From assembly GCF_025917005.1 (NCBI RefSeq), contig NZ_CP078091.1, positions 3,286,001 to 3,350,000 on the forward strand: DNA of 64,000 nucleotides. The letters run 5' to 3'. The translations under genes were made by a program, and so were the position numbers. Below, in pieces: positions 1-64,000 of the stretch. Numbering within the stretch: the first letter of the stretch is position 1; the number at the start of each line of letters is the position of its first letter. The notes under the pieces are model-generated. The model was not told the DNA's origin, made no database searches, and saw only the letters and a program-made list of their open reading frames with translations. This DNA is from Porphyrobacter sp. ULC335. Its GTDB lineage: Bacteria > Pseudomonadota > Alphaproteobacteria > Sphingomonadales > Sphingomonadaceae.

Positions 1-2
1 TG

Positions 3-914
3 AAACTTGCCGCCGTGATGCTGGTCTTCGTCATCGCGCTGGTCGCATGGGAAGCGCAGACGCGCGCCGGTCGCAGTGACAGCCGCGATGGCCTCGCTGC
101 ACGCGGGGCGGATGAAGAACCACTTGTGGCGCTCACCCCAACGGGCAAGGCGCTGGCCTTCGCCGCCTGCCTGACCCCGGTGCTGCTCGGCTTCGTCCTG
201 CCTGCCGGGTATCTTGCCACGATGGCAATGACCGAGACTGCGCAGGCCGCTGCCGGAGAGCTTGGCACCTATATCCGCGACAGCCTGTGGCTCGGCCTTG
301 CCGCGGCGGGCCTGTGCCTTGCCGCCGCGCTGCTGCTTGCCTTTGCCCGCACGCGATCGACCTCGCGCGTCACTGCCAGCGCGATCCGGCTGGCAACCTT
401 GGGCTATGCGCTGCCCGGCGCACTGCTGGCGGTGGGTCTGCTCGCGCCCCTGGGGGCCTTCGACGTCGCGCTCACCCGCTTTGCGCGCGACAGCCTCGGC
501 TGGAGCGGCGGGTTGCTGCTGACGGGGACGAGCGCGGTGCTGGTCTATGCGCTGTCGGTGCGGTTCATGACGGTCGCCTATAACAGCGTCAGCGGCGGTA
601 TCGCGCGCATTCCTCCGGGGCTTGACGCTGCTGCCCGCAGCCTCGGCGCTGCACCGTCACGCGTCCTTGCCCGCATCTATGCGCCGCTCCTCGCCCCGAG
701 CCTTGCGGGCGCCGCCGCGCTGGTGTTCATCGACACCCTGCGCGAACTGCCCGCCACGCTGATCCTGCGCCCCTTCAACCTCGAAACCCTCGCCACCCGC
801 ACATACCGCCTCGCGGGCGACGAGCGGCTGGTGGAGGCGGCTATCCCTGCGCTGATCCTGCTGGCGGCGGGACTGCTGCCGGTGCTGGTGCTCAACCGGC
901 TGGGCAAGCGTTAG
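3..914 (+). CDS. Iron(III)-type ABC transporter permease, C-terminal part (cut by left edge)
   Basis: Inner-membrane permease of a binding-protein-dependent ABC importer, most like the FbpB/AfuB iron(III) group. The reading frame is open to the window edge, so the start lies outside; the GTG/ATG at 15-20 is probably internal. About 300 residues are visible, with several hydrophobic segments. Near the end is the cytoplasmic EAA-type loop (AARSLGAAPSRVLARIYAP), which docks on the ATPase, and it is followed by the LRELPATLIL stretch typical of iron/thiamine permeases. It ends 71 bp before bchI, on the same strand. The substrate is inferred from sequence resemblance only; thiamine or another ion is possible. 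Confidence 0.8.
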   Translation, partial: KLAAVMLVFVIALVAWEAQTRAGRSDSRDGLAARGADEEPLVALTPTGKALAFAACLTPVLLGFVLPAGYLATMAMTETAQAAAGELGTYIRDSLWLGLAAAGLCLAAALLLAFARTRSTSRVTASAIRLATLGYALPGALLAVGLLAPLGAFDVALTRFARDSLGWSGGLLLTGTSAVLVYALSVRFMTVAYNSVSGGIARIPPGLDAAARSLGAAPSRVLARIYAPLLAPSLAGAAALVFIDTLRELPATLILRPFNLETLATRTYRLAGDERLVEAAIPALILLAAGLLPVLVLNRLGKR

Positions 915-985
915 CCACAAAGTGTAACGCCAGCCTGTCACTTGGGCTTGTCCAAAGCCGCCCGAACGTCCACAAGGCAAAGTAC

Positions 986-1987
986 ATGGCACGCTTCCCT
1001 TTCTCCGCAATCGTCGGTCAAGACGAAATGAAACAGGCGCTGCTGATCGCCGCCGTCGATCCCAGTATCGGCGGGGTGATGGTGTTTGGCGATCGGGGGA
1101 CGGGCAAGTCCACCGCCGCCCGCGCGCTCGCCAGCCTGTTGCCGCCGATCATGGCGGCGGAAGGCTGCCCATACGGCTGCTCCAAGGACGATCAGGCGCG
1201 CTACCCCGATGTGTGCGGCAGCGGCAAGATGGTCAAACGCGCCGTGCCCTTCGTCGACATGCCGCTGGGCGCGACCGAGGACCGGGTGATCGGCAGCCTC
1301 GATCTCGAACGCGCGCTGCGCTCGGGCGAGAAGGCGTTCGAACCCGGCCTGCTCGCCAAGGCGCACCGCGGATTTCTTTATATCGACGAGATCAACCTGC
1401 TCGAAGACCATCTGGTCGACCTGCTGCTCGATGTGGCAGCCTCGGGCGAGAATGTGGTCGAGCGCGAGGGGCTTTCCGTCCGCCACCCGGCCAAATTCGT
1501 GCTGATCGGCAGCGGCAACCCCGAAGAGGGCGAGTTGCGCCCGCAGCTGCTCGACCGTTTCGGCCTGTCGGTGGAAGTGCGCACGCCCAAGGATATCGAG
1601 GTGCGGATCGAGATCATGCGCCTCGTCGCCGCCAACGAGGCTGACCCGCAGGCCTTTGCCGCGCGCTGGGCGGAGGACGACGCAGCGACCCTCAACCGCG
1701 TGGCCAAGGGCAAGGCGCGGCTCGCCAAGCTTGCGCCGGGCGAGGACGTGCTGCGCGATGCCGCCGAATTGTGCCTTGCCGTCGGCGCGGATGGCCTGCG
1801 CGGCGAGCTGACCCTGATGCGCGCCGCCCGCGCGCTGGCGGCGCTTGAAGGCGCGAAGAAGGTCACGCGCAAGCATCTGATCGCCATCGCCCCTTCCGCG
1901 TTGCGCCACCGGCTGCGGCGCGATGTGCTCGACGAGACGGGCTCCACCGTGCGCATTACCCGGGCGATTGCCGAGCTGTTCGGATGA
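986..1987 (+). CDS. bchI: Magnesium chelatase subunit I
   Basis: AAA+ ATPase subunit of the BchI-BchD-BchH chelatase, which inserts Mg2+ into protoporphyrin IX as the first committed step of bacteriochlorophyll synthesis. It has 333 residues, the usual length. Walker A (GDRGTGKST) lies at residues 35-43 and Walker B (FLYIDE) at 130-135. The family insert around the Cys-containing CPYGCSKDD segment and the sensor/arginine region RPQLLDRFGLSVEVR are also present. Its stop overlaps the start of bchD by 4 bp, so the two are translationally coupled. The start at ATG 986 gives the canonical MARFPFSAIVGQ beginning. Confidence 0.97.
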   Translation: MARFPFSAIVGQDEMKQALLIAAVDPSIGGVMVFGDRGTGKSTAARALASLLPPIMAAEGCPYGCSKDDQARYPDVCGSGKMVKRAVPFVDMPLGATEDRVIGSLDLERALRSGEKAFEPGLLAKAHRGFLYIDEINLLEDHLVDLLLDVAASGENVVEREGLSVRHPAKFVLIGSGNPEEGELRPQLLDRFGLSVEVRTPKDIEVRIEIMRLVAANEADPQAFAARWAEDDAATLNRVAKGKARLAKLAPGEDVLRDAAELCLAVGADGLRGELTLMRAARALAALEGAKKVTRKHLIAIAPSALRHRLRRDVLDETGSTVRITRAIAELFG

Positions 1988-3678
1988 CGCCCCCCGCCCC
2001 GCCCGCCGATCCGCTGGACGATGCGGTACTGGCGGCGCGGCTGTTTGCTCTGGCCCCCGCAACCTTCAAGGGTCTGGTACTGCGCGGCAGCAGCCCGGCG
2101 CGTGAGGCGCTGGTGGCGGCCCTGGGCGAGCATATCGCGCTGCGCCGCCTCCCCGGCCATATTGATGACGAACGATTGCTCGGCGGGATCGATCTTGCCG
2201 CCAGCCTCACCGCCGGCAAGCCGATCCGCCAGACCGGCTTGATCGAGGAAGCGCGCGGCGGAGCTTTGCTGGCAGGCATGGCCGAGCGGATGGATGGTGC
2301 GATTGCCGGAAGGCTGGCGCAGGCGCTGGACGATGGGCAGGCCGCGCTGGTGCTGCTCGACGATGCGACCGAGCCCGAAGAAGCCCCGCCCGCCAGCCTG
2401 ACAGAACGCCTCGCCTTCGCCTGCGATCTTGCCGCCTCGCGTCGCTGGCAGGGGGTGGAGCTTGCCCCGGCAGAGGGTGCGATGGCTGATGTCGCCCCGC
2501 TCCAAGATGCCGCCCTGCGCGCGCTGGCCGCGACGGCCGAGGTGCTGGGCGTCGACTCCTTGCGCGCATTGATCTTTGCCGGAGAAACCGCGCGGGGGTT
2601 GGCAGCGCTGGAAGGACGCGATGCTGTCCTGCCGTCCGACCTGACGGGCGCGGTTCGCCTCGTCCTAGCCCCGCGCGCCACGCGCCTGCCGCCGCAGGAA
2701 CAGGACGCTCCGCCCGAGGACAGCCCGCCCCCGCCGCCAGACGGCCAGCAGGACAATTCCGACGACGCCGACCGCGAGCAGCAGGAACCCGACCTCTCCG
2801 ACATTCTGGTCGAGGCGGCGAAGGCAGCGATTCCGGCGGGCCTGCTCGAAAGCCTCGCCCAGGGCAAGGCCCCGCGCCGGTCAAGCAGCAGCGGCACCGG
2901 GCAGAAGCGCAAGGCGGCGACCCGTGGCAAGCCTCTGGGAGCGCGTCCGGGCATGCCGCGCGGGGGCGCGAAACTGGCGCTGATCGACAGCCTGCGCGCT
3001 GCCGTGCCTTGGCAGGCCATACGCCGCCGCGAACAGGGCGCAAACTCCGATGCTCCGCTCATCATGCGCAAGGAAGACCTGCGCATCCGCCGTTTCGAGG
3101 AACGCACCGCCCGCGTCACGATATTCGCGGTCGATGCCTCGGGTTCCGCCGCCGCCGCCCGTCTCGCCGAGGCCAAGGGCGCGGTCGAGCTGATGCTGGG
3201 GCAGGCCTATGTCACCCGCTCCGAAGTCGCGCTGGTCGCCTTTCGCGGCACCACCGCCGAACTGCTGCTTCCCCCCACCCGCTCGCTGACCCGCGCGCGG
3301 CGGACATTGGCCGAACTGCCCGGTGGCGGGGGCACACCGCTGGCAATGGGCCTTAACGCGGCGCGCGAGGTGGCCGAGGCGGTGATCGCCCGCGGACGCA
3401 GCGCGGCGCTGGTGATCCTGACCGACGGCCGCGCCAATATCGCTGCTGACGGCTCGCCCGGTCGCCCCCAAGCCGCCGCCGATGCCGAAGCCGCCGCCAA
3501 AGCCATCGCCGCGCGCGGGATCGATGCGCTGGTGGTCGATATCTCCGCCCGCCCCGGCCCCGAAGGTGCGGCGCTGGCGAATGCACTGGGCGGCCGTTTC
3601 CTCGCCCTGCCCCGCGCCGATGCGCGGATGCTGCAAGCCGCGATCAACGCCGTCCAGCCGATCGGCAAGGCGGCGTGA
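1984..3678 (+). CDS. bchD: Magnesium chelatase subunit D
   Basis: Partner of BchI in the chelatase motor complex; it forms the platform ring under the BchI hexamer. It has 564 residues. The N-terminal third is a degenerate AAA+ domain without a good Walker A. A proline- and acid-rich linker follows at about residues 236-275. The C-terminal von Willebrand A domain starts near residue 375, with the MIDAS motif DASGS beginning at about residue 383 and TDGRAN near 480. It overlaps bchI by 4 bp upstream and bchO by 4 bp downstream, so bchIDO is one coupled operon. Confidence 0.96.
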   Translation: MTPPAPPADPLDDAVLAARLFALAPATFKGLVLRGSSPAREALVAALGEHIALRRLPGHIDDERLLGGIDLAASLTAGKPIRQTGLIEEARGGALLAGMAERMDGAIAGRLAQALDDGQAALVLLDDATEPEEAPPASLTERLAFACDLAASRRWQGVELAPAEGAMADVAPLQDAALRALAATAEVLGVDSLRALIFAGETARGLAALEGRDAVLPSDLTGAVRLVLAPRATRLPPQEQDAPPEDSPPPPPDGQQDNSDDADREQQEPDLSDILVEAAKAAIPAGLLESLAQGKAPRRSSSSGTGQKRKAATRGKPLGARPGMPRGGAKLALIDSLRAAVPWQAIRRREQGANSDAPLIMRKEDLRIRRFEERTARVTIFAVDASGSAAAARLAEAKGAVELMLGQAYVTRSEVALVAFRGTTAELLLPPTRSLTRARRTLAELPGGGGTPLAMGLNAAREVAEAVIARGRSAALVILTDGRANIAADGSPGRPQAAADAEAAAKAIAARGIDALVVDISARPGPEGAALANALGGRFLALPRADARMLQAAINAVQPIGKAA

Positions 3679-4547
3679 GCAACCTCGACTGGAACCGCGA
3701 AGGGCTGATCTGGCCGCATCGGGAAGCGAGCACCTTCGTCTCCACTGGCCGGGCGCGCTGGCATGTACAGCGCATGGGTTCCGGCCCGCCGCTGCTGCTG
3801 CTCCACGGCACCGGCGCCTCGGTGCATTCGTGGCGCGGGCTGATGCCGATCCTTGCCAAGACCCACACCGTCATCGCCCCCGATCTCCCCCGCCACGCCT
3901 TCACCGCAGGGCACGATGCCTATGCGATGAGCCTGCCCGCGATGGGACGCGAGATTGCTGCGTTGCTGAAGGCGCTGGAGGTCGAGCCGACCGCAATCAT
4001 CGGCCATTCGGCAGGCGCAGCGATTGCGCTGCAAATGGCGCTGGATCACGGCTACACCGGCCCGATCATCGGGCTGAATTCCGCGCTGCGCCCCTTCCCC
4101 GGCGCGCTAGCGCAGATCTTCCCCGCGGTGGCGAAAGCGCTGTTCATTAATCCGTTGGTGCCGCGCTTCTTTGCCGGAAGCATCGACCTTGTCGGGGGAG
4201 CCAAGCGGTTCCTGTGGCGATCCACCCACTCGCATATCGATGCCGAGGGGCTGGCTTGCTACAGCACGCTGCTGAAACATCCCGGCCACGCGGGCGGCGC
4301 GCTGGCGATGATGGCCAATTGGGACTTGCCCGGCCTGCGTCTGCGGATGGGCGAAGTGCGCAATCCGGTGCTGCTGGTCCACGGTGCGAATGATCCGGCG
4401 ATCCCGCTCGACTGGGCGAAGGATGCACACAGCTGGCTCGCCAATGCGCGGCTGGACGTGCTGCCCGGCCTCGGCCATCTTGCCCACGAGGAAGCACCCG
4501 AGAAAGCCGCCGCGCTGATCGCCGCGTTCCTCGCCGAGCAGAGCTAG
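3675..4547 (+). CDS. bchO: BchO, alpha/beta hydrolase of the Mg-chelatase operon
   Basis: Alpha/beta-hydrolase fold protein that accompanies bchI and bchD in most purple-bacterial photosynthesis clusters. Its reaction is unproven; an accessory role in magnesium chelation has been assumed. The 290 residues show an oxyanion-hole motif (LLHGTGASVHSW), a nucleophile elbow GHSAGA with Ser112, a late acid in the HGANDPAIPLDW segment and a histidine in GLGHLAHEE (His268), so the triad looks intact. It overlaps bchD by 4 bp. The ATG/GTG choice follows that overlap. Confidence 0.93.
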   Translation: MSNLDWNREGLIWPHREASTFVSTGRARWHVQRMGSGPPLLLLHGTGASVHSWRGLMPILAKTHTVIAPDLPRHAFTAGHDAYAMSLPAMGREIAALLKALEVEPTAIIGHSAGAAIALQMALDHGYTGPIIGLNSALRPFPGALAQIFPAVAKALFINPLVPRFFAGSIDLVGGAKRFLWRSTHSHIDAEGLACYSTLLKHPGHAGGALAMMANWDLPGLRLRMGEVRNPVLLVHGANDPAIPLDWAKDAHSWLANARLDVLPGLGHLAHEEAPEKAAALIAAFLAEQS

Positions 4548-4557
4548 GAGAGGCGCA

Positions 4558-4719
4558 ATGGGCAACTTTGGCTGGATCGAGATCGTGCTGTTCTACGGCA
4601 TCGCGATCGGTTTCGGCGTCTGGCAGTTCTGGAAGATGGACCGGATGCTCAAGAAGACCCGCGCCGAAAAGGCAGCGAAAGAAGCGGCCGAGCGCGACAG
4701 CGGGCCGCCCGCCGCCTAG
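4558..4719 (+). CDS. Small membrane-anchored ORF after bchO (53 codons)
   Basis: A 53-residue ORF that begins 10 bp after the bchO stop, with a good Shine-Dalgarno (aggag) just before it. Residues about 7-23 are hydrophobic (EIVLFYGIAIGFGVWQFW), followed by a short amphipathic stretch and a charged Lys/Arg/Glu/Ala tail. It resembles a single-pass inner-membrane microprotein. I do not recognise a family. The spacing and ribosome site make translation with bchIDO likely, so a role in chelatase localisation or complex assembly is possible, but that is inference from position. Confidence 0.7.
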   Translation: MGNFGWIEIVLFYGIAIGFGVWQFWKMDRMLKKTRAEKAAKEAAERDSGPPAA

Positions 4720-4809
4720 GCCTGCCACTGCTTCCGACCGGTCAGCAGTCCTCCACCTCACCCCAGATCTTTCCGCGCTTGCGAGGGCGCTTGAGCACAG
4801 ACCATTTTT

Positions 4810-4850
4810 GCTAATGATTCTTATTACGGATAATATTGACTCTCATTCGC
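4810..4850 (+). promoter_or_regulatory. Two adjacent Fur-like boxes before the heme receptor
   Basis: Manual comparison with the classic 19-bp Fur consensus (GATAATGATAATCATTATC) gives about 13/19 matches at 4810-4828 and about 12/19 at 4832-4850. The stretch is strikingly AT-rich for this genome and sits 50-90 bp before the TonB receptor start. It is consistent with iron repression of the receptor and the DUF6607 gene. Irr or RirA control cannot be excluded in an alphaproteobacterium. Confidence 0.6.
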
Positions 4851-4900
4851 AATAACGGCATTGACGCCCGGCTCATATCAGCAGGGAACAAGCCAGTCCG

Positions 4901-7168
4901 ATGTCATCACAACCACTCACGCATTATGCCCTCTCCGTCTTGCTCACGGTCGGTGCGACCGGGGCCGCCAGCGCGGCTGAAACCGGATTGTCAGGGGCTG
5001 AAGGGAGCGCCGAAGCGCCGCCGCAGACCGGCCGCATCACTGTCACCGCCACCCGCGCACCCGTGTTGCAGGAAGAAGCACCGGCAACGGTCACGATCAT
5101 CACCGACGAAGACATTGCCGACCAGCTCGCCACCGACGTCAAGGATCTGGTGCGCTTCGAACCTGGCGTCTCCGTCCGCCGCGCGCCCGCCCGCTTCGGT
5201 GCAGCAATCGGTGCCACCGGCCGCGCCCGCAACGAGGACTTCGCGGTGCGCGGAATCGGCGGCAATCGGGTGCTGATCCAGGTCGACGGCATCCGCTCCC
5301 CGCAAGGCTTCAGCTTTGGCCCGCAGGACGCAGGACGCGGCGGCTTTGCCGATGTCAGTCTGGTCAAGCAGGTCGAAATCCTGCGCGGCCCGGCCTCTGC
5401 TCTTTACGGTTCCGATGGCCTGGCGGGCGCCATCAGCTTCGTCACGTCCGACCCGGTCGACATCATTGCAGGCGCCGATCTGGGCGGCTTCGTCAACTCG
5501 CAATATTCGAGCGACGACAATGAATTCGCCCAGACCGCAACGCTGGCCGGGCAGACCGGCAACCTGTCGGCGATGATTGCCTATACCCGCCGCGATTTCA
5601 GCGAGCTGGAAAACCGCGGAACCACCGGAGGAACCGGCCCTTCTCGCACCGCACCCAACCCGCAGGACGGGCGCAGCGATGCGGTGCTCGCCAAGATCGT
5701 CTGGGACAATGGCCCGCACCGCATCCGCCTGACCGGCGAATGGCTGGACAGCGCAGTCGAAACCGGGGTGCTGACCGGCCTCGGCCCGGCCTTCACCTTC
5801 GGGCCCAACCCGGTGTGGACCGTCGATGCGCTGAACGCGCGTGATACCAACCAGCGCAAGCGCGCCTCGGTCGACTGGACCTATGATGGCACCCCCGACG
5901 ATGTGATCGAATATGCGTTCGTCTCGGCCTTCTGGCAGGATGCCGAGGACCGCCAGTTTGCCTTTGAAGAACGCACCACGCTCACAGCCACGCCCGCGCC
6001 GGATCGCGAGCGGCTGAACACTTTCGAAAACCGGGTCTATGGCGCGGCGGGCGAGGCGCGCAGCAGCTTTGACCTTGCCGGGATGCGCCACCGCATCGCC
6101 ATCGGCGGCGATATCAGCTGGACGCGCCAGGAAGGCCTGCGCGATGGCACCTTCCCCGGGCGTGGTGAAAGCTTCCCCACCCGCGCTTTCCCGGCGACCG
6201 ATTTCACGCTGGGCGGGATGTTCATCGCCGACGAGATCACGCTGCTGGACGGCGCCTTGACCCTGTTTCCGGCGCTGCGGTTCGATTTCTATGACTTGAA
6301 CCCGACCGACGATCCGCTGCTCACCGCCTTCACCCCGCAGGGCCAGAGCGCCAATCGCCTCTCCCCGAAGTTCGGCGCGACGGTCAAGCTGGCGCCCGAT
6401 GTGATCCTGTTCGGCAATTACGCCCAAGGCTTCCTCGCGCCGACGCCTTCTCAGGTGAACAACTTCTTCGAATTCATTGCAGGCGGATACACCTCCATCC
6501 CCAATCCCGATCTGCGGCCTGAAACCAGCGAAAGCTGGGAAGTGGGCGCGCGCTATGTGGGCGAGGTGTTCTCGCTTCAGCTCACCGGTTTCCGCGGCGA
6601 TTACGACAACTTCATCAACCAGCAGGTGGTAAGCGGCGGGTTCACTCCGCAGAATCCGGCGATCTTCCAGTTCGTCAATTTCGACGGCGCGCGGATCGAA
6701 GGGGTCGAGGCGCGGGCGGAGATGAAGCTTTCCAGCGGTTTCAACGCGCGCTTCGCAATGGCCTATGCCGATGGCGACACCATCGATCCGGCAGGCGTGC
6801 GCACACCGCTGGACACGATCGATCCGTTCAATCTGGTCGCAAGCCTTGGCTATCGCGCGCCTTCGGGGCGGTTTGGCGGCGAGCTGATCCTCACCCACAA
6901 CGCCCGCAAGGAAAGGGGCGAGCTGGAGCGCGCCGCGAATGGCAGCGATCTGTTCGTGCGGCCCGATGCGTCGACCATCCTCGATCTCACCGCCTTTTAT
7001 GCCGTGACCGATGCGCTGAAGCTGCGCGCGGGCCTCTTCAACCTGACGAACGAGACCTACGCCCTGTGGTCCGATGTGCGCGGGCTGAGCGTCAATGACG
7101 CCGGCATCTTCGACGCTTTCACCCGCCCCGGCCGCAATCTCAGCCTTTCGGCGAGCTACCGTTTCTAA
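4901..7168 (+). CDS. TonB-dependent receptor, heme/hemoglobin type
   Basis: Outer-membrane importer of 755 residues. It begins with a signal peptide (about residues 1-25, ending in ASA/AE), a TonB-box-like segment (GRITVTATRAP) and a plug domain with VLIQVDGIR and EILRGPASALYGSDGLAGAI. A 22-strand-type barrel follows and ends in the aromatic LSASYRF. The NPDLRPETSESWEVG block and the general architecture match hemoglobin/heme receptors of the HmuR/HemR type. The Fur-like boxes upstream support an iron role. It sits inside the photosynthesis cluster, between bchO and crtC, with DUF6607 21 bp downstream. The substrate is inferred; siderophore uptake is the main alternative. Confidence 0.85.
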   Translation: MSSQPLTHYALSVLLTVGATGAASAAETGLSGAEGSAEAPPQTGRITVTATRAPVLQEEAPATVTIITDEDIADQLATDVKDLVRFEPGVSVRRAPARFGAAIGATGRARNEDFAVRGIGGNRVLIQVDGIRSPQGFSFGPQDAGRGGFADVSLVKQVEILRGPASALYGSDGLAGAISFVTSDPVDIIAGADLGGFVNSQYSSDDNEFAQTATLAGQTGNLSAMIAYTRRDFSELENRGTTGGTGPSRTAPNPQDGRSDAVLAKIVWDNGPHRIRLTGEWLDSAVETGVLTGLGPAFTFGPNPVWTVDALNARDTNQRKRASVDWTYDGTPDDVIEYAFVSAFWQDAEDRQFAFEERTTLTATPAPDRERLNTFENRVYGAAGEARSSFDLAGMRHRIAIGGDISWTRQEGLRDGTFPGRGESFPTRAFPATDFTLGGMFIADEITLLDGALTLFPALRFDFYDLNPTDDPLLTAFTPQGQSANRLSPKFGATVKLAPDVILFGNYAQGFLAPTPSQVNNFFEFIAGGYTSIPNPDLRPETSESWEVGARYVGEVFSLQLTGFRGDYDNFINQQVVSGGFTPQNPAIFQFVNFDGARIEGVEARAEMKLSSGFNARFAMAYADGDTIDPAGVRTPLDTIDPFNLVASLGYRAPSGRFGGELILTHNARKERGELERAANGSDLFVRPDASTILDLTAFYAVTDALKLRAGLFNLTNETYALWSDVRGLSVNDAGIFDAFTRPGRNLSLSASYRF

Positions 7169-7188
7169 ACCCCCATGGAGGACAACCC

Positions 7189-8202
7189 ATGAACCGACTG
7201 ACAAAGACTATGGCCAAGACTATCCTTGCATCTGGCCTCGCGGCGCTCGCGTTGGCCGCCGTTCCCGCCCCGGCGCTGGCCGATGGCCCGATTGTCCAGA
7301 CTGCCGAGGCGGCCAGAGCGGCATTCGAGCAAGACCGCCAGACGATCCTTGCGATGGCGGGCGACTTCAAGGTCACCTTCGACATGCAGGAATCCACCCC
7401 CTGGATGGAAGGCTACACGCCGCTGGAGCGCAAGATTTCAGGCGGATACGAAAGCGTCCGCGTGATCGAGGATACGGGCACCCGCATCGTGCTCCAGCAC
7501 CTGCTGGTCACGGGGGACGAGGCCAATCCCTATGTCGTCAAGCACTGGCGGCAGGACTGGGAATATCAGCCCGAAAAGATCCTCGCCTTCACCGGCGGCG
7601 ACAATTGGGAATGGAAGGCCGTGCCCGAAAAAATGCGCGCCGGGCGCTGGTCGCAGACGGTCTACCAGGTCGATGACAGCCCGCGCTATGCCGGGTGGGG
7701 CGAATGGGAGACGACACAGGGCATCCGCCGCTGGCGCTCCAACTGGACCGCGCGGCCGCTCGCCCGGCGCGATGCGATCCGCAATCCGGTCTATGACCAT
7801 TACATGGGCATCAACCGCCATCAGCTGACCCCGACCGGCTGGATCCACTGGCAGGACAACACCAAGATGGTGACCCCCAAGGAAGGGGGCGAGGCGAAGC
7901 CTGTGGTGCAGGAATACGTCCTCAACACCTACGAACGCTTCAACGGCTACAATGTCGCTGCCGCCGAGACCTATTGGGAGAAGACCCAAGGGTATTGGGA
8001 TGCGGTGCGCGGCAAGTGGGATGACGTCGCCGCGGCCAATGGCGGCATCCGCATCGCGCAGGAAGCCAGCGCCGGGACCACCATCGCCAACGAACTGATG
8101 CTGCTCGCCGACGCGATCAAGGACGGCAAGGAAACCCCCGAAGCCGCGAGCGCAAAGGCGCTGGCACTGATCGAGGAAGGCACTGCCCGCAAGGGCGGCT
8201 GA
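7189..8202 (+). CDS. Secreted DUF6607-like protein
   Basis: A 337-residue exported protein with a signal peptide of about 30 residues ending in ALA. The mature part is rich in Trp, Tyr and charged residues, for example the WRQDWEYQPEKI and GGDNWEWKAV segments. It resembles the uncharacterised DUF6607 family, which I recall being found near TonB receptors; the family name is from memory and could be wrong. It follows the heme-type receptor by 21 bp with a strong ribosome site (ggagga), so the two are probably one iron-regulated transcript. A periplasmic or surface role in heme handling is a guess from context. Confidence 0.7.
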   Translation: MNRLTKTMAKTILASGLAALALAAVPAPALADGPIVQTAEAARAAFEQDRQTILAMAGDFKVTFDMQESTPWMEGYTPLERKISGGYESVRVIEDTGTRIVLQHLLVTGDEANPYVVKHWRQDWEYQPEKILAFTGGDNWEWKAVPEKMRAGRWSQTVYQVDDSPRYAGWGEWETTQGIRRWRSNWTARPLARRDAIRNPVYDHYMGINRHQLTPTGWIHWQDNTKMVTPKEGGEAKPVVQEYVLNTYERFNGYNVAAAETYWEKTQGYWDAVRGKWDDVAAANGGIRIAQEASAGTTIANELMLLADAIKDGKETPEAASAKALALIEEGTARKGG

Positions 8203-8215
8203 TGACCATCATGTC

Positions 8216-8250
8216 CGGTCGGCGGGATGCAAAACTCATCCCGTCGGCCG
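8216..8250. terminator. Hairpin between convergent DUF6607 gene and crtC
   Basis: A 14-bp inverted repeat (arms 8216-8229 and 8237-8250, two G-T wobbles) with a 7-base loop lies between the two convergent stop codons. No long T-tract follows, so it may act as a bidirectional but partly factor-dependent terminator. Confidence 0.6.
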
Positions 8251-8260
8251 AGCCTGCGGA

Positions 8261-9271
8261 TCAACCCTTCCGGCGCGGCATCCGGTACGGCAGCATGAAC
8301 TGCACCAGCGGGGACGAAAACCGCCGCATGTCGAGGCTTTCCTGCACGGCCGTCACCTCCTCGCCCAGGAACCGCGAGGCGAGTTCGCTGCGGGCGTAGA
8401 AGGGGGTGTCCTCCCACGTGCGGCGCACCTCGGCCACGCCGATATCGGAGCGGGTGCGGCGGGCAATGCCCCATTTGCTGTCGGGCAAAGCGGCAATGGG
8501 CGGCAGCTCGACCGGTTCGGGCACGCCCTTCGCGTCGAAACGCAGCGCGCTGGCGAACAGCGAGCCATCGCCGCGCTCGCCCTCGTAACACACCAGCGCG
8601 CCCTCTTTCAGGTGCGCGCGCGACCAGTGCCAGGTGTTGAAGCCGGTCTCCAGCGGCTCGGCACCGCGGTTATGGTCGAGATAGGCGCGGCCCTTCCACG
8701 AAAGGCCGGGCGAGGTCATCTCCACCTCGATCCTGGCGCAGGGGGCAAGGCAGTGCCAGATGTGGCTCTCGGCCCCGTCGAGCGCAAAGGCGGTGCGGTT
8801 CAGTGCCTCGGGATAGACCCGCACGGTCCCGCGCACCGGGCGCTGCCAGGGGACGAACAGGCGAGTGTCGCCTTCGACGATGTCGATGGTGAGCGCGCCA
8901 TTTTCCCAGCGCACGCTGCTCGGCCCGATCACCAGATTGCTGACATCACGCTCCACCGCGCCGGACGTGCGCTCGGTCATCGCCCAGCGCGCCTGCGGGC
9001 CGTAAAGCGCGACGTTCAGGGAACAGTGGTTGAGCGGATCGCCCCGCCCGCTCTTCTTGTAGTAAGGCGAAAACACGCTCCCGAGGAACGCGATGATCGT
9101 CAGCCCGTGCTGCCCGTCGTCGCTGATCGCGTCGACATACCACCAGGTGTAGCCGCCGGGCGGGACGTCCTCATCGAAGCGAGGTCCCTCGCGATTACCC
9201 GCGCGGCCAGCTGCCCGGACAAGGCTGCCATGGGCACCCCAGCCGCCGGATGGGTCGCCCCGCCCGTGCAA
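8261..9271 (-). CDS. crtC: Carotenoid 1,2-hydratase (hydroxyneurosporene synthase)
   Basis: Adds water to the 1,2 end-group double bond of acyclic carotenoids such as neurosporene, in the spheroidene/spirilloxanthin-type route. Recognisable CrtC sequence starts at about 9195 (FDEDVPPGGYTWWYVDA) and runs to the stop, including FLGSVFSPYY, WHWSRAHL and LDMRRFSSPLVQFMLPYRMP. The start is uncertain. The frame is open far upstream inside crtD, there is no ATG or GTG near the conserved beginning, and the nearest candidate I find is TTG at 9271. Homology therefore overlaps the crtD end by about 95 bp, and the TTG choice by 172 bp. Downstream it faces the DUF6607 gene. Confidence 0.88.
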   Translation of the reverse strand: MHGRGDPSGGWGAHGSLVRAAGRAGNREGPRFDEDVPPGGYTWWYVDAISDDGQHGLTIIAFLGSVFSPYYKKSGRGDPLNHCSLNVALYGPQARWAMTERTSGAVERDVSNLVIGPSSVRWENGALTIDIVEGDTRLFVPWQRPVRGTVRVYPEALNRTAFALDGAESHIWHCLAPCARIEVEMTSPGLSWKGRAYLDHNRGAEPLETGFNTWHWSRAHLKEGALVCYEGERGDGSLFASALRFDAKGVPEPVELPPIAALPDSKWGIARRTRSDIGVAEVRRTWEDTPFYARSELASRFLGEEVTAVQESLDMRRFSSPLVQFMLPYRMPRRKG

Positions 9272-10668
9272 TAGAGACCGGGCAGCCGGGTCTTCGGCCC
9301 CTGCCGCTGGAAGGAGGCCGCCCAGCCGTGCGACGCTCTGCCATAAAGGGCGCCGCCCGTGGCCGGGAACAGGCGCTCCCAATCCTGCGGGGTCATGAGC
9401 TGATGCGGAAGCGGATCTTCCAGCTGCAGGCCGCAGCGTTTCAGCGTGGCCATCATGGCGTGCGTGCATCGGGCTCTCTCCTCGGGCGTGTAGTCGTGGA
9501 CGTCTCCGTTAGCGGGGGCGTTGACGATGATCTGGATGCGTTCGCGTGTCCCCGGCGCAGGGGCCGGGTCAGCAAGCCGTGCGCCGCGATCGATGGCGCA
9601 GACATAGACGGTCGGTTCCGACGGCGTGGTGCCGCTGCCGATCTCGCGAAACTCGCGCGCGTAATCGCGCGAGAAGAATACGTTGTGATGGGTGAGTTCG
9701 AAGCCTTCGGTCCTGGCGTGGGCGTACCACACCAGTGCCGAGAGTGAGCGCTTGCCGCGCGGGATGGCAGGCACCGCGCGCGCCGCGTCCTGCCCGAAGC
9801 ATCCGGTGGCAAGCGCGCCGGGATCACCGTTGCAGATGACAACGTCTGCCGGGATAACCTCGCCGCTCGCCAGCCTGACCCCGCTGGTGCGGCCGTTGGC
9901 AGTGAGTATCTCGGCCACCGGCGCATCGGTGCGCACCCGCGCGCCCTGCTGCTGCGCGAGCCCCGCGATCGCCTTGGCCAGCGCGTGAATGCCGCCATCG
10001 ATCAGCCACACGCCGCGCGCCTCGACATGGGCGATCAGCATCAGCGTGGCGGGCGCGGAGAAGGGCGATGATCCGCAATAAGTGGCATAGCGGCCGAACA
10101 ATTGCTGGAGGCGCGCATCCTTGAAATGGCCGCCGAGCGCCTTCCACATCCCGTCGAACGGACGCATCGCGAGCATGTCGCCCATCTTCCACGGCCCGAT
10201 CCGCCACATCATCGGCAAGGGCGTGGAGGCCTTGTCGCCGCGCAGGAAGGGGTCTTCGAGCACTTCAAAAATGCGCTGCGCCTCGGCGGTGAAGCTGCGA
10301 TAGCCGCGCGCCGCCTCGGCCCCGGCAAAGGCGCCGACGGCATCGACGCTGCGTTCGGGATCGGCAAAAAGGTCGAGATGGCCGCTATCGTCCCACGCAT
10401 GGCGGGCGATCACTTCGGCGCGTTTGACGCTGACATGGTCCTCGAGCCGTGTGCCGCAAGCGGCAAACACTTCGTCAAAGACGCCACGATAGGTGAAGAC
10501 TGTCGGCCCGCCATCGATTGCAGCGCCATCGACCGTAACGCGTCGCGCCTTGCCGCCGACCCAGGCCTCTTTCTCGCACACGGTGACATCGGCGCCGCGC
10601 GCAGCCAGCAAGGCGGCACTGGTAAGCCCGCCTATCCCTGCCCCGATCACGACGACTCGCGCGCTCAC
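9100..10668 (-). CDS. crtD: Carotenoid 3,4-desaturase (methoxyneurosporene dehydrogenase)
   Basis: FAD-dependent desaturase of the phytoene-desaturase family; it introduces the 3,4 double bond after CrtC and CrtF have acted. It has 522 residues. The dinucleotide motif GAGIGGLTSAALLAARGADVT begins near residue 8, VGGKAR follows, and the C-terminal GLYCTGGATHPAAGVPMAA signature is present near residue 470. It is transcribed away from crtF with the PpsR box between them, and its 3' end overlaps crtC. The last 20 or so residues, inside the overlap, look non-conserved. Confidence 0.92.
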   Translation of the reverse strand: MSARVVVIGAGIGGLTSAALLAARGADVTVCEKEAWVGGKARRVTVDGAAIDGGPTVFTYRGVFDEVFAACGTRLEDHVSVKRAEVIARHAWDDSGHLDLFADPERSVDAVGAFAGAEAARGYRSFTAEAQRIFEVLEDPFLRGDKASTPLPMMWRIGPWKMGDMLAMRPFDGMWKALGGHFKDARLQQLFGRYATYCGSSPFSAPATLMLIAHVEARGVWLIDGGIHALAKAIAGLAQQQGARVRTDAPVAEILTANGRTSGVRLASGEVIPADVVICNGDPGALATGCFGQDAARAVPAIPRGKRSLSALVWYAHARTEGFELTHHNVFFSRDYAREFREIGSGTTPSEPTVYVCAIDRGARLADPAPAPGTRERIQIIVNAPANGDVHDYTPEERARCTHAMMATLKRCGLQLEDPLPHQLMTPQDWERLFPATGGALYGRASHGWAASFQRQGPKTRLPGLYCTGGATHPAAGVPMAALSGQLAARVIARDLASMRTSRPAATPGGMSTRSATTGSTG

Positions 10669-10720
10669 CCATCCACCCTCGTCTGACTTGTGCGAATATA
10701 ATTGACCTTACGCGCGCCTA

Positions 10721-10738
10721 TGTCCAATTATTTAGACA
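10721..10738. promoter_or_regulatory. PpsR/CrtJ box between crtD and crtF
   Basis: An exact match to the known PpsR/CrtJ palindrome TGTC-N10-GACA (TGT-N12-ACA), in the 94-bp gap between the divergent crtD and crtF starts. One dimer or tetramer here could repress both directions. A poorer TGT...GAC half-site occurs at 10689-10706. Confidence 0.85.
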
Positions 10739-10762
10739 TATGGCCTGTAAAGCATCCAGTCA

Positions 10763-11887
10763 GTGAGCCAATGGGCCGCCTTCAAGCTCGGTTACGTCAA
10801 GCGCCGTAACCGGGTGTTCGCCTCGCCGAAGTTCCAGCATTGGGCGGCGCGATTGCCGCTTATCAGGTGGATCGCGCGCAGCCGCGCCGATGCCGCTTTC
10901 GATCTGCTGGCGGGCTTTGCCTATTCGCAGGTGCTGCGCGCCTATGTGGAAGGCGGGCTGTTCGATATCCTCAAAGATGGCCCCCTTTCCGCCACCGCGA
11001 TCGCGCCGCGCCTGGGCCTGTCGGAGAACGCAACGCTGACCCTGCTGCGCGCCGGTCGTCCGCTGATGCTGTCGGAAGAACCGGCGACGGATCACTGGAT
11101 GCTGGGCGAGCAAGGCGCTGTTTTTGCATCCAACCCCGGTGTGCAGGCGATGGTGCGGCACCACCGGCTGCTCTATACCGACCTTGCCGATCCGCTCGCG
11201 CTGCTGCGCGCTGACCGGGCCGAACCGACCGCGCTCTCGCGCTTCTGGACCTATGCGGGTGCGCTCCACGGAGCGACCGAGCGCGGGGCCGACACTGCCG
11301 AATATTCCGAGCTTATGGCCGCCTCGCAGCACTTCGTGGCGGACGAGGTGCTGGCATCTGTGGCGTTCCGCGATGTCGAAAAGCTGCTCGATGTCGGCGG
11401 CGGGCACGGGGCGTTTCTGCGCCATATCGGATCAGCTTGGCCGCACCTCCAGCTCGGCCTGTTCGATCTGCCGGAAGTCGCCGCAACCGGCGCACAGGTG
11501 CTGGGCGCGGCGTTGGGCGCATCGCGAATCACCGCGCATCCTGGAAATTTCTTCAGTGATTCCATACCGCAAGCCTATGACATGGTGTCGCTTGTCCGGA
11601 TTTTGCACGATCATGACGATGCGCCGGCACAAGCCCTGCTCGCCAATATCCGCAAAAGTCTTGCCCCCGGTGCACGCCTGCTGATTGCCGAGCCGATGGC
11701 GCAGATCCCCGGTGCCGAGCCGATGGGGGAGGCGTTTTTCGGACTTTACCTGTGGGCGATGGGCTCGGGCCGCCCGCGCAGCCCGGCGGAAATCATCGCC
11801 ATGCTGCGCGCCGCAGGCTTCGCCCGCGCTCAGGTCGTCGCAACGGCGCAACCGGTCAACGCAAGCATTATCCTTGCCACGGCTTGA
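10763..11887 (+). CDS. crtF: Carotenoid O-methyltransferase (hydroxyneurosporene methyltransferase)
   Basis: SAM-dependent enzyme that methylates the 1-hydroxyl made by CrtC. It has 374 residues. The N-terminal dimerisation/winged-helix part (AYVEGGLFDILKDGPLSA) is followed by the SAM-binding glycine motif DVGGGHGAF at about residue 210 and the catalytic-region HDHDDA and EPMAQIPGAEPM segments, as in other plant-type O-methyltransferases. The start is a GTG at 10763, just 25 bp after the PpsR box, so repression would block transcription directly. The phytoene genes crtB and crtI needed upstream are not in this window. Confidence 0.92.
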   Translation: MSQWAAFKLGYVKRRNRVFASPKFQHWAARLPLIRWIARSRADAAFDLLAGFAYSQVLRAYVEGGLFDILKDGPLSATAIAPRLGLSENATLTLLRAGRPLMLSEEPATDHWMLGEQGAVFASNPGVQAMVRHHRLLYTDLADPLALLRADRAEPTALSRFWTYAGALHGATERGADTAEYSELMAASQHFVADEVLASVAFRDVEKLLDVGGGHGAFLRHIGSAWPHLQLGLFDLPEVAATGAQVLGAALGASRITAHPGNFFSDSIPQAYDMVSLVRILHDHDDAPAQALLANIRKSLAPGARLLIAEPMAQIPGAEPMGEAFFGLYLWAMGSGRPRSPAEIIAMLRAAGFARAQVVATAQPVNASIILATA

Positions 11888-11895
11888 GCATAAAT

Positions 11896-11939
11896 TGTCC
11901 AAGTTGTTTGACAGTCAGTACTGTAAGGCGTAGCAAACA
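11896..11939. promoter_or_regulatory. Tandem PpsR/CrtJ boxes upstream of bchC
   Basis: Two TGT-N12-ACA palindromes, 11896-11913 (also fitting TGTC-N10-GACA) and 11922-11939, are separated by exactly 8 bp. This spacing matches the cooperative CrtJ sites described for the Rhodobacter bchC promoter. The inner half-sites and spacer also form the inverted repeat ACAGTcagtACTGT at 11911-11924. This is the likely control point of the bchCXYZ-pufBALM superoperon. Confidence 0.9.
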
Positions 11940-12014
11940 GGTGGGAGAACGTTTTTTTCGGACTTTCGAGTCGGCGTTCGCGCTGCGGAATCCGAAAAAG
12001 GGGAGAACGAAGCG

Positions 12015-12962
12015 ATGAATACCCTGGCCGTCATTCTCGAAGCACCGGAGCGCCTCGCGCTTCGTGCGCTTGAGATGAAGCCGGTGGACGCCGCCGACGT
12101 TCTCATCGAAATCGCCTTCAGCGGAATCAGTACCGGCACCGAAAAGCTGTTGTGGAGCGGGCGGATGCCGCCCTTCCCCGGCCTCGGCTATCCGCTGGTC
12201 CCCGGATACGAATCAGTCGGCCGCATCGTCGATGCAGGACCCGAAGCCCGCGCCCGCATTGGCGACTGGGTCTTCGTTCCCGGAGCCAATTGCTACACCG
12301 ACGCGCGGGGCCTCTTCGGCGGTACCGCGCGTCGCGTCATAGTGCCGTCGGCGCGAGCGTTGCCGATCCCCGAGCACCTCGGCGAGTCCGGGGTGCTTTG
12401 TGCCCTCGCGGCGACGGCACTTCACGCCATCAAGGGCGGCTTCGCCCGCCGTGAAGCCCTGCCCGATCTCATCATCGGTCATGGCGTCCTGGGCCGGTTG
12501 CTGGCCCGGCTGACGCTGGCATTGGGCGGAACCGCGCCGACCGTGTGGGAAACCAATCCGGCCCGCCGCACCGGCGCTGTCGGCTACAATGTCATCGACC
12601 CCGCCACGGATGATCGCCGCGATTACCACGCGATCTACGACGCGAGCGGTGATGCCGGCCTGATCGACGATCTCATCATGCGCCTCGCCAAGGGCGGCGA
12701 GATCGTGCTCGCGGGCTTCTATTCCGAACGCGTCAGCTTCGCCTTCCCGGCCGCCTTCATGCGCGAGGCGCATTTCCGCGTCGCCGCCGAATGGCAGCCC
12801 GGCGATCTGGCTGAAACGCGGGCGCTGATCGAATGCGGGAGGCTCGACCTGAAGGGCCTCGTCACCAACCGGCGTCCGGCCGGAGAGGCGCTCGACGCCT
12901 ATCCGCAGGCCTTCACCGACCCCGATTGTCTCAAGATGGTTCTTGATTGGAGCGAATGCTGA
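12015..12962 (+). CDS. bchC: 3-hydroxyethyl bacteriochlorophyllide a dehydrogenase
   Basis: Medium-chain dehydrogenase that oxidises the C3 hydroxyethyl group to acetyl late in bacteriochlorophyll a synthesis. It has 315 residues. The zinc-alcohol-dehydrogenase-like core shows the [20 protein letters not shown] block and a nucleotide-binding segment [14 protein letters not shown] near residue 155. It is the first gene after the tandem PpsR boxes, and its stop overlaps the bchX start. The 127-bp leader carries the regulatory sites. Confidence 0.95.
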
Positions 12963-13951
12963 TGTCCGTGCTCGACACCCAGACGACTAGCCTGCGCGAA
13001 GAAGCGAACATTGAACCCGATCCGGTTCACACCGGCGAGGTCAAAAGCGAAACGCAGGTCATCGCGATCTACGGCAAGGGCGGCAGCGGCAAGAGCTTCG
13101 CACTCTCCAATCTCAGCTACATGATGGCCCAGCAGGGCAAGCGCGTGCTGCTGATCGGCTGCGATCCGAAGTCCGACACCACCAGCCTGCTGTTCGGCGG
13201 CAAGAGCTGCCCGACGATCATCGAAACCTCCTCGCGCAAGAAGCTCGCAGGCGAGGAAGTCCGCATCGAGGATGTGTGCTTCCAGCGTGACGGCGTGTTC
13301 GCGATGGAGCTTGGCGGCCCCGAAGTGGGTCGCGGTTGCGGCGGCCGCGGGATCATCCACGGCTTCGAACTGCTCGAAAAGCTCGGCTTCCACGATTGGG
13401 GCTTCGATTACGTGCTGCTCGATTTCCTCGGCGACGTGGTGTGCGGCGGCTTCGGCCTGCCGATCGCCCGCGACATGTGCCAGAAGGTGATCGTGGTCGG
13501 ATCGAACGACCTGCAATCGCTCTACGTGGCGAACAATGTCTGCCAGGCGGTCGAATACTTCCGCAAGATGGGCGGCAATGTCGGTGTGGCCGGCATGATC
13601 ATCAACAAGGATGACGGCACAGGCGAGGCCCATGCCTTCGCCGATGCGGTCGGCATTCCGGTGCTCACCGCGATCCCGGCGAATGAAGACATCCGCCGCA
13701 AGAGCGCCAATTACCAGATCATCGGCATCCCCGGCGGCGAATGGGCCAGCCTGTTCGAAGATCTCGCGATCAACGTCGCCGAAGCACCTCCGGTGCGCCC
13801 CACCCCGCTGTCGCAGGACGGCCTGCTTGGCCTGTTCAGTGCCGATGTGACCGGCGCGAATGTCGATCTCATCCCCGCTACCCAGGCGGACATGCGCGGC
13901 GGCGTATATGAAACCCGCCCGACCCTCGAAGTGATCTACGACGAGGCCTGA
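12962..13951 (+). CDS. bchX: Chlorophyllide a reductase iron protein
   Basis: ATP-hydrolysing [4Fe-4S] protein (NifH/BchL superfamily) that passes electrons to BchY-BchZ, reducing the C7=C8 bond of chlorophyllide a. The P-loop GKGGSGKS is at residues 38-45 counting from ATG 12962. The two cluster-binding Cys regions are VGRGCGGRG and DVVCGGFG. The start could also be ATG 12956, two codons earlier; 12962 is chosen because it overlaps the bchC stop. There are 329 residues. Confidence 0.96.
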   Translation: MSVLDTQTTSLREEANIEPDPVHTGEVKSETQVIAIYGKGGSGKSFALSNLSYMMAQQGKRVLLIGCDPKSDTTSLLFGGKSCPTIIETSSRKKLAGEEVRIEDVCFQRDGVFAMELGGPEVGRGCGGRGIIHGFELLEKLGFHDWGFDYVLLDFLGDVVCGGFGLPIARDMCQKVIVVGSNDLQSLYVANNVCQAVEYFRKMGGNVGVAGMIINKDDGTGEAHAFADAVGIPVLTAIPANEDIRRKSANYQIIGIPGGEWASLFEDLAINVAEAPPVRPTPLSQDGLLGLFSADVTGANVDLIPATQADMRGGVYETRPTLEVIYDEA

Positions 13952-13955
13952 TGCG

Positions 13956-15494
13956 ATGAGCGATGCCTTCCCCTCCAACGCGTCACGCGCCCCTGACCGG
14001 ATCGAACTCGATACCGCAGCTGTCGCCGGAGGCGGAGCCTGCGCGTCGAAGGACACCATGAACGAGGCCGCCCGTGCTGCGGGCAAGAGCGAAATCCTCG
14101 ATCAATACGCGGCCGACTATCCGGTTGGCCCCCACGATCAGCCGCAATCGATGTGCCCGGCATTCGGTTCGCTTCGGGTGGGCCTGAGAATGCGGCGCAC
14201 TGCGACCGTGCTCTCGGGCTCGGCCTGCTGCGTTTACGGCCTCACCTTCACCTCGCACTTCTATGGTGCGCGGCGGACGGTGGGCTATGTGCCCTTCTCC
14301 TCGGAAACGCTGGTCACCGGCAAGCTGTTCGAGGACATCAAGGAAGCGGTCGAAGGCCTCGCCGATCCTGAAAATTACGATGCGATCGTCGTCACAAACC
14401 TGTGCGTGCCCACCGCGAGCGGCGTGCCGCTGCGACTGCTGGGCAAGGCGATCAACGGCGTCCGGATCATCGGGATCGACGTGCCGGGCTTCGGCATTCC
14501 GACCCATGCCGAAGCGAAGGACGTGCTTGCTGGCGCGATGCTCGCCTATGCCCGCGAAGAAGTGATGGCTGGCCCCGTTGCCGCGCCACGCGAACGTTCC
14601 GACCTGCCGAGTGTCGCATTGCTCGGCGAGATGTTCCCGGTTGATCCGGTGGTGATCGGGCAGATGCTCGCGCCCCTTGGTCTGGCCGCTGGCCCGGTTG
14701 TCCCGACCCGCGAATGGCGCGAGCTTTATGCTGCGCTCGATTGCTCGGTCGTCGCTGCGATCCACCCCTTCTACACCGCCAGCATCCGCGAATTCGAAGC
14801 CGCGGGCCGTCCGGTGATCGGTTCGGCTCCCGTCGGAGCGGATGGCACCGCAGCGTGGCTGCAAGCCATCGGCGACACGATGGGCCTGCCGCAAGCCAAG
14901 GTCGACGCGGTCAAGGACGCGATGATCGCTGCCTGCCGCGGCGCGATCGAAAAGATGCCGATCAAGGGCCGCATCACGGTTTCGGGCTATGAAGGCTCCG
15001 AGCTGCTGGTTGCGCGCTTGCTGATCGAAAGCGGCGCCGAAGTGCCCTATGTCGGCTCTGCCTGCCCGCGCACCAAGTGGTCGGATGCCGACCGCGAATG
15101 GCTCGAAGCGCGCGGCGTGCAGGTTCAGTTCCGCGCCAGCCTTGAACAGGACATCGCCGCGGTCGAGGAATACCGCCCCGATCTCGCCATCGGCACCACC
15201 CCGGTTGTGCAATATGCGAAATCGCGCGCGATCCCTTCGCTGTACTTCACCAACCTCATCTCCGCCCGTCCGCTGATGGGCCCGGCAGGGGCTGGCAGCC
15301 TCGCCACGGTCATCAACGCCGCGATGGGCAACAAGGCGCGCTTCGATGCGATGCGCGATTTCTTCGAAGGCGTCGGGACCGAGCATGCCGCAGGCGTGTG
15401 GGAAGAACTCCCCGTCGACCGGCCCAAGTTCCGCAAGAAATACGCCGCCCTCAACGAAGCGGCGCGCAAGGCAGCGGAGGCGATCGGATCATGA
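13956..15494 (+). CDS. bchY: Chlorophyllide a reductase subunit Y
   Basis: Alpha-type subunit of the nitrogenase-like chlorophyllide a oxidoreductase (COR). With BchZ it holds the catalytic site and a second iron-sulfur cluster. It has 512 residues, with conserved cysteines in [11 protein letters not shown] and SGSACCVYG near the N terminus and in VVTNLCVPT. The [22 protein letters not shown] region is typical of the family. The first 45 or so residues are likely a non-conserved extension. It overlaps bchZ by 4 bp (ATGA). Confidence 0.95.
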
Positions 15495-16936
15495 CCCTCG
15501 TCCTCGACCATGATCGCGCCGGCGGCTATTGGGGCGCCACCTACGTCTTCACCGCGGTGAAGGGCTTGCAAGTCATCATCGACGGTCCGGTGGGCTGCGA
15601 GAACCTGCCCGTCACATCGGTGCTGCACTACACCGACGCCCTGCCCCCGCATGAACTCCCCATCGTCGTCACCGGCCTGGGTGAGGAAGAGCTGGGCAAG
15701 ACCGGCACCGAAGGCGCAATGAAGCGCGCCTGGAAGACGCTCGATCCCGAACTGCCCGCTGTGGTGGTGACCGGTTCCATCGCCGAAATGATCGGCGGCG
15801 GCGTCACGCCCGAAGGCACCAATATCAAGCGCTTCCTGCCGCGCACCATCGACGAAGATCAATGGCAGTCGGCTGACCGCGCGCTAACCTGGCTGTGGAC
15901 CGAATTCGGCCCCAAGAAGATGCCCGCCCCGCGCGAGCGCCGCGAAGACGAAAAGCCGCGCGTCAATATCATCGGCCCCAGCTACGGCATGTTCAACATG
16001 CCCAGCGATCTGGCCGAGATCCGCCGGTTGATCGAAGGCATCGGCGCGGAAGTGGGCGTGGTTTTCCCGCTCGGCACGCACCTTGCCGACATTTCCAAGC
16101 TCGCCTCGGCCGACGCGAATGTCTGCCTCTACCGCGAGTTCGGCCGCAACCTGTGCGAAACGCTTGAACGGCCCTATTTCCAGGCGCCGATCGGCCTCAG
16201 CCAGACCACCAAGTTCCTCCGCGCCCTCGCCGCCGAGCTCGGCCTTGATCCCGAGCCCTTCATCGAGCGCGAAAAGCACACCACCATCAAGCCGCTGTGG
16301 GACCTGTGGCGTTCGGTCACGCAGGATTTCTTCGGCACGGCGAGCTTCGGCATCGTCGCCAACGAAACCTACGCGCGCGGCATCCGCCACTTCCTCGAAG
16401 ACGACATGGGTCTGCCCTGCAGCTTCGCCTTCTCGCGCTGTGCGGGCGTGAAGCCGGTCAACGAGCAGGTGCGCGAAGCCATCCGTGCCAACCCGCCGCT
16501 GGTGGTGTTCGGCAGCTATAACGAGCGCATGTACATGGCCGAGTGCGGCGCGCGCGGGATGTATATCCCCGCAAGCTTCCCCGGCGCGGCGATCCGCCGT
16601 CACACCGGCACGCCCTTCATGGGATATTCGGGCGCGACCTATCTGGTGCAGGAAGTGTGCAATGCGCTGTTCGACGCGCTGTTCCACATCCTGCCGCTCG
16701 GCACGGACATGGACAAGGTCGAGGCCACGCCCGCGCGCAACGAAGCCCAGTTGACTTGGGACAATGACGCCAAATCCAAGCTCGACCAGCTTGTCGAAGC
16801 CCAGCCGGTGCTGATCCGCATTTCCGCCGCCAAGCGCCTGCGCGACGCGGCCGAGCGGACCGCGCGCAGCCGCGGCACCGAAACAGTTACAGCAGATTGC
16901 CTCGCAGAGGCGCTGCTTGAAGGAACGGGAGCATGA
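15491..16936 (+). CDS. bchZ: Chlorophyllide a reductase subunit Z
   Basis: Beta-type subunit of COR, 481 residues from ATG 15491, which overlaps the bchY stop. Conserved elements are [22 protein letters not shown], with the cluster cysteine, [30 protein letters not shown] and [20 protein letters not shown]. It ends with a small C-terminal domain ([12 protein letters not shown]) similar to that of BchB. The frame is open further upstream inside bchY, but that extension is not BchZ-like. The puf genes follow after a 174-bp gap. Confidence 0.95.
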
Positions 16937-17110
16937 ACATGATGCCCGCCCTTCACACCAGTTTGTCGCCAGCGCGGATCACATCCGCATTGGCGCCATC
17001 CCATGCCCCCACCTTCAAGGGGGCTCTCCAATCCACGTGGGGGATCACGCGGGGATGCCGACGGGGGCTTTCGGGCTCTCATTCACACCCAACTGAACGG
17101 AGAAAACCCG
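16937..17110 (+). other. bchZ-pufB leader, no convincing gene
   Basis: A 174-bp gap where pufQ sits in Rhodobacter. No pufQ-like protein is encoded. A 70-codon frame (16933-17145) starts over the bchZ stop, but it runs into pufB in another frame and looks random. The segment holds a GC-rich inverted repeat (GCCCCC, 8-base loop, GGGGGC) followed by the palindrome CCACGTGG, and ends with the pufB ribosome site (acggagaa). It may contain a second puf promoter or processing site. Confidence 0.5.
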
Positions 17111-17269
17111 ATGAACGAACGTATCGGAACTCACCTGACGCCTGAAGAGGCACAGGAAATCCACAAGGGCTTTATGGGCACCTTCACCCTTTACGTGGTG
17201 ATCGCGCTTGTCGCTCATGCCCTGCTCTGGGCTTACAAGCCCTGGATTGGCGGCGGTTTCGGCCAGTAA
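17111..17269 (+). CDS. pufB: Light-harvesting 1 beta polypeptide
   Basis: Small single-span antenna protein of 52 residues that binds bacteriochlorophyll and carotenoid in the LH1 ring. The N-terminal LTPEEAQEIHKGF motif carries the conserved His18. The transmembrane helix contains the magnesium ligand His36 in VIALVAHALLWAYKPW. A longer frame starts at 17003, but the extension lacks LH1 character and ATG 17111 has the ribosome site. No puc (LH2) genes are visible. Confidence 0.97.
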   Translation: MNERIGTHLTPEEAQEIHKGFMGTFTLYVVIALVAHALLWAYKPWIGGGFGQ

Positions 17270-17333
17270 TTGGTCGACCCCGGCCTCGGCCGGACCGTTT
17301 CGCTAAACATCACCTTTTGAAAGGAATTTTCCC

Positions 17334-17528
17334 ATGTGGAGAGTTTGGTTCTATTTCGACATCCGTCGCGCACTCGTAGCGCTGCACGTTGGTCTCGCCG
17401 TCTTGGCGTTCACCATCCACTTCATCCTGCTCAGCACGGATCGTTACAACTGGCTTGAGCGTGCTCCTGGCACGCCCGCGCCGGCTCAGGCCGCTATCGA
17501 ATCGTCGGAAGCTCCGGCGGCAGGATAG
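17334..17528 (+). CDS. pufA: Light-harvesting 1 alpha polypeptide
   Basis: LH1 alpha subunit of 64 residues. It begins with MWRVWFYFDIRRALVALHVG, has the bacteriochlorophyll ligand His29 in LAFTIHFILLSTDRYNWL and a short Ala/Pro-rich cytoplasmic or periplasmic tail. It lies 64 bp after pufB, with a strong ribosome site (aaaggaa). A stable hairpin follows directly, so its transcript is probably protected and more abundant than pufLM. Confidence 0.97.
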   Translation: MWRVWFYFDIRRALVALHVGLAVLAFTIHFILLSTDRYNWLERAPGTPAPAQAAIESSEAPAAG

Positions 17529-17543
17529 TTCCTGGTCGAATGT

Positions 17544-17570
17544 GAGGGGGCAGGTTCGCCTGCCTGCCTC
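17544..17570 (+). promoter_or_regulatory. pufA-pufL intercistronic stem-loop
   Basis: GGCAGG-TTCG-CCTGCC, a 6-bp core stem with a UUCG tetraloop at 17549-17564. It can be extended by four pairs across a small internal loop to 17544-17570. Such hairpins between pufA and pufL stabilise the pufBA message in Rhodobacter against 3' decay, giving more LH1 than reaction centre. The same job is inferred here. Confidence 0.75.
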
Positions 17571-17597
17571 CTAACACTCTTTCGATCAATTCAAGCG

Positions 17598-17614
17598 CCC
17601 GCCGCGAAGGCGGG
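17598..17614 (+). promoter_or_regulatory. Hairpin touching the pufL ribosome site
   Basis: CCCGCC-GCGAA-GGCGGG. Its 3' arm ends inside the ggggagga ribosome-binding stretch, 12 bases before the pufL ATG. It could hold back pufL initiation or add to 5' protection of the pufLM message. Confidence 0.5.
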
Positions 17615-17626
17615 GAGGATGGACCT

Positions 17627-18451
17627 ATGGCGCTCCTTAGTTTCGAGCGGAAATACCGCGTCCGCGGTGGCACATTAATCGGCGGCGACCTCTTCGACTT
17701 CTGGGTCGGGCCGTTTTATGTCGGATTCTTCGGAGTGACGACGGCAATCAGCGCACTGCTTGGCACTGCGCTTATCTTCGCCGCCGCAACACAGGGTCCG
17801 ACCCTCAACCCCTGGCTGATCTCGATCAACCCACCACCGGTCGAATACGGCCTTTCGCTGGCTCCGCTCAAACAGGGCGGGTACTGGCAAATCATCACGT
17901 GTTGCGCTGTCGTAGCCTTCGTTTCGTGGGTGCTGCGGCAGGCGGAAGTCTCCCGCAAGCTCGGCATGTCCTACCACGTGCCGATCGCCTTCAGCGTTGC
18001 GGTGTTCGCCTATGTCTCGCTCAACGTCATCCGTCCGCTGTGGATGGGCGCGTGGGGCAACGGCTTCCCTTACGGGATCTGGACCCACCTCGAATGGGTC
18101 TCGAACGTCGGCTACGCCTTCGGCAACTTCCACTACAACCCCGTGCACATGCTCGCGATCACGTTCTTCTTCACGAACTGTCTCGCGCTCGCGTTGCATG
18201 GCGGTCTGGTGCTGTCGGCGGTCAATCCGAGCGGGGGCACCGACGTCAAGTCGCCGGAATATGAAGACACCTATTTCCGTGACTTCATCGGCTACTCGGT
18301 CGGCACGCTCGGCATCCACCGGGTGGGGCTTTTCCTGGCGCTGAGCGCCGGGTTCTGGAGCGCCATCTGCATCGTCATCTCCGGCACTCTGTATGTCGGC
18401 AGCTGGATCGAATTCTGGGATTTCTGGAAGAAGATCCCGATCTGGTCGTAA
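17627..18451 (+). CDS. pufL: Photosynthetic reaction centre L subunit
   Basis: Five-helix core subunit of the type-II reaction centre, 274 residues. Cofactor-binding histidines fall one place after the Rhodobacter numbers: His154 (accessory bacteriochlorophyll), His174 (special pair), and His191 and His231 (non-haem iron). The QB-site residues Glu213 and Ser224 are also present. It is followed 14 bp later by pufM. Confidence 0.98.
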
Positions 18452-18465
18452 GGAGCACCTGAACC

Positions 18466-19437
18466 ATGGCGACTTATCAAAACATTTTCACGCAGGTACA
18501 GGTCAAAGGGCCGCCCGAAATGGGCATCCCGCTTGCACCCGAAGAAGACGTCCGTATTCCCCTTACCGGGCATACCTACTGGCTCGGGAAGATCGGTCAG
18601 GCCCAGTTCGGTCCGATCTATCTGGGCACCACCGGGGTGATCAGCCTCGCCTTCGGTACGCTGGCGATCATGATCATCGGGCTCAACTTCTGGGCTCAGG
18701 TCAATTGGAGCCCGCAAGGCTTCATGCGCGAATTCTTCTGGCTGTATCTGGCGCCTCCGGGGCCGGAATATGGCTTCAGCCCCTTCGTCCCGCTGGACAA
18801 GGGCGGCTGGTGGATCCTCGCGGGCTTCAGCCTGACGGTCTCGATCCTGATGTGGTGGGTGCGCACCTACAACCGTGCCAAGGCGCTGGGCATGGGGATG
18901 CACATCCCTTGGGCCTTCGCCTCCGCCATCTGGCTTTATCTGGTGCTGGGCTTCATTCGCCCGATGCTGATGGGCCAGTGGTCGGAAGCGGTGCCGTTCG
19001 GCATCTTCGAGCACCTTAACTGGACCAACAACTTCTCGCTGGTCTACGGGAACCTGTTCTACAATCCGTTCCACGCGCTCTCGATTGTCTTCCTTTACGG
19101 GTCGGCGGTTCTGTTCGCGATGCACGGTGCGACGATCCTGGCACTCGGCCGTTATGGCGGCGAGCGCGAGATCGAACAGATTACCGACCGCGGCACGGCT
19201 GCGGAACGCGGTGCACTGTTCTGGCGCTGGGTGATGGGCTTCAACGCCTCGTTCGAATCCATCCACCGCTGGGCCTGGTGGTTCGCAGTGCTGACGACCC
19301 TTACGGGTGGCATCGGCATCCTGCTGACCGGCACCGTGGTCGATAACTGGTACCTGTGGGCGCAGGAACATTACTACGCTCCGGATACGATCAACTACAA
19401 CCCGACCGACGCCGCACAGGCCTCCGCGGGGAACTAA
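18466..19437 (+). CDS. pufM: Photosynthetic reaction centre M subunit
   Basis: Second core subunit, 323 residues, binding QA and half of the special pair. His183, His203, His220, Glu235 and His267 correspond to Rhodobacter M 182/202/219/234/266, and the tyrosine at 211 corresponds to Tyr M210, so all pigment and iron ligands are intact. It is the last gene of the operon: no pufC cytochrome and no pufX follow, only a strong terminator. Confidence 0.98.
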
Positions 19438-19489
19438 GGGGCGGGCCGGGTCTCAAGGCCCGGCTGCTTCCTTCAGGAACAAGACGAAC

Positions 19490-19524
19490 AACCCGGTCGG
19501 ACCCACGCGGTCCGGCCGGGTTTT
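19490..19524. terminator. Rho-independent terminator after pufM
   Basis: A 14-bp stem (arms 19490-19503 and 19509-19522, one G-T pair) with a 5-base loop and a TTTTC tail. A weaker hairpin GCCGGG...CCCGGC precedes it at 19445-19464. It also separates the convergent minus-strand genes that follow. Confidence 0.9.
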
Positions 19525-19547
19525 CTTATGGGGCTTGGGAAAGTGTT

Positions 19548-19829
19548 CTAGGGCTGGCGGGAGGCACCGAGCCGCGCGCGAAGATCCATCAGGTGGAGCG
19601 GCAGGGACGCGGCCAGCGGCAGGGCGATCCACCACCACGCGGCCCCCACCATCGCGGCGCGCAGGCCGAGCACGATCAGCGCCGCCGGGCCGAGCAGTGC
19701 GGCAATCGCGCCCCAGCTCCAGCGCCTTGCGGCGCGCAGCCACACAGCCTCGATCGCCAGCACGCCGAGGATCACATCGGCCGCGTGGCCGCTATCGAAC
19801 AGGAATTCGGTAAGGCCTGCGCCCGGCAT
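19548..19829 (-). CDS. Small multi-pass membrane protein next to tspO
   Basis: 93 residues, mostly hydrophobic, with about three predicted membrane segments (around residues 16-30, 38-57 and 60-78) and a basic C terminus. I do not recognise a family. It starts 1 bp after the tspO stop, so the pair is very likely co-transcribed and possibly functionally linked, for example as a small partner of the TspO membrane protein. That link is inference. Confidence 0.65.
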   Translation of the reverse strand: MPGAGLTEFLFDSGHAADVILGVLAIEAVWLRAARRWSWGAIAALLGPAALIVLGLRAAMVGAAWWWIALPLAASLPLHLMDLRARLGASRQP

Positions 19830-19830
19830 C

Positions 19831-20313
19831 TCAGCCGAAGGGTGCGTTCAGCTGCACGACCGCCCAGTTGAGCGCGGCGGCAAAGCTGACCCAGCCGAGG
19901 TAGGGCACCAGCAGCAGCGCCGCGCCCTTGGAGAAGCGCCCGCAATAGAAGATCATCACGAGGATCGAGAGCCACAGCAGCGTGACTTCGAAAAACGCCC
20001 AGTCGGGCCGCTGGAAGCGGAAGAACAGGATCGACCAGGTGATGTTGAGAAAGCCGTTCAGCGCGAACAGCCCGATCACCCACTCCGCCGCAGCATTGGT
20101 GGGCGCGGCGCGCCATGCGGTAATGCCGGCGACGGTGATCAGCGCATAGATCGCGGTCCAGCCCATCGGGAACACCACATCGGGCGGGTTCCAGTCCGGC
20201 TTGGCCAGCGCCTGATACCACGGGCCAAGATCGGTCACAGTCGCGCCCAGTGCCGCAACGCAGATCGCCGCGGCGGTCGCGATCGTCACCGGGATGATCA
20301 TCATTCTGCTCAT
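19831..20313 (-). CDS. tspO: TspO/MBR family tryptophan-rich sensory protein
   Basis: Five-helix outer- or inner-membrane protein related to the mitochondrial translocator protein. In Rhodobacter, TspO binds or exports porphyrin intermediates and dampens photosynthesis gene expression under oxygen. It has 160 residues from ATG 20313; a start 10 codons earlier is open but unlikely. Family marks are WYQALAKPDWNPP, FPMGWTAIYALI, LNITWSILFFR and VPYLGWVSFAAALNW. It is placed between puf and bchP. Confidence 0.95.
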   Translation of the reverse strand: MSRMMIIPVTIATAAAICVAALGATVTDLGPWYQALAKPDWNPPDVVFPMGWTAIYALITVAGITAWRAAPTNAAAEWVIGLFALNGFLNITWSILFFRFQRPDWAFFEVTLLWLSILVMIFYCGRFSKGAALLLVPYLGWVSFAAALNWAVVQLNAPFG

Positions 20314-20365
20314 GGGCGTTGGGTGTAAGGGCCTGCCCCGCAACCTGCAATGGCCAGCACGGCGC

Positions 20366-21562
20366 TTACCGCGTCGCGGGCCTCAACCCCAGCAGGTGCG
20401 CGGTGTCTTTCAGGAAAATCTTGATGTGCGCCATCGGTTTCGCCCGCACCAGTTTCTTGTGCATATAGGCCTGCCAGGTCAGTTCCTGCACGTCCTTGTC
20501 GTCGCACATGGTCACGAACCGCTCGCGGCGCTTGTCGGACGAATACCAGAAATACTGCATCATCCCCAGCACCCAGAACACCTTGCCGTGTTCCTTCATG
20601 AAGGCCTTGCGCGCGCTGCGCAGCTGCTTGGCATCGCCGGTGCGCAGGAAAGCCGCGGCCGCCTCGCCCACCAGACGCCCGCCGACCATCGCGTAATAGA
20701 TGCCTTCGCCCGAAGCTGGCGCGACGACCCCGGCAGCATCACCCGCCACGATCACATCGGCGCCGTTGTCCCAGCGCTTCAGCGGCTTCAACGGGATCGG
20801 CGCGCCTTCGCGCCGCAAAGTCTCGCAGCGATCCAGGCCGAGATCATCGCGGATCGTGGCGATGGCACCGCGCAGGGAGAAGCCCTTGTTGGCGCTGCCC
20901 ACCCCGATGCTCGCCGTATCCCCGTGGGGGAAAACCCAGGCGTAGAAATCGGGCGAGAGGCGGCCCTGATAATAGACATCGCAGCGCGAGGCATCGAACT
21001 GGTCGGTGTTGCGCGGCGGGGATTTGATGATCTCGTGATAGGCGAAGACGCAGGGGATGCGTTCGGCACCCGGCAGGCATTGCTTGGCCACGGCCGAGCG
21101 CGCCCCGTCAGCGCCGATCACCACGCGGGCGCGCACGCTTTCAATCGGGCCGCCCCGCGTGCGTCGGAAGGTGACGATAGGGTGCGCCTTGTCGTCACGC
21201 TCGATCTTCTCGAAGGTCGCGGTCAGGCGCTCTGCCCCGGAGTGGCGCGCGCGTTCGCGCAATGCTTCGTCGAATTCCTCGCGGTCGACCATGCCGACAT
21301 AGCCGATCTCGCCCACCGGCATGTCGACTGCGCGGCCCGAAGGCGCGATCATCCGGGCCGAACGCGCCTTGGCGACGAGCAGCGATTGCGGAATGTCGAA
21401 ATCGGCGAGCAGTCGCGGCGGGATCGCCCCGCCGCACGGCTTGATCCGTCCGCCGCGCTCGATCAGCAGCACCGAATGGCCCGCCAAGGCAAGGTCGGTC
21501 GCCGCCGTGGAGCCGGAAGGACCGCCGCCGATAATCACGGCGTCATAGATTGTCTGGTTCAT
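20366..21562 (-). CDS. bchP: Geranylgeranyl reductase
   Basis: Flavin-dependent enzyme that reduces the geranylgeranyl tail of bacteriochlorophyllide ester to phytyl. It has 398 residues from ATG 21562 (MNQTIYDAVIIGGGPSG), with the FAD-binding glycine motif at residues 10-15, the ERGGRIKPCGGAIPP block and VIVAGDAAGVVAPASGEGIYYA near residue 285. The open frame further upstream lies in the neighbouring MFS gene and is not part of it. It overlaps that gene by 4 bp (ATGA). Confidence 0.95.
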   Translation of the reverse strand: MNQTIYDAVIIGGGPSGSTAATDLALAGHSVLLIERGGRIKPCGGAIPPRLLADFDIPQSLLVAKARSARMIAPSGRAVDMPVGEIGYVGMVDREEFDEALRERARHSGAERLTATFEKIERDDKAHPIVTFRRTRGGPIESVRARVVIGADGARSAVAKQCLPGAERIPCVFAYHEIIKSPPRNTDQFDASRCDVYYQGRLSPDFYAWVFPHGDTASIGVGSANKGFSLRGAIATIRDDLGLDRCETLRREGAPIPLKPLKRWDNGADVIVAGDAAGVVAPASGEGIYYAMVGGRLVGEAAAAFLRTGDAKQLRSARKAFMKEHGKVFWVLGMMQYFWYSSDKRRERFVTMCDDKDVQELTWQAYMHKKLVRAKPMAHIKIFLKDTAHLLGLRPATR

Positions 21563-22932
21563 GCGAATGCCTCTCCCGGCCCGGTGGGCCCTTCCCGTTG
21601 TATCCCGCTTGCCCGGATCGCCTGCGCGCCGGTCGCTTTCACCGCCAGCAGCGCGGCAGCCACGAAGGCCGCCGCTTCCACCGCAAACACCAATTGAAAC
21701 GCCGCGCCGACATCGCCGAGCAGCGCCCGCGCCAGATCGAGGCCGACCGCGCCCAACAACCCGCCGAGGCCGAATGCGATGGCCTGCGATGCGCCCCAAA
21801 CGCCCATGCGCACGCCTTCGCGCGTGTTTTCACCCGCGCCGGCCAGCCCCATCATTGATCCGATCGCGGCCACCGCGAAAACACCATTGCCGAAGCCGAG
21901 AACGAACAGATTCGCTTCGAGCGGCCAGGGCGGCCCGTTGATCGCGGCAAGACCGAGCGCGCCCAGTCCCAGCCCCGAGGCAAGACATCCGCCCACCACC
22001 CAGGGCCGCAGGCCAGCCGCGCGTTTGCCCGAAAAGGCGCTCCCGCCCACTCCCGCCACAATCATCCCGATCAGGATACCGCCCTGGTGGAACTGGCCCA
22101 CGGTCTTGGTCGATTCCCCCGGCTCCATCCCGAAGATGAGGCCCGCAAAGGGCTCAAGGATCAGATCCTGCATCGAAAAGGCGATCATCGAGACAAAGAT
22201 GAAGATGGTGAAGCGCCGGGCGGCAGGCTCGTTCCAGATCTCGGTCAAGGCGGCGCGAAAATCGGGCGCGGCGCCATCGCGCGACGCATGGCCGAACCGG
22301 CCTGCCTGCCGCTCCAACCGCCATGTCGCGATCACCGTCAACGCCACCATCGCCAGCGCCAGCCCGCCCGCAACCAGCAGCATCCGGTCAAAGCTGAAGG
22401 GCTTGAGGAACTGGCCGACGGTGATCGCCGAGGCGACGATCCCCGCCACCATCATCGTCCACGTCACTGCGGCCGCAGCCGCCCGCCGTTCGGGCGCGAC
22501 GCCCGAAGCCAGCAGCGCCAGCGCCGATGTCCCGCCTGCGCCAACGCCGGCGCCGATCAGGGTGTAGGCCAGCACCGCCAGCGCGAAACCGGGGACAAAG
22601 GAGGTCGCCATGATGATGGTCGCCTGCGTGGCGAGCAATCCGCCCGCCGCCAGCACTGCAACGCCGCCGATGATCCAGCGGGTGCGGTTATTGCCCTTGT
22701 CCGAGGCATGGCCCCACAGCGGGCGGCCCAGCTGCACGGCATAATGCCACGCCACCAAACCGGCAGGGATCGCGGCAAGCAGCTTCAGCTCGACCACCAT
22801 CACCCGGTTCAGCACTGTCGTCGCCAGCATCACCAGCGCGCCGATCGCGGCCTGCACCAGCCCGATCCGGACAATTCCCAGCCAGCCGAAGCCCTGCGTT
22901 TTCACCAAGGAGGAGGCGAGGGGGGCGTGCAT
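21559..22932 (-). CDS. PucC-like MFS carrier (bacteriochlorophyll delivery family)
   Basis: 457-residue, 12-span MFS protein of the BCD group that includes LhaA and PucC. Conserved marks are TVLNRVMVVEL, RPLWGHASDKGN, SMQDLILEPFAGLIFGM and GAGENTREGVRMGVWGASQA. It lies between bchP and bchG, overlapping both by a few bases, the place of the ORF427/bch2 gene in other clusters. It probably helps deliver or insert pigment into antenna complexes; a biochemical function is not established. The start at 22932 gives MHAPLASSLVKTQG. Confidence 0.9.
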   Translation of the reverse strand: MHAPLASSLVKTQGFGWLGIVRIGLVQAAIGALVMLATTVLNRVMVVELKLLAAIPAGLVAWHYAVQLGRPLWGHASDKGNNRTRWIIGGVAVLAAGGLLATQATIIMATSFVPGFALAVLAYTLIGAGVGAGGTSALALLASGVAPERRAAAAAVTWTMMVAGIVASAITVGQFLKPFSFDRMLLVAGGLALAMVALTVIATWRLERQAGRFGHASRDGAAPDFRAALTEIWNEPAARRFTIFIFVSMIAFSMQDLILEPFAGLIFGMEPGESTKTVGQFHQGGILIGMIVAGVGGSAFSGKRAAGLRPWVVGGCLASGLGLGALGLAAINGPPWPLEANLFVLGFGNGVFAVAAIGSMMGLAGAGENTREGVRMGVWGASQAIAFGLGGLLGAVGLDLARALLGDVGAAFQLVFAVEAAAFVAAALLAVKATGAQAIRASGIQREGPTGPGEAFA

Positions 22933-23852
22933 CAGATGTACCCCCCGAGGCCGAGCGCCGCAGCGAGCATTCCCAGCACATAGAGGGTCACACCGACGCC
23001 GTTGTACCAAGGGGCATATTTCGCCGGATCGCGCAGCAGCTTGGGCATGGCGGCGATCTGCGCGGCGAGCACGCCGCTGACCACCAGCGCCGATAGCGCA
23101 TAGCCCCACGCCGCCAGCAGCGCGATGACCACCACCTGCGCGGCCGCCATGGTGACGCAGGCGAGCCGCGCTGCGGCGCTCACCCCTAGCACCACGGGCA
23201 GCGAAGTCAGGCCGGTCTGGCGGTCACCTTCGACCGCCTTGAAATCGTTGAGGACCATGATCCCGTGCGCGCCGAGCGAATACATCACCAGCACGGCGAT
23301 GACCTCTACCGAGGGCATTGACCCCAGCATGACGGCGGCGCCGGTGAACCAGCTCAGCCCTTCATAGGTCAGCCCGCACACCAGCGGGCCCAGCCAGCCA
23401 TTGGCCTTGAAGCGCAGCGGCGGGGCGGAATAGGCCCAGGCAAAGGCGAGGCCGACCAGACCGGCAATGAACACCAGCGGGCCAAGCAGCCAGCCGACCG
23501 TGGCCGAAACCAGCGTCGCAATGATGGCGATATAGAGACCCCAGCGGCCCGGAATGCGGCCTGACGGAATCGGCCGGTCAGGTTCGTTGATCGCATCGAC
23601 ATGGCGATCGAACCAGTCGTTGACCGCCTGGGAGGTGCCGCACACCAGCGGCCCTGCCAGCAACACGCCGCCCGCGACGAACCACCAACGCCCCTCCAGC
23701 CCCGCGCCGGACGATACCGCGCCGCACATGAAGGCCCACATCGGCGGGAACCAGGTGATCGGTTTGAGGAGTTCGAGCACGTCTCCCGGGCGCGGACGTA
23801 ACCGCGAAGCCGGGGTGGGCACGGTGCGAGTCGAGGGTACCGAGTGCTCCAT
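22932..23852 (-). CDS. bchG: Bacteriochlorophyll synthase (geranylgeranyl transferase)
   Basis: UbiA-family membrane prenyltransferase that esterifies bacteriochlorophyllide a with geranylgeranyl diphosphate. It has 306 residues. The first aspartate-rich motif is NDWFDRHVDAINEPDRPIPSGR and the second region VLNDFKAVEGDRQTGLTSLP, with about eight hydrophobic helices. It is the first gene of the bchG-MFS-bchP-tspO minus-strand run; its promoter lies in the AT-rich stretch 23853-24000 with a PpsR-like box. Confidence 0.95.
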   Translation of the reverse strand: MEHSVPSTRTVPTPASRLRPRPGDVLELLKPITWFPPMWAFMCGAVSSGAGLEGRWWFVAGGVLLAGPLVCGTSQAVNDWFDRHVDAINEPDRPIPSGRIPGRWGLYIAIIATLVSATVGWLLGPLVFIAGLVGLAFAWAYSAPPLRFKANGWLGPLVCGLTYEGLSWFTGAAVMLGSMPSVEVIAVLVMYSLGAHGIMVLNDFKAVEGDRQTGLTSLPVVLGVSAAARLACVTMAAAQVVVIALLAAWGYALSALVVSGVLAAQIAAMPKLLRDPAKYAPWYNGVGVTLYVLGMLAAALGLGGYI

Positions 23853-23862
23853 ACAAGGAAGC

Positions 23863-23879
23863 TATGCCTGACAGGCATA
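23863..23879. promoter_or_regulatory. Inverted repeat 10 bp before bchG start
   Basis: TATGCCT-GAC-AGGCATA, a perfect 7+7 repeat with a 3-base centre, immediately upstream of bchG. It is either an operator or a 5'-UTR hairpin that could affect initiation. Its centre plus next base (GACA) also reads as a PpsR half-site. Confidence 0.5.
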
Positions 23880-23881
23880 AG

Positions 23882-23899
23882 CGTCAAATTATTTTGACA
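23882..23899. promoter_or_regulatory. Near-consensus PpsR box upstream of bchG
   Basis: CGTC-N10-GACA: one mismatch (C for T) to TGTC-N10-GACA, 30 bp before the bchG start. A GACA half-site in the correct phase lies 8 bp away (23870-23873), mimicking the tandem arrangement at bchC. Confidence 0.65.
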
Positions 23900-24034
23900 C
23901 TATAAATGCACCAAAACCCGATTTTTGCGTTCAAATTCGTAAACGGGCGCAAGGCATGTCATTTCGGGGCATGTTCCCGAACTTGACAGTTGGACATTCA
24001 GGGAAGTTTTACGGCAACTGCGTCAGGCCGGTTC

Positions 24035-24089
24035 AGACCGACTCCCGACCGGGGTTAGACCCCCTCCAGACCCCGGTTAGACCCCATCT
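24035..24089. repeat. 11-bp phased AGACC repeat array
   Basis: Between bchG and ppsR. AGACCCC begins at 24057, 24068 and 24079, exactly 11 bp apart, and weaker copies AGACC and CGACC fall at 24035 and 24046 in the same phase. The rest of 23900-24158 shows no gene: an AT-rich part to about 24000, then this array, two GGTTTTGCC direct repeats (24096-24113) and a hairpin. The reverse complement of the same unit recurs at 55755-55806. Confidence 0.75.
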
Positions 24090-24114
24090 TGGGGTCGGTT
24101 TTGCCGGTTTTGCC

Positions 24115-24139
24115 AAATGACCCTTCCAGCGGGTCATTT
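24115..24139 (-). terminator. Hairpin after ppsR
   Basis: AAATGACCC, 7-base loop, GGGTCATTT: a perfect 9-bp stem 20 bp past the ppsR stop. No T-tract follows on the minus strand, so termination strength is uncertain. Confidence 0.55.
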
Positions 24140-24158
24140 GCCCTACATGGGGGGCTGA

Positions 24159-25580
24159 TCAGTCGTTTTCGCCGGTCAGATTGCCGAGCCCGTAACGGTG
24201 CAGTTTGGAGTAAAGGCTCTGGCGCGAAAGGCCGAGAATCTCGGCCGCCGATGCGCGGTTATCCGAGGTGTAAGACAGCGCCGCCTCGATGCATAACCGC
24301 TCGATCAGATCGGTGCTTTCGCGCACGATATCCTTGAGGCTCATGCGGCCGACAAGGTCGGTCAGCTGCTCGACAGAGCGCGGAAGATCCTGCGCGCCCG
24401 GCGGCAAATCGCGCAGCCGGCGTCCGATCGGGCGGATCACGAAAGCATAGTAGCCTTCCTCGCCCGAAGTCCGAACAGCCGATAATTCAATGGGTTCACC
24501 ATCGACATCATGGCCGATCCTGAGCACCGTGGCGACATTGCGCGCGGCACCGTGCTGGTCGATCTGGCCTTCGATCAGGTCAAGATCGATGCCCGGACGA
24601 CCGATCGATTCCGAAAGATGCCTTCCGCGCAGCTGATCGACGCTGGCGGCCTGCAACATCTCGACAAAGGCGGCATTGGCGGTGACGATCTCGAGGTTGC
24701 TGTCGGCCACCACGAAGGCGTCCGGCATCTGGTCAACGAGCGCCAGGACGGGGGAGAAATCGGTCCCCGCGCGGTCCGTGGCGGGCACCAGCCGTACCAG
24801 CAGGAACTGGCCGCGATCCTGGGTAAAACCGTTGACCGAAGCCATCACTTCGCGCGCACCGCGAGCGATCCGGATGCGCCCCGGGCTGACGGTATCAGAT
24901 ACCAGCGCAGCACCTACCAGCGACTGCACGGCATCGTGCGACGCCTTGTCGACAAAGGTCAGCAGCCGCTTGCCGGCAAGGCTCGCAGGACGCGCGCCGA
25001 CCAGCGTATGGGCGGCCGGATTGGCCTCGCGGATACGCAGCGTTCCGGCCTCGACGATCATCACCGGCTCGCTCGATCGTTCGAACAGCATCCGGTAACG
25101 CGCCTCGAGCTGGCGCATCCTGAGATAGTCCCGCTCAAGCGATTGCTGGACCTGCAACAGGCGCTGCTGGAGCTTGCCCGCTTCGCGCAGATCGCGGCCA
25201 AAGGCGATGCGGTGCTCGCCCCCGTTGACGCTCAGAACGGCATAGCGGATCGGCACATCGCCATCGCGCGAGGGATGGTTGACCTGCCGCCAATGCTGCA
25301 CTTCGCCGCGCCGCGCGGCCGCGAGCATCTCCATGATTTTGGGGCGACTTTCGTCGGTTACGGTCTCGATCCAGTTGGTGCCGACAAATCCGGCAAACCC
25401 CGGAAATTCGCGCGGATCGAAGGCCGCATCAAGGATGGTGCCGGTGTCGTCGAGAACCAGCGTCACGTCACCAGCGACCATCGCCAGCTTCATCGCTGCA
25501 TCAGCATCGAGCGTATTGAACAGCTCGGCAGCCTTCCCGAACGGGTGCTTGCCTTCAATGCTGTGTTTGCGAGTGAGCAT
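24159..25580 (-). CDS. ppsR: Photosynthesis repressor PpsR/CrtJ
   Basis: Redox- and light-responsive repressor of bch, crt and puf genes that binds TGT-N12-ACA palindromes. It has 473 residues. An N-terminal PAS region (about 35-140) is followed by a long helix, a second PAS (about 160-270, LEARYRMLFERSSEPVMIVE) and a third (about 280-390, ALVDQMPDAFVVADSNLEIV). The C terminus is a Fis-type helix-turn-helix, AAEILGLSRQSLYSKLHRYG. Cys430, just before this helix-turn-helix, lies where the CrtJ/PpsR redox cysteine is found. It follows aerR by 12 bp. Its target boxes are visible at bchC, crtF, bchG and bchF. Confidence 0.95.
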   Translation of the reverse strand: MLTRKHSIEGKHPFGKAAELFNTLDADAAMKLAMVAGDVTLVLDDTGTILDAAFDPREFPGFAGFVGTNWIETVTDESRPKIMEMLAAARRGEVQHWRQVNHPSRDGDVPIRYAVLSVNGGEHRIAFGRDLREAGKLQQRLLQVQQSLERDYLRMRQLEARYRMLFERSSEPVMIVEAGTLRIREANPAAHTLVGARPASLAGKRLLTFVDKASHDAVQSLVGAALVSDTVSPGRIRIARGAREVMASVNGFTQDRGQFLLVRLVPATDRAGTDFSPVLALVDQMPDAFVVADSNLEIVTANAAFVEMLQAASVDQLRGRHLSESIGRPGIDLDLIEGQIDQHGAARNVATVLRIGHDVDGEPIELSAVRTSGEEGYYAFVIRPIGRRLRDLPPGAQDLPRSVEQLTDLVGRMSLKDIVRESTDLIERLCIEAALSYTSDNRASAAEILGLSRQSLYSKLHRYGLGNLTGEND

Positions 25581-25592
25581 CGTGTCTGGAAC

Positions 25593-26486
25593 CTACCGGA
25601 GGTTCATGTCACGAGCAGCAACCGTCTTGACGAGGCTATCGGCAAGTTCGAGCGCGGCCAGCGCGTCCGCCCCTGTGCCATCAGCCCCCACATCGACCGC
25701 AATTCCCGGATTTTCGTTGATCATTCGTCCGCCGACAAGCACGATGATGTGAGGATTGGCCGATACGTTGCGCACCGCCTTGATGAGGTTGGCCAAGGCG
25801 GCGCTAGGACAATCGCGGGCGAGCGTCAATCCGATGAGATCGAAGGGCTGGCGGGCCAACCGGTCGAGCAATTCGCGCCGCTCCGGCTTGACCAGCGCCT
25901 CGCTGCGCCAGCCGCCGCGAGCGAAGACTTCCTCGATCATCAGCGTGCCGAAATTGTGGTGGTCCCCCGGCATCGGCGAGAAGAGCGCGCTGTACGGCAG
26001 CGCAAGGCCCGCCAAGTCGGATGGAGAGCGGGCTGCAACTTCGCGCATCACTTCCTGAAGGCGCCACAATCCCATTGTAACGTCAAGGAAATCGCACTCG
26101 TCATTCTCCCACATCTCGCCCAGTCGGCGAGCTGCCGGAGCGAGCAGATCGAGACAGATCGTCTCGACACTCGCGCCCTTAACGATGAAAGCGTCGACCT
26201 CTTCCAGCAGGCTGGCGGCCTCCAGACGGAGCGGGAGTACTGCAAAGCGCGAGGCTTCGTCGGCGGTGATGGAGCGGGACAATCGGGACCGGGCACGGCC
26301 TTCCGATGAGGTGTGAGCCATCAACAATCGGGGGATGATCTCGCTCTCGATGATGGTGTTCACCGAGTCGCATTGGTCCGGATTGGCGGCGGAGCGACGT
26401 CTGACCCGGTCAAGCGGCGCGGAGATCACTCCCCGCAACACAGAAGACCCTGCGCCGAACATGCCTGATGCCTTGGACTCTCCCAT
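25593..26486 (-). CDS. ppaA: Cobalamin-binding antirepressor AerR/PpaA
   Basis: Partner of PpsR; in Rhodobacter the cobalamin-bound form counteracts CrtJ/PpsR. It has 297 residues from ATG 26486 (MGESKASGMFG); a start 21 codons earlier is open. Residues about 90-150 form the helical lid domain and about 155-290 the Rossmann-like B12 domain. The cobalamin motif DxHxxG is present as DHHNFG (Asp175, His177, Gly180). It lies upstream of and co-directional with ppsR, divergent from bchF, and shares with bchF the 242-bp gap holding a PpsR-like box. Confidence 0.93.
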   Translation of the reverse strand: MGESKASGMFGAGSSVLRGVISAPLDRVRRRSAANPDQCDSVNTIIESEIIPRLLMAHTSSEGRARSRLSRSITADEASRFAVLPLRLEAASLLEEVDAFIVKGASVETICLDLLAPAARRLGEMWENDECDFLDVTMGLWRLQEVMREVAARSPSDLAGLALPYSALFSPMPGDHHNFGTLMIEEVFARGGWRSEALVKPERRELLDRLARQPFDLIGLTLARDCPSAALANLIKAVRNVSANPHIIVLVGGRMINENPGIAVDVGADGTGADALAALELADSLVKTVAARDMNLR

Positions 26487-26657
26487 CTTCCGGACCCTCC
26501 CAGGTCGTGCGGACCAACCTTCCGCAGGAGGTAGTGACCATTCCAACAAACAGCCTTGGCTCTGATCCCAAAGAGCCGACGACTCCTAATGTACGCCTTT
26601 TTGGGTGAGCGCGCAAACAACCTTACCCAGGATAGTCCAATCGTCAACAAAACTAAA

Positions 26658-26675
26658 CGTCCAATCTAGTTGACA
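26658..26675. promoter_or_regulatory. Near-consensus PpsR box between aerR and bchF
   Basis: CGTC-N10-GACA, again with C in place of the first T. A degenerate partner ending in ACA occupies 26632-26649, exactly 8 bp away. The box lies 53 bp before bchF, so it probably represses the long bchFNBHLM-puh transcript and may autoregulate aerR-ppsR. Confidence 0.65.
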
Positions 26676-26728
26676 CTCGGTTTGGAAGGAGTAAGTTTCG
26701 ATTCTGAGAGAAAAGGCTAACGCATCAA

Positions 26729-28587
<1,859 letters not shown>

Positions 28588-28590
28588 GCG

Positions 28591-30168
28591 ATGCAACTGG
28601 CAGTCTGGACATATGAAGGCCCGCCCCATGTCGGTGCGATGCGCGTGGCGACCGCGATGGAGAAGCTTCACTACGTGCTCCACGCACCGCAGGGCGATAC
28701 CTACGCGGACCTGCTGTTCACGATGATCGAGCGGCGCGGCAAGCGCCCGCCGGTCACCTATACCACCTTCGAAGCCCGCGATCTGGGCAAGGATACTGCG
28801 CAGATTTTCCAGGATGCGGCACGCGAGGCGGTTGCCCGCTTCAAGCCGCAGGCGATCATCGTCGGCGCTTCATGCACCGCCGAACTGATCCAGGACGATC
28901 CGGCCGGCCTGTCCGAGGCGATGAACCTGCCCTGCCCTGTCATCCCGCTCGAACTGCCGAGCTACCAGCGCAAGGAAAACTGGGGCGCGGCCGAGACCTT
29001 CTACCAGATCGTCCGCCACCTTGCCGACAAGTCGGTTGTCCGTGAGCCGCGCGAAGGCCGCCCTGCGCGCGCCAATATCCTCGGCCCCACGGCGCTCGGC
29101 TTCCGTCACCGCGACGATCTCGTCGAAATCCGCAAGATCCTCGCCCAACTCGGCGTCGAGGTGAACCTCGTTGCCCCGCTGGGCGCCACCCCGGAGGACA
29201 TCAAGAACATCGGCGCGGCCGATTTCAACATCGTCCTCTACCCTGAAATCGCAGATGAGGCCGCCCGCTGGCTTGAGCGCACTTTCGCTCAACCCGCGGT
29301 GCGGACCATCCCTATCGGCGTGGGAGCGACTCGCTCTTTCATTGCCGACGTCGCCGAGCTGGCAGGTGCAGATCCCACGCCTGCCCTCGGCGACACCTCT
29401 TCCCGGATGCCCTGGTGGTCACGGTCGGTCGATTCGACCTACCTGACCTCCAAGCGCGTCTTCATCTTCGGCGACGCGACCCACGCCGTCGCCGCCGCCC
29501 GCATCGCTCGCGAGGAGCTGGGCTTCGAAGTCTGCGGTCTCGGCTGCTACAGCCGCGAGTTCGCCCGCGAAGTCCGCGCCGAGGCTGCGCGCTGCGGGAT
29601 CGAACCGCTGATCACCGATGACCACCTCGCGGTCGAAGATGCTATTGCCGCTGCCGCGCCCGAACTGGTGCTGGGCACGCAGATGGAGCGGCACATTGCC
29701 AAGCGGCTGGGCATCCCCTGCGCCGTTATCAGCGCGCCGGTCCACGTGCAGGATTTCCCCGCACGCCACTCGCCGCAGATGGGCTTCGAAGGCGCCAATG
29801 TGATCTTCGACACCTGGGTGCACCCGCTTGTGATGGGTCTGGAAGAGCACCTGCTCACCATGTTCCGCGAAGACTTCGAGTTTTCGGACGAAGCTGGCGC
29901 ATCGCACCACGCCGCGCACAGCCCCCGCAAAGCCGCAGTGCCGGCGGTGTCGGAAGCGCCCGTGGAGGACATCCCTGCCCCGGCAATGGAAACGGCCGAG
30001 AGCGCAGGTTCGCTCTGGACCGCCGAGGCCGAGCGGGAACTGAAGAAAATCCCGTTCTTCGTGCGCGGCAAGGCCCGCCGCAACACCGAGAATTTCGCTC
30101 ACGCCGAGGGGCGCCAGGAGATCGATCTCGAAACCCTGTATGACGCCAAGGCGCATTATGCACGGTAA
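28591..30168 (+). CDS. bchB: Light-independent protochlorophyllide reductase subunit B
   Basis: Beta-type subunit of DPOR, 525 residues, beginning [20 protein letters not shown]. The cluster ligand Cys in [13 protein letters not shown] and the region [11 protein letters not shown] are conserved. The C terminus carries an Ala/Pro-rich linker (about 430-470) and a compact domain, [21 protein letters not shown], that closes over the substrate. It overlaps bchH by 11 bp. Confidence 0.96.
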
Positions 30169-33100
30169 TGTCGCCTCGTCCTCCTCGGTTGACCCGCGTG
30201 CACCCGTCCGGGTGGTGATTGTCACGCTCGACAATCACCTGAAGGGGGCGGTTGACCGGGCCGAAGAGGCGCTGGCGGCAGAAGGTATCGAACTCAGCCT
30301 CCATGCAGCTTCCGAATGGGGCAGCGACGCGGGCGAACTCGATCACGTCAAGGCCGCCATTTCGGAAGCCGATATCGTCATCGCGACGATGCTGTTCCTT
30401 GACGATCACATCCGCGCCATCCTCCCCTCGCTCGAAGCGCGGCGTGAAGATTGCGACGCGATGGTGTGCCTGATGTCGGCGGGCGAAGTCGTCCGTCTGA
30501 CCAAGATGGGCAACTACCGGATGGATGCACCGGCCAAGGGCCCGCTTGCGCTGCTCAAGAAGCTGCGCGGCTCGGCCAAGCCGGGTGGCAATTCGGGCGC
30601 GGGGCAGATGAAGATGCTGCGCCGCCTGCCCAAGCTGCTGAAGTTCATTCCCGGCACCGCGCAGGATGTGCGTGCCTATTTCCTCACGCTGCAATATTGG
30701 CTGGCGGGATCGGACGAAAACGTCGTCGCGATGGTGCGTGCCCTGATCGATCGCTATGCGGCCGGTGAGCGGCTCTACCGCCGCGGCATCACCAAAGCCG
30801 ACGCGCCGCTCGAATACCCCGAAACGGGCGTCTATCACCCGCGCACCCAGCAGCGCATCTCGGAAAGCCTGCGCCTTCTGCCGCGCGACGAAGGTAACAA
30901 GGGCACGGTCGGGCTGATCCTGCTGCGCTCTTACCTGCTGGGCCGCGACTGCGCGCATTATGACGGCGCGATTGCAGCTTTCGAGGCTGCGGGCCTGAAG
31001 GTCGTACCGGTCTTCGCCGCGGGGCTCGATGCGCGCCCTGCGATCGAACACTTCTTCGTCGGGCCTGATGGCAAGCCGACGGTCGATGCCATCGTCAACC
31101 TCACCGGCTTCTCGCTGGTTGGCGGCCCGGCATACAGCGACGCACAGGCCGCGCGCGAGACCCTCGGCGGGCTTGATCTGCCCTATCTCGCCGCGCACGC
31201 CATCGAATTCCAGACCATCGAGGATTGGGCGCACCGGCCGCAGGGCCTTTTGCCGCTCGAATCCACCATGATGGTCGCCCTTCCAGAGCTTGACGGCTCG
31301 ACTGTCCCGCACGTGTTTGGCGGACGTGCGGGACAATCGGGAGAAGGCTGCTCAGGCTGCGAGCGCAAGTGCGCACGCCCCGCCTCGCACAAGGCGCGGC
31401 CGATGCAGGCCTGCCCCGAACGCGCCGAGGCGCTCGCTGCAAAAACGCTCAAGCTGATCGAGCTGCGCCGTTCCGAGCGCGCTGCCCGCAAGCTGGCCAT
31501 CGTTGTCTTCAACTTCCCGCCGAATGCCGGAGCGACAGGCACAGCCGCTTTCATGGGCGTACATGAATCGCTCTTCGCGACGCTCCACCGGCTCAAGGCT
31601 GAAGGTTACAGCGTCGATGTGCCCGAAAGCCTCGATGCGATGCGCGATGCGCTTCTCAAGGGCAATTCGGAACGCTTCGGCAGCGACGCCAACGTCGCCC
31701 ACCGCATCCCCGCAGACGAACATGTGCGGCGCGAGACGCACCTTGCCGAGATCGAAGCGGCCTGGGGTCCGGCCCCCGGCAAGCAGCTTTCGGACGGCGG
31801 GCACATTCTCGTGCAGGGCGTGCAGTTCGGCAATGTCTTCGTCGGCGTGCAACCCAGCTTCGGATACGAAGGCGATCCGATGCGGTTGCTGTTCGAGGGC
31901 ACCTTCTCGCCCACCCATGCCTTCAGCGCCTTCTACCGCTGGATCCGCGAGGACTTTGGTGCGCATGCAGTGCTGCATTTCGGCACTCACGGCGCGCTCG
32001 AATTCATGCCGGGCAAGCAAGCCGGCATGTCAGGCAAGTGCTGGCCGGACCGGTTGATCGGTGACACGCCGAACTTCTATCTCTACGCCGCCAACAACCC
32101 TTCGGAAGGAATGCTGGCCAAGCGCCGTTCGGGCGCCACCCTGATCAGCTACCTCACGCCGCCGCTGGCGCAGGCCGGGCTCTACAAGGGCCTGTCGGAA
32201 CTCAAGGCGAGTGTGGATCGCTGGCGCGCCACGATCGACGATGCCGATCACGCGGACGAGCGTGCGGATCTGGCTGCGATGATCGCCGACCAGTGCGAGG
32301 CGCTCGACATCGCCTATGCCGACATCGGCGAACTGCCCGCACGCCTTTACGAGATGGAGCAATCGCTCATCCCGCACGGTCTGCACATCTTCGGCCGCAA
32401 CCCGCAAGGCGCCGAGCGTGAGGACATGCTGGACGCGATGATGGAAGCGGGCAGCCACGATGGCCCCACGCCCGACCGGGCACGGCTCGCCGCGCTGCTC
32501 GATTCCTCGGACGAATTGGGCTCGCTCATCCACGCGCTCGATGGTGGCTATGTCCAACCGGCCCCCGGCGGCGATGTGGTTGTGAACCCTGATGTGCTGC
32601 CCACCGGCCGCAACATCCACGGCTTCGATCCCTTCCTGATGCCGTCTGCCTATGCCTGCCGCCTGGGCAGCGAACAGGCCGAGCAGCTGATCGCCCGCCA
32701 TGTGAACGGTGGACAGCCATTCCCCGAGAGCATCGCCATGGTGCTGTGGGGCACAGACAACATGAAGTCCGAAGGCGTCCAGATCGCGCAAGCGATGACG
32801 CTGATGGGCGCCCGGCCCCGCCGCGATTCTTATGGCCGCCTAGCTGGTGCCGAACTGATCCCGCTGGCCGAATTGGGCCGCCCCCGCATCGACGTGGTGA
32901 TGACGCTGTCGGGCATCTTCCGTGACCTTCTGCCAATGCAGACCCGGATGCTGGCCGAAGCCGCGCTGCTTGCCAGCGCCGCCGCGGACGAAAAGCCGGA
33001 AGCCAATTTCGTTCGCAAGCACACGCTGGCGCAGATGGAAAAGCACGGCTGCGACCTCGAAACCGCCGCGTTGCGCGTCTTCTCCAATGCCGAAGGGGCC

Positions 33101-33796
33101 TATGGCGCCAACGTCAACCAGATGATCGAAGGCGGCGTCTGGGCCGATCCTGACGAGCTCGCCAATGCCTTCGAGATCAACAAGGGCTTTGCCTACGGTG
33201 TCTCGGGCAAGCCGGTGCAACAGCGCGAGCTGCTGCAAAGCGCGCTGAGCACAGTCGATTTCACTTACCAGAACCTCGAAAGCATCGAACTCGGCATTAA
33301 TGATGTCGACCAGTATGTTGATGGCCTGGGCGGCGTGACCCGCTCGGTCACGCGGGCCAAGGGTGTAGAAACGCCGGTCTATATCCTCGATGCGACACGC
33401 GGCAGCACCAAGGTGCGCACCCTGTCGGAGCAGATCGACCTCGAAGCCCGCACCCGCACACTGAACCCCAAGTGGTTCGAAGGCCTGCTCGAACATGGCT
33501 ACGAAGGCGTGCGCCAGATCGAGGGCCATGTGACCAGCACACTGGGATGGTCCGCTACCACCGGTCAGGTTGCGCCGTGGGTCTATCAGAAGATTTCAGA
33601 GACCTTCGTGCTGGATGCCGACATGCGGCGCCGGCTTTCGGAGCTTAACCCCAAGAGCGCAGGCCGGGTCGCCGGACGGTTGCTCGAAGCCTGCGACCGC
33701 CGCCTCTGGGAGCCGGACGAGGCCACGCTTGCCGCCTTGCGCGAAGCCAATGACGAGCTGGAGGACCGCCTCGAAGGCGTGTTCCCGGCAGAATAA
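30158..33796 (+). CDS. bchH: Magnesium chelatase subunit H
   Basis: Large porphyrin-binding catalytic subunit of magnesium chelatase, 1212 residues from ATG 30158 ([10 protein letters not shown]). A start six codons earlier is possible. It belongs to the CobN/BchH family: [20 protein letters not shown] near the start, [37 protein letters not shown] (catalytic-region His and Glu) and [13 protein letters not shown]. It is separated from bchI and bchD by about 26 kb, as is common in purple bacteria. Confidence 0.97.
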
Positions 33797-33809
33797 GACC
33801 AAGGGATAG

Positions 33810-34711
<902 letters not shown>

Positions 34712-34712
<1 letters not shown>

Positions 34713-35416
34713 TGGCGAGCCGCAATCCATCCGAATATGATCACCGCCGCGAGGCGCTGGCGACCTATTTCGACAGCACCGCGCGGCAGGCGTGGATCGA
34801 TCTCACCTCGGACGCGAAGGTCAGCGGCATCCGCGCTACCGTGCGTGCAGGGCGCGATGCGATGCGGACCAACCTGCTCGATTGGCTGCCGATGGACCTG
34901 CGCCGCACCGCGGTTCTGGATGCCGGCTGCGGCACCGGGTCGCTGGCGGTCGCTGCGGCATGCCGGGGCGCGGAAGTCACCGGGATCGATGTCGCCGCTG
35001 GCCTCGTCGAAGTGGCGCGCGAACGTACTCCTTCCTTCATCGGTCATGGCCGTATCCACTGGCGTTCGGGCGATATGCTCGATCCGCAGCTGGGCACTTT
35101 CGCCCACGTGGTGGCGATGGATTCGCTGATCCATTACCAGCCCGAAGATCTGGTCGATGCCCTGAGCCAGCTGGCGCAGCGCACCACCGGGTCGATCCTC
35201 TTCACCTTCGCACCCCGCACCAAGCTGCTGACCGCGATGCACGAAGTGGGCAAGTTCTTCCCCAAGTCGGATCGTTCACCCGCCATCGTCCCGGTTGCCG
35301 AGGGCGATCTGCGCGAGCGGCTGGCACGGCTCAGTGGCTGGAGCATCGGCCGCACCCGGCGCATCCAGTCGGGTTTCTACACCTCCCAGGCGCTTGAACT
35401 GGTGAGACACGGATGA
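34712..35416 (+). CDS. bchM: Magnesium protoporphyrin IX methyltransferase
   Basis: SAM-dependent enzyme that methylates the C13 propionate of Mg-protoporphyrin IX, giving the substrate of the AcsF cyclase. It has 234 residues. The SAM-binding motif VLDAGCGTGSLAV begins near residue 68, and VVAMDSLIHYQPEDLVDAL follows. ATG 34712 overlaps the bchL stop; an ATG one codon earlier is equally possible. It overlaps lhaA by 4 bp. Confidence 0.95.
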
Positions 35417-36852
35417 CACGCCCGGCACGCCCGCCCAAACCGCACTGGACCGAGCTGGTTTTCCGGCTCCTTCCGTTTGCGGATGCGGCGAGCGTGGACC
35501 TGCCTTTGCCGCGCCTGCTCCGCCTCTCGCTGTTTCAGGTGAGTGTGGGCATGGCGATGGTGCTGCTTAACGGCACCCTCAACCGCGTGATGGTGGTTGA
35601 ACTCGGCACGCCGACCTGGCTGGTTGCGCTGCTGATCGCGGTGCCACTCTTCGCCGCGCCCTTCCGTGCGCTGGTCGGCCACAAGTCAGATACCCATCGT
35701 TCGGTCCTCGGTTGGCGGCGGGTGCCCTATATCTGGTTCGGCACGCTGATGCAGTTCGGCGGACTGGCGATCATGCCGTTTGCGCTGCTGCTACTCGCTG
35801 TGCCCGAGCGCTTCGAGATTGGTCTAGTTGCTGCGACAGCCGCCTTCCTGCTGACCGGCATCGGGTTCCACGTGACCCAGACTGCGGGCCTTGCGCTTGC
35901 GACCGATCTTGCGCCGGAAGCCAAGCGCCCGCGCGCTGTGGCGCTGCTGTATGTGATGCTGCTCGTCGGCATGATGTTCGCCGCCTTTGTGATCGGCGGC
36001 ATACTTGCCGATTACTCCGCGACCAAGCTGGTGCAGGTGATCCAGGGCTGCGCGCTGCTGACCATCATTCTGAACGTGACCGCACTTTGGAAGCAGGAAC
36101 CCCGCAATACCGCGGCGACGGCTCCCGGACGCGAGACACCGAAATTCGCGCAGCTCTGGCAAGCGTTTGTGAGCGATGGCCGCAACGCGCGATTGCTGAC
36201 CGCGATCGGCATCGGCGCGGCCGGTTTTGCCATGCAGGACGCGCTGCTTGAGCCCTACGGCGGCGAAATCCTCGGCCTTTCGGTCGGCGCCACGACCGGG
36301 TTGACCGGGGCCTGGGCGCTGGGCTCGCTCGCGGGCTTCACGCTTTCGGGCCGGGCACTTGCGCGCGGATGGGACCCGCTGCGGCTCGCTGGAGCAGGGC
36401 TGGTGGTCGGGATCAATGCCTTCTTGCTGGTGCTGTTCGCGGGGCCGTTTGCCGCGCCGCTGATGCTGTATGCCGGCGCACTGACAATCGGGGTCGGCCT
36501 CGGGCTGTTCTCGGTCGGCACGCTGATGGAGGCCATGAGCCTCGCCAAGAACGAATCTGCCGGCCTTGCGCTGGGTGCATGGGGCGCGGTGCAGGCGACC
36601 TGCGCCGGGATCGGCATCGCGGTCGGCGGCCTGCTGCGCGATGGCGTGGCGGCGCTGCTGCAAAGCGGCGACTCTACGGCCACTCTGGCGATGCGCGCGA
36701 CCGGTTATGGCACCGTCTACATTCTTGAAATCGGCCTGCTGCTGATCGGTCTTGCCGCGATCGGCCCGCTGGTCGGTCAGCACAACCGGATGCGGACGGA
36801 GGACGAAGATCCGCTCGCCCAGCCCTTTGGCCTTACCGAGTTTCCGACATGA
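35413..36852 (+). CDS. lhaA: LhaA, LH1 assembly MFS protein (PucC family)
   Basis: Twelve-span membrane protein of 479 residues needed in Rhodobacter for efficient LH1 assembly, possibly as a pigment carrier. Conserved parts are GTLNRVMVVELGTP, FRALVGHKSDTHRSVLGWRRVP, AMQDALLEPYGGEILGLSVG and SLAKNESAGLALGAWGAVQA. It is the second BCD-type carrier in the window. A 73-bp gap with a CCGGCT/AGCCGG hairpin precedes puhA. Confidence 0.94.
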   Translation: MTRPARPPKPHWTELVFRLLPFADAASVDLPLPRLLRLSLFQVSVGMAMVLLNGTLNRVMVVELGTPTWLVALLIAVPLFAAPFRALVGHKSDTHRSVLGWRRVPYIWFGTLMQFGGLAIMPFALLLLAVPERFEIGLVAATAAFLLTGIGFHVTQTAGLALATDLAPEAKRPRAVALLYVMLLVGMMFAAFVIGGILADYSATKLVQVIQGCALLTIILNVTALWKQEPRNTAATAPGRETPKFAQLWQAFVSDGRNARLLTAIGIGAAGFAMQDALLEPYGGEILGLSVGATTGLTGAWALGSLAGFTLSGRALARGWDPLRLAGAGLVVGINAFLLVLFAGPFAAPLMLYAGALTIGVGLGLFSVGTLMEAMSLAKNESAGLALGAWGAVQATCAGIGIAVGGLLRDGVAALLQSGDSTATLAMRATGYGTVYILEIGLLLIGLAAIGPLVGQHNRMRTEDEDPLAQPFGLTEFPT

Positions 36853-36925
36853 TTACCTGTGCCCGCCCGTCCCGTACCTTGCCCGGCTCCGCCTCAGCCG
36901 GATTGTTCCATGAGAGGAATGTGAA

Positions 36926-37732
36926 ATGAACGCTGCCTATATCGTCGGCACCTTTGATGTTGCCGAACTCGCCTTCCTGCTGTTCTTCGGCTTCTTTATT
37001 GCCCTGGTCTTCTACCTCAACCGCGAGAGCCGCCGTGAAGGCTACCCGCTCGAGGACGAGGATACCGGCAGGGTCCACTCGATCAAGCTGACCGATGGCG
37101 ACAAGAAGAGCTTCCAGCTCCCCAACGGCCGCGGCACCTATGTGCCCGAGGACGTGGCGCGCGACGACGTCAATGTCCCCGCCGTGCCCGCCTTCCGCTC
37201 CGCCGGCGCGCCGCTCGTCCCGACCGGCGATCCGATGATCGACGGCATGGGCCCGGCCGCCTGGGCCAACCGTTCCAAGTATCCCGATCTGACCTTCGAC
37301 GGCCGCCCGCGCATCGTCCCGATCGCGCAGAGCCACGAGCTGGTGATCCCCGACAATGATCCGCAGCTGGTCGGCTGGCCGGTGGTTGCTGCCGACGGCG
37401 CGACTGTTGGCAAGGTCAGCGACATCTGGGTCGATCAGGCCGAACACCTGATCCGCTATCTCGAAGTCGAAACCAGCACCGGCAAGAAGGTGTTGGCGCC
37501 GATGATGGTCGCCGTGGTTCACGGCAACGGCCTGCTCGACGCGCTGCTGCCGATCATCGACGAGAAGCCCAAATTCGTCGAGATCGATGCGATCACAGCC
37601 GCGCAGTTCGAAACCGCACCTGCGCTTGAAACCGCAGGGATCATCACCCGCTACGAAGAAGACCGCATCCAGGCCTACTTCGGCGGCGGTTACATGTATG
37701 CAACCCCGGAAAGGTCGGAAGCATGCCTCTGA
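36926..37732 (+). CDS. puhA: Photosynthetic reaction centre H subunit
   Basis: Single-span subunit that caps the cytoplasmic face of the L/M core and shapes proton entry to QB. It has 268 residues. The transmembrane helix lies at about 13-30 (VAELAFLLFFGFFIALVFYL), followed by NRESRREGYPLEDE and the PRC-barrel domain with GWPVVAADGATVGKVSDIWVD. It overlaps puhB by 10 bp. Confidence 0.97.
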   Translation: MNAAYIVGTFDVAELAFLLFFGFFIALVFYLNRESRREGYPLEDEDTGRVHSIKLTDGDKKSFQLPNGRGTYVPEDVARDDVNVPAVPAFRSAGAPLVPTGDPMIDGMGPAAWANRSKYPDLTFDGRPRIVPIAQSHELVIPDNDPQLVGWPVVAADGATVGKVSDIWVDQAEHLIRYLEVETSTGKKVLAPMMVAVVHGNGLLDALLPIIDEKPKFVEIDAITAAQFETAPALETAGIITRYEEDRIQAYFGGGYMYATPERSEACL

Positions 37733-38496
37733 ACGAGCTCGCGCAGGCATCCGGACCGGGGGCGGCGGCAACGCCGTCGCCCACCGCATTGGATCACGCT
37801 GCGCTCGAGAACGATGGGCCCAAAGCCTTCGGCGACCGGATGGGCACGCCGCAGCCGGATGAAACCGTGCTGTGGAAGGGCCGTCCGCAGATATCGCAGC
37901 TGGCAGCGGGCGCATTCCATACCCGCAAGCTCGGGGTGTATTTTGCCGCGCTGATCGTCATTGCGCTGATGATGGGCAAGCCTGATGCCGCGCTGGTCGC
38001 TGGCGTGCTTGGCACCGCGCTTGCCGCTCTGCTGTATCTGCTGGCCTGGATGAGCGCGCGCAGCACGCTTTACATCCTTACCGACACCAGGCTGATCATG
38101 CGCATCGGCATGGCAATCGAGACGCGGATCAACATCCCCCTCAAGCAAGTCACTGCCGCCCATCTGCGGATGCGTGGCAAGGACGGCCACGGTGACATCG
38201 CCTTCGAGCTGGAGGGCGAACGCCTCCTCGGCACGCTGCTGCTGTGGCCGCATGTGCGCCCGTTCCACTATGCGAAACCGCAGCCGATGCTGCGCGCCGT
38301 GCCCGATGCTGCCCGCGTCGCACAGATGATCGCCGAAACCCGCGCGCGCTTCGGCGCAATCGAGCGGAATTTGAGCGAGATCAAGGAAGCCGCCTCGCCC
38401 GTCGGGCAAGCCACTTCGCAACCCGCGACCATTCCCGGTCGTCTCCCGCCCGTGATCCGCCGCGGCGAGCAAGGTCTTGAAGGAGCGCCCGCATGA
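37723..38496 (+). CDS. puhB: Reaction-centre assembly protein PuhB
   Basis: Membrane protein of 257 residues with a bacterial PH-like domain; PuhB assists reaction-centre assembly in Rhodobacter. The DETVLWKGRPQISQLAAGAF motif precedes two adjacent membrane segments (about 75-110), and the PH-like part follows (LYILTDTRLIMRIGMAIETR). The first 40 residues are low-complexity. It overlaps puhC by 4 bp. Confidence 0.93.
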   Translation: MPLNELAQASGPGAAATPSPTALDHAALENDGPKAFGDRMGTPQPDETVLWKGRPQISQLAAGAFHTRKLGVYFAALIVIALMMGKPDAALVAGVLGTALAALLYLLAWMSARSTLYILTDTRLIMRIGMAIETRINIPLKQVTAAHLRMRGKDGHGDIAFELEGERLLGTLLLWPHVRPFHYAKPQPMLRAVPDAARVAQMIAETRARFGAIERNLSEIKEAASPVGQATSQPATIPGRLPPVIRRGEQGLEGAPA

Positions 38497-38981
38497 TCGT
38501 TCGGGAGTACGAGAAGGACGAAATCACCGTCCACCGCACGCCGTTGTTGCTGATGGGCGGCATCGTGGCGATCTCGCTCGCGCTCACGGCATCGGTCAGC
38601 TTCGGCCTGTTCGAGCGCCAGTCGGTGCCTGCCGAAGCGCGCGCAGCAGCCGGGATCAAGCCAGACGTTGAACGCACTCTGCGCTTCTTCGACGAGGCAG
38701 ACGGCACCGTGCGGGTCGAAGACGGGGCAAGCGCCGAAGTGCTGGCCCGGTTCGGCCCCGGTGAAGGCGGCTTCATCCGCGCAACCGTGCGCAGCCTCGT
38801 CCATCAGCGCCGTATCCGCGGCGAAGGGCCGGCCGTGCCGTTCACCCTGACCCGGTGGGAAAACGACACCTTGACCCTCAGCGATCCGGTCACAGGCCGC
38901 AGCGTCGAAGTCAGCTCATTCGGCCCGGACAACCGCGCGGTTTACGCCAATCTCCTGCCTGCCGCGGTGGAGCCGAAATAA
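38493..38981 (+). CDS. puhC: Photosynthetic complex assembly protein PuhC
   Basis: 162-residue protein with a short cytoplasmic N terminus ([15 protein letters not shown]), one membrane anchor at about 18-36 and a periplasmic domain containing [19 protein letters not shown]. PuhC is required for normal reaction centre/LH1 accumulation in Rhodobacter. Its TAA stop shares one base with the next ATG. Confidence 0.92.
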
Positions 38982-39283
38982 TGGCGCTCTCCTTCTTCGC
39001 CACGCATTCGTTCGAAACGCCCTGCACGATCACGGTCGAGCAGAGCTCCGAACATTTTCACGCCCATGTCGAACTGGACGGCGATATTCCGATGGAGCCG
39101 GGCGACAAGGTCCGCGTCCATGGCGCGCCGATCCAGATCCCGTTCGGCACCCGTCAGGTCTTCGAGCGCCGCGCGACGGTGACACGCGCCAGCCCGCTCT
39201 CCCGCGCCGTCACACGGTTCGCGGCCTATTTCGATCTGGCCGAACTCTACGAAGTCAGCTTCAATGCCGGGAGGATCAAATGA
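38981..39283 (+). CDS. Conserved-looking 100-residue ORF between puhC and acsF
   Basis: 100 residues, start overlapping the puhC stop (TAATG) and stop overlapping the acsF start by 4 bp, so it is firmly part of the operon. The sequence is soluble and beta-rich, with repeated His ([15 protein letters not shown]), a [16 protein letters not shown] turn and a [10 protein letters not shown] strand. There is no membrane segment or signal. I do not recognise a named family. Its site corresponds to puhD/orf positions in other clusters, so an assembly or cyclase-accessory role is suggested by context only. Confidence 0.8.
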
Positions 39284-40341
39284 ACGCCTACAAGCCGATG
39301 ACCAGCGAAGAAGCGATGGCAATCGCGACGCAGGACACGATGCTGACCCCGCGTTTCTACACCACCGATTACGACGCGCTCGACGCGATCGACGTGAGCC
39401 TTGTCCGGCGCGAGTGGGACCAGCTGATCGCGGACATGGTGGGTGATCCCAACAAGCTCCACTTCAAGCATTCCGACCGCTTCAAGGGCGTGATCGAAGG
39501 GCTGGAGCCATCGCTGCGGCAGGAGTTCACCGATTTCCTCGTCAGTTCGATGACGTCGGAGTTTTCAGGCTGCGTGCTCTATGCCGAAATCGCACGCCGC
39601 ACCAAGAACCCGGATGTGAAGCAGCTGTTCCGTCTGCTCGCGCGCGATGAAAGCCGCCATGCCGGTTTCATCAATGAAAGCCTGAAAGATGCCGGGATCG
39701 GCGTGGACCTCGGCTATCTGACCAAGACCAAGAAATACACGTATTTCAAGCCGAAGTTCATCTTCTACGCAGTATACCTCAGCGAGAAGATCGGCTACGC
39801 GCGCTACATCACGATCTTCCGCCACCTGGCGCAGAACCCGCAGTACAAGTTCCACCCGATCTTCGACTGGTTCGAGGAATGGTGCAACGACGAGTTCCGC
39901 CACGGCGAGGCTTTCGCCATGCTGCTGCGCGCCGATCCCAAGCTGCTCGAAGGCGCCAACAAGCTGTGGGTGCGCTTCTTCCTGCTGTCGGTCTACGCCA
40001 CGATGTATGTGCGCGATCACAACCGCCCGGTGTTCCACGCCGCGCTCGGTGTCGATCCGACCGAGTATGACTACAAGGTGTTCGAGATCTGCAACCAGAT
40101 CAGCCGCCAGGTCTTCCCGGTCGAACTCGACATTGATGCCCCCGCCTTCCGCCGCCAGATGGAAAAGCTGCGCCTTGCGGCTGAACGCATCGAGGAAGGC
40201 AAGGCGCGCGGCGGGATCGGTGGCATGATCGGCCGCGTCTCGGGCATGGCCGGAGCCGGTTTCGCCTTTGCGCGCATGTATCTGCAACGGCCCAAGTCGA
40301 ACCCCCTTCCGAATTCGATCCGGTTGCAACCCGCGTGGTGA
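39280..40341 (+). CDS. acsF: Oxygen-dependent Mg-protoporphyrin IX monomethyl ester cyclase
   Basis: Di-iron monooxygenase that builds the fifth ring of chlorophylls using O2. It has 353 residues. Carboxylate-bridged di-iron ligands are visible in the ExxH-type motifs [10 protein letters not shown] and [15 protein letters not shown], with an earlier Glu in [16 protein letters not shown]. With no bchE here, ring closure depends on oxygen, in keeping with an aerobic phototroph. It overlaps puhE. Confidence 0.96.
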
Positions 40342-41129
40342 GCTGGAGCGGCCACATTGTGCCGTTCATCGTGACGGTGGCGATCTGGTTTGTCGCGACC
40401 GGGCTGATTGCCTGGGCGGACAATCGTGAGCGCGCCACCTTTTCGACAAGCCTGCTGATCGGCAGTGTTGCCGGTATCGCCGGGCTGGTGGTGATCCTCG
40501 TCGCCGCGGTGTCGGCCGAGGTGTGGGCCGTGTACCTGGCCTTCGTTGGCGCGTTGATGGTGTGGGGCTGGCACGAGCTGTCCTTCCTTACCGGCGCATC
40601 GGCAGGGCCGCGCCGCGGAATGGCCGATGCCGGACTGACGGGTGTTGCCCGCTTCCGTCAGGCCGCAGCGACAGTGATGCATCACGAGGTCGCCCTCGCG
40701 GTGACGGCGCTTTTGCTGATCTCCCTGTCTTGGGACGTGCCCAACCAGATCGGGGCGACGGTGTTCGTGCTGATGTTCGCGATGCGGCTGATTTCCAAGA
40801 TCAACCTGTTTGTCGGCGTGCCCAATTCGACCTCGGAAATGCTGCCCGAACAGCTCTCCTACTTGAAGTCGTATTTCGGCCCGAGCCGGATGACCATGCT
40901 GCTCGCTCTGTCGATTGCGGGGATTGCGGGCGTGACGGTGTGGTTCGCCAGCCTCGCCCTCGCCGCCCCCGTCGGCAGCGCCGAGATGGTGGGTGCAAGC
41001 CTGCTGACCACGTTGAGCCTGCTCGGCGTGCTCGAACACCTTTTCCTTGCCCTGCCATTCCGCGACGGAATGCTGTGGGGCTGGGCCTACCCGCAGCGGA
41101 AGGCTGCGGCGCAGACCCATCAAGATTGA
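40338..41129 (+). CDS. puhE: Photosynthetic complex assembly protein PuhE
   Basis: Hydrophobic protein of 263 residues with about seven membrane spans, corresponding to ORF292/PuhE downstream of acsF in Rhodobacter, where it affects pigment level. Marks include [43 protein letters not shown] and [13 protein letters not shown] 40338 overlaps the acsF stop (GTGA); GTG 40335 is the alternative. HemA follows 31 bp later. Confidence 0.92.
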
Positions 41130-41160
41130 AAGCAAGATGATGACGACAGAGGGAACACCG

Positions 41161-42381
41161 ATGGACTTCGAAGCCTATTTCGCCGGCGAGCTCGACACTG
41201 TGCGCGCTGACGGCCGTTACCGGGTGTTCACCGATATCAAGCGCCACCGCGGCCGCTTCCCGCACGCGACCCGCTTCGTCGAAGGCGAAACGCAGGCGGT
41301 CACCGTGTGGTGTTCGAACGATTACCTGGGCATGGGGCAGCACCCCGATGTGCTCGACGCGATGCACGAATGCCTTGATGAATGCGGCGCGGGTGCGGGC
41401 GGCACGCGCAACATTTCGGGCACCAACCATCATCATGTGCTGCTTGAGGCTGAGCTGGCCGACCTCCACAACAAGGAGGCCGCGCTGCTGTTCACCAGCG
41501 GTTATGTGTCGAACTGGGCGGGCCTTGGCACCCTGGCGAGCAAGATCCCGGGCTGCGTCGTTTTCTCCGACGCGCTGAACCACGCCTCGATGATCGAAGG
41601 CATCCGCCACAGCCGCGCGCCCTACAAGGTATGGCGCCACAATGACGCGGAGCATCTCGACGAGCTGCTCTCGATGTACGGCCCCGAAGTGCCCAAGCTG
41701 GTCGCCTTCGAAAGCGTCTATTCGATGGACGGCGATATTGCCCCCATCGCGGACATCCTCGACGTGTGCGAAAAGCACGGCGCGATGAGCTATATCGACG
41801 AGGTCCATGCAGTCGGCCTCTACGGCCCACGCGGCGGCGGGATTGCCGAGCGCGAAGGGCTGATGGACCGCATCACCGTGATCGAAGGAACGCTGGGCAA
41901 GGCGTTCGGCGTGATGGGCGGTTATATCGCCGCATCGGCGAATCTCGTTGATTTCGTGCGTTCTTTTGCCAGCGGTTTCATCTTCTCGACCGCCCTGCCC
42001 CCTGCCATCGCGGCGGGCGCTGCGGCCAGTATCAGGCACCTCAAGACCAGCAGCGCCGAGCGCGAGCTTCAGCAGGAGCGCGTGGCGCAGGTGCGTCGTT
42101 CGCTGGACATCATGGGCATCCCGCACCTCGACAACCCGAGCCACATCATCCCGGTGATGGTTGGCGACGCCAAGAAGTGCAAGATGATCAGCGACTGGCT
42201 GATGGACAATCACGGCATCTATGTGCAGCCGATCAACTACCCGACCGTACCGGTGGGGACCGAGCGTCTGCGCGTTACGCCGTCACCCGTGCACACCGAT
42301 GGCGACATCGACCGGCTGATCAAGGCCCTGTCCGAGATCTGGTCGCATTGCGAACTGGCCCGGATGGAAAAAGCCGCCTGA
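41161..42381 (+). CDS. hemA: 5-aminolevulinate synthase
   Basis: PLP enzyme that joins glycine and succinyl-CoA to start tetrapyrrole synthesis by the C4 route of alphaproteobacteria. It has 406 residues. [17 protein letters not shown] and the GTRNISGT glycine-binding segment lie near the N terminus; the PLP lysine is Lys247 in [13 protein letters not shown]. It is the last gene of the photosynthesis operon, placing precursor supply under the same control; a second housekeeping copy may exist elsewhere. Confidence 0.97.
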
Positions 42382-42426
42382 GCCTTCCCGACTGATAGGA
42401 TTGCAAGCTCTCCCTTGGACGGGAGT

Positions 42427-42464
42427 GAGGGCGGACGCCTTGGGGGAGGCGTCCGCCCTCTTTT
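42427..42464. terminator. Strong bidirectional terminator closing the photosynthesis cluster
   Basis: A perfect 14-bp GC-rich stem (42427-42440 with 42447-42460), 6-base loop and TTTT tail. It separates hemA from the convergent amylase gene. Confidence 0.95.
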
Positions 42465-42500
42465 GCGTTTAAGGTACGGCGTTGGCCGCCGCGCGAGCCG

Positions 42501-44207
42501 CTACGGCGCGGCCTCTAGCAGCACGATCCGGTCGGGCTTCGCGATCTGCACCGCCCCGCCCGACACGCGAACCACTTCGCCGCTGTAGGCATCGCGCAGC
42601 ATCGCACCTTCAGCGAAGACCGTGCCGGTCCTGATCGTGACCGGCCCTTCCGATCCGGCGGTCATCGCCACCACCACCCGGTCGGCGATCCCTGCCTCGT
42701 CTAGGGTGCGGGCGAAGGTATAGGGCCTGAAGCCAAGTTCGTGATGCCGCCCCGCCCCGATGGCGGGATGTCGTGCACGGAATTTGCCAAGCTTCTGCCA
42801 GTGCCGGAGCATCGCAATGCCAGCCTCGGTTTCGACCTCCTGCCAATCAAACACCGAACGCAATGTCGCATCGCCTTTCGTTCCAGGAACAACGAGCGAG
42901 CGGGCGATCTCGTCACCATAGTAGATCTGTGCCCCGCCCGGCGCGAGCATTAACGCCTCGGCGGCTTCGAAATGCTTTTCGCGCGAGGGGTCGTGCGGGC
43001 CCATGTCATCATGCGACGCGAGATAGTTGAGCGTCGCCCGCCCGGCGAATGCTCCTGTCGCCAACTCGGCATCGAAGGCCCGGTAGAGTGCAGGCAGGGG
43101 CATTTGAAGATGGCCGGGAAAGCCCATGTTGATGGTGCCATCAAACCCGTAATCGCGGAAATCGACAATCCGGTCGCCATAGTCATAGGCCGCGCCGACC
43201 GAATGGCCATTAGCGAGCAGGCCGTGGTTGAACACCTCGCCAACCATGTAGAAGGGACGATCCCCGGCGAGCCGCTCGGGATTGAGTGCGCGCCAGTCTG
43301 CCAAGGCAATGGCGGCTTCCCGCTTGAGCAGGCCCCACAATTCGGGATCGACGTGCTTCGCCGTATCGACCCGGAAACCGTCGATCCCATAATCGCGCAC
43401 CCAGTCTGTCAGCCATTTGACGAGATAGTATTTTGGCGCGCGCGGATAAGCTGTGCGCGCGAAGAAACTGTCGAGCTCGGCCAATTCACGCTTCAGCCGC
43501 CCTTCCTTGCGCCACTTGGCGACGAGGAAATCAGGCAGCGCCACGGGCGTTTCGCTGTCGGTGCGCATGTCCTGCAGGGTGAAAGACAGCTCGCAGTCGA
43601 CCGTGCCGGCATAGCTCTGGTAATCGCATGGCGGTTGGCGGCGCACCCATGTTTCGGGCCAGCGCGGATCGAGAGGGGTCTCGGGGCCAGCATGGTTGGC
43701 GATGACGTCGATGATCACCCGCAGGCCCTTGCCATGCGCCGCCTTCACCATCGCGGCAAAATCGGCTTCGGTGCCGAGATTGGGGTCAACCGCTGTCCAG
43801 TCCTTGGGCCAATAGCCGTGATAGGCGTAGGTGAGCCCCCATTCGCCTTCGTCGACGAAGCCATGGACGTTCTCGATCACCGGTGTGGTCCAGATCGCGT
43901 CAACGCCGAGATCGTTGAACCAGCCCTGTTCGATCCGCCGGATCAGGCCCTTGAGATCGCCACCTTCGAAGCTGCGCAACGGCCCGCCATCGCGCTTGCG
44001 ACCGACCATCTGGTCATTGGCGGGGTCGCCGTTGGCGAAACGGTCGGTCATCAGGAAGTAGACCGTGGTGGCCCGCCAGTGCGGATCGACTGAGTCCGCC
44101 TCGTCGGCCGTTTCGTCCTGAGCATGCAATGCAGCTGGCGCAATACTGACAGCAGCGGCCGCCGCCAGCGCAATCACCAGCACGCGTGACACAATGGAGC
44201 GGCGCAT
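42501..44207 (-). CDS. Secreted GH13 alpha-amylase
   Basis: Exported alpha-amylase-family enzyme of 568 residues with a signal peptide cut near residue 30 (AALHAQ). The GH13 barrel carries the nucleophile Asp281 (GFRVDTAKHVD), acid/base Glu324 (MVGEVFN) and Asp400 (LASHDD). It should cleave internal alpha-1,4 bonds of starch or maltodextrin outside the cytoplasm. It is downstream in the minus-strand group, 74 bp after the GH97 gene. The subfamily is unassigned. Confidence 0.92.
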   Translation of the reverse strand: MRRSIVSRVLVIALAAAAAVSIAPAALHAQDETADEADSVDPHWRATTVYFLMTDRFANGDPANDQMVGRKRDGGPLRSFEGGDLKGLIRRIEQGWFNDLGVDAIWTTPVIENVHGFVDEGEWGLTYAYHGYWPKDWTAVDPNLGTEADFAAMVKAAHGKGLRVIIDVIANHAGPETPLDPRWPETWVRRQPPCDYQSYAGTVDCELSFTLQDMRTDSETPVALPDFLVAKWRKEGRLKRELAELDSFFARTAYPRAPKYYLVKWLTDWVRDYGIDGFRVDTAKHVDPELWGLLKREAAIALADWRALNPERLAGDRPFYMVGEVFNHGLLANGHSVGAAYDYGDRIVDFRDYGFDGTINMGFPGHLQMPLPALYRAFDAELATGAFAGRATLNYLASHDDMGPHDPSREKHFEAAEALMLAPGGAQIYYGDEIARSLVVPGTKGDATLRSVFDWQEVETEAGIAMLRHWQKLGKFRARHPAIGAGRHHELGFRPYTFARTLDEAGIADRVVVAMTAGSEGPVTIRTGTVFAEGAMLRDAYSGEVVRVSGGAVQIAKPDRIVLLEAAP

Positions 44208-44281
44208 TCTTCTTCCCCTTGTCTCCCCGTCCGGGGCAAATTCGCGCCTGCCGATGAATGGGCGAGGCTGTCAGGCAGCAC

Positions 44282-46354
44282 TCACTTCACCGGAATAAAC
44301 CGCACCGCCACCCCGCCCGAGGCGGCGAGCCAGACCGCGAAGTCATCACCGCCGGTCACCACCTTCTCCTCGATCACGATGTCATAGGGGTTGTAATCCC
44401 AGTGCGCGTGCGGTCCGTCGCGGTAGATTTGCGCGCGGTATTTGCGGCCCTTTTCGAGGAAGCTCAGCGGCACTGACAGATCGCGAGGGCTCTCGTCGGT
44501 CACCGCGCCAAGGAACCATTCCTTCGACTTGCGCCCTTGCCGCGCCATCGCCACGAACTGACCGACCTCGCCCGCCAGCGCGATCGACTGCTCCCAGTCG
44601 GCCTCCACGTCCTTGATGAACTGGAAGGCGTCCAAGCGCTTCTCGTAGTTCTCGGGCAGATCGGCCGCCATCTGCAACGGCGAGTAGATCGTCACATAGG
44701 TCGCCAGCTGCTTGGCCAGCGTCGTCTGCGGTCGATTTGACGGATCACCGCGCGGCATGTCGGGGCGCACCGGGGGGCGCTCGTTGGGGCGCAGATCGAA
44801 AATCCCCGGCGTGTAATCGAACGGCCCCGCCAGCAGCGCGGTGAAGGCCAGCATCGCTTCATGGCTCGGCGGGTTGGGCGGCGAGCCCCAGGCGTTGAAC
44901 TCCATGCCCCGCGCGCCCTCACGCGTCATCCAGTTGGGATAGGTGCGGCGCAGGCCCGTGTCCTTGACCGGTTCGTGCGTGTCCATCGCGATCCCGCGCT
45001 CCGCCGCCGCCTTGATCACGGTCAGGTGGTGGTCGATCATGCGCTGGCTATCGTAATATTCGTAGTGACGGATGCCCTTGTCATCCACCCACACCGCATC
45101 GCCCGCGTCGGAAACATATCCGGTCTTCACGTAGCGCGAGCCGATCTTCTTCACGAGATCAAGCCCTGCTTCGAGCTGCTTTTCGTAATTGGTGAGGTTG
45201 GCCGAGGTCTCGTGATGGACGATCAGGCTGACGCCCTTGGACGCCGCGTATTTGCTCAAGCCATCGATATCGTAATCGGGATAGGCCTCGGTGAAGCTGA
45301 ACAGGTCGCCGTTGTTGAACCAGTCGCCGTCCCAGCCCTTGTTCCAGCCTTCCACCAGCACGCCGGCAAAGCCGTGCTTGGCGGCGAAGTCGATATAGCG
45401 CTTCGTCTCGGCGGTGGTGGCACCGTGGTACTTGTCGCTTGCCCAGGTGCGGTCGTTGATGTGCATCGCCCACCAGATGCCGACATATTTGCCCGGCTTC
45501 GCGTAGGAGACATCGCCCAGCTTGTTGGGTTCATTGAGGTTGAGAATGATGTCGGAATTGATCAGGCCCACCGCATCGCGCGCGATCTGGATGGTGCGCC
45601 ACGGGGACTTGAACGGGGCCTTGGTCCTGACCTTCGGCCCGCCTGACCAATTGCGCAGGTTCGCCTGGAAATTGCCCGGCCGCAGCTGATCAAGCGACAT
45701 CGCGGAATAATCGACCAACGCCGCCTCGTGGATCGAAAAGTGGATGCCGGTGGTGGTGCGGAAGGTCGAAGGCGTGTGCGCATCATCCACCTGCCCGGCG
45801 GGGGCGACGCGGTAGATATATTCGTTGCGGTTGAACTCGTCCGAGGGGGTGTACCACATCGTCGTTTTGTCGCCGACGCCGAACTGGGTCAGCTCCTCGA
45901 CGATGGCGATATCGCCTTGTAGCGCGGGCTGCTCGGCGAGCTCGTAGCGGAAGCCGATCCCGGTATCGAAGGCGCGGAAGCGGACGGTCATCTGCCGGTC
46001 CGGCCCCTCGCTCGCCTTCAGGGTGACGGCAAGCTCGTTATGCTGGTCGCGCACCAGACGGCGCTCGCCCCACGGCTGCTCCCACGTGGTGTCGCTGCTG
46101 GCGCGGGTCGATGCGGCGATGGTGAGCCCGCGTTCGAAACCGTGGTGTTCGGCGAACAGCATCCCCAGACGCGAAGGGGCGATCACCTGCTCGCCTTCGA
46201 AGGCGACGGCATAGGTGGCAAGGCCGCCATCATCGCTGACCGTGACGGTGATCTTGCCATCGGGCGAGGCCACCGTCAGGCTTTCGGCGTGGGCCGGGGC
46301 GGCTGCCCAGGCGATAGCCGCCAGCGCGATGAGTGATTTCCAGTGCTTCGTCAT
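44282..46354 (-). CDS. Secreted GH97 alpha-glucosidase (SusB-like)
   Basis: 690-residue exported enzyme (signal peptide about 1-23, ending AHAES) from ATG 46354. The N-terminal beta-sandwich (SLTVASPDGKITVTVSDDGG) precedes a TIM barrel. Conserved GH97 features include KYVGIWWAMHI, FAGVLVEGWNKGWDGDW and, near residues 455-480, GLRRTYPNWMTREGARGME with the family glutamates. Calcium-dependent release of glucose from maltooligosaccharides in the periplasm is expected. It lies 32 bp after the next GH13 gene in one operon. Confidence 0.93.
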   Translation of the reverse strand: MTKHWKSLIALAAIAWAAAPAHAESLTVASPDGKITVTVSDDGGLATYAVAFEGEQVIAPSRLGMLFAEHHGFERGLTIAASTRASSDTTWEQPWGERRLVRDQHNELAVTLKASEGPDRQMTVRFRAFDTGIGFRYELAEQPALQGDIAIVEELTQFGVGDKTTMWYTPSDEFNRNEYIYRVAPAGQVDDAHTPSTFRTTTGIHFSIHEAALVDYSAMSLDQLRPGNFQANLRNWSGGPKVRTKAPFKSPWRTIQIARDAVGLINSDIILNLNEPNKLGDVSYAKPGKYVGIWWAMHINDRTWASDKYHGATTAETKRYIDFAAKHGFAGVLVEGWNKGWDGDWFNNGDLFSFTEAYPDYDIDGLSKYAASKGVSLIVHHETSANLTNYEKQLEAGLDLVKKIGSRYVKTGYVSDAGDAVWVDDKGIRHYEYYDSQRMIDHHLTVIKAAAERGIAMDTHEPVKDTGLRRTYPNWMTREGARGMEFNAWGSPPNPPSHEAMLAFTALLAGPFDYTPGIFDLRPNERPPVRPDMPRGDPSNRPQTTLAKQLATYVTIYSPLQMAADLPENYEKRLDAFQFIKDVEADWEQSIALAGEVGQFVAMARQGRKSKEWFLGAVTDESPRDLSVPLSFLEKGRKYRAQIYRDGPHAHWDYNPYDIVIEEKVVTGGDDFAVWLAASGGVAVRFIPVK

Positions 46355-46386
46355 CGTCCCTCTCCTGCGGCCACGGGGGAGCCGCC

Positions 46387-47751
46387 TCAATTGGTCTCTT
46401 GGAAAATCCGGTAGCCCCAGGCGGGCAGATCGAGCGTCTCGCTGCCTGCGAAGCTGGCGGGAGTGCCGGTCAGGGCATCGGTGTAGCTGCCGTGGTGGCG
46501 CGCGTGGGTGAAGGTGATGCTGCGCGCGCGGGGGCTGAGGTTGAAGACAGCGAACACGCGTTCGCCCTTGTCGCCACGCGTGAAGGCATAGACATCCGCT
46601 GTCGCGCTGGTCGGCACCTCGACCATCGGCGCGCCGAAGCGGCCATTGTGGAGCGCCGGGCTCGCCGTTTTGAGAGCGATCAGCTTGCGCAGCAGGGCGT
46701 CATGCTTGCCCTCGCGCCAGACGATGGGATCGCGCTCGAAGAACTTGAGCTGGCGGTCATTATCCGCTTCCTGCCCGTTGTAGATGAGTGGCAGGCCGCT
46801 GCCGGTGAAGGACAGCGCCATCGCCGCCTCATAGGCCGGACCGTAGATCTGCGCCGCCACGCCGTCCCACGAATTCTGGTCGTGGTTCTCGGTATAGACC
46901 ATGCGCATCGCCGCGCGCGGCCAGGTTTCGGACTGTCCGGCGTAGTAACCGCGCATCGGCCCCGCCCCGCTGCCATCCTTCACAAGCCGCTGCATCGCCT
47001 CCTTCCAGCCCCAGCCATAGGTCGCATCGAAGGCGCGGGCATGGAGATCGCGCTGCTCCCATTCGGCGAGCATGAAGACAGGTTTCACCTTGTTGAGTTC
47101 CGCGCGGGCGGTCTCCCAGAAATCGGTCGGGACATATCCCGCCACGTCGGCGCGGTACCCGTCGATGCCGAAATCCCGCACCCAGTAGACAAGACTTTCG
47201 GTCATGTACTGGCGCAGGGCGGGCTGGCTGTAATCGAAATCCGCAACGTCCGACCAGTCGGTCCCGGCCGGGCTGGTCAGCGCGCCTTCGGGGGTGCGGG
47301 TGTACCATTCGGGGTGGCTGAGGGTCAGCGGATTGTCATAGGCCGAATGGTTGGCGACCCAGTCGAGGATCACCTTCAGCCCCAGCCGGTGCGCCTCGTC
47401 GACGAAGGCGCGGAACTCGGCCTCGGTGCCGAGTTCGGGATTGACCGCGCGGTAATCGCGCACGGCATAGGGACTGCCCAGAGAGCCCTTGCGGTTTGCC
47501 TCGCCAATCGGGTGGATCGGCATCAGCCAGATGATGTCGACGCCCATCGCGGCAAGGCGGGGCAGCTGTGTCTGCGCCGCCTTGAAGGTGCCTTCGCTGG
47601 TGAACTGGCGGGTGTTGAGCTGATAGAGCACCGCATCGCGCGTCCATTCCGCGTTGGTGGCCTCCACCACATCGCGCGGGGCATAGTCAGGTTCGGCCAG
47701 CGCCGGGTTTGCGGCGAGCGCGCTCGCCAGCAGGGCTGTGGCGATCCGCAT
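46387..47751 (-). CDS. Exported GH13 alpha-glucanotransferase/amylase
   Basis: 454 residues from ATG 47751, with a signal peptide ending near residue 19 (ALAEP). The GH13 barrel shows Asp202 (GYRADVAGYV), Glu230 (FMLAEWEQ) and Asp291 (TENHDQNSW). The compact barrel and AVLYQLNTRQF beginning resemble maltodextrin-active enzymes of periplasmic Sus-like systems. Its start overlaps the stop of the MFS gene by one base, so the pair is coupled. Confidence 0.9.
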   Translation of the reverse strand: MRIATALLASALAANPALAEPDYAPRDVVEATNAEWTRDAVLYQLNTRQFTSEGTFKAAQTQLPRLAAMGVDIIWLMPIHPIGEANRKGSLGSPYAVRDYRAVNPELGTEAEFRAFVDEAHRLGLKVILDWVANHSAYDNPLTLSHPEWYTRTPEGALTSPAGTDWSDVADFDYSQPALRQYMTESLVYWVRDFGIDGYRADVAGYVPTDFWETARAELNKVKPVFMLAEWEQRDLHARAFDATYGWGWKEAMQRLVKDGSGAGPMRGYYAGQSETWPRAAMRMVYTENHDQNSWDGVAAQIYGPAYEAAMALSFTGSGLPLIYNGQEADNDRQLKFFERDPIVWREGKHDALLRKLIALKTASPALHNGRFGAPMVEVPTSATADVYAFTRGDKGERVFAVFNLSPRARSITFTHARHHGSYTDALTGTPASFAGSETLDLPAWGYRIFQETN

Positions 47752-49355
47752 CACGCCGGCCCCGCCTGCAGCGCCGGAGCGTCCGCTTTCTCGCCATCCA
47801 CCACGAACAGCGTCGCCACCGCGGCCAGTACGAAGCTCACCGCCGCGATCACCATTGCGTAGATCGGTTCGCCGCCGAACAGATTGGTGAGCAGAAAGCC
47901 CAGCAGGGTCGCCGCCAGAAGCTGCGGCACCACGATAAAGATGTTGAACACCCCCATGTAGATGCCCATTTTTTCCTGCGGCACACATCCCGCGAGGATC
48001 GCATAGGGTAGCGACACGATCGAGGCCCATGCGATGCCGATGCCGATCTGCGGCACCCACAACAGCGCCGGATCACGGATCAGCAGCACCGCGCCGAAGC
48101 CCGCCGCGCCGAGCAGCAGATTGATCGCGTGGAGCCGGATGCGATCAATCTTCGCGGCGATCATCACAAAGCCGAGCGCCGCCGCGGCGGCAAGGCCGTT
48201 GCGCACCGATCCCATCAGGCTCCACCAGTCCGCACCGTCCTGATAGGCGGCGCCCACCGTGTCGGTCGCGCCGAAGTGGAACTCGGTCACGCCCGGCGTG
48301 CCGTAGATCCACAGCGCGAACATCCCGAACCAGCTGAAGAACTGCACCACCGCCAATTGGCGCATGGTGCGCGGCATGGCGAACAGATCGCCCACCACTT
48401 CCATATACCCGCTGTCATGGCGCCCCTGCGCGCGCAGCATCCCGGCAAGGAGCTGGATCACACCGAAGCCGGCAACCAGCGCGGCGAGCACATAGATGTC
48501 CTTGGCCACCTCGATGGTGCCGAGGAAGGCCGGGCGAGGATCACTGCGGGCGACCATGACCAGAGCAGCGATGATCGCTCCGGCGATGATCCATGCCACG
48601 CCGCCGCTGGTGAACTGTGCGGCGCTGCGCTGCATGGCTACGCGCGATGCAGCATTGCCGCTATTGTGCGCAGCATTGAAGCGCGCGAGTTCTTCGGGCG
48701 AGTATTCCTTGGTTGTGAAAACCGTCCAGGCGACAGCCGCAAGCAGCGCTGCGCCGCCGATGTAGAACGACCACTGCACCGTATCCGGTATCTGGCCTTC
48801 CGGTGCGACATTGCTGAGGCCCATCCAGTTGGTCATCACCCACGGCAGCGCGCCTGCCAGCACCGCTCCGGTGCCGATGAAAAAGCTCTGCATCGCATAG
48901 CCCTTCGTCCGCTGACGGTCGGGCAGGTTGTCTCCGACAAAGGCGCGGAACGGCTCCATTGTGATGTTGAGCGAGGCGTCCATCACCCACAGCATCCCGG
49001 CCGCGACCCACAGCACGGGGGCATTGGGCATGACAAACAGCGCAAGGCTGGCGAGCAGCGCGCCGATGAGGAAAAAAGGCCGGCGGCGACCGAAGCGGGG
49101 GCTCCACGTCTTGTCGGACAGGTGGCCGATGATCGGCTGCACGATCAGGCCTGTCATCGGCGCGGCAATCCACAGGATCGCAAGCTCGCCGACATCGGCA
49201 CCCAATGTCTGGAAAATGCGGCTGACATTGCCGTTCTGGAGCTCGAACCCGATCTGGATGCCAAGGAAGCCGAAGCTCATGTTCCAGATCTGCGCCGCGC
49301 CCAAGGCCGGTTTGGACGCAGGCTTGTGCCCGACTTGCGTCATCATCGCTTTCAT
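47751..49355 (-). CDS. MFS sugar transporter, maltose/glucoside type
   Basis: 534-residue, 12-span transporter. NMSFGFLGIQIGFELQNGNV, PMTGLIVQPIIGHLSDKTW and FGRRRPFFLIGALLAS match the MalY/SLC45-like sugar:proton symporters common in Caulobacter and sphingomonads. A long central loop (about 210-260) separates the halves. It is the first gene of the minus-strand operon, divergent from the plus-strand amylase. Maltose or maltodextrin is the expected substrate from context. Confidence 0.9.
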   Translation of the reverse strand: MKAMMTQVGHKPASKPALGAAQIWNMSFGFLGIQIGFELQNGNVSRIFQTLGADVGELAILWIAAPMTGLIVQPIIGHLSDKTWSPRFGRRRPFFLIGALLASLALFVMPNAPVLWVAAGMLWVMDASLNITMEPFRAFVGDNLPDRQRTKGYAMQSFFIGTGAVLAGALPWVMTNWMGLSNVAPEGQIPDTVQWSFYIGGAALLAAVAWTVFTTKEYSPEELARFNAAHNSGNAASRVAMQRSAAQFTSGGVAWIIAGAIIAALVMVARSDPRPAFLGTIEVAKDIYVLAALVAGFGVIQLLAGMLRAQGRHDSGYMEVVGDLFAMPRTMRQLAVVQFFSWFGMFALWIYGTPGVTEFHFGATDTVGAAYQDGADWWSLMGSVRNGLAAAAALGFVMIAAKIDRIRLHAINLLLGAAGFGAVLLIRDPALLWVPQIGIGIAWASIVSLPYAILAGCVPQEKMGIYMGVFNIFIVVPQLLAATLLGFLLTNLFGGEPIYAMVIAAVSFVLAAVATLFVVDGEKADAPALQAGPA

Positions 49356-49657
49356 CCCTCTCCCGGCCGCGCCGCCCGCTCGGGCGTGACGCGGCTCCCG
49401 GCAGCGCCTATGCTCTACGGATCGAACGTCCGATGATGCCTTACGCGCTGCCAGTCCCTAGTCTGGACGCCCTGCAAAAATTTGCAAGAAACTTTGCCAT
49501 AAGGCACCCTGAAAAACCCCGATCATCACAGCGAAGCACGCTTTAATTTATATAAATGAGAGGCTTGTCGGCAATCTCTTGCGGACGGCAGGTCTGTCAC
49601 AAAGATTTGCAAAAATATTCCCAAGCTGTCACAACTTGTGACTGAGGGAGTTGGGTA
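49356..49657. promoter_or_regulatory. Divergent promoter region with TTTGCAAA-type operators
   Basis: 302 bp between the MFS and amylase starts, AT-rich from about 49470. It holds the gapped inverted repeat TGCAAA-AA-TTTGCA at 49473-49486 and a related TTTGCAAAAAT at about 49606-49616, close to the plus-strand start. Both are candidate sites for the locus LacI repressor. A short inverted repeat TCACAACTTGTGA at 49628-49640 lies next to the amylase ribosome site. No gene is seen. Confidence 0.5.
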
Positions 49658-51499
49658 ATGACGCGAATCTTCGTGAGGCTGGCGGCTGTTTTGTGCGCGA
49701 GCACCGCCGTGGCGGGAGGCCCGATCGCGGCAGAAACACCCGCCGCGCCCGCCCCGATCGCGGAACGCCAGCTGGAAGATGAAATCATCTATTTCGTCCT
49801 CCCGGACCGCTTCGAAAACGGCGATACCAGCAATGATCGCGGCGGGCTGAAAGGCGGCGCCTTCGACCACGGGTTCGATCCGACGCACAAGGGCTTCTAC
49901 CACGGCGGCGACCTCAAAGGTCTGACCGCCAAGCTCGACTATATCCAGAACATGGGCGTCACCGCGATCTGGTTCGCGCCGATCTTCAAGAACAAGCCGG
50001 TGCAGGGTCGTCCGGGCGAGGAAAGCGCGGGCTATCACGGGTACTGGGTGACCGACTTCACCAGCGTCGATCCGCATTTCGGCTCCAATGCCGAGTTCAA
50101 GGCCTTCGTCGATGCCGCCCACCGCCGCGGGATGAAGGTCTATATGGACATCATCACCAACCACACCGCCGATGTGATCGACTATGCCGAAGGGCTGGAC
50201 AGCGGCTACGCCTACCGTGCCAAGGGCGATTATCCCTTCTCGCGGCGTGGCGGCACGGATGGGAAAGCGATCAATCCGGGCTTTGCGGGCGACGACAATC
50301 CTGACCCCGCGAACTGGGCGCGGCTGACCGACCCTTCCTTCGCCTACACGCCTGTCGTGCGCGAGGCGGAGCGCAACGTGAAGGTGCCTGCATGGCTCAA
50401 TGACGTCACGCTCTACCATAACCGCGGCAACTCGCACTGGATCGGCGAGAGTTCTGTCTATGGCGACTTCTCGGGGCTGGATGATCTCGCGACCGAGCAC
50501 CCGCGCGTTGTCAGCGGAATGATCGACATCTTCGGGGCCTGGATCGACGATTACGGGATCGACGGCTTCCGGATCGACACGGCAAAGCACGTGAACCCCG
50601 AGTTCTGGCAGGCCTTCGTCCCCGCCATGCAGGCCCGCGCCAAGGCCAAGGGGATCGATCACTTCCACATCTTCGGTGAGATCGCTTACGAAGAACCCAC
50701 CGCAACCCTTGCCGCACAAGTGATGGCGGAAAGCGGTCTGCCCTATGCGCTGGACATGGGTTTTGCCAAGGCGGCCCAGCTGGTCGTCAGCGGCAAGGCC
50801 TCCCCGCGCCTGATGGCCGAATTCCTGCAGCAGGACGCGATCTATCCCGGCGGGGCGAAGACCGCGCTGGGCCTGCCGACTTTCCTTGGCAACCACGATT
50901 TCGGGCGGTTTTCGATGTTCGTGCGATCCATGAGCGGATCGGATGATGAAGCGACGCTGCTCGCGCGGGTGAAGCTGGGCCACGCGATGATGTTCCTGCT
51001 GCGCGGCGTACCAACCGTCTATTACGGGGACGAGCAAGGCTTCATCTCCGACGGCAACGACCAGCTCGCCCGCGAGGACATGCTCCCCAGCAAGGTCGCG
51101 GCCTATAACGACAACAACCTCGTCGGCAGCAGCGCCAGCACCGCGCAGAGCAATTTCGATCCTGCCCACCCGCTCTACCGCCTCGTAACCGAACTCGCCG
51201 CCGCGCGCAGCGCCAGCCCGGCGCTGCGCCGGGGCCTCAGCGAAGTGCGCGCTTTCGAGGAAGCCGCGCCCGGCCTGCTCGCGGTCGAGCGCCATGATCC
51301 CGAAAGCGGACAGCGCGTGATTGCCATGTTCAATACCGGCGCTTCGGCCCTTTCGCGCAATGTCGAGGTAAGCTACCGGACCACCGGTGTCGTGCCGCTT
51401 TTGGGCCAGTGCCCGGCCGCGCTCGCGGCGCCCGGTGCGGTCAAGGTGACGCTTCCCGCCTTCGGCTTTGCCGCCTGCATTCTGGAGACTGACGACTAA
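49658..51499 (+). CDS. Secreted GH13 alpha-amylase (SusG-like)
   Basis: 613 residues with a signal peptide ending near residue 25 (IAAE). It has GH13 residues Asp307 (GFRIDTAKHVN), Glu341 (IFGEIAYEE) and Asp414 (FLGNHDFGR). It resembles the 42501 enzyme around RIDTAKHV and is probably a paralogue, with an extra loop between 165 and 260. Likely an extracellular or outer-membrane starch hydrolase. The following alpha-glucosidase starts on its last base. Confidence 0.92.
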   Translation: MTRIFVRLAAVLCASTAVAGGPIAAETPAAPAPIAERQLEDEIIYFVLPDRFENGDTSNDRGGLKGGAFDHGFDPTHKGFYHGGDLKGLTAKLDYIQNMGVTAIWFAPIFKNKPVQGRPGEESAGYHGYWVTDFTSVDPHFGSNAEFKAFVDAAHRRGMKVYMDIITNHTADVIDYAEGLDSGYAYRAKGDYPFSRRGGTDGKAINPGFAGDDNPDPANWARLTDPSFAYTPVVREAERNVKVPAWLNDVTLYHNRGNSHWIGESSVYGDFSGLDDLATEHPRVVSGMIDIFGAWIDDYGIDGFRIDTAKHVNPEFWQAFVPAMQARAKAKGIDHFHIFGEIAYEEPTATLAAQVMAESGLPYALDMGFAKAAQLVVSGKASPRLMAEFLQQDAIYPGGAKTALGLPTFLGNHDFGRFSMFVRSMSGSDDEATLLARVKLGHAMMFLLRGVPTVYYGDEQGFISDGNDQLAREDMLPSKVAAYNDNNLVGSSASTAQSNFDPAHPLYRLVTELAAARSASPALRRGLSEVRAFEEAAPGLLAVERHDPESGQRVIAMFNTGASALSRNVEVSYRTTGVVPLLGQCPAALAAPGAVKVTLPAFGFAACILETDD

Positions 51500-53151
51500 T
51501 GGCAACCGCACTTGCCGAGACTGCCCCGGCGACCACCACTCCGCTGGCGTGGTGGCGCGGCGCTGTCATCTACCAGATCTATCCGCGCAGCTTCCGCGAC
51601 ACCAATGGCGACGGGATCGGCGACCTTGCAGGCATTGCAGACGGGCTGGACTACATCGCCGATCTTGGCGTGGACGGCATCTGGATTTCACCCTTCTTCA
51701 CCTCGCCGATGAAGGATTTCGGTTACGACGTTGCCGATTACTGTGGAATCGACCCGAGCTTCGGGACATTCGCCGATTTTGACCGGGTCATCGAAAAGGC
51801 CCACGGTCTCGGCCTGAAAGTGATTATCGATCAGGTCTATTCGCACACCTCGGACGAACACGCGTGGTTCCAGGAAAGCCGCGCTGATCGCACCAACCCG
51901 AAGGCCGACTGGTATGTCTGGGCCGATCCCAAGCCGGATGGCTCGCCCCCGTCGAACTGGCAATCGGTGTTCGGCGGTTCCGCATGGCAGTGGGACGGGC
52001 CGAGGAAGCAGTATTACCTGCACAATTTCCTCACCAGTCAGCCCGATCTCAACGTGCACAATGTGGACGTGCAGGACGCGCTGCTGGATGTGGCGCGGTT
52101 CTGGCTGGGCCGCGGGGTGGACGGGTTCCGCTTGGACGCGCTGAACTTCTCGATGCACGATCCCGACCTGCGCGACAATCCGCCGAGCGGCATGCCAATG
52201 GAACTGGTCACGCGCCCGTTCGACATGCAGGTCAAACAATACAACCAGTCGCACCCCGACATTACCGGTTTCCTCGAGCGCATTCGCGCCACGATCGATG
52301 AATTTCCGGGCCGCTTCACGGTCGCCGAAGTCGGCGGGCCGGAGCCGCTGGCCGAGATGAAGGCCTTTACCGAAGGCGGCAAGCGGCTCGATTCCGCCTA
52401 TAATTTCGACTTCCTCTACGCCCCGCGGCTGACCGCGCCGATCGTGCGTGCCAGCCTTTCGCAGTGGAGCGGCGATGCGGGCGAAGGCTGGCCCTCATGG
52501 GCGTTCTCGAACCACGATGCCCCCCGCGCCGTGACCCGCTGGACGCTGGATGGCGACATGGCGCGCGCCGCGCGATTGAACCTGCTGCTGCTGCTGGCGC
52601 TGCGCGGCAACCCGATCATCTATCAGGGTGAGGAACTGGGCCTGCCGCAGGGCGAGGTGGCTTTCGAAGACCTGCTCGATCCCGAAGCCATCGCCAACTG
52701 GCCGCACACGCTGGGCCGCGATGGCGCGCGCACCCCGATGCCGTGGGCTGCGAATGCCCCGCAAGCCGGGTTCTCCAGCGCCAACCGCACCTGGCTCAAG
52801 CTTGACCCCGTCCACACCGGCTTCGCGGTCGACCGGCAGGCCTCTGACCCCGCCTCGACCCTTGGCTTTGCGCGCCAGCTGCTCGCCCAGCGGCGTCAGC
52901 ACCCGGCGCTGGTGCATGGCGATATCGAATTGCTGGACAGCCCGGAGGATATCCTTGCCTTCCTGCGCCACGACGATGCGGGCAGCGTGCTGTGCGTCTT
53001 CAACCTCGGCGAAATGCCCGGCGCATTCAGCGCTCCGGAAGGGCTCGGCGCATTGAGCCTGATCGCCACCGAGAGCGCGGTTGGCAGCGACAGCGTCCCG
53101 CTCACGCTCGCCCCCGGCACCGGCTACTGGGCCGAAGTCCAGGGCGGATAG
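51499..53151 (+). CDS. Cytoplasmic GH13 alpha-glucosidase
   Basis: 550 residues, no signal peptide. WWRGAVIYQIYPRSFRDTNGDG is the classic oligo-1,6-glucosidase/alpha-glucosidase beginning. Catalytic residues are Asp213 (GFRLDALNF), Glu277 (VAEVGG) and Asp340 (FSNHDAPR). It should release glucose from maltose and short maltodextrins after uptake. It shares one base with the upstream amylase stop and lies 6 bp before the LacI regulator. Confidence 0.94.
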   Translation: MATALAETAPATTTPLAWWRGAVIYQIYPRSFRDTNGDGIGDLAGIADGLDYIADLGVDGIWISPFFTSPMKDFGYDVADYCGIDPSFGTFADFDRVIEKAHGLGLKVIIDQVYSHTSDEHAWFQESRADRTNPKADWYVWADPKPDGSPPSNWQSVFGGSAWQWDGPRKQYYLHNFLTSQPDLNVHNVDVQDALLDVARFWLGRGVDGFRLDALNFSMHDPDLRDNPPSGMPMELVTRPFDMQVKQYNQSHPDITGFLERIRATIDEFPGRFTVAEVGGPEPLAEMKAFTEGGKRLDSAYNFDFLYAPRLTAPIVRASLSQWSGDAGEGWPSWAFSNHDAPRAVTRWTLDGDMARAARLNLLLLLALRGNPIIYQGEELGLPQGEVAFEDLLDPEAIANWPHTLGRDGARTPMPWAANAPQAGFSSANRTWLKLDPVHTGFAVDRQASDPASTLGFARQLLAQRRQHPALVHGDIELLDSPEDILAFLRHDDAGSVLCVFNLGEMPGAFSAPEGLGALSLIATESAVGSDSVPLTLAPGTGYWAEVQGG

Positions 53152-53157
53152 GGGCAG

Positions 53158-54195
53158 ATGGCCGATAACCCTCCCTCCTCCTCGGAAGCGCGGCGCAGTG
53201 CCACGCTCGAGGACATCGCGCGCGAGGCGGGTGTTTCGATCTCCACCGTGAGCCGTGCGCTGAATGACAGCCCCTCGGTGAAGCGCCGGACCAAACAGCA
53301 AATCTGGCAGATCGCCCGCGCGCATGATTACGAGTTCCGCTCATCCATGCCGAGCGGGCCAATCGGCGCGGATGCCACTATCGCGGTGGTTGTCCCCGCC
53401 CCGCAGGCGCGCGACAGCCGCGTGTCTGACCCCTTCTTCCTCGAACTGCTCGCCGGGATTGCCGAAGCCGCGCGGGAACGGAATGCCGATTTGCTCATCA
53501 GCCACCTCAGCCCTCGCGCAGGCGGCGATCTCGATTACGCGATGAGCACGAGCCGCGCGACCGGCGTGATCTTCATCGGACAGTCCTCGCTGCACCACGA
53601 ATTCAACGCCTTGGCCGCGCGCGACAACCGCTTCGTGGTGTGGGGCGCGGAGTTTCCGGACGCGCAATATTGCGTGATCGGGTCGGACAACCTCGCCGGC
53701 GGGCGGCGGGCCACCGCCCATCTCGCGCGCCTCGGGCGCAAGGGCATCCTGTTCCTCGGCGACACCGAAGCGCCCGAAGCCGAACAACGCTATCGCGGCT
53801 ACAAGCAGGCGCTCGATCAGGCGGGGATCGGACTTGACGAGGATCTTGTCCTGCCCGCCCATTTCGAGGTGCATTCGGCCGAAGCAGCAGTGCGCAGCGC
53901 GCTGGCGCGGGGACTGCGCTTTGATGCGGTGTTTGCGGCGAGCGACCTTATCGCCATCGGCGCGATCCGGGCGCTGACCCGCTCCGGGATGCGCGTGCCG
54001 GAGGATGTTTCGGTGGTGGGATACGACAACATCCCCGCCGCGCGCCTTGTCACCCCCCAGCTGACCACCATCGATCAGGACGCCAATCTGGCAGGGCGGA
54101 TGCTGGTATCGAAACTGATCGACAAGGGCGCCGGTCCGGCGATCTCGCAGCGGCTGGAAACGAGCCTGCTGATCCGCGAGAGCTGCGGGGGATGA
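53158..54195 (+). CDS. LacI-family transcriptional regulator
   Basis: 345 residues. The N-terminal helix-turn-helix at about 17-38 (LEDIAREAGVSISTVSRALN) precedes a periplasmic-binding-protein-like effector domain (VISDNLAGGRRATAHLARLG-type region, then VSVVGYDNIPAARLVTPQLT). It is probably the local repressor responding to maltose or a derivative, controlling the divergent operons and the TonB receptor. It overlaps the halogenase gene by 4 bp, which ties that gene to sugar control. Confidence 0.93.
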   Translation: MADNPPSSSEARRSATLEDIAREAGVSISTVSRALNDSPSVKRRTKQQIWQIARAHDYEFRSSMPSGPIGADATIAVVVPAPQARDSRVSDPFFLELLAGIAEAARERNADLLISHLSPRAGGDLDYAMSTSRATGVIFIGQSSLHHEFNALAARDNRFVVWGAEFPDAQYCVIGSDNLAGGRRATAHLARLGRKGILFLGDTEAPEAEQRYRGYKQALDQAGIGLDEDLVLPAHFEVHSAEAAVRSALARGLRFDAVFAASDLIAIGAIRALTRSGMRVPEDVSVVGYDNIPAARLVTPQLTTIDQDANLAGRMLVSKLIDKGAGPAISQRLETSLLIRESCGG

Positions 54196-55709
54196 CCGAA
54201 CCCGCGCCGCTCAAGAGCATCGTCATTGTCGGCGGCGGCTCGGCAGGGTGGATGACAGCGGCGGCGCTCGCCCATGCGGTCGGCGGGGCCTGCGCCATTA
54301 CCCTGATCGAAAGCGAAGCGATCGGCACAGTTGGCGTGGGAGAGGCGACCATCCCGCCGATCCGCAACTTCAACCAGCGGCTCGGCATCGACGAAGCAAC
54401 CTTCGTGCGCGAGACGCAGGGCTCTTACAAGCTCGGGATCGAGTTCATCGACTGGGGGCGCAAGGGACATAGCTACTTCCACCCCTTCGGCCAGTATGGC
54501 GCTGAATTTGATAGTGTTCCCTTCTATCACCACTGGATGCGAGAACATCTTGAACGCCGCATTGATGGCCCGATCGACGATTTCTCGATGTGCTGGGCGA
54601 TGGCCAAGGCGGGCAAGTTCGCCCACCCCTCGCCCGACCGGCGGCTGATCCAGTCGACCTTCGACTACGCCTATCACTTCGATGCCGGGCTCTACGCCGC
54701 CTTCCTGCGGCGCTTCGCCGAGGCGCGGGGGGTAAAGCGGATCGAGGGCAAGGTCGTCGACGTCGCACTGCGCGCCGAAGACGGCTTTATCGAGGCTGTG
54801 ACGCTCGACAGCGGCACCCGCATCGAAGGCGAATTCTTCATCGATTGCAGCGGCTTCCGCGGGCTTCTGATCGAAGAGGCGCTGGAGGCGGGCTACGACA
54901 ACTGGCAGCATTGGCTCCCTTGCGACCGCGCCGTGGCGGTGCCGTGCGAACGCGGCGAGTTCACCCCCTACACCCGCTCCACCGCGCGCGAGGCGGGGTG
55001 GCAATGGCGCATCCCGCTCCAGCACCGCACCGGCAATGGCTACGTGCATTGCAGCGAGTTCATTTCCGAGGACGAGGCCGCCGAAACCCTGCTCGCCAAC
55101 CTTGACGGTAAGGCCTTGGCGGACCCCCGCCCCTTGCGCTTTGTCACAGGCAAGCGGCGCGAGTTCTGGAAGCGCAATTGCGTTGCCATTGGCCTCTCCG
55201 CCGGGTTCATGGAGCCGCTGGAATCGACCAGCCTCCACCTTATCCAATACGGCATTCTGCGGCTGATCGCGCTGCTGCCCGACAACACCATGTCGCCCTT
55301 GCTCACGCGCGAATATAATGCCCAGACTTCAAGGGAATACGAGCTGATCAGGGACTTCCTGATCCTCCATTACAAGGCCACCGAACGGGACGATTCCGCG
55401 CTGTGGCGATATTGCGCGGCCATGCCGATTCCGGACAGCCTGCAATACAAGATCGACCACTTCCGCAGCCACGGAATGCTGGTTGCCGACGGGCAGGAGC
55501 TGTTCGCAAATCCCAGCTGGATTGCGGTCTATCTCGGGCAGGGCATCGTCCCGCAACGGGCCCCTGCCCTTGCCGCGATGCGCGTAGGTGTGCCGGTTGC
55601 CGAGCGGCTCCGGCAGATCCGGCAGGCGATGGACGAGGCGGTTGCCACCATGCCATCGCATGGCGATTTCATCGCCCGGCATTGCCCCGCCCCGCCGATC
55701 GCGTCCTGA
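54192..55709 (+). CDS. FAD-dependent tryptophan-halogenase-type protein 1
   Basis: 505 residues. FAD motif GGGSAG is at 14-19. The catalytic lysine equivalent to PrnA Lys79 is Lys80 (GSYKLGIEF), the WxWxIP halogenase signature is at 270-275 (WQWRIP), and the glutamate equivalent to PrnA Glu346 is Glu344 (EPLESTS). All key residues for flavin-dependent halogenation are thus present. The substrate is unknown; no peptide or polyketide synthesis genes lie nearby. It is co-transcribed with the sugar regulator, and a close paralogue lies at 59864. Confidence 0.92.
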   Translation: MTEPAPLKSIVIVGGGSAGWMTAAALAHAVGGACAITLIESEAIGTVGVGEATIPPIRNFNQRLGIDEATFVRETQGSYKLGIEFIDWGRKGHSYFHPFGQYGAEFDSVPFYHHWMREHLERRIDGPIDDFSMCWAMAKAGKFAHPSPDRRLIQSTFDYAYHFDAGLYAAFLRRFAEARGVKRIEGKVVDVALRAEDGFIEAVTLDSGTRIEGEFFIDCSGFRGLLIEEALEAGYDNWQHWLPCDRAVAVPCERGEFTPYTRSTAREAGWQWRIPLQHRTGNGYVHCSEFISEDEAAETLLANLDGKALADPRPLRFVTGKRREFWKRNCVAIGLSAGFMEPLESTSLHLIQYGILRLIALLPDNTMSPLLTREYNAQTSREYELIRDFLILHYKATERDDSALWRYCAAMPIPDSLQYKIDHFRSHGMLVADGQELFANPSWIAVYLGQGIVPQRAPALAAMRVGVPVAERLRQIRQAMDEAVATMPSHGDFIARHCPAPPIAS

Positions 55710-55754
55710 TCAAGCCACACACCACCACCCGAAGGCGATGTTTCACGCAAAACA

Positions 55755-55806
55755 TCGGGCTAAAGGGGGTCTAAGAGGGGTCTAGAGGGGGTCTAACCCC
55801 CGGCTA
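55755..55806. repeat. 11-bp phased GGGGTCTA repeat array
   Basis: GGGGTCTA occurs at 55766, 55777 and 55788, exactly 11 bp apart, and CTA continues in phase at 55760 and 55804. It lies between the convergent halogenase and receptor genes and is the reverse complement of the array at 24035-24089. No gene is seen in 55710-55915. Confidence 0.8.
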
Positions 55807-55850
55807 ACCCGTGCAGGCCCCGCACGAACTGCCGCAAGCACACCCCAAAA

Positions 55851-55883
55851 GGAAAGGGCCCGCCATTGCTGGCGAGCCCTTCC
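55851..55883 (-). terminator. Terminator of the TonB receptor gene
   Basis: On the minus strand GGAAGGGC-tc-GCCA, a GCAA loop, then TGGC-gg-GCCC and TTTCC, ending in CCTTTTG. It is an interrupted stem with a short T-run, 33 bp past the receptor stop. Confidence 0.7.
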
Positions 55884-55915
55884 TGAGACCCTGGGGCGAC
55901 CCGAGGGCGTCGTTA

Positions 55916-58735
55916 TCAGAAGCTCTTGCGGATCGTGAACTGGAAGGTCCGTCCGTAGATCTCGTGACGGCTCGGGAAAGAAACACCGAGCGACTGGGGG
56001 GCCGGCGTGGATCCCGGAGCCCGGTCGAACAGCTCGTTCTCGGTCACGAAGGGTTCGTTGGTCAGGTTGAAGACTTCTGCAAGAACCTGCACCCCGTTGA
56101 GGAAGCTGCCTTCCTTCTCGAAGGTGTAACCGATCTGCGCATCGAGGATCGTCTCGCTCTGCGAGTTTGCCCCTTCGAGCCCGCCTGCAAAGTTCGGAAC
56201 CTCCGACAGGAACGCACCACGATGGCGCGCAGCCAGCTTGGCACGGAAGCCATTCTTTTCGTAGAAGATGTCGCTCGACCAGGTGAGGTCCGAATAGCCC
56301 GGGATCGCAATCGGGGTCTGGCCCGGGGGGTCGATTGTCGCGTCCGAGTAGGTCACCGAATAGAAGCCGCCGAACCCGTCAAGCACATCGACGAGGTCGC
56401 CGAAATTGACGCGCACCGTACCTTCGATCCCGGTGATCGAACCATCCGAGAAGTTGACCGGCCCGTCGAACGCCCCGACCGCGAGTTGCGGCGCAGTGGT
56501 CAGGATGGAGCCGAAGCCCGCGTTCTGGATCTGCTGGGTCAGATCGAGCACGGTCGGCTGATTGACGACCCAGTCCGACAGATCCTTGTGGAAGGCGGCA
56601 ACGATGATCGCCGTACCTGGCGTGAAGTACTTTTCGAACGAGATGTCGAATGACGTCGAACGGTACGGCTGCAAGGTCGGGTTGCCGCCGCTAAGGTTGA
56701 AACACACCAGCGCAGGCGGGTTGAAGCCGATCACCGTATCCGGGATCTGGTCGGCGTTGGTGTCCGAACAGCTCAGCGGATTGACGTTGATGTTCTGGTT
56801 CGCCGCCAGCTGATCGAGCCGGGCACGGGTGATGGTCTTGGCAAAGGCGAGGCGGATGAAGGTATCCTCCATGACCTCGAAACCAAGGTTCACGCTCGGC
56901 AGCCAGTTGTCGTAGCTGGCGTTGACTTCGTTCACGCGGCCGCCACTGATCGTGCCGGTCGAGCTTTGCGAGGTATCGACATAACGCAGACCGATATTGC
57001 CGCGCACCGGCACCGAGCCGAGATCGCCGTCGATATTGGCCTGGATGTAGAAGTTGTGCACCTGCTCATCCACGAGCCATTCGGTATCGTCGGTGGCACG
57101 CTGCAGCGTGTAGGCACCACTGGTCAGCAGGCTTGCCGGATTATAGGCGATGATGTCCTGCCCGATGCCCTTGGTGTTGGTCTGGCCGATAATGAGGTCC
57201 GACGGGATCGCGCGCGAGCTGTTCACGAAGCCGGTGCCCGGACGCAGGAAGGTTCCGTTGTTGTCGAAGTCCTTCGAGCGGTCGGTATAGAGCCAGCCTG
57301 CCACGATGCGGTCGATGAAGCCGCCATCGAACTCCCAATAGGCTTCGGCGCGGAGCTGATGCAGTTCGTCATTGATTTCCGGTTCGCGCAGGAAGCCGAC
57401 CTGGCCCCACCCGCCCGGATCGGTGAGCAGCACGTTGGCCGGGTTGGTGTAATCAATCAGCCCGTCGATGCTGTATTCGCCGTTCGGGTTGAAGTTGAAG
57501 GTCAGCGTGTCGGCCGGGCCGGTGCCGTTGCGGCCGGTGCCGGCATAGGATTCATAATCGACATCGTCGCGGTCGAGCGTCGAATAACCGTAATCGAGCA
57601 CGAAGCCGAGGTTGTCGGTCGCCTTCCACTCAAGGTTGCCGCCCACCGCGAAGATCGAGGAATCCGCGCCTTCGGTGTCGGTCCGCAGGATCGGGAAGAC
57701 GTTGGTATAGGTCGCGCTCTGTGCAAACGGGCCGGAACCCGTCACGGCGCCGACCTGCGCCCCGCCATTGGTGCTCCACGAAGCAATCGGGGTTTCGGTG
57801 CCGCGGAAGATGCCCGAATCTTCGGTGCCCGTGTAGAAGCCGTCGATCGTCAGCGAGAACCGGTCGGTCGGCTCGAACTGAAGCGAACCGGCAATCGAGG
57901 TGCGCTTGAACTCGCGACTCTGCACACCCTGACGCGGGTTATCGCGCGGGAACACGGTGCCGCCCGGGGTGACGGTGCGGGTAACCTGGCCATTATTGGT
58001 CTTCAGCTCGCGCTGGATGATCTGGGTCGGGATCGACTGCATCGTCGCGCCGAGCGACCAGCCGATGGTGCCATCGGCATTCTGGTCGATGTAGCTGGCG
58101 AAGAAGCGATAGCCGTCAGCGCCGAAATCGGGGTTGAGCGAGCCATTGTCGTTGAGCGTGTAGGTGCCCGAAACCGTGATCTGGCGCTTCTTGGAATCGA
58201 GCGGCTTGATGGTGCGCAGGTCGACCGCGCCGGCGATGCCGATGGCGGCAAGCTGCGCGTCACCGGTCTTGTAGACCACGCCGGTGCCGATCAGTTCCGA
58301 CGGGAACTGGTCGAACTCGATCCCGCGGTTGTTGCCGGCCGAAACGACTTCGCGGCCGTTAAGCAGCGCGAGCGAGAAGTCCGGGCCGAGGCCGCGGATC
58401 GAGACCGACTGCGAACGGCCGCGCACGCGCTGGGCGGTGACGCCGGGCAGGCGGGCAAGCGTATCTGCGATCGAAAGGTCGGGAAGCAGGCCAAGGTCTT
58501 CGGAGGTGATCACCTCGACGATCGAAGTGGCCTGGCGCTTCGCATCCAGCGAGGACTGGATCGAGCCGCGGATGCCGGTGACGACGATTGCGTCCTCGCC
58601 TTCGCCCTCGACAGCGGCGGCCGCCTGTTCGTCCGTCTCTTGCGCCAGCACCGGCACGCCGGTTGCCGTCAGCGCCAGAAAGGTTGCGGCCCCGCACAGC
58701 AGGCGCGCGCTTGCATTGATCCCGTTCATTTTCAT
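55916..58735 (-). CDS. TonB-dependent receptor, maltodextrin locus
   Basis: Large outer-membrane receptor of 939 residues, of the type abundant in Xanthomonas, Caulobacter and sphingomonads. The signal peptide ends near residue 31 (VLAQE). The TonB-box region EDAIVVTGIRGSIQSSLDAK is followed by a plug (LGLLPDLSIADTLARLPGVT and VSIRGLGPDFSLALLNGRE) and the barrel, ending FQFTIRKSF. It is expected to import maltodextrin across the outer membrane (MalA-like). It is flanked on both sides by halogenase genes, transcribed toward the first and away from the DUF6445/second halogenase pair. Confidence 0.94.
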   Translation of the reverse strand: MKMNGINASARLLCGAATFLALTATGVPVLAQETDEQAAAAVEGEGEDAIVVTGIRGSIQSSLDAKRQATSIVEVITSEDLGLLPDLSIADTLARLPGVTAQRVRGRSQSVSIRGLGPDFSLALLNGREVVSAGNNRGIEFDQFPSELIGTGVVYKTGDAQLAAIGIAGAVDLRTIKPLDSKKRQITVSGTYTLNDNGSLNPDFGADGYRFFASYIDQNADGTIGWSLGATMQSIPTQIIQRELKTNNGQVTRTVTPGGTVFPRDNPRQGVQSREFKRTSIAGSLQFEPTDRFSLTIDGFYTGTEDSGIFRGTETPIASWSTNGGAQVGAVTGSGPFAQSATYTNVFPILRTDTEGADSSIFAVGGNLEWKATDNLGFVLDYGYSTLDRDDVDYESYAGTGRNGTGPADTLTFNFNPNGEYSIDGLIDYTNPANVLLTDPGGWGQVGFLREPEINDELHQLRAEAYWEFDGGFIDRIVAGWLYTDRSKDFDNNGTFLRPGTGFVNSSRAIPSDLIIGQTNTKGIGQDIIAYNPASLLTSGAYTLQRATDDTEWLVDEQVHNFYIQANIDGDLGSVPVRGNIGLRYVDTSQSSTGTISGGRVNEVNASYDNWLPSVNLGFEVMEDTFIRLAFAKTITRARLDQLAANQNINVNPLSCSDTNADQIPDTVIGFNPPALVCFNLSGGNPTLQPYRSTSFDISFEKYFTPGTAIIVAAFHKDLSDWVVNQPTVLDLTQQIQNAGFGSILTTAPQLAVGAFDGPVNFSDGSITGIEGTVRVNFGDLVDVLDGFGGFYSVTYSDATIDPPGQTPIAIPGYSDLTWSSDIFYEKNGFRAKLAARHRGAFLSEVPNFAGGLEGANSQSETILDAQIGYTFEKEGSFLNGVQVLAEVFNLTNEPFVTENELFDRAPGSTPAPQSLGVSFPSRHEIYGRTFQFTIRKSF

Positions 58736-59108
58736 CAGAAGTCCCCTCCCGCAAGCGCCCTTGAACGACCGCTTTTGCAGTTTTTTTCATAGCCCAAGCT
58801 GAACCTCAGGTAAATCGTCAAATGGCAGAACGATGACGGGGGCCCAAAAATCTTGTAGACGTACTGTTTTTCAAGTGTTTAACTCGTAGCGAATGGAGCT
58901 TACGCCGCCGCAGACATGTCGCCCGGCATGCAAATGTTGCCCGATTGACACAGTTTCCGATCATGCCGCAATGCAGCATGACGCTTCCCGCATGACATCG
59001 TGCGGCTCGACCTCGCCAAACCCTGTCGATCCGACATATTTAATTTATCTTACAGACACTTAACCATTGCCCTTGGAGTGCCTGCCCGAGTTTGTTAGGC
59101 TCCCCGGC
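58736..59108. promoter_or_regulatory. Divergent promoter region, receptor and DUF6445
   Basis: 373 bp without a gene. A purine-rich ribosome site (gggagggg) precedes the receptor ATG on the minus strand. An AT-rich box near 59036-59056 may be the plus-strand promoter. CATGCAAATG at about 58928 and a TTTTGCAG at 58774 are weak relatives of the TTTGCAAA motif. No clear operator was found. Confidence 0.4.
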
Positions 59109-59843
59109 ATGGCCACTTTGCCCACCTCCGCCCATCGAGCGCCCCCCGCCGGATGGAGAATCTCGCTTGCAAATATAGCTGAGGAAGAATTTCCGTCTTT
59201 AAATCAGAAACTTGTGAGCATACCCAATTTTCTCGGGACGCCAGATCACGCCATTGCACAAGCTGTTTTGCAAAATTTTGCAAAGATCACACCGCAATAT
59301 CCGGGCGTCCGCGCGGCGCTCGATCCAACGGTTTGCGATGCGTGGCTTGCGCAGCTCTCGCCGCTGCTTGATCAGTGGTTTGGCGCAGCGCCGCGCGGCT
59401 GGGCGATGCAGGCGTGGTATTCGCTGGTGACGACCGCGCCCGCAGACCTCGCGCCGATCCAGCGCCTGCCGCATGTCGACGGCACCGATCCGCAGCAGAT
59501 CGCCATGATGCTGTACCTCAACAGCGCCGCACATGGGGGGACGGCCTTCTTCCGCCACCGCTCGACCGGGCTCGAGTCGCTGACGGCAGAGACCTACCCG
59601 CGCTATGCCGCAGCGGTGCAGGCCGATTATGGGCGGACCGGCCTGCCGCCCGCCGCCTACCCCACCGATGGCGCGCCGCATTTCGAGCGCATCCATGTGG
59701 CGGAAGGGACATTCAACCGCGCGGTATTCTACCGCGGCAACATGCTTCACAGCGGGGTGATCGACAACGCCGCACCGCTGAGTGCCGACCCGCGCGAGGG
59801 CCGGCTGACCATCAACGCCTTCTTCCGCCCGGTTCAGGGCTGA
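59109..59843 (+). CDS. DUF6445-like protein, putative 2OG-Fe(II) oxygenase
   Basis: 244 residues from ATG 59109; an earlier start at 59067 is open. It resembles DUF6445 proteins that accompany tryptophan-halogenase genes (family recalled from memory). ITPQYPGVRAAL is a typical early motif. I see a possible iron triad, His122-x-Asp124 (LPHVDG) and His214 (NMLHSG), plus an Arg at 232 (EGRLTINAFF) that could bind 2-oxoglutarate, so a dioxygenase fold is inferred. The halogenase gene follows 20 bp later. The first 60 codons are much richer in A and T than the rest. Confidence 0.75.
   Translation: MATLPTSAHRAPPAGWRISLANIAEEEFPSLNQKLVSIPNFLGTPDHAIAQAVLQNFAKITPQYPGVRAALDPTVCDAWLAQLSPLLDQWFGAAPRGWAMQAWYSLVTTAPADLAPIQRLPHVDGTDPQQIAMMLYLNSAAHGGTAFFRHRSTGLESLTAETYPRYAAAVQADYGRTGLPPAAYPTDGAPHFERIHVAEGTFNRAVFYRGNMLHSGVIDNAAPLSADPREGRLTINAFFRPVQG
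59267..59284. promoter_or_regulatory. 18-bp perfect palindrome inside the DUF6445 gene
   Basis: TTTGCAAAATTTTGCAAA is its own reverse complement. It lies in the AT-rich 5' part of the gene and resembles the TTTGCAAA motifs at 49473 and 49606. It is a candidate intragenic operator for the LacI regulator, or coincidence of codons. Confidence 0.4.
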
Positions 59844-59863
59844 GCGGCGACAGGGGACGGGAA

Positions 59864-61387
59864 ATGGACAGACCTGAAGTGAAAAAGCTCGTGATCGTCG
59901 GCGGGGGCACCGCGGGATGGATCACCGCTGCCGCCTTCGCCCGGCTGCTTGGCGAACGGCTGACCATCGAACTGGTCGAGAGCGAGGCGATCGGCACGGT
60001 CGGCGTGGGTGAGGCCACGATCCCGCAGATCATCCGTCTCAACGGCATCCTCGGCCTCGACGAGAACGCCTTTCTGCGGGCGACTTCGGGCACCTTCAAA
60101 CTGGGGATCGAGTTTGTCGACTGGGGGCGCAAGGGCAGCAGCTATCTCCACACCTTCGGCGATACGGGGATGAACCTCGGCAATGTCGCCTTCCACCACT
60201 ATTGGCGGCGCAGCGCGGGCAGCAGCCCGCAGGCCAAGGGGCTGTGGGACTATTCGCTGCACCAGATGGCGGCGGATCAGGCGCGGTTCGGCAAGATGGA
60301 CCGGGTGGGCAACACCGCGATGACGGGCCTCGCCTATGCCTACCACTTCGACGCGAGCCGATACGCCCTGTTCCTGCGCGACTATGCCGAGGGGCGCGGC
60401 GTGACCCGCACCGAGGGCATTGTCGAGAGCGTCGCGCGTGACGGGGAAAGCGGCGATATCACCGCGATCACGCTGAAGGGTGGCACACAGGTCGCGGGCG
60501 ATTTCTTCATCGACTGCACGGGCTTCCGCTCACTGCTGCTCGGCGAGACGTTGGGGGTCGGCTATCAGGACTGGTCCAAGTGGCTCCCCTGTGACCGCGC
60601 GCTGGCGGTGCCGAGCGAGCGGCTGCCGACGCTGGTGCCCTATACCCGCGCCACCGCGAAGGACGTGGGCTGGCAGTGGCGCATCCCGCTGCAGCATCGC
60701 ACCGGCAACGGCCATGTCTATTCGAGCGGCTTCAAGAGCGACGAGGCGGCGGCGGACACTCTGCTCGCGGGGCTTGATACCAAGGCACTGGCCGACCCGC
60801 GCCCGATCCGCTTCACCACCGGACGGCGCGAGACCTTCTGGGCGCACAACTGCGCGGCAATCGGGCTTTCAAGCGGCTTCCTCGAACCGCTCGAATCGAC
60901 CAGCATCCACCTGATCCAGTCGCATGTCAGCCGGCTGATCCAGCTCTTCCCGCGCGCGGGCGATGCATCGGCAATGCGCGATGAATACAACCGGCGATGC
61001 GCGGACGAATTCGTGCAGATCCGTGATTTCCTGGTCCTCCACTACCACCAGACCGAGCGGGAGGATTCGGAGTTCTGGCGCTACTGCAAGAACATGGAGG
61101 TGCCCGACAGCCTCACGCACAAGCTGGCGCTGTTTGCCGCGTCGGGCCGCATCGGGCGCGATGTCGACGATCTGTTCCGCGATGCGAGTTGGGTGCAGGT
61201 GATGCTCGGTCAGGGGATCATGCCAGCCGATTACGATCCGATGGCCGATCAGATCGCGCCTGCACAGCTCGCCGAATTCCTCGCCAATCTGCGCACGCTG
61301 ATCACCCGTGCGGTCGGATCACTGCCGACGCACGAGGATTACCTGCGCCTGCACTGCCCTGCCGACCCGAGCCTGCTGGCGGCCTGA
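59864..61387 (+). CDS. FAD-dependent tryptophan-halogenase-type protein 2
   Basis: 507 residues from ATG 59864; the open frame upstream is a shadow of DUF6445. FAD motif GGGTAG is at 14-19, catalytic Lys79 in GTFKLGIEF, WQWRIP at 270-275, and Glu344 in EPLESTS. Alignment positions match the 54192 protein almost residue for residue, so they are recent or well-conserved paralogues that may act on the same or sister targets. It is co-transcribed with DUF6445, and a strong terminator follows. Confidence 0.92.
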   Translation: MDRPEVKKLVIVGGGTAGWITAAAFARLLGERLTIELVESEAIGTVGVGEATIPQIIRLNGILGLDENAFLRATSGTFKLGIEFVDWGRKGSSYLHTFGDTGMNLGNVAFHHYWRRSAGSSPQAKGLWDYSLHQMAADQARFGKMDRVGNTAMTGLAYAYHFDASRYALFLRDYAEGRGVTRTEGIVESVARDGESGDITAITLKGGTQVAGDFFIDCTGFRSLLLGETLGVGYQDWSKWLPCDRALAVPSERLPTLVPYTRATAKDVGWQWRIPLQHRTGNGHVYSSGFKSDEAAADTLLAGLDTKALADPRPIRFTTGRRETFWAHNCAAIGLSSGFLEPLESTSIHLIQSHVSRLIQLFPRAGDASAMRDEYNRRCADEFVQIRDFLVLHYHQTEREDSEFWRYCKNMEVPDSLTHKLALFAASGRIGRDVDDLFRDASWVQVMLGQGIMPADYDPMADQIAPAQLAEFLANLRTLITRAVGSLPTHEDYLRLHCPADPSLLAA

Positions 61388-61407
61388 CCGTCCCGCAGTC
61401 CGGCCAC

Positions 61408-61446
61408 GAAAAAGGGCGGCGCAGCCATGCTGCACCGCCCGTTTTT
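61408..61446. terminator. Bidirectional terminator between halogenase 2 and cytochrome c
   Basis: GGGCGG-c-GCAGC, cat loop, GCTGC-a-CCGCCC (61414-61440), with AAAAA before and TTTTT after, so it works for both convergent genes. Confidence 0.93.
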
Positions 61447-61468
61447 CTTTGCCCTGAGGCCTGCCGAA

Positions 61469-61972
61469 TTACTTCGACTGGGCTTCCAGATAGGCCACCA
61501 GATCGGCGCGCTTCTGGTCATCCTTGACGCCCGGGAAGGCCATCTTGGTGCCCGGGACGTAAGCCTTCGGGTCCTTGAGGTATTCGAACAGAACCTGCGG
61601 CGTCCAGGTGATGCCGCTGTTCTTGTTGGCGTCCGAATAGCTGAAGCCAGCGACCGAACCGGCGCTGCGGCCGACGACCTTGTGCAGCGACGGGCCGACG
61701 CGGTTCACACCTTCGTCGAACACGTGGCAGGTGCGGCAAGCCGCGAACACCTTTTCGCCCGCTGCGGCATCGCCGGTGAAGCTGGCATATTCAAGCTTGG
61801 CACCGTCGGCAGCAGCAGCAGCCGGGGTGTCGGCAGCAGCCGGGGTTTCAACCGGAGCAGCCGCTTCGGTTTCGGTCGCAGCCGGGGCTTGGGCATTGTT
61901 GCCGCCGCCACAAGCCGAAAGAGTAGCAAGGCTCGCCAGCGCGGCCGCGCCCATCAGGAAATTACGCTTCAT
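61469..61972 (-). CDS. Lipoprotein-anchored class I cytochrome c
   Basis: 167 residues from ATG 61972. The signal has the lipobox LSAC (Cys21), then an Ala/Pro/Glu-rich tether (about 25-58) and a cytochrome c2-like domain. The haem motif CRTCH is at 79-83 and the axial Met144 in PGTKMAFPG. A tethered mobile cytochrome of this kind could shuttle electrons between the bc1 complex and an oxidase or the reaction centre. Since pufC is absent from the puf operon, donation to the reaction centre is plausible but unproven. Confidence 0.92.
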   Translation of the reverse strand: MKRNFLMGAAALASLATLSACGGGNNAQAPAATETEAAAPVETPAAADTPAAAAADGAKLEYASFTGDAAAGEKVFAACRTCHVFDEGVNRVGPSLHKVVGRSAGSVAGFSYSDANKNSGITWTPQVLFEYLKDPKAYVPGTKMAFPGVKDDQKRADLVAYLEAQSK

Positions 61973-62176
61973 GGTCGTTTGTCCTCTGAACACTTTTAAG
62001 TTCCTCCCGCATCCCTGCGGGCCATAAACCAGATTTTCGGGCATGGAAAGCGGGACTTCACGCAAGTTTCGCCCCTCTCCCCAGGTGCCGTGAAGTATGA
62101 ACGCGCAAGCCTGCGATGGGTTTCCACTCGCCGCGCAAAGATTGCCATGCCGCGAAGGGGCGCTATGGTCGCGGGC

Positions 62177-62992
62177 ATGACAAATCTGCCCAAGCACACC
62201 AAGCTCGTCCTCGCCCTGCTGGCGTTTCTCCCGGTCTATTTCGGCATTGCCGCGCTCGGCACGAAATTCGGCATCTGGGACTGGAAGGTGGGGCTGATGG
62301 CGCTGACCTTCACTGGCGGGATGGTTGTGCTGGGGATCACCGCGCTGGCCGCGCTGGTGTCGCTGATTCTCGCCGCGCGCGCCAAGCCGCGCAGCAATGC
62401 GCTGGTGGCGGTGGGGATCATCGGCCTGCTGCTACCGGCAGCGGCGCTGGCGGTGTTCATGGCCGCGGGCGGCAAGGCGGGCGAGAATCCGATCCACGAT
62501 ATTGCCACCGACACCGGCAATCCTCCTGCCTTCACGGCCGATACGCTGGCAGCGCGCGAGGCCGCGGGCGCGAATCCGCTGGCCGATTACCAAACTCCGC
62601 TTGGGCAGATCGCGCTTTACCAGAAGGCCGGCGTTTCGCCCGAGCTGGCGGTGAAGAGCCACGCGCAGATCATCACCGCCCGTTCCGATCGCCCTGCCCC
62701 GCTGCCGCTGGGCGGCGCAAGCAAGGCTGAAGGCGTTGCTGCGGTGGCCGCAGCGATGGGGGCAATGGGCCTCACCGACATTCGTTCGGACGACGTTACC
62801 GGCACAGTCGAGGGCACGGCCGAGACCTTCTGGTTCGGCTTCAAGGACGATGTCGTCGCCCGCGTCGGCGATGCGCAGATCGACTTCCGTTCGGCGAGCC
62901 GTGTGGGCGTCAGCGATCTTGGCGCCAACACCGCCCGCATCATCGACCTGCGCGCCCGCACCGAAACGCTGCTGGGCGCGGCAGCTCGCTAA
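62177..62992 (+). CDS. DUF1499 membrane protein
   Basis: 271 residues from ATG 62177; starts up to 29 codons earlier are open. Three hydrophobic segments lie in the first 100 residues, followed by a soluble DUF1499 domain with NPIHDIATDTGNPPAF, ETFWFGFKDDVVARV and DFRSASRVGVSDLGANTARI. The function of the family is not known. It is a stand-alone gene divergent from cytochrome c. Confidence 0.85.
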   Translation: MTNLPKHTKLVLALLAFLPVYFGIAALGTKFGIWDWKVGLMALTFTGGMVVLGITALAALVSLILAARAKPRSNALVAVGIIGLLLPAAALAVFMAAGGKAGENPIHDIATDTGNPPAFTADTLAAREAAGANPLADYQTPLGQIALYQKAGVSPELAVKSHAQIITARSDRPAPLPLGGASKAEGVAAVAAAMGAMGLTDIRSDDVTGTVEGTAETFWFGFKDDVVARVGDAQIDFRSASRVGVSDLGANTARIIDLRARTETLLGAAAR

Positions 62993-62995
62993 TCG

Positions 62996-63601
62996 CTAAT
63001 CGCGGAACGCCGACGCCGCCATTGCGCTGCGCTGGAATACGGTCAGCACGCAAAGCGCGGCAAAGCTGTAAGCAAGCACCCCGAACCACGCGGGCGCAAG
63101 GCACATGGCGATGAACACCGCGATGGTCTCTGCCCCTTCGGCAAGGCCGGTGGAATAGAAGAAGCTTTTCCTGCCATGCGCCTCTGTCTCGTCCCCGCGT
63201 TTGGCGGCGATCACGGCGAAGGCGAGGAAGCTCACGCCGGTCAGCACGAAGCTGGCAACCAGCACCAGCGCGGGCAAGGTGTTGGCAGCGCTCAGGATGC
63301 CGAAGCCGAGCGGCACGCTGACGTAGAAGGCGAAATCGGCGACGATATCGAAATAGCCGCCGAGGTCACTCGGGCCTCTTGCGCGCGCGACCGCCCCGTC
63401 AAGGCCGTCCGCCAGCCGGTTGGCGATAATGAGCGCGAGGCCCCAGCCCACGTGGCCCAGCGCAATCGCGGCCGCTCCGCCAAGGCCCAATGCGAGGCCG
63501 GTGAAGGTCAATCCGTTGGCGGTGACGCCGAGGCCAGCCAGCACGGCGCCCGCGCGGTTGAGCGGCGGATCGATCAGCGGGCGAAGCTTGGCATCAAGCA
63601 T
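62996..63601 (-). CDS. CDP-alcohol phosphatidyltransferase family protein
   Basis: 201-residue membrane enzyme with about five helices. The signature DG-x2-AR...G-x3-D-x3-D is seen as DGAVARARGPSDLGGYFDIVAD, one residue shorter between AR and G than the textbook spacing. It should transfer a phosphoalcohol from a CDP-activated lipid; the acceptor is unknown. It begins 8 bp before the end of the upstream nucleoside transporter gene, so the two may be co-transcribed. Confidence 0.85.
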   Translation of the reverse strand: MLDAKLRPLIDPPLNRAGAVLAGLGVTANGLTFTGLALGLGGAAAIALGHVGWGLALIIANRLADGLDGAVARARGPSDLGGYFDIVADFAFYVSVPLGFGILSAANTLPALVLVASFVLTGVSFLAFAVIAAKRGDETEAHGRKSFFYSTGLAEGAETIAVFIAMCLAPAWFGVLAYSFAALCVLTVFQRSAMAASAFRD

Positions 63602-64000
63602 AGGTGACCAGCCCGATCCACGCCCCCGTCATCGCGCTGGCAAGGTTGCCGCTGATCCAGCTTTTCATTCCCAGCGCCGCAGCCTCGGCGCGGCGTTCGG
63701 GGCATAGGGTACCGATGGTCGACACGAGCAGCCCGACGCTGGCAAGGTTCGCCACCCCGCATAGCGCATAGGTGACGATCAGCGTCGCGCGCGGCCCAAG
63801 TGTTCCGGCGGGCAGCGCCGCCAGTTCGAGATAGGCGACATATTCGTTGAGCACCGCCTTGGTGCCCATCAGCCCGCCCGCCGCCTGCGCCTCTGCCCAG
63901 GGCACCCCGAGCAGCCACATGAACGGCGCGAGGGCCCAGCCGAGCAGGCGCTTGAGGCTCAGCGGATCGCCATCGACAAAGGGCAGCAGCGCCAGCGCCA
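63594..64000 (-). CDS. Concentrative nucleoside transporter (NupC family), C-terminal part
   Basis: The frame stays open to the right edge, so the N-terminal part is missing; about 135 residues are visible. LGWALAPFMWLLGVPWAEA, GGLMGTKAVLNEYVAY and YALCGVANLASVGLLVSTIG are typical of the C-terminal transport core of NupC/CNT proteins, which bring in nucleosides with Na+ or H+. The stop overlaps the CDP-alcohol transferase gene. Confidence 0.88.
   Translation of the reverse strand, partial: ALALLPFVDGDPLSLKRLLGWALAPFMWLLGVPWAEAQAAGGLMGTKAVLNEYVAYLELAALPAGTLGPRATLIVTYALCGVANLASVGLLVSTIGTLCPERRAEAAALGMKSWISGNLASAMTGAWIGLVTYA

Follow-up and report, generated by a model that had tools for sequence, protein, structure and literature searches.

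Between ppsR and bchG, in the window (the whole 64-kb stretch of DNA analyzed here), lies a short run of repeats spaced 11 bp apart, read as AGACCCC on the forward strand and as GGGGTCT on the other. Does this array serve its two neighbors, or is it one member of something larger?

The initial annotation placed exact AGACCCC units at 24057, 24068, and 24079, with weaker copies in register at 24046 and 24035. Re-checking the window sequence finds all of them, the weaker pair reading CGACCGG and AGACCGA, respectively (Table 1). The annotation further proposed that this array and a second one, at 55755, represent a defined family of elements. The second array does carry the same unit on the other strand; exact GGGGTCT begins only at 55766 (and again at 55777 and 55788), the unit at 55755 being degenerate.

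Table 1. Features at the two array loci, in window positions
Feature	Position	Strand	Details
bchG, bacteriochlorophyll synthase	22932..23852	-	TIGR01476, 344 bits; next gene downstream of ppsR, same strand
Degenerate in-register units (three)	24020..24052	-	CCGGTCGGGAG, TCGGTCTGAAC, CGGCCTGACGC; the first two contain the weaker copies (24046, 24035)
Core array	24053..24085	-	three perfect units, GGGGTCTAACC, GGGGTCTGGAG, GGGGTCTAACC; period 11
ppsR	24159..25580	-	TIGR02040, 370.8 bits
Flavin-dependent (tryptophan) halogenase family gene	54192..55709	+	PF04820, 644 bits; left side of the convergent junction with the 55755 element
parS-like palindrome	55739..55754		TGTTTCACGCAAAACA, 2 mismatches; 29 bp after the halogenase-type gene's stop codon
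Array, three GGGGTCT units	55766..55794	+	at 27, 38, and 49 bp, counted from the palindrome start; preceded by a degenerate unit at 55755
TonB-dependent receptor	55916..58735	-	TIGR01782, 521 bits; right side of the convergent junction with the 55755 element

The array in the ppsR-bchG gap

This array begins 73 bp beyond the ppsR stop codon, and its minus strand, the strand of both genes, is the G-rich one. An array in the same orientation, about 50–110 bp past the ppsR stop, occupies this gap in at least eight relatives (G014, G025, G034, G017, G003, G022, G016, and G007), and none of 100 shuffles reaches the score. It is weaker in G032, G011, G013, and G031. Several clade members lack it, as do all eight of the outgroup genomes that were readable. 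Its recurrence in relatives, in one orientation, indicates that the array is an old, mostly kept resident of the gap, in line with the conservation that the initial annotation had made a test of its proposal.

Two inverted repeats also lie in the gap. One, at 23881-23901 ahead of bchG (gene strand GTGTCAAAATAATTTGACGC), hardly varies within the genus, whether or not a genome has arrays, and is probably a promoter or regulator site. The other, at 24115-24139 (AAATGACCC/GGGTCATTT), lies just past the ppsR stop and is a possible ppsR terminator hairpin.

The initial annotation also entertained a small RNA and a role for ppsR or bchG in particular. The small-RNA reading is unsupported: no Rfam family matches the 64-kb window at gathering score, and the strand that is sense here is the G-rich one, which is sense in only 9 of the family's 40 tandem cases. 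Service to ppsR or bchG is likewise unsupported, as members of the family adjoin unrelated genes, mostly at convergent gene ends, and nothing ties this array to photosynthesis control in particular.

A genome-wide family, phased to parS palindromes

With the unit taken as GGGGTCT-N4 at period 11, the two-unit pattern GGGGTCTNNNNGGGGTCT matches the window four times (up to two mismatches allowed, all four exact) against 0.32 expected, and none of 100 dinucleotide shuffles reaches four; chance, named at the outset as the refuting alternative, does not account for the arrays. The genome-wide search that the initial annotation had called for yields 87 exact two-unit matches in the 3.62-Mb genome (G000), forming 48 arrays, and none for the same pattern reversed. 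The proposal of a defined family was thus right, although it missed both this extent and the coupling of most members, the 55755 copy included, to parS.

Gene context, taken from a purpose-written gene caller, is sharply skewed. None of the 48 arrays lies inside coding sequence; 26 occupy convergent gaps, which make up 79 of 616 gaps overall (p = 4e-13), and three occupy divergent gaps (167 of 616 overall). The elements sit directly after stop codons. Copies share the motif letters alone: their spacers are unrelated, with no homology outside the motif. Counts give no KOPS-like replichore polarity (11:11 and 13:13, with the terminus taken opposite parAB).

The family is patchy between species. 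An exact pattern containing the A made some relatives appear array-less, a reading that we rejected since G003 and G031 carry variants in which the unit is mostly GGGGTCTG instead of GGGGTCTA. No palindrome accompanies the matches in Binatota, Sandaracinus, Caldilineaceae, Prevotella, and cyanobacterial MAGs, which resemble unrelated simple repeats.

Alignment of the arrays reveals a companion. Most are preceded by the palindrome TGTTTCACGTGAAACA or a close variant, which is the canonical 16-bp ParB site, parS: 36 of 48 arrays have such a palindrome (up to four mismatches) 27–84 bp away. Conversely, about 40 of 49 scattered palindromes have a GGGGTCT unit, and about nine have no array. The units fall on one side of the palindrome only (113 versus 0), and the distances are quantized in 11-bp steps (27, 38, 49, and 60 bp), so that 31 of 36 equal 4, 5, or 6 modulo 11 (p ~3e-13). 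G022 shows these steps too, as do further contigs of the group.

The array between ppsR and bchG is one of the 12 members without a palindrome, and no palindrome was seen in any readable ppsR-bchG gap of the relatives, some gaps having been read mis-oriented in that search. Its own role is therefore less certain than that of the composite sites.

Several individual sites vary the theme. At L202 and L203 the parS sites of the parAB cluster are array-free in both species, arrays accompanying scattered sites only. Near 10050 of L124 and near 5646 of L063, just the array-proximal half of the palindrome is present (GTGAAACA), at the phased distance of 38. At L208 9996-10011 (G000 1109095), a perfect parS without an array lies between convergent genes only 44 bp apart, and it is kept at the same junction in G003 and G031.

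Scattered parS sites and their probable reader

G000 contains 51 palindromes within one mismatch and 57 within two; the control contains none. Six of the 57 lie in the parAB region (575.7-580.4 kb), and some 45–50 more are spread round the chromosome, some of them at 2.30-2.49 Mb, across the circle from the parAB cluster (0.58 Mb), where the terminus is assumed to lie. Rayleigh tests detect no clustering in either G000 or G003 (p = 0.48 and 0.93). Within the order, 232 genomes sampled outside the genus have zero to four exact copies each, and 15–30 per genome are found within the genus only. Genus genomes themselves fall into groups, with 1–4 versus about 9–80 sites within one mismatch.

Positions are conserved as well. 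Of 20 junctions with an element, 18 keep it in the syntenic counterpart, compared with 3 of 203 other junctions, a contrast somewhat inflated because the stretches of G022, G003, and G031 compared were chosen for holding elements. Intergenic DNA at shared junctions is just 51–59% identical between G000 and G022, which argues that the motifs there are maintained by selection and not by recent descent.

Which protein reads these sites? The most informative genome is G022, where one sequence, TGTTCCACGTGGAACA, stands at the seven exact sites near parAB and at all 45 scattered ones. At junctions shared with G000, G003, or G031, where the palindrome has the TTTC/GAAA form, that of G022 stands in the same place with both arms changed. 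Next to the recognition helix, ParB of G022 carries two substitutions of its own, V to I and M to H. Because cluster and scattered sites all carry the one changed form, a single protein, the chromosomal ParB, very probably reads both; that ParB binds the scattered sites in the cell is what we infer from these sequences. The joint change, together with the occurrence of both orientations relative to genes, led us to reject an RNA hairpin as the primary function of the palindrome.

The ParB sequences of the scattered-site clade separate from the others at 0.999 support. Clade-wide changes (L202, L203, L222, L224, L228, and others) include a one-residue insertion ahead of the GERRWRAA motif and, around the recognition helix, A to V and LQ to MM.

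A Noc-like ParB paralogue reading the scattered palindromes is a most improbable alternative. Noc is a ParB paralogue with its own site in Firmicutes, and Bacillus Noc uses many scattered sites, much like the distribution described here; for a discussion of Noc, see PMC7022226. However, the sites here follow ParB's own site, changing together with the cluster in G022; no part of the chromosome is depleted of them, as the Rayleigh values attest, and they extend into the assumed terminus region, where Noc sites would be absent; and G003, G011, G034, G035, and G001 each have a single ParB-family gene, so no such paralogue is needed.

What the composite element might do

Our preferred explanation, which we hold to be probable on the sequence evidence, is that the scattered palindromes are ParB-loading sites placed in sheltered 3' ends, where the polar array, with a second factor, marks, anchors, or bounds the ParB complex. 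A clade of Erythrobacter/Porphyrobacter would thus possess a two-part chromosomal element, in which the one chromosomal ParB reads a parS palindrome and a polar, 11-bp-phased GGGGTCT array follows on one side. Some 40–60 copies, lodged at gene 3' ends (convergent ones above all) and so sheltered from transcription, would provide distributed ParB-loading sites over the whole chromosome. Most likely the array marks or shields the site, either by holding a putative second protein beside the ParB clamp or by terminating transcription that runs in. As for the array's partner, two readings lead, a DNA-binding protein and Rho loading; phase-locking and strict polarity favor protein on DNA. Both partner and cell-level role are conjectural, the latter perhaps being to organize the whole nucleoid or to control division via SMC, MipZ, or other ParB partners. 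Every genus genome searched has MipZ, which partners ParB in Caulobacter (PMC5815017), so an output in division control is possible.

The Rho reading takes the array for a Rho-utilization (rut) site and the palindrome downstream, as a hairpin or as a ParB roadblock, for the pause, the whole being a Rho-dependent terminator with a borrowed parS. We judge this unlikely though credible. A rut site is defined by C over G, cytosines every 11–13 nt, and a downstream pause (PMC6407284); the C-rich strand of the array has a C every 11 nt, is the sense strand in 31 of 40 tandem contexts (p = 0.0007), and follows just after stop codons at gene ends. C/G over 78 nt is raised (median 1.65), but only modestly, since other 3' gaps reach a median of 1.42 in their best window. 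A rut site has no need of so strict a motif, with its T, C, and T letters, nor of one-sidedness and phase-lock to a palindrome, and it leaves the joint change of scattered palindromes and parAB cluster unexplained. At 24035, where ppsR and bchG have the G-rich strand as their sense strand, it would act on antisense RNA only. The two readings are nonetheless compatible: a terminator that shields parS from incoming transcription would make sense.

Two further readings concern the repeats as such. PhoB/OmpR-type response-regulator boxes are 7-bp direct repeats with a 4-bp spacer, a geometry and polarity that the array reproduces, yet control of nearby promoters is improbable in view of the avoidance of divergent, promoter-bearing gaps and the preference for convergent ends; an array-binding protein acting in chromosome structure could still have a PhoB/OmpR-type fold. 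It is very improbable, too, that palindrome plus array is a mobile repeat of REP or MITE type without host function. Such an origin would suit extragenic elements in many copies, patchy between species and located, like REP/BIME, at gene 3' ends, and E. cryptus, of the same genus, is listed in a survey with many REP-type repeats (PMC12306157), which may differ from these elements. Against it stand a palindrome that is a ParB site, copies that keep the motif letters alone and differ in their spacers, identical junctions across species despite the low intergenic identity, and, in G022, about 50 sites that changed jointly.

Among segregation systems, plasmid R1 offers a possible partial parallel, its parC having 11-bp iterons bound by ParR: tandem 11-bp direct repeats in a segregation site, of a different sequence and not dispersed over a chromosome as here. 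Pseudomonas ParB also occupies many dispersed places, by binding half-parS sequences (PMC7022226); the sites here, however, are full 16-bp palindromes with a companion array. ParABS itself shares the identical 16-bp palindrome, the same sites next to parAB, and one ParB. The difference lies in placement, parS normally being confined to the origin domain and here recurring chromosome-wide, in most cases beside a phased array on one side. According to the literature, parS belongs to the origin domain and carries a cost at mid-arm in Caulobacter (PMC5815017, PMC7022226), where an extra mid-arm pair is harmful (PMC5815017); scattered functional parS sites are therefore unexpected. Our search of the open-access literature found no paper on scattered full parS sites, or on the array, in this group.

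What is new here is the genomic arrangement of ParB-parS and the motif that accompanies it. A bolder formulation, which we offer tentatively, is that an origin-only centromere system may have been turned into a chromosome-wide network, in which one ParB and about 50 parS sites, with polar arrays for a second DNA-binding protein that limits or directs ParB sliding, possibly serve nucleoid-wide condensation or occlusion (for example via MipZ).

Should ParB bind the scattered copies, which the evidence suggests it does, these organisms would break a general rule of how bacterial chromosomes are organized. With about 50 parS sites at conserved gene junctions, most beside a one-sided phased array, the bounding of ParB spreading would become directly testable, and the same clade would make testable whether ParB can organize a whole chromosome. 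G022 provides a natural case of ParB-parS coevolution, and the arrays furnish a search image for a new array-binding protein.

Follow-up and report, generated by a model that had tools for sequence, protein, structure and literature searches.

The window, by which we mean the whole 64,000-nucleotide stretch analysed here, contains a DUF6445 gene that lies between a gene for a TonB-dependent receptor and one of two flavin-dependent halogenase genes, while the second halogenase, a LacI-type regulator and two GH13 genes stand beyond the receptor (Table 1). The DUF6445 gene has an ATG start and encodes 244 amino acids, with PF20043 (DUF6445) as the sole Pfam match of the product (220.9 bits, against a cut-off of 24). 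Neither PF13640 nor Cupin_8 was matched by this protein in the Pfam search, and no NCBIfam model matches it. Its host appears to belong to the Erythrobacteraceae, with Erythrobacter and Porphyrobacter as the nearest named relatives (identities of up to 79%). The protein is probably cytoplasmic, since it has no signal sequence that is obvious by eye. The ~90 bp upstream of the receptor gene (58736-58830 of the window) are kept across many related loci, with identity of up to 91%, and possibly represent a promoter, leader or operator; a consensus promoter was not found between the divergent receptor and DUF6445 genes.

Table 1 Features of the DUF6445 locus, with positions in the window
Feature	Position	Strand	Evidence
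Two GH13 alpha-amylase-family genes	49658..51499, 51499..53151	+	PF00128
LacI-type regulator	53158..54195	+	PF00356, PF13377
Second flavin-dependent halogenase of the locus	54192..55709	+	PF04820, 644.1 bits
TonB-dependent receptor, divergent from the DUF6445 gene	55916..58735	-	TIGR01782, 521 bits; PF00593, PF07715
DUF6445 protein, predicted Fe(II)/2-oxoglutarate oxygenase	59109..59843	+	PF20043, invariant HxD...H...R, AlphaFold2, VIA-align
His122-Val-Asp124 codons, predicted iron ligands	59472..59480	+	H and D invariant in 127/127 rows; coordinates counted from 59109
His214 codon, predicted distal iron ligand, opening model strand 214-216	59748..59750	+	127/127 rows; model secondary structure
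Arg232-Leu-Thr234 codons, predicted RX(S/T) binding the C5 carboxylate of 2-oxoglutarate, before the last strand	59802..59810	+	Arg in 127/127 rows; Thr in 122, Ser in 5
Flavin-dependent halogenase, 20 bp downstream of the DUF6445 gene	59864..61387	+	PF04820, 605.2 bits

Among solved chains, those closest to the downstream halogenase are 9luq, 6y1w and 6frl, and those closest to the second halogenase are 6y1w and 6frl. The GxGxxG and WxWxIP motifs characteristic of flavin-dependent halogenases, together with the catalytic Lys and Glu, are invariant in all 10 aligned halogenases. Roles for the catalytic Lys and Glu of flavin halogenases are described in the available part of PMC5945002.

Conserved residues and predicted fold

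An earlier note had picked out His122 and Asp124 (LPHVDG), His214 (NMLHSG) and Arg232 (GRLTIN), each of which stands exactly where it was placed, as following the order and approximate spacing of the iron and 2-oxoglutarate (2OG) ligands of the prolyl-hydroxylase superfamily. The order holds, and the spacing is only roughly right: the interval from Asp124 to the distal His is 84-93 residues in 73 diverse DUF6445 rows, versus 55-71 in 17 PF13640-type proteins, and the interval from this His to the Arg is 16-19 in the same 73 rows.

Homologues of the window protein were matched in 131 of 135 loci fetched. Eight rows, comprising a distant clade and spurious overlapping ORFs, were set aside, and the short fragment matches L062 and L063 were dropped before the main clade was aligned with MAFFT; L063 (Peribacillus, 17 residues, E 5e-4), the sole match outside Proteobacteria, was taken as chance. 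The resulting alignment has 127 rows (126 loci plus P0001), with the window's own protein present twice, as L001 and P0001. His122, Asp124, His214 and Arg232 are identical in all 127 rows, as are Pro65, Gly66, Gln118, Pro121, Thr145 and Tyr208. At position 234, 122 rows have Thr and 5 have Ser; at position 136, 120 have Tyr and 7 have Phe. A 60% identity filter left 74 rows, of which 73 were aligned (L111 was left out, and P0001 stood for L001). Only 10 of the 244 positions are invariant in this diverse alignment, and they are the same ten; the chance that four residues named beforehand should all fall among them is approximately 1.5e-6 (calculated by hand). The order of the residues alone could be due to chance; their conservation is not.

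An AlphaFold2 model of the window protein, run with 28 homologues, has a mean pLDDT of 90.1 and a pTM of 0.88, with Arg232 directly preceding the last strand (233-241). When this model was compared with solved structures using VIA-align 2, the top match was OGFOD1 (Z 14.1, 176 residues, 2.9 A), and lysyl hydroxylase LH3 (Z 12.4), the prolyl-4-hydroxylase (P4H) of Pseudomonas putida (12.4), Tpa1 (12.2), PHD2 (11.9), PasI and PolD also scored highly. Among the 50 matches listed (Z 11.0-14.1), the titles are those of 2OG enzymes or oxygenases in all but a few cases, and these few (Mimivirus L230, HalB and 3dkq) were placed in the group on general background or as 'putative oxygenase'. Similarly, 2OG enzymes lead the Foldseek matches in the PDB (SnoN at 5.5e-5, with ColD, Tpa1 and AndA), though the TM-scores by query length reach only 0.31-0.48 and the local alignments, which are long, have rmsd values of 5.7-9.6 A. 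Both the fold of the model and the four invariant residues support the 2OG-Fe(II), prolyl-hydroxylase-like class that had been suggested from the ligand pattern, and on the model we consider DUF6445 very probably to be a family of Fe(II)/2OG oxygenases.

Gene neighbourhood of DUF6445

In 35 of 36 related loci a halogenase gene lies within 1.5 kb of the DUF6445 gene, with a GH13 gene in reach in 29 and a LacI gene in 30. Across 90 loci from more diverse genomes, a halogenase stands within 1.5 kb in 51, and a halogenase or similar receptor in 58, leaving 32 with neither. When 34 chosen main-clade loci were considered with 8 kb flanks, halogenases and receptors were each present in 21, SapC in 13 and Cupin_8 in 10, and 11 loci had neither halogenase nor receptor; genes for an ECF sigma factor and FecR occur in 5 of the 34. 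Main-clade DUF6445 is present in 34 of 199 sampled genomes of the host's family (E < 1e-30), every one of which has a strong halogenase match (cut-off 1e-20, lists read by hand), versus 116 of the 199 overall (hypergeometric P ~1e-9, kinship ignored). Consequently, the coupling with a halogenase that had been proposed for this operon is borne out as a gene neighbourhood, both by distance and by co-occurrence. A functional link of DUF6445 with halogenase and receptor loci is probable for this clade, and is not universal; since 32 of the 90 loci (1.5 kb) and 11 of the 34 (8 kb) have neither halogenase nor receptor, the substrate of DUF6445 may be independent of the halogenase.

The order TonB-dependent receptor - halogenase - SapC - Cupin_8 - halogenase - DUF6445 recurs (L220, L236, L237, L238 and others); it is complete in L220 and L236, and ECF sigma/FecR or GH3 genes lie near some of these loci. 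In three related genomes (L221:8966-10852 (+), L234 and L245) a DUF6445 gene with no nearby halogenase is found near thiC or a same-cluster gene.

Halogenases were matched 11 times in the host genome, spread over four places, all of which have a TIGR01782 receptor alongside the halogenase. Two of these places, at 3.12-3.14 Mb and at 3.24-3.26 Mb, are clusters that contain one Cupin_8 gene each, while the fourth, at 2.93 Mb, has one halogenase and lacks both DUF6445 and Cupin_8. Given DUF6445 in the window and Cupin_8 in the two clusters, three of the four places hold one HxD...H enzyme. When 10 relatives of the Cupin_8 neighbours were aligned, all 10 had HxD...H, and the closest solved relatives of the host's Cupin_8 enzymes are FIH, JMJD5 and JMJD7, which are protein hydroxylases. 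SapC occurs once in the host genome, away from the halogenase places. Beside the receptor of the 3.24-3.26 Mb cluster, an ORF (L302:2648-3550 (+)) begins with residues that on visual inspection resemble a GH10 xylanase, and so this cluster may serve xylan uptake.

With the distant clade included, DUF6445 is found in 53 of the 199 genomes of the host's family and in 61 of 118 genomes of another sampled family of the same phylum. Distant bacterial members keep HxD...H in 9 of 9 rows, and none of six distant-clade loci has a halogenase, receptor, SapC or Cupin_8 gene within 8 kb flanks. In a profile alignment of 92 ORFs from the distant clade and viral relatives, 58 show HxD...H; in the remaining 34 the HxD columns are gapped or carry different residues. 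None of the 92 lacks the distal His. The host itself has a second, distant copy (G000:C1:2465688-2466266; L002, L235; 52.4 bits) that keeps HxD...H and has no halogenase or TIGR01782-type receptor within 8 kb. Distant relatives are also encoded by many IMG/VR viral contigs (L136-L215), and matches in BFVD include cyanophage proteins. Furthermore, phrog_1644 ('minor coat protein') is matched by all 73 DUF6445 rows and phrog_274 ('DNA endonuclease V') by 59 of them; given the predicted fold of DUF6445, both labels could be mistaken, and the two families could themselves resemble 2OG oxygenases.

Candidate reaction and substrate

The best explanation of the whole, in which we place good confidence, is that DUF6445 is a 2OG oxygenase family with a double-stranded beta-helix of the prolyl/lysyl-hydroxylase kind that works in receptor/halogenase loci. 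By analogy with established knowledge of the superfamily, His122, Asp124 and His214 would bind iron, and Arg232, Thr234 and Tyr136 would hold the 2OG carboxylate. The enzyme would act in TonB-dependent-receptor loci beside flavin halogenases of the BrvH/Xcc4156 type, and the likeliest predicted reaction is hydroxylation of a polypeptide side chain, or of another bulky receptor-tied substrate. A polypeptide is a reasonable guess because DUF6445 folds nearest to prolyl and lysyl hydroxylases, because its alternative partner in such loci is of the FIH/JMJD type, and because halogenases of this type are described as having open sites. That the open-site halogenase may also modify the substrate of DUF6445 is a tentative further step, less likely than not to be right.

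A small molecule brought in through the receptor is nearly as likely a substrate as a polypeptide, and we regard a 2OG oxygenase that acts on such a compound (e.g. an indole, another aromatic or an imported sugar derivative) as a serious minority candidate. Small-molecule 2OG enzymes are high both in Foldseek (SnoN, HygX, KanJ, AndA) and in VIA-align (PasI, PolD), the locus has GH13 enzymes and a LacI regulator, its receptor belongs to a subfamily that is often near sugar genes, and BrvH converts free indole (PMC5945002, available part). However, in VIA-align it is protein hydroxylases that match best (OGFOD1, LH3, PHD2 and the P. putida P4H), and the Cupin_8 alternative resembles FIH/JMJD proteins. 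Moreover, in the parts of PMC7336383 and PMC5945002 available to us, Xcc4156 and BrvH are described as having open active sites and as inactive on free tryptophan, with peptides suggested as substrates that such sites might admit.

The possibility that DUF6445 has kept the fold and metal site as a sensor or binding protein, and is not a catalyst, we consider very unlikely. DUF6445 is linked to regulators and receptors in several loci (including the ECF sigma and FecR genes mentioned above), and some distant viral relatives are without HxD in the profile alignment while keeping the distal His, yet every row of the bacterial main clade has the full catalytic set, with the Arg and the Thr/Ser for 2OG binding, as expected of a working enzyme. 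That the HxD...H...R order is a coincidence in some other fold is scarcely credible. In its favour, DUF6445 resembles known 2OG families only weakly in profile comparisons; against it stand a confident model, 2OG enzymes throughout the structural matches listed and four invariant residues.

Returning to the polypeptide reading, no conserved target residue was found in the receptors compared (26 and 51 in two sets). The first set comprises 26 strong TIGR01782 receptors from six genomes; a halogenase stands within 1.5 kb of 14 of them, and these can be told apart from the remaining 12 by eleven alignment columns, versus a mean of 0.075 columns and a maximum of 2 in 200 runs with shuffled labels (kinship ignored). 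Of the 51 receptors from other loci, each at most 3 kb from a halogenase, 41 retain Asn580. We rejected the columns as a general target, as the best two have opposite residues in 10 of these 51, and because the signal fails in other loci the separating columns look like clade markers. Small ORFs in the gaps 55710-55915, 58736-59108 and 59844-59863 include none that is widely conserved (at best 11 of 36 loci), and widely matched small ORFs in 61388-61990 were discarded as lying inside or overlapping another gene (the minus-strand ORF 61469-62197).

A broader reading is that, in Alpha- and Gammaproteobacteria, the loci of TonB-dependent receptors provide a cytoplasmic set for polypeptide modification, made up of open-site flavin halogenases and one of two unrelated kinds of protein hydroxylase, DUF6445 (P4H-like) or Cupin_8 (FIH/JMJD-like), often with SapC, that would halogenate and hydroxylate one protein or peptide of the uptake system. 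We consider this unlikely on present evidence; if true, a protein or peptide target would explain why native substrates of BrvH/Xcc4156-type halogenases, stated to be unknown in the available part of PMC7336383, are missing among free small molecules.

Our literature search found no paper that names DUF6445 and none that joins 'tryptophan halogenase' with 'SapC', and a DUF6445-halogenase pairing was not found described in the available parts of PMC5945002, PMC8269204 and PMC7336383, or in the other papers retrieved, as judged from brief records. DUF6445, a Pfam family of unknown function, thereby gains a predicted enzyme class within a known superfamily, and halogenases of the BrvH/Xcc4156 type gain a candidate partner. 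Two kinds of oxidising enzyme probably share one bacterial uptake locus, and if both modify a single polypeptide of the receptor system, this would be new bacterial protein chemistry tied to nutrient uptake.

Comparison with known systems

Among solved chains, BrvH, Xcc4156 and 9luq come nearest to the two halogenases of the locus, whereas no DUF6445 partner is mentioned for either in the available parts of PMC5945002 and PMC7336383. Enzymes of the Cupin_8/JmjC type (relatives of FIH, JMJD5 and JMJD7) share with DUF6445 the HxD...H arrangement and the same kind of halogenase/receptor loci, but have no visible sequence relation to it (hhalign probability 2.3).

The relation to 2OG-FeII_Oxy_3 (PF13640) is faint at the sequence level: 10 of the 73 DUF6445 members match it weakly (best E 0.0055), and a weak hhalign alignment with PF13640-type proteins (probability 34, E 4e-4) covers the distal His and Arg and not HxD. 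Unlike these proteins, DUF6445 carries a long insert after HxD and ahead of the distal His; a helix at 163-177 of the model falls in this stretch. This insert, by lengthening the interval from Asp to His, probably hides the kinship of DUF6445 to 2OG families from profile searches, and would account for the weak PF13640 matches, for the restriction of the profile alignment to the distal half and for sequence searches of solved structures (PDB) that returned no useful match.

The P. putida P4H, solved in complex with EF-Tu, and PHD2 resemble DUF6445 in fold (Z 12.4 and 11.9) but have no sequence-level match to it, and the neighbours of DUF6445 are halogenases and TonB-dependent receptors. OGFOD1 and Tpa1, which are ribosomal prolyl hydroxylases, share both the fold (Z 14.1 and 12.2) and the HxD...H triad, at approximately 15% identity. 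According to the available part of PMC4396695, the iron ligands of OGFOD1 are His155, Asp157 and His218, the last on strand VII, while a 2OG analogue is contacted at its C5 carboxylate by Tyr169 and by Arg230, which belongs to an RXS motif. The intervals differ, with 84-93 residues from Asp to His in DUF6445 versus 61 in OGFOD1 by residue numbers, and 16-19 from His to Arg versus 12. Nevertheless, when matched by sequence position, Tyr136 lies 14 residues past His122, as Tyr169 lies past His155, and Arg232-x-Thr/Ser234 resembles the RXS motif of OGFOD1.
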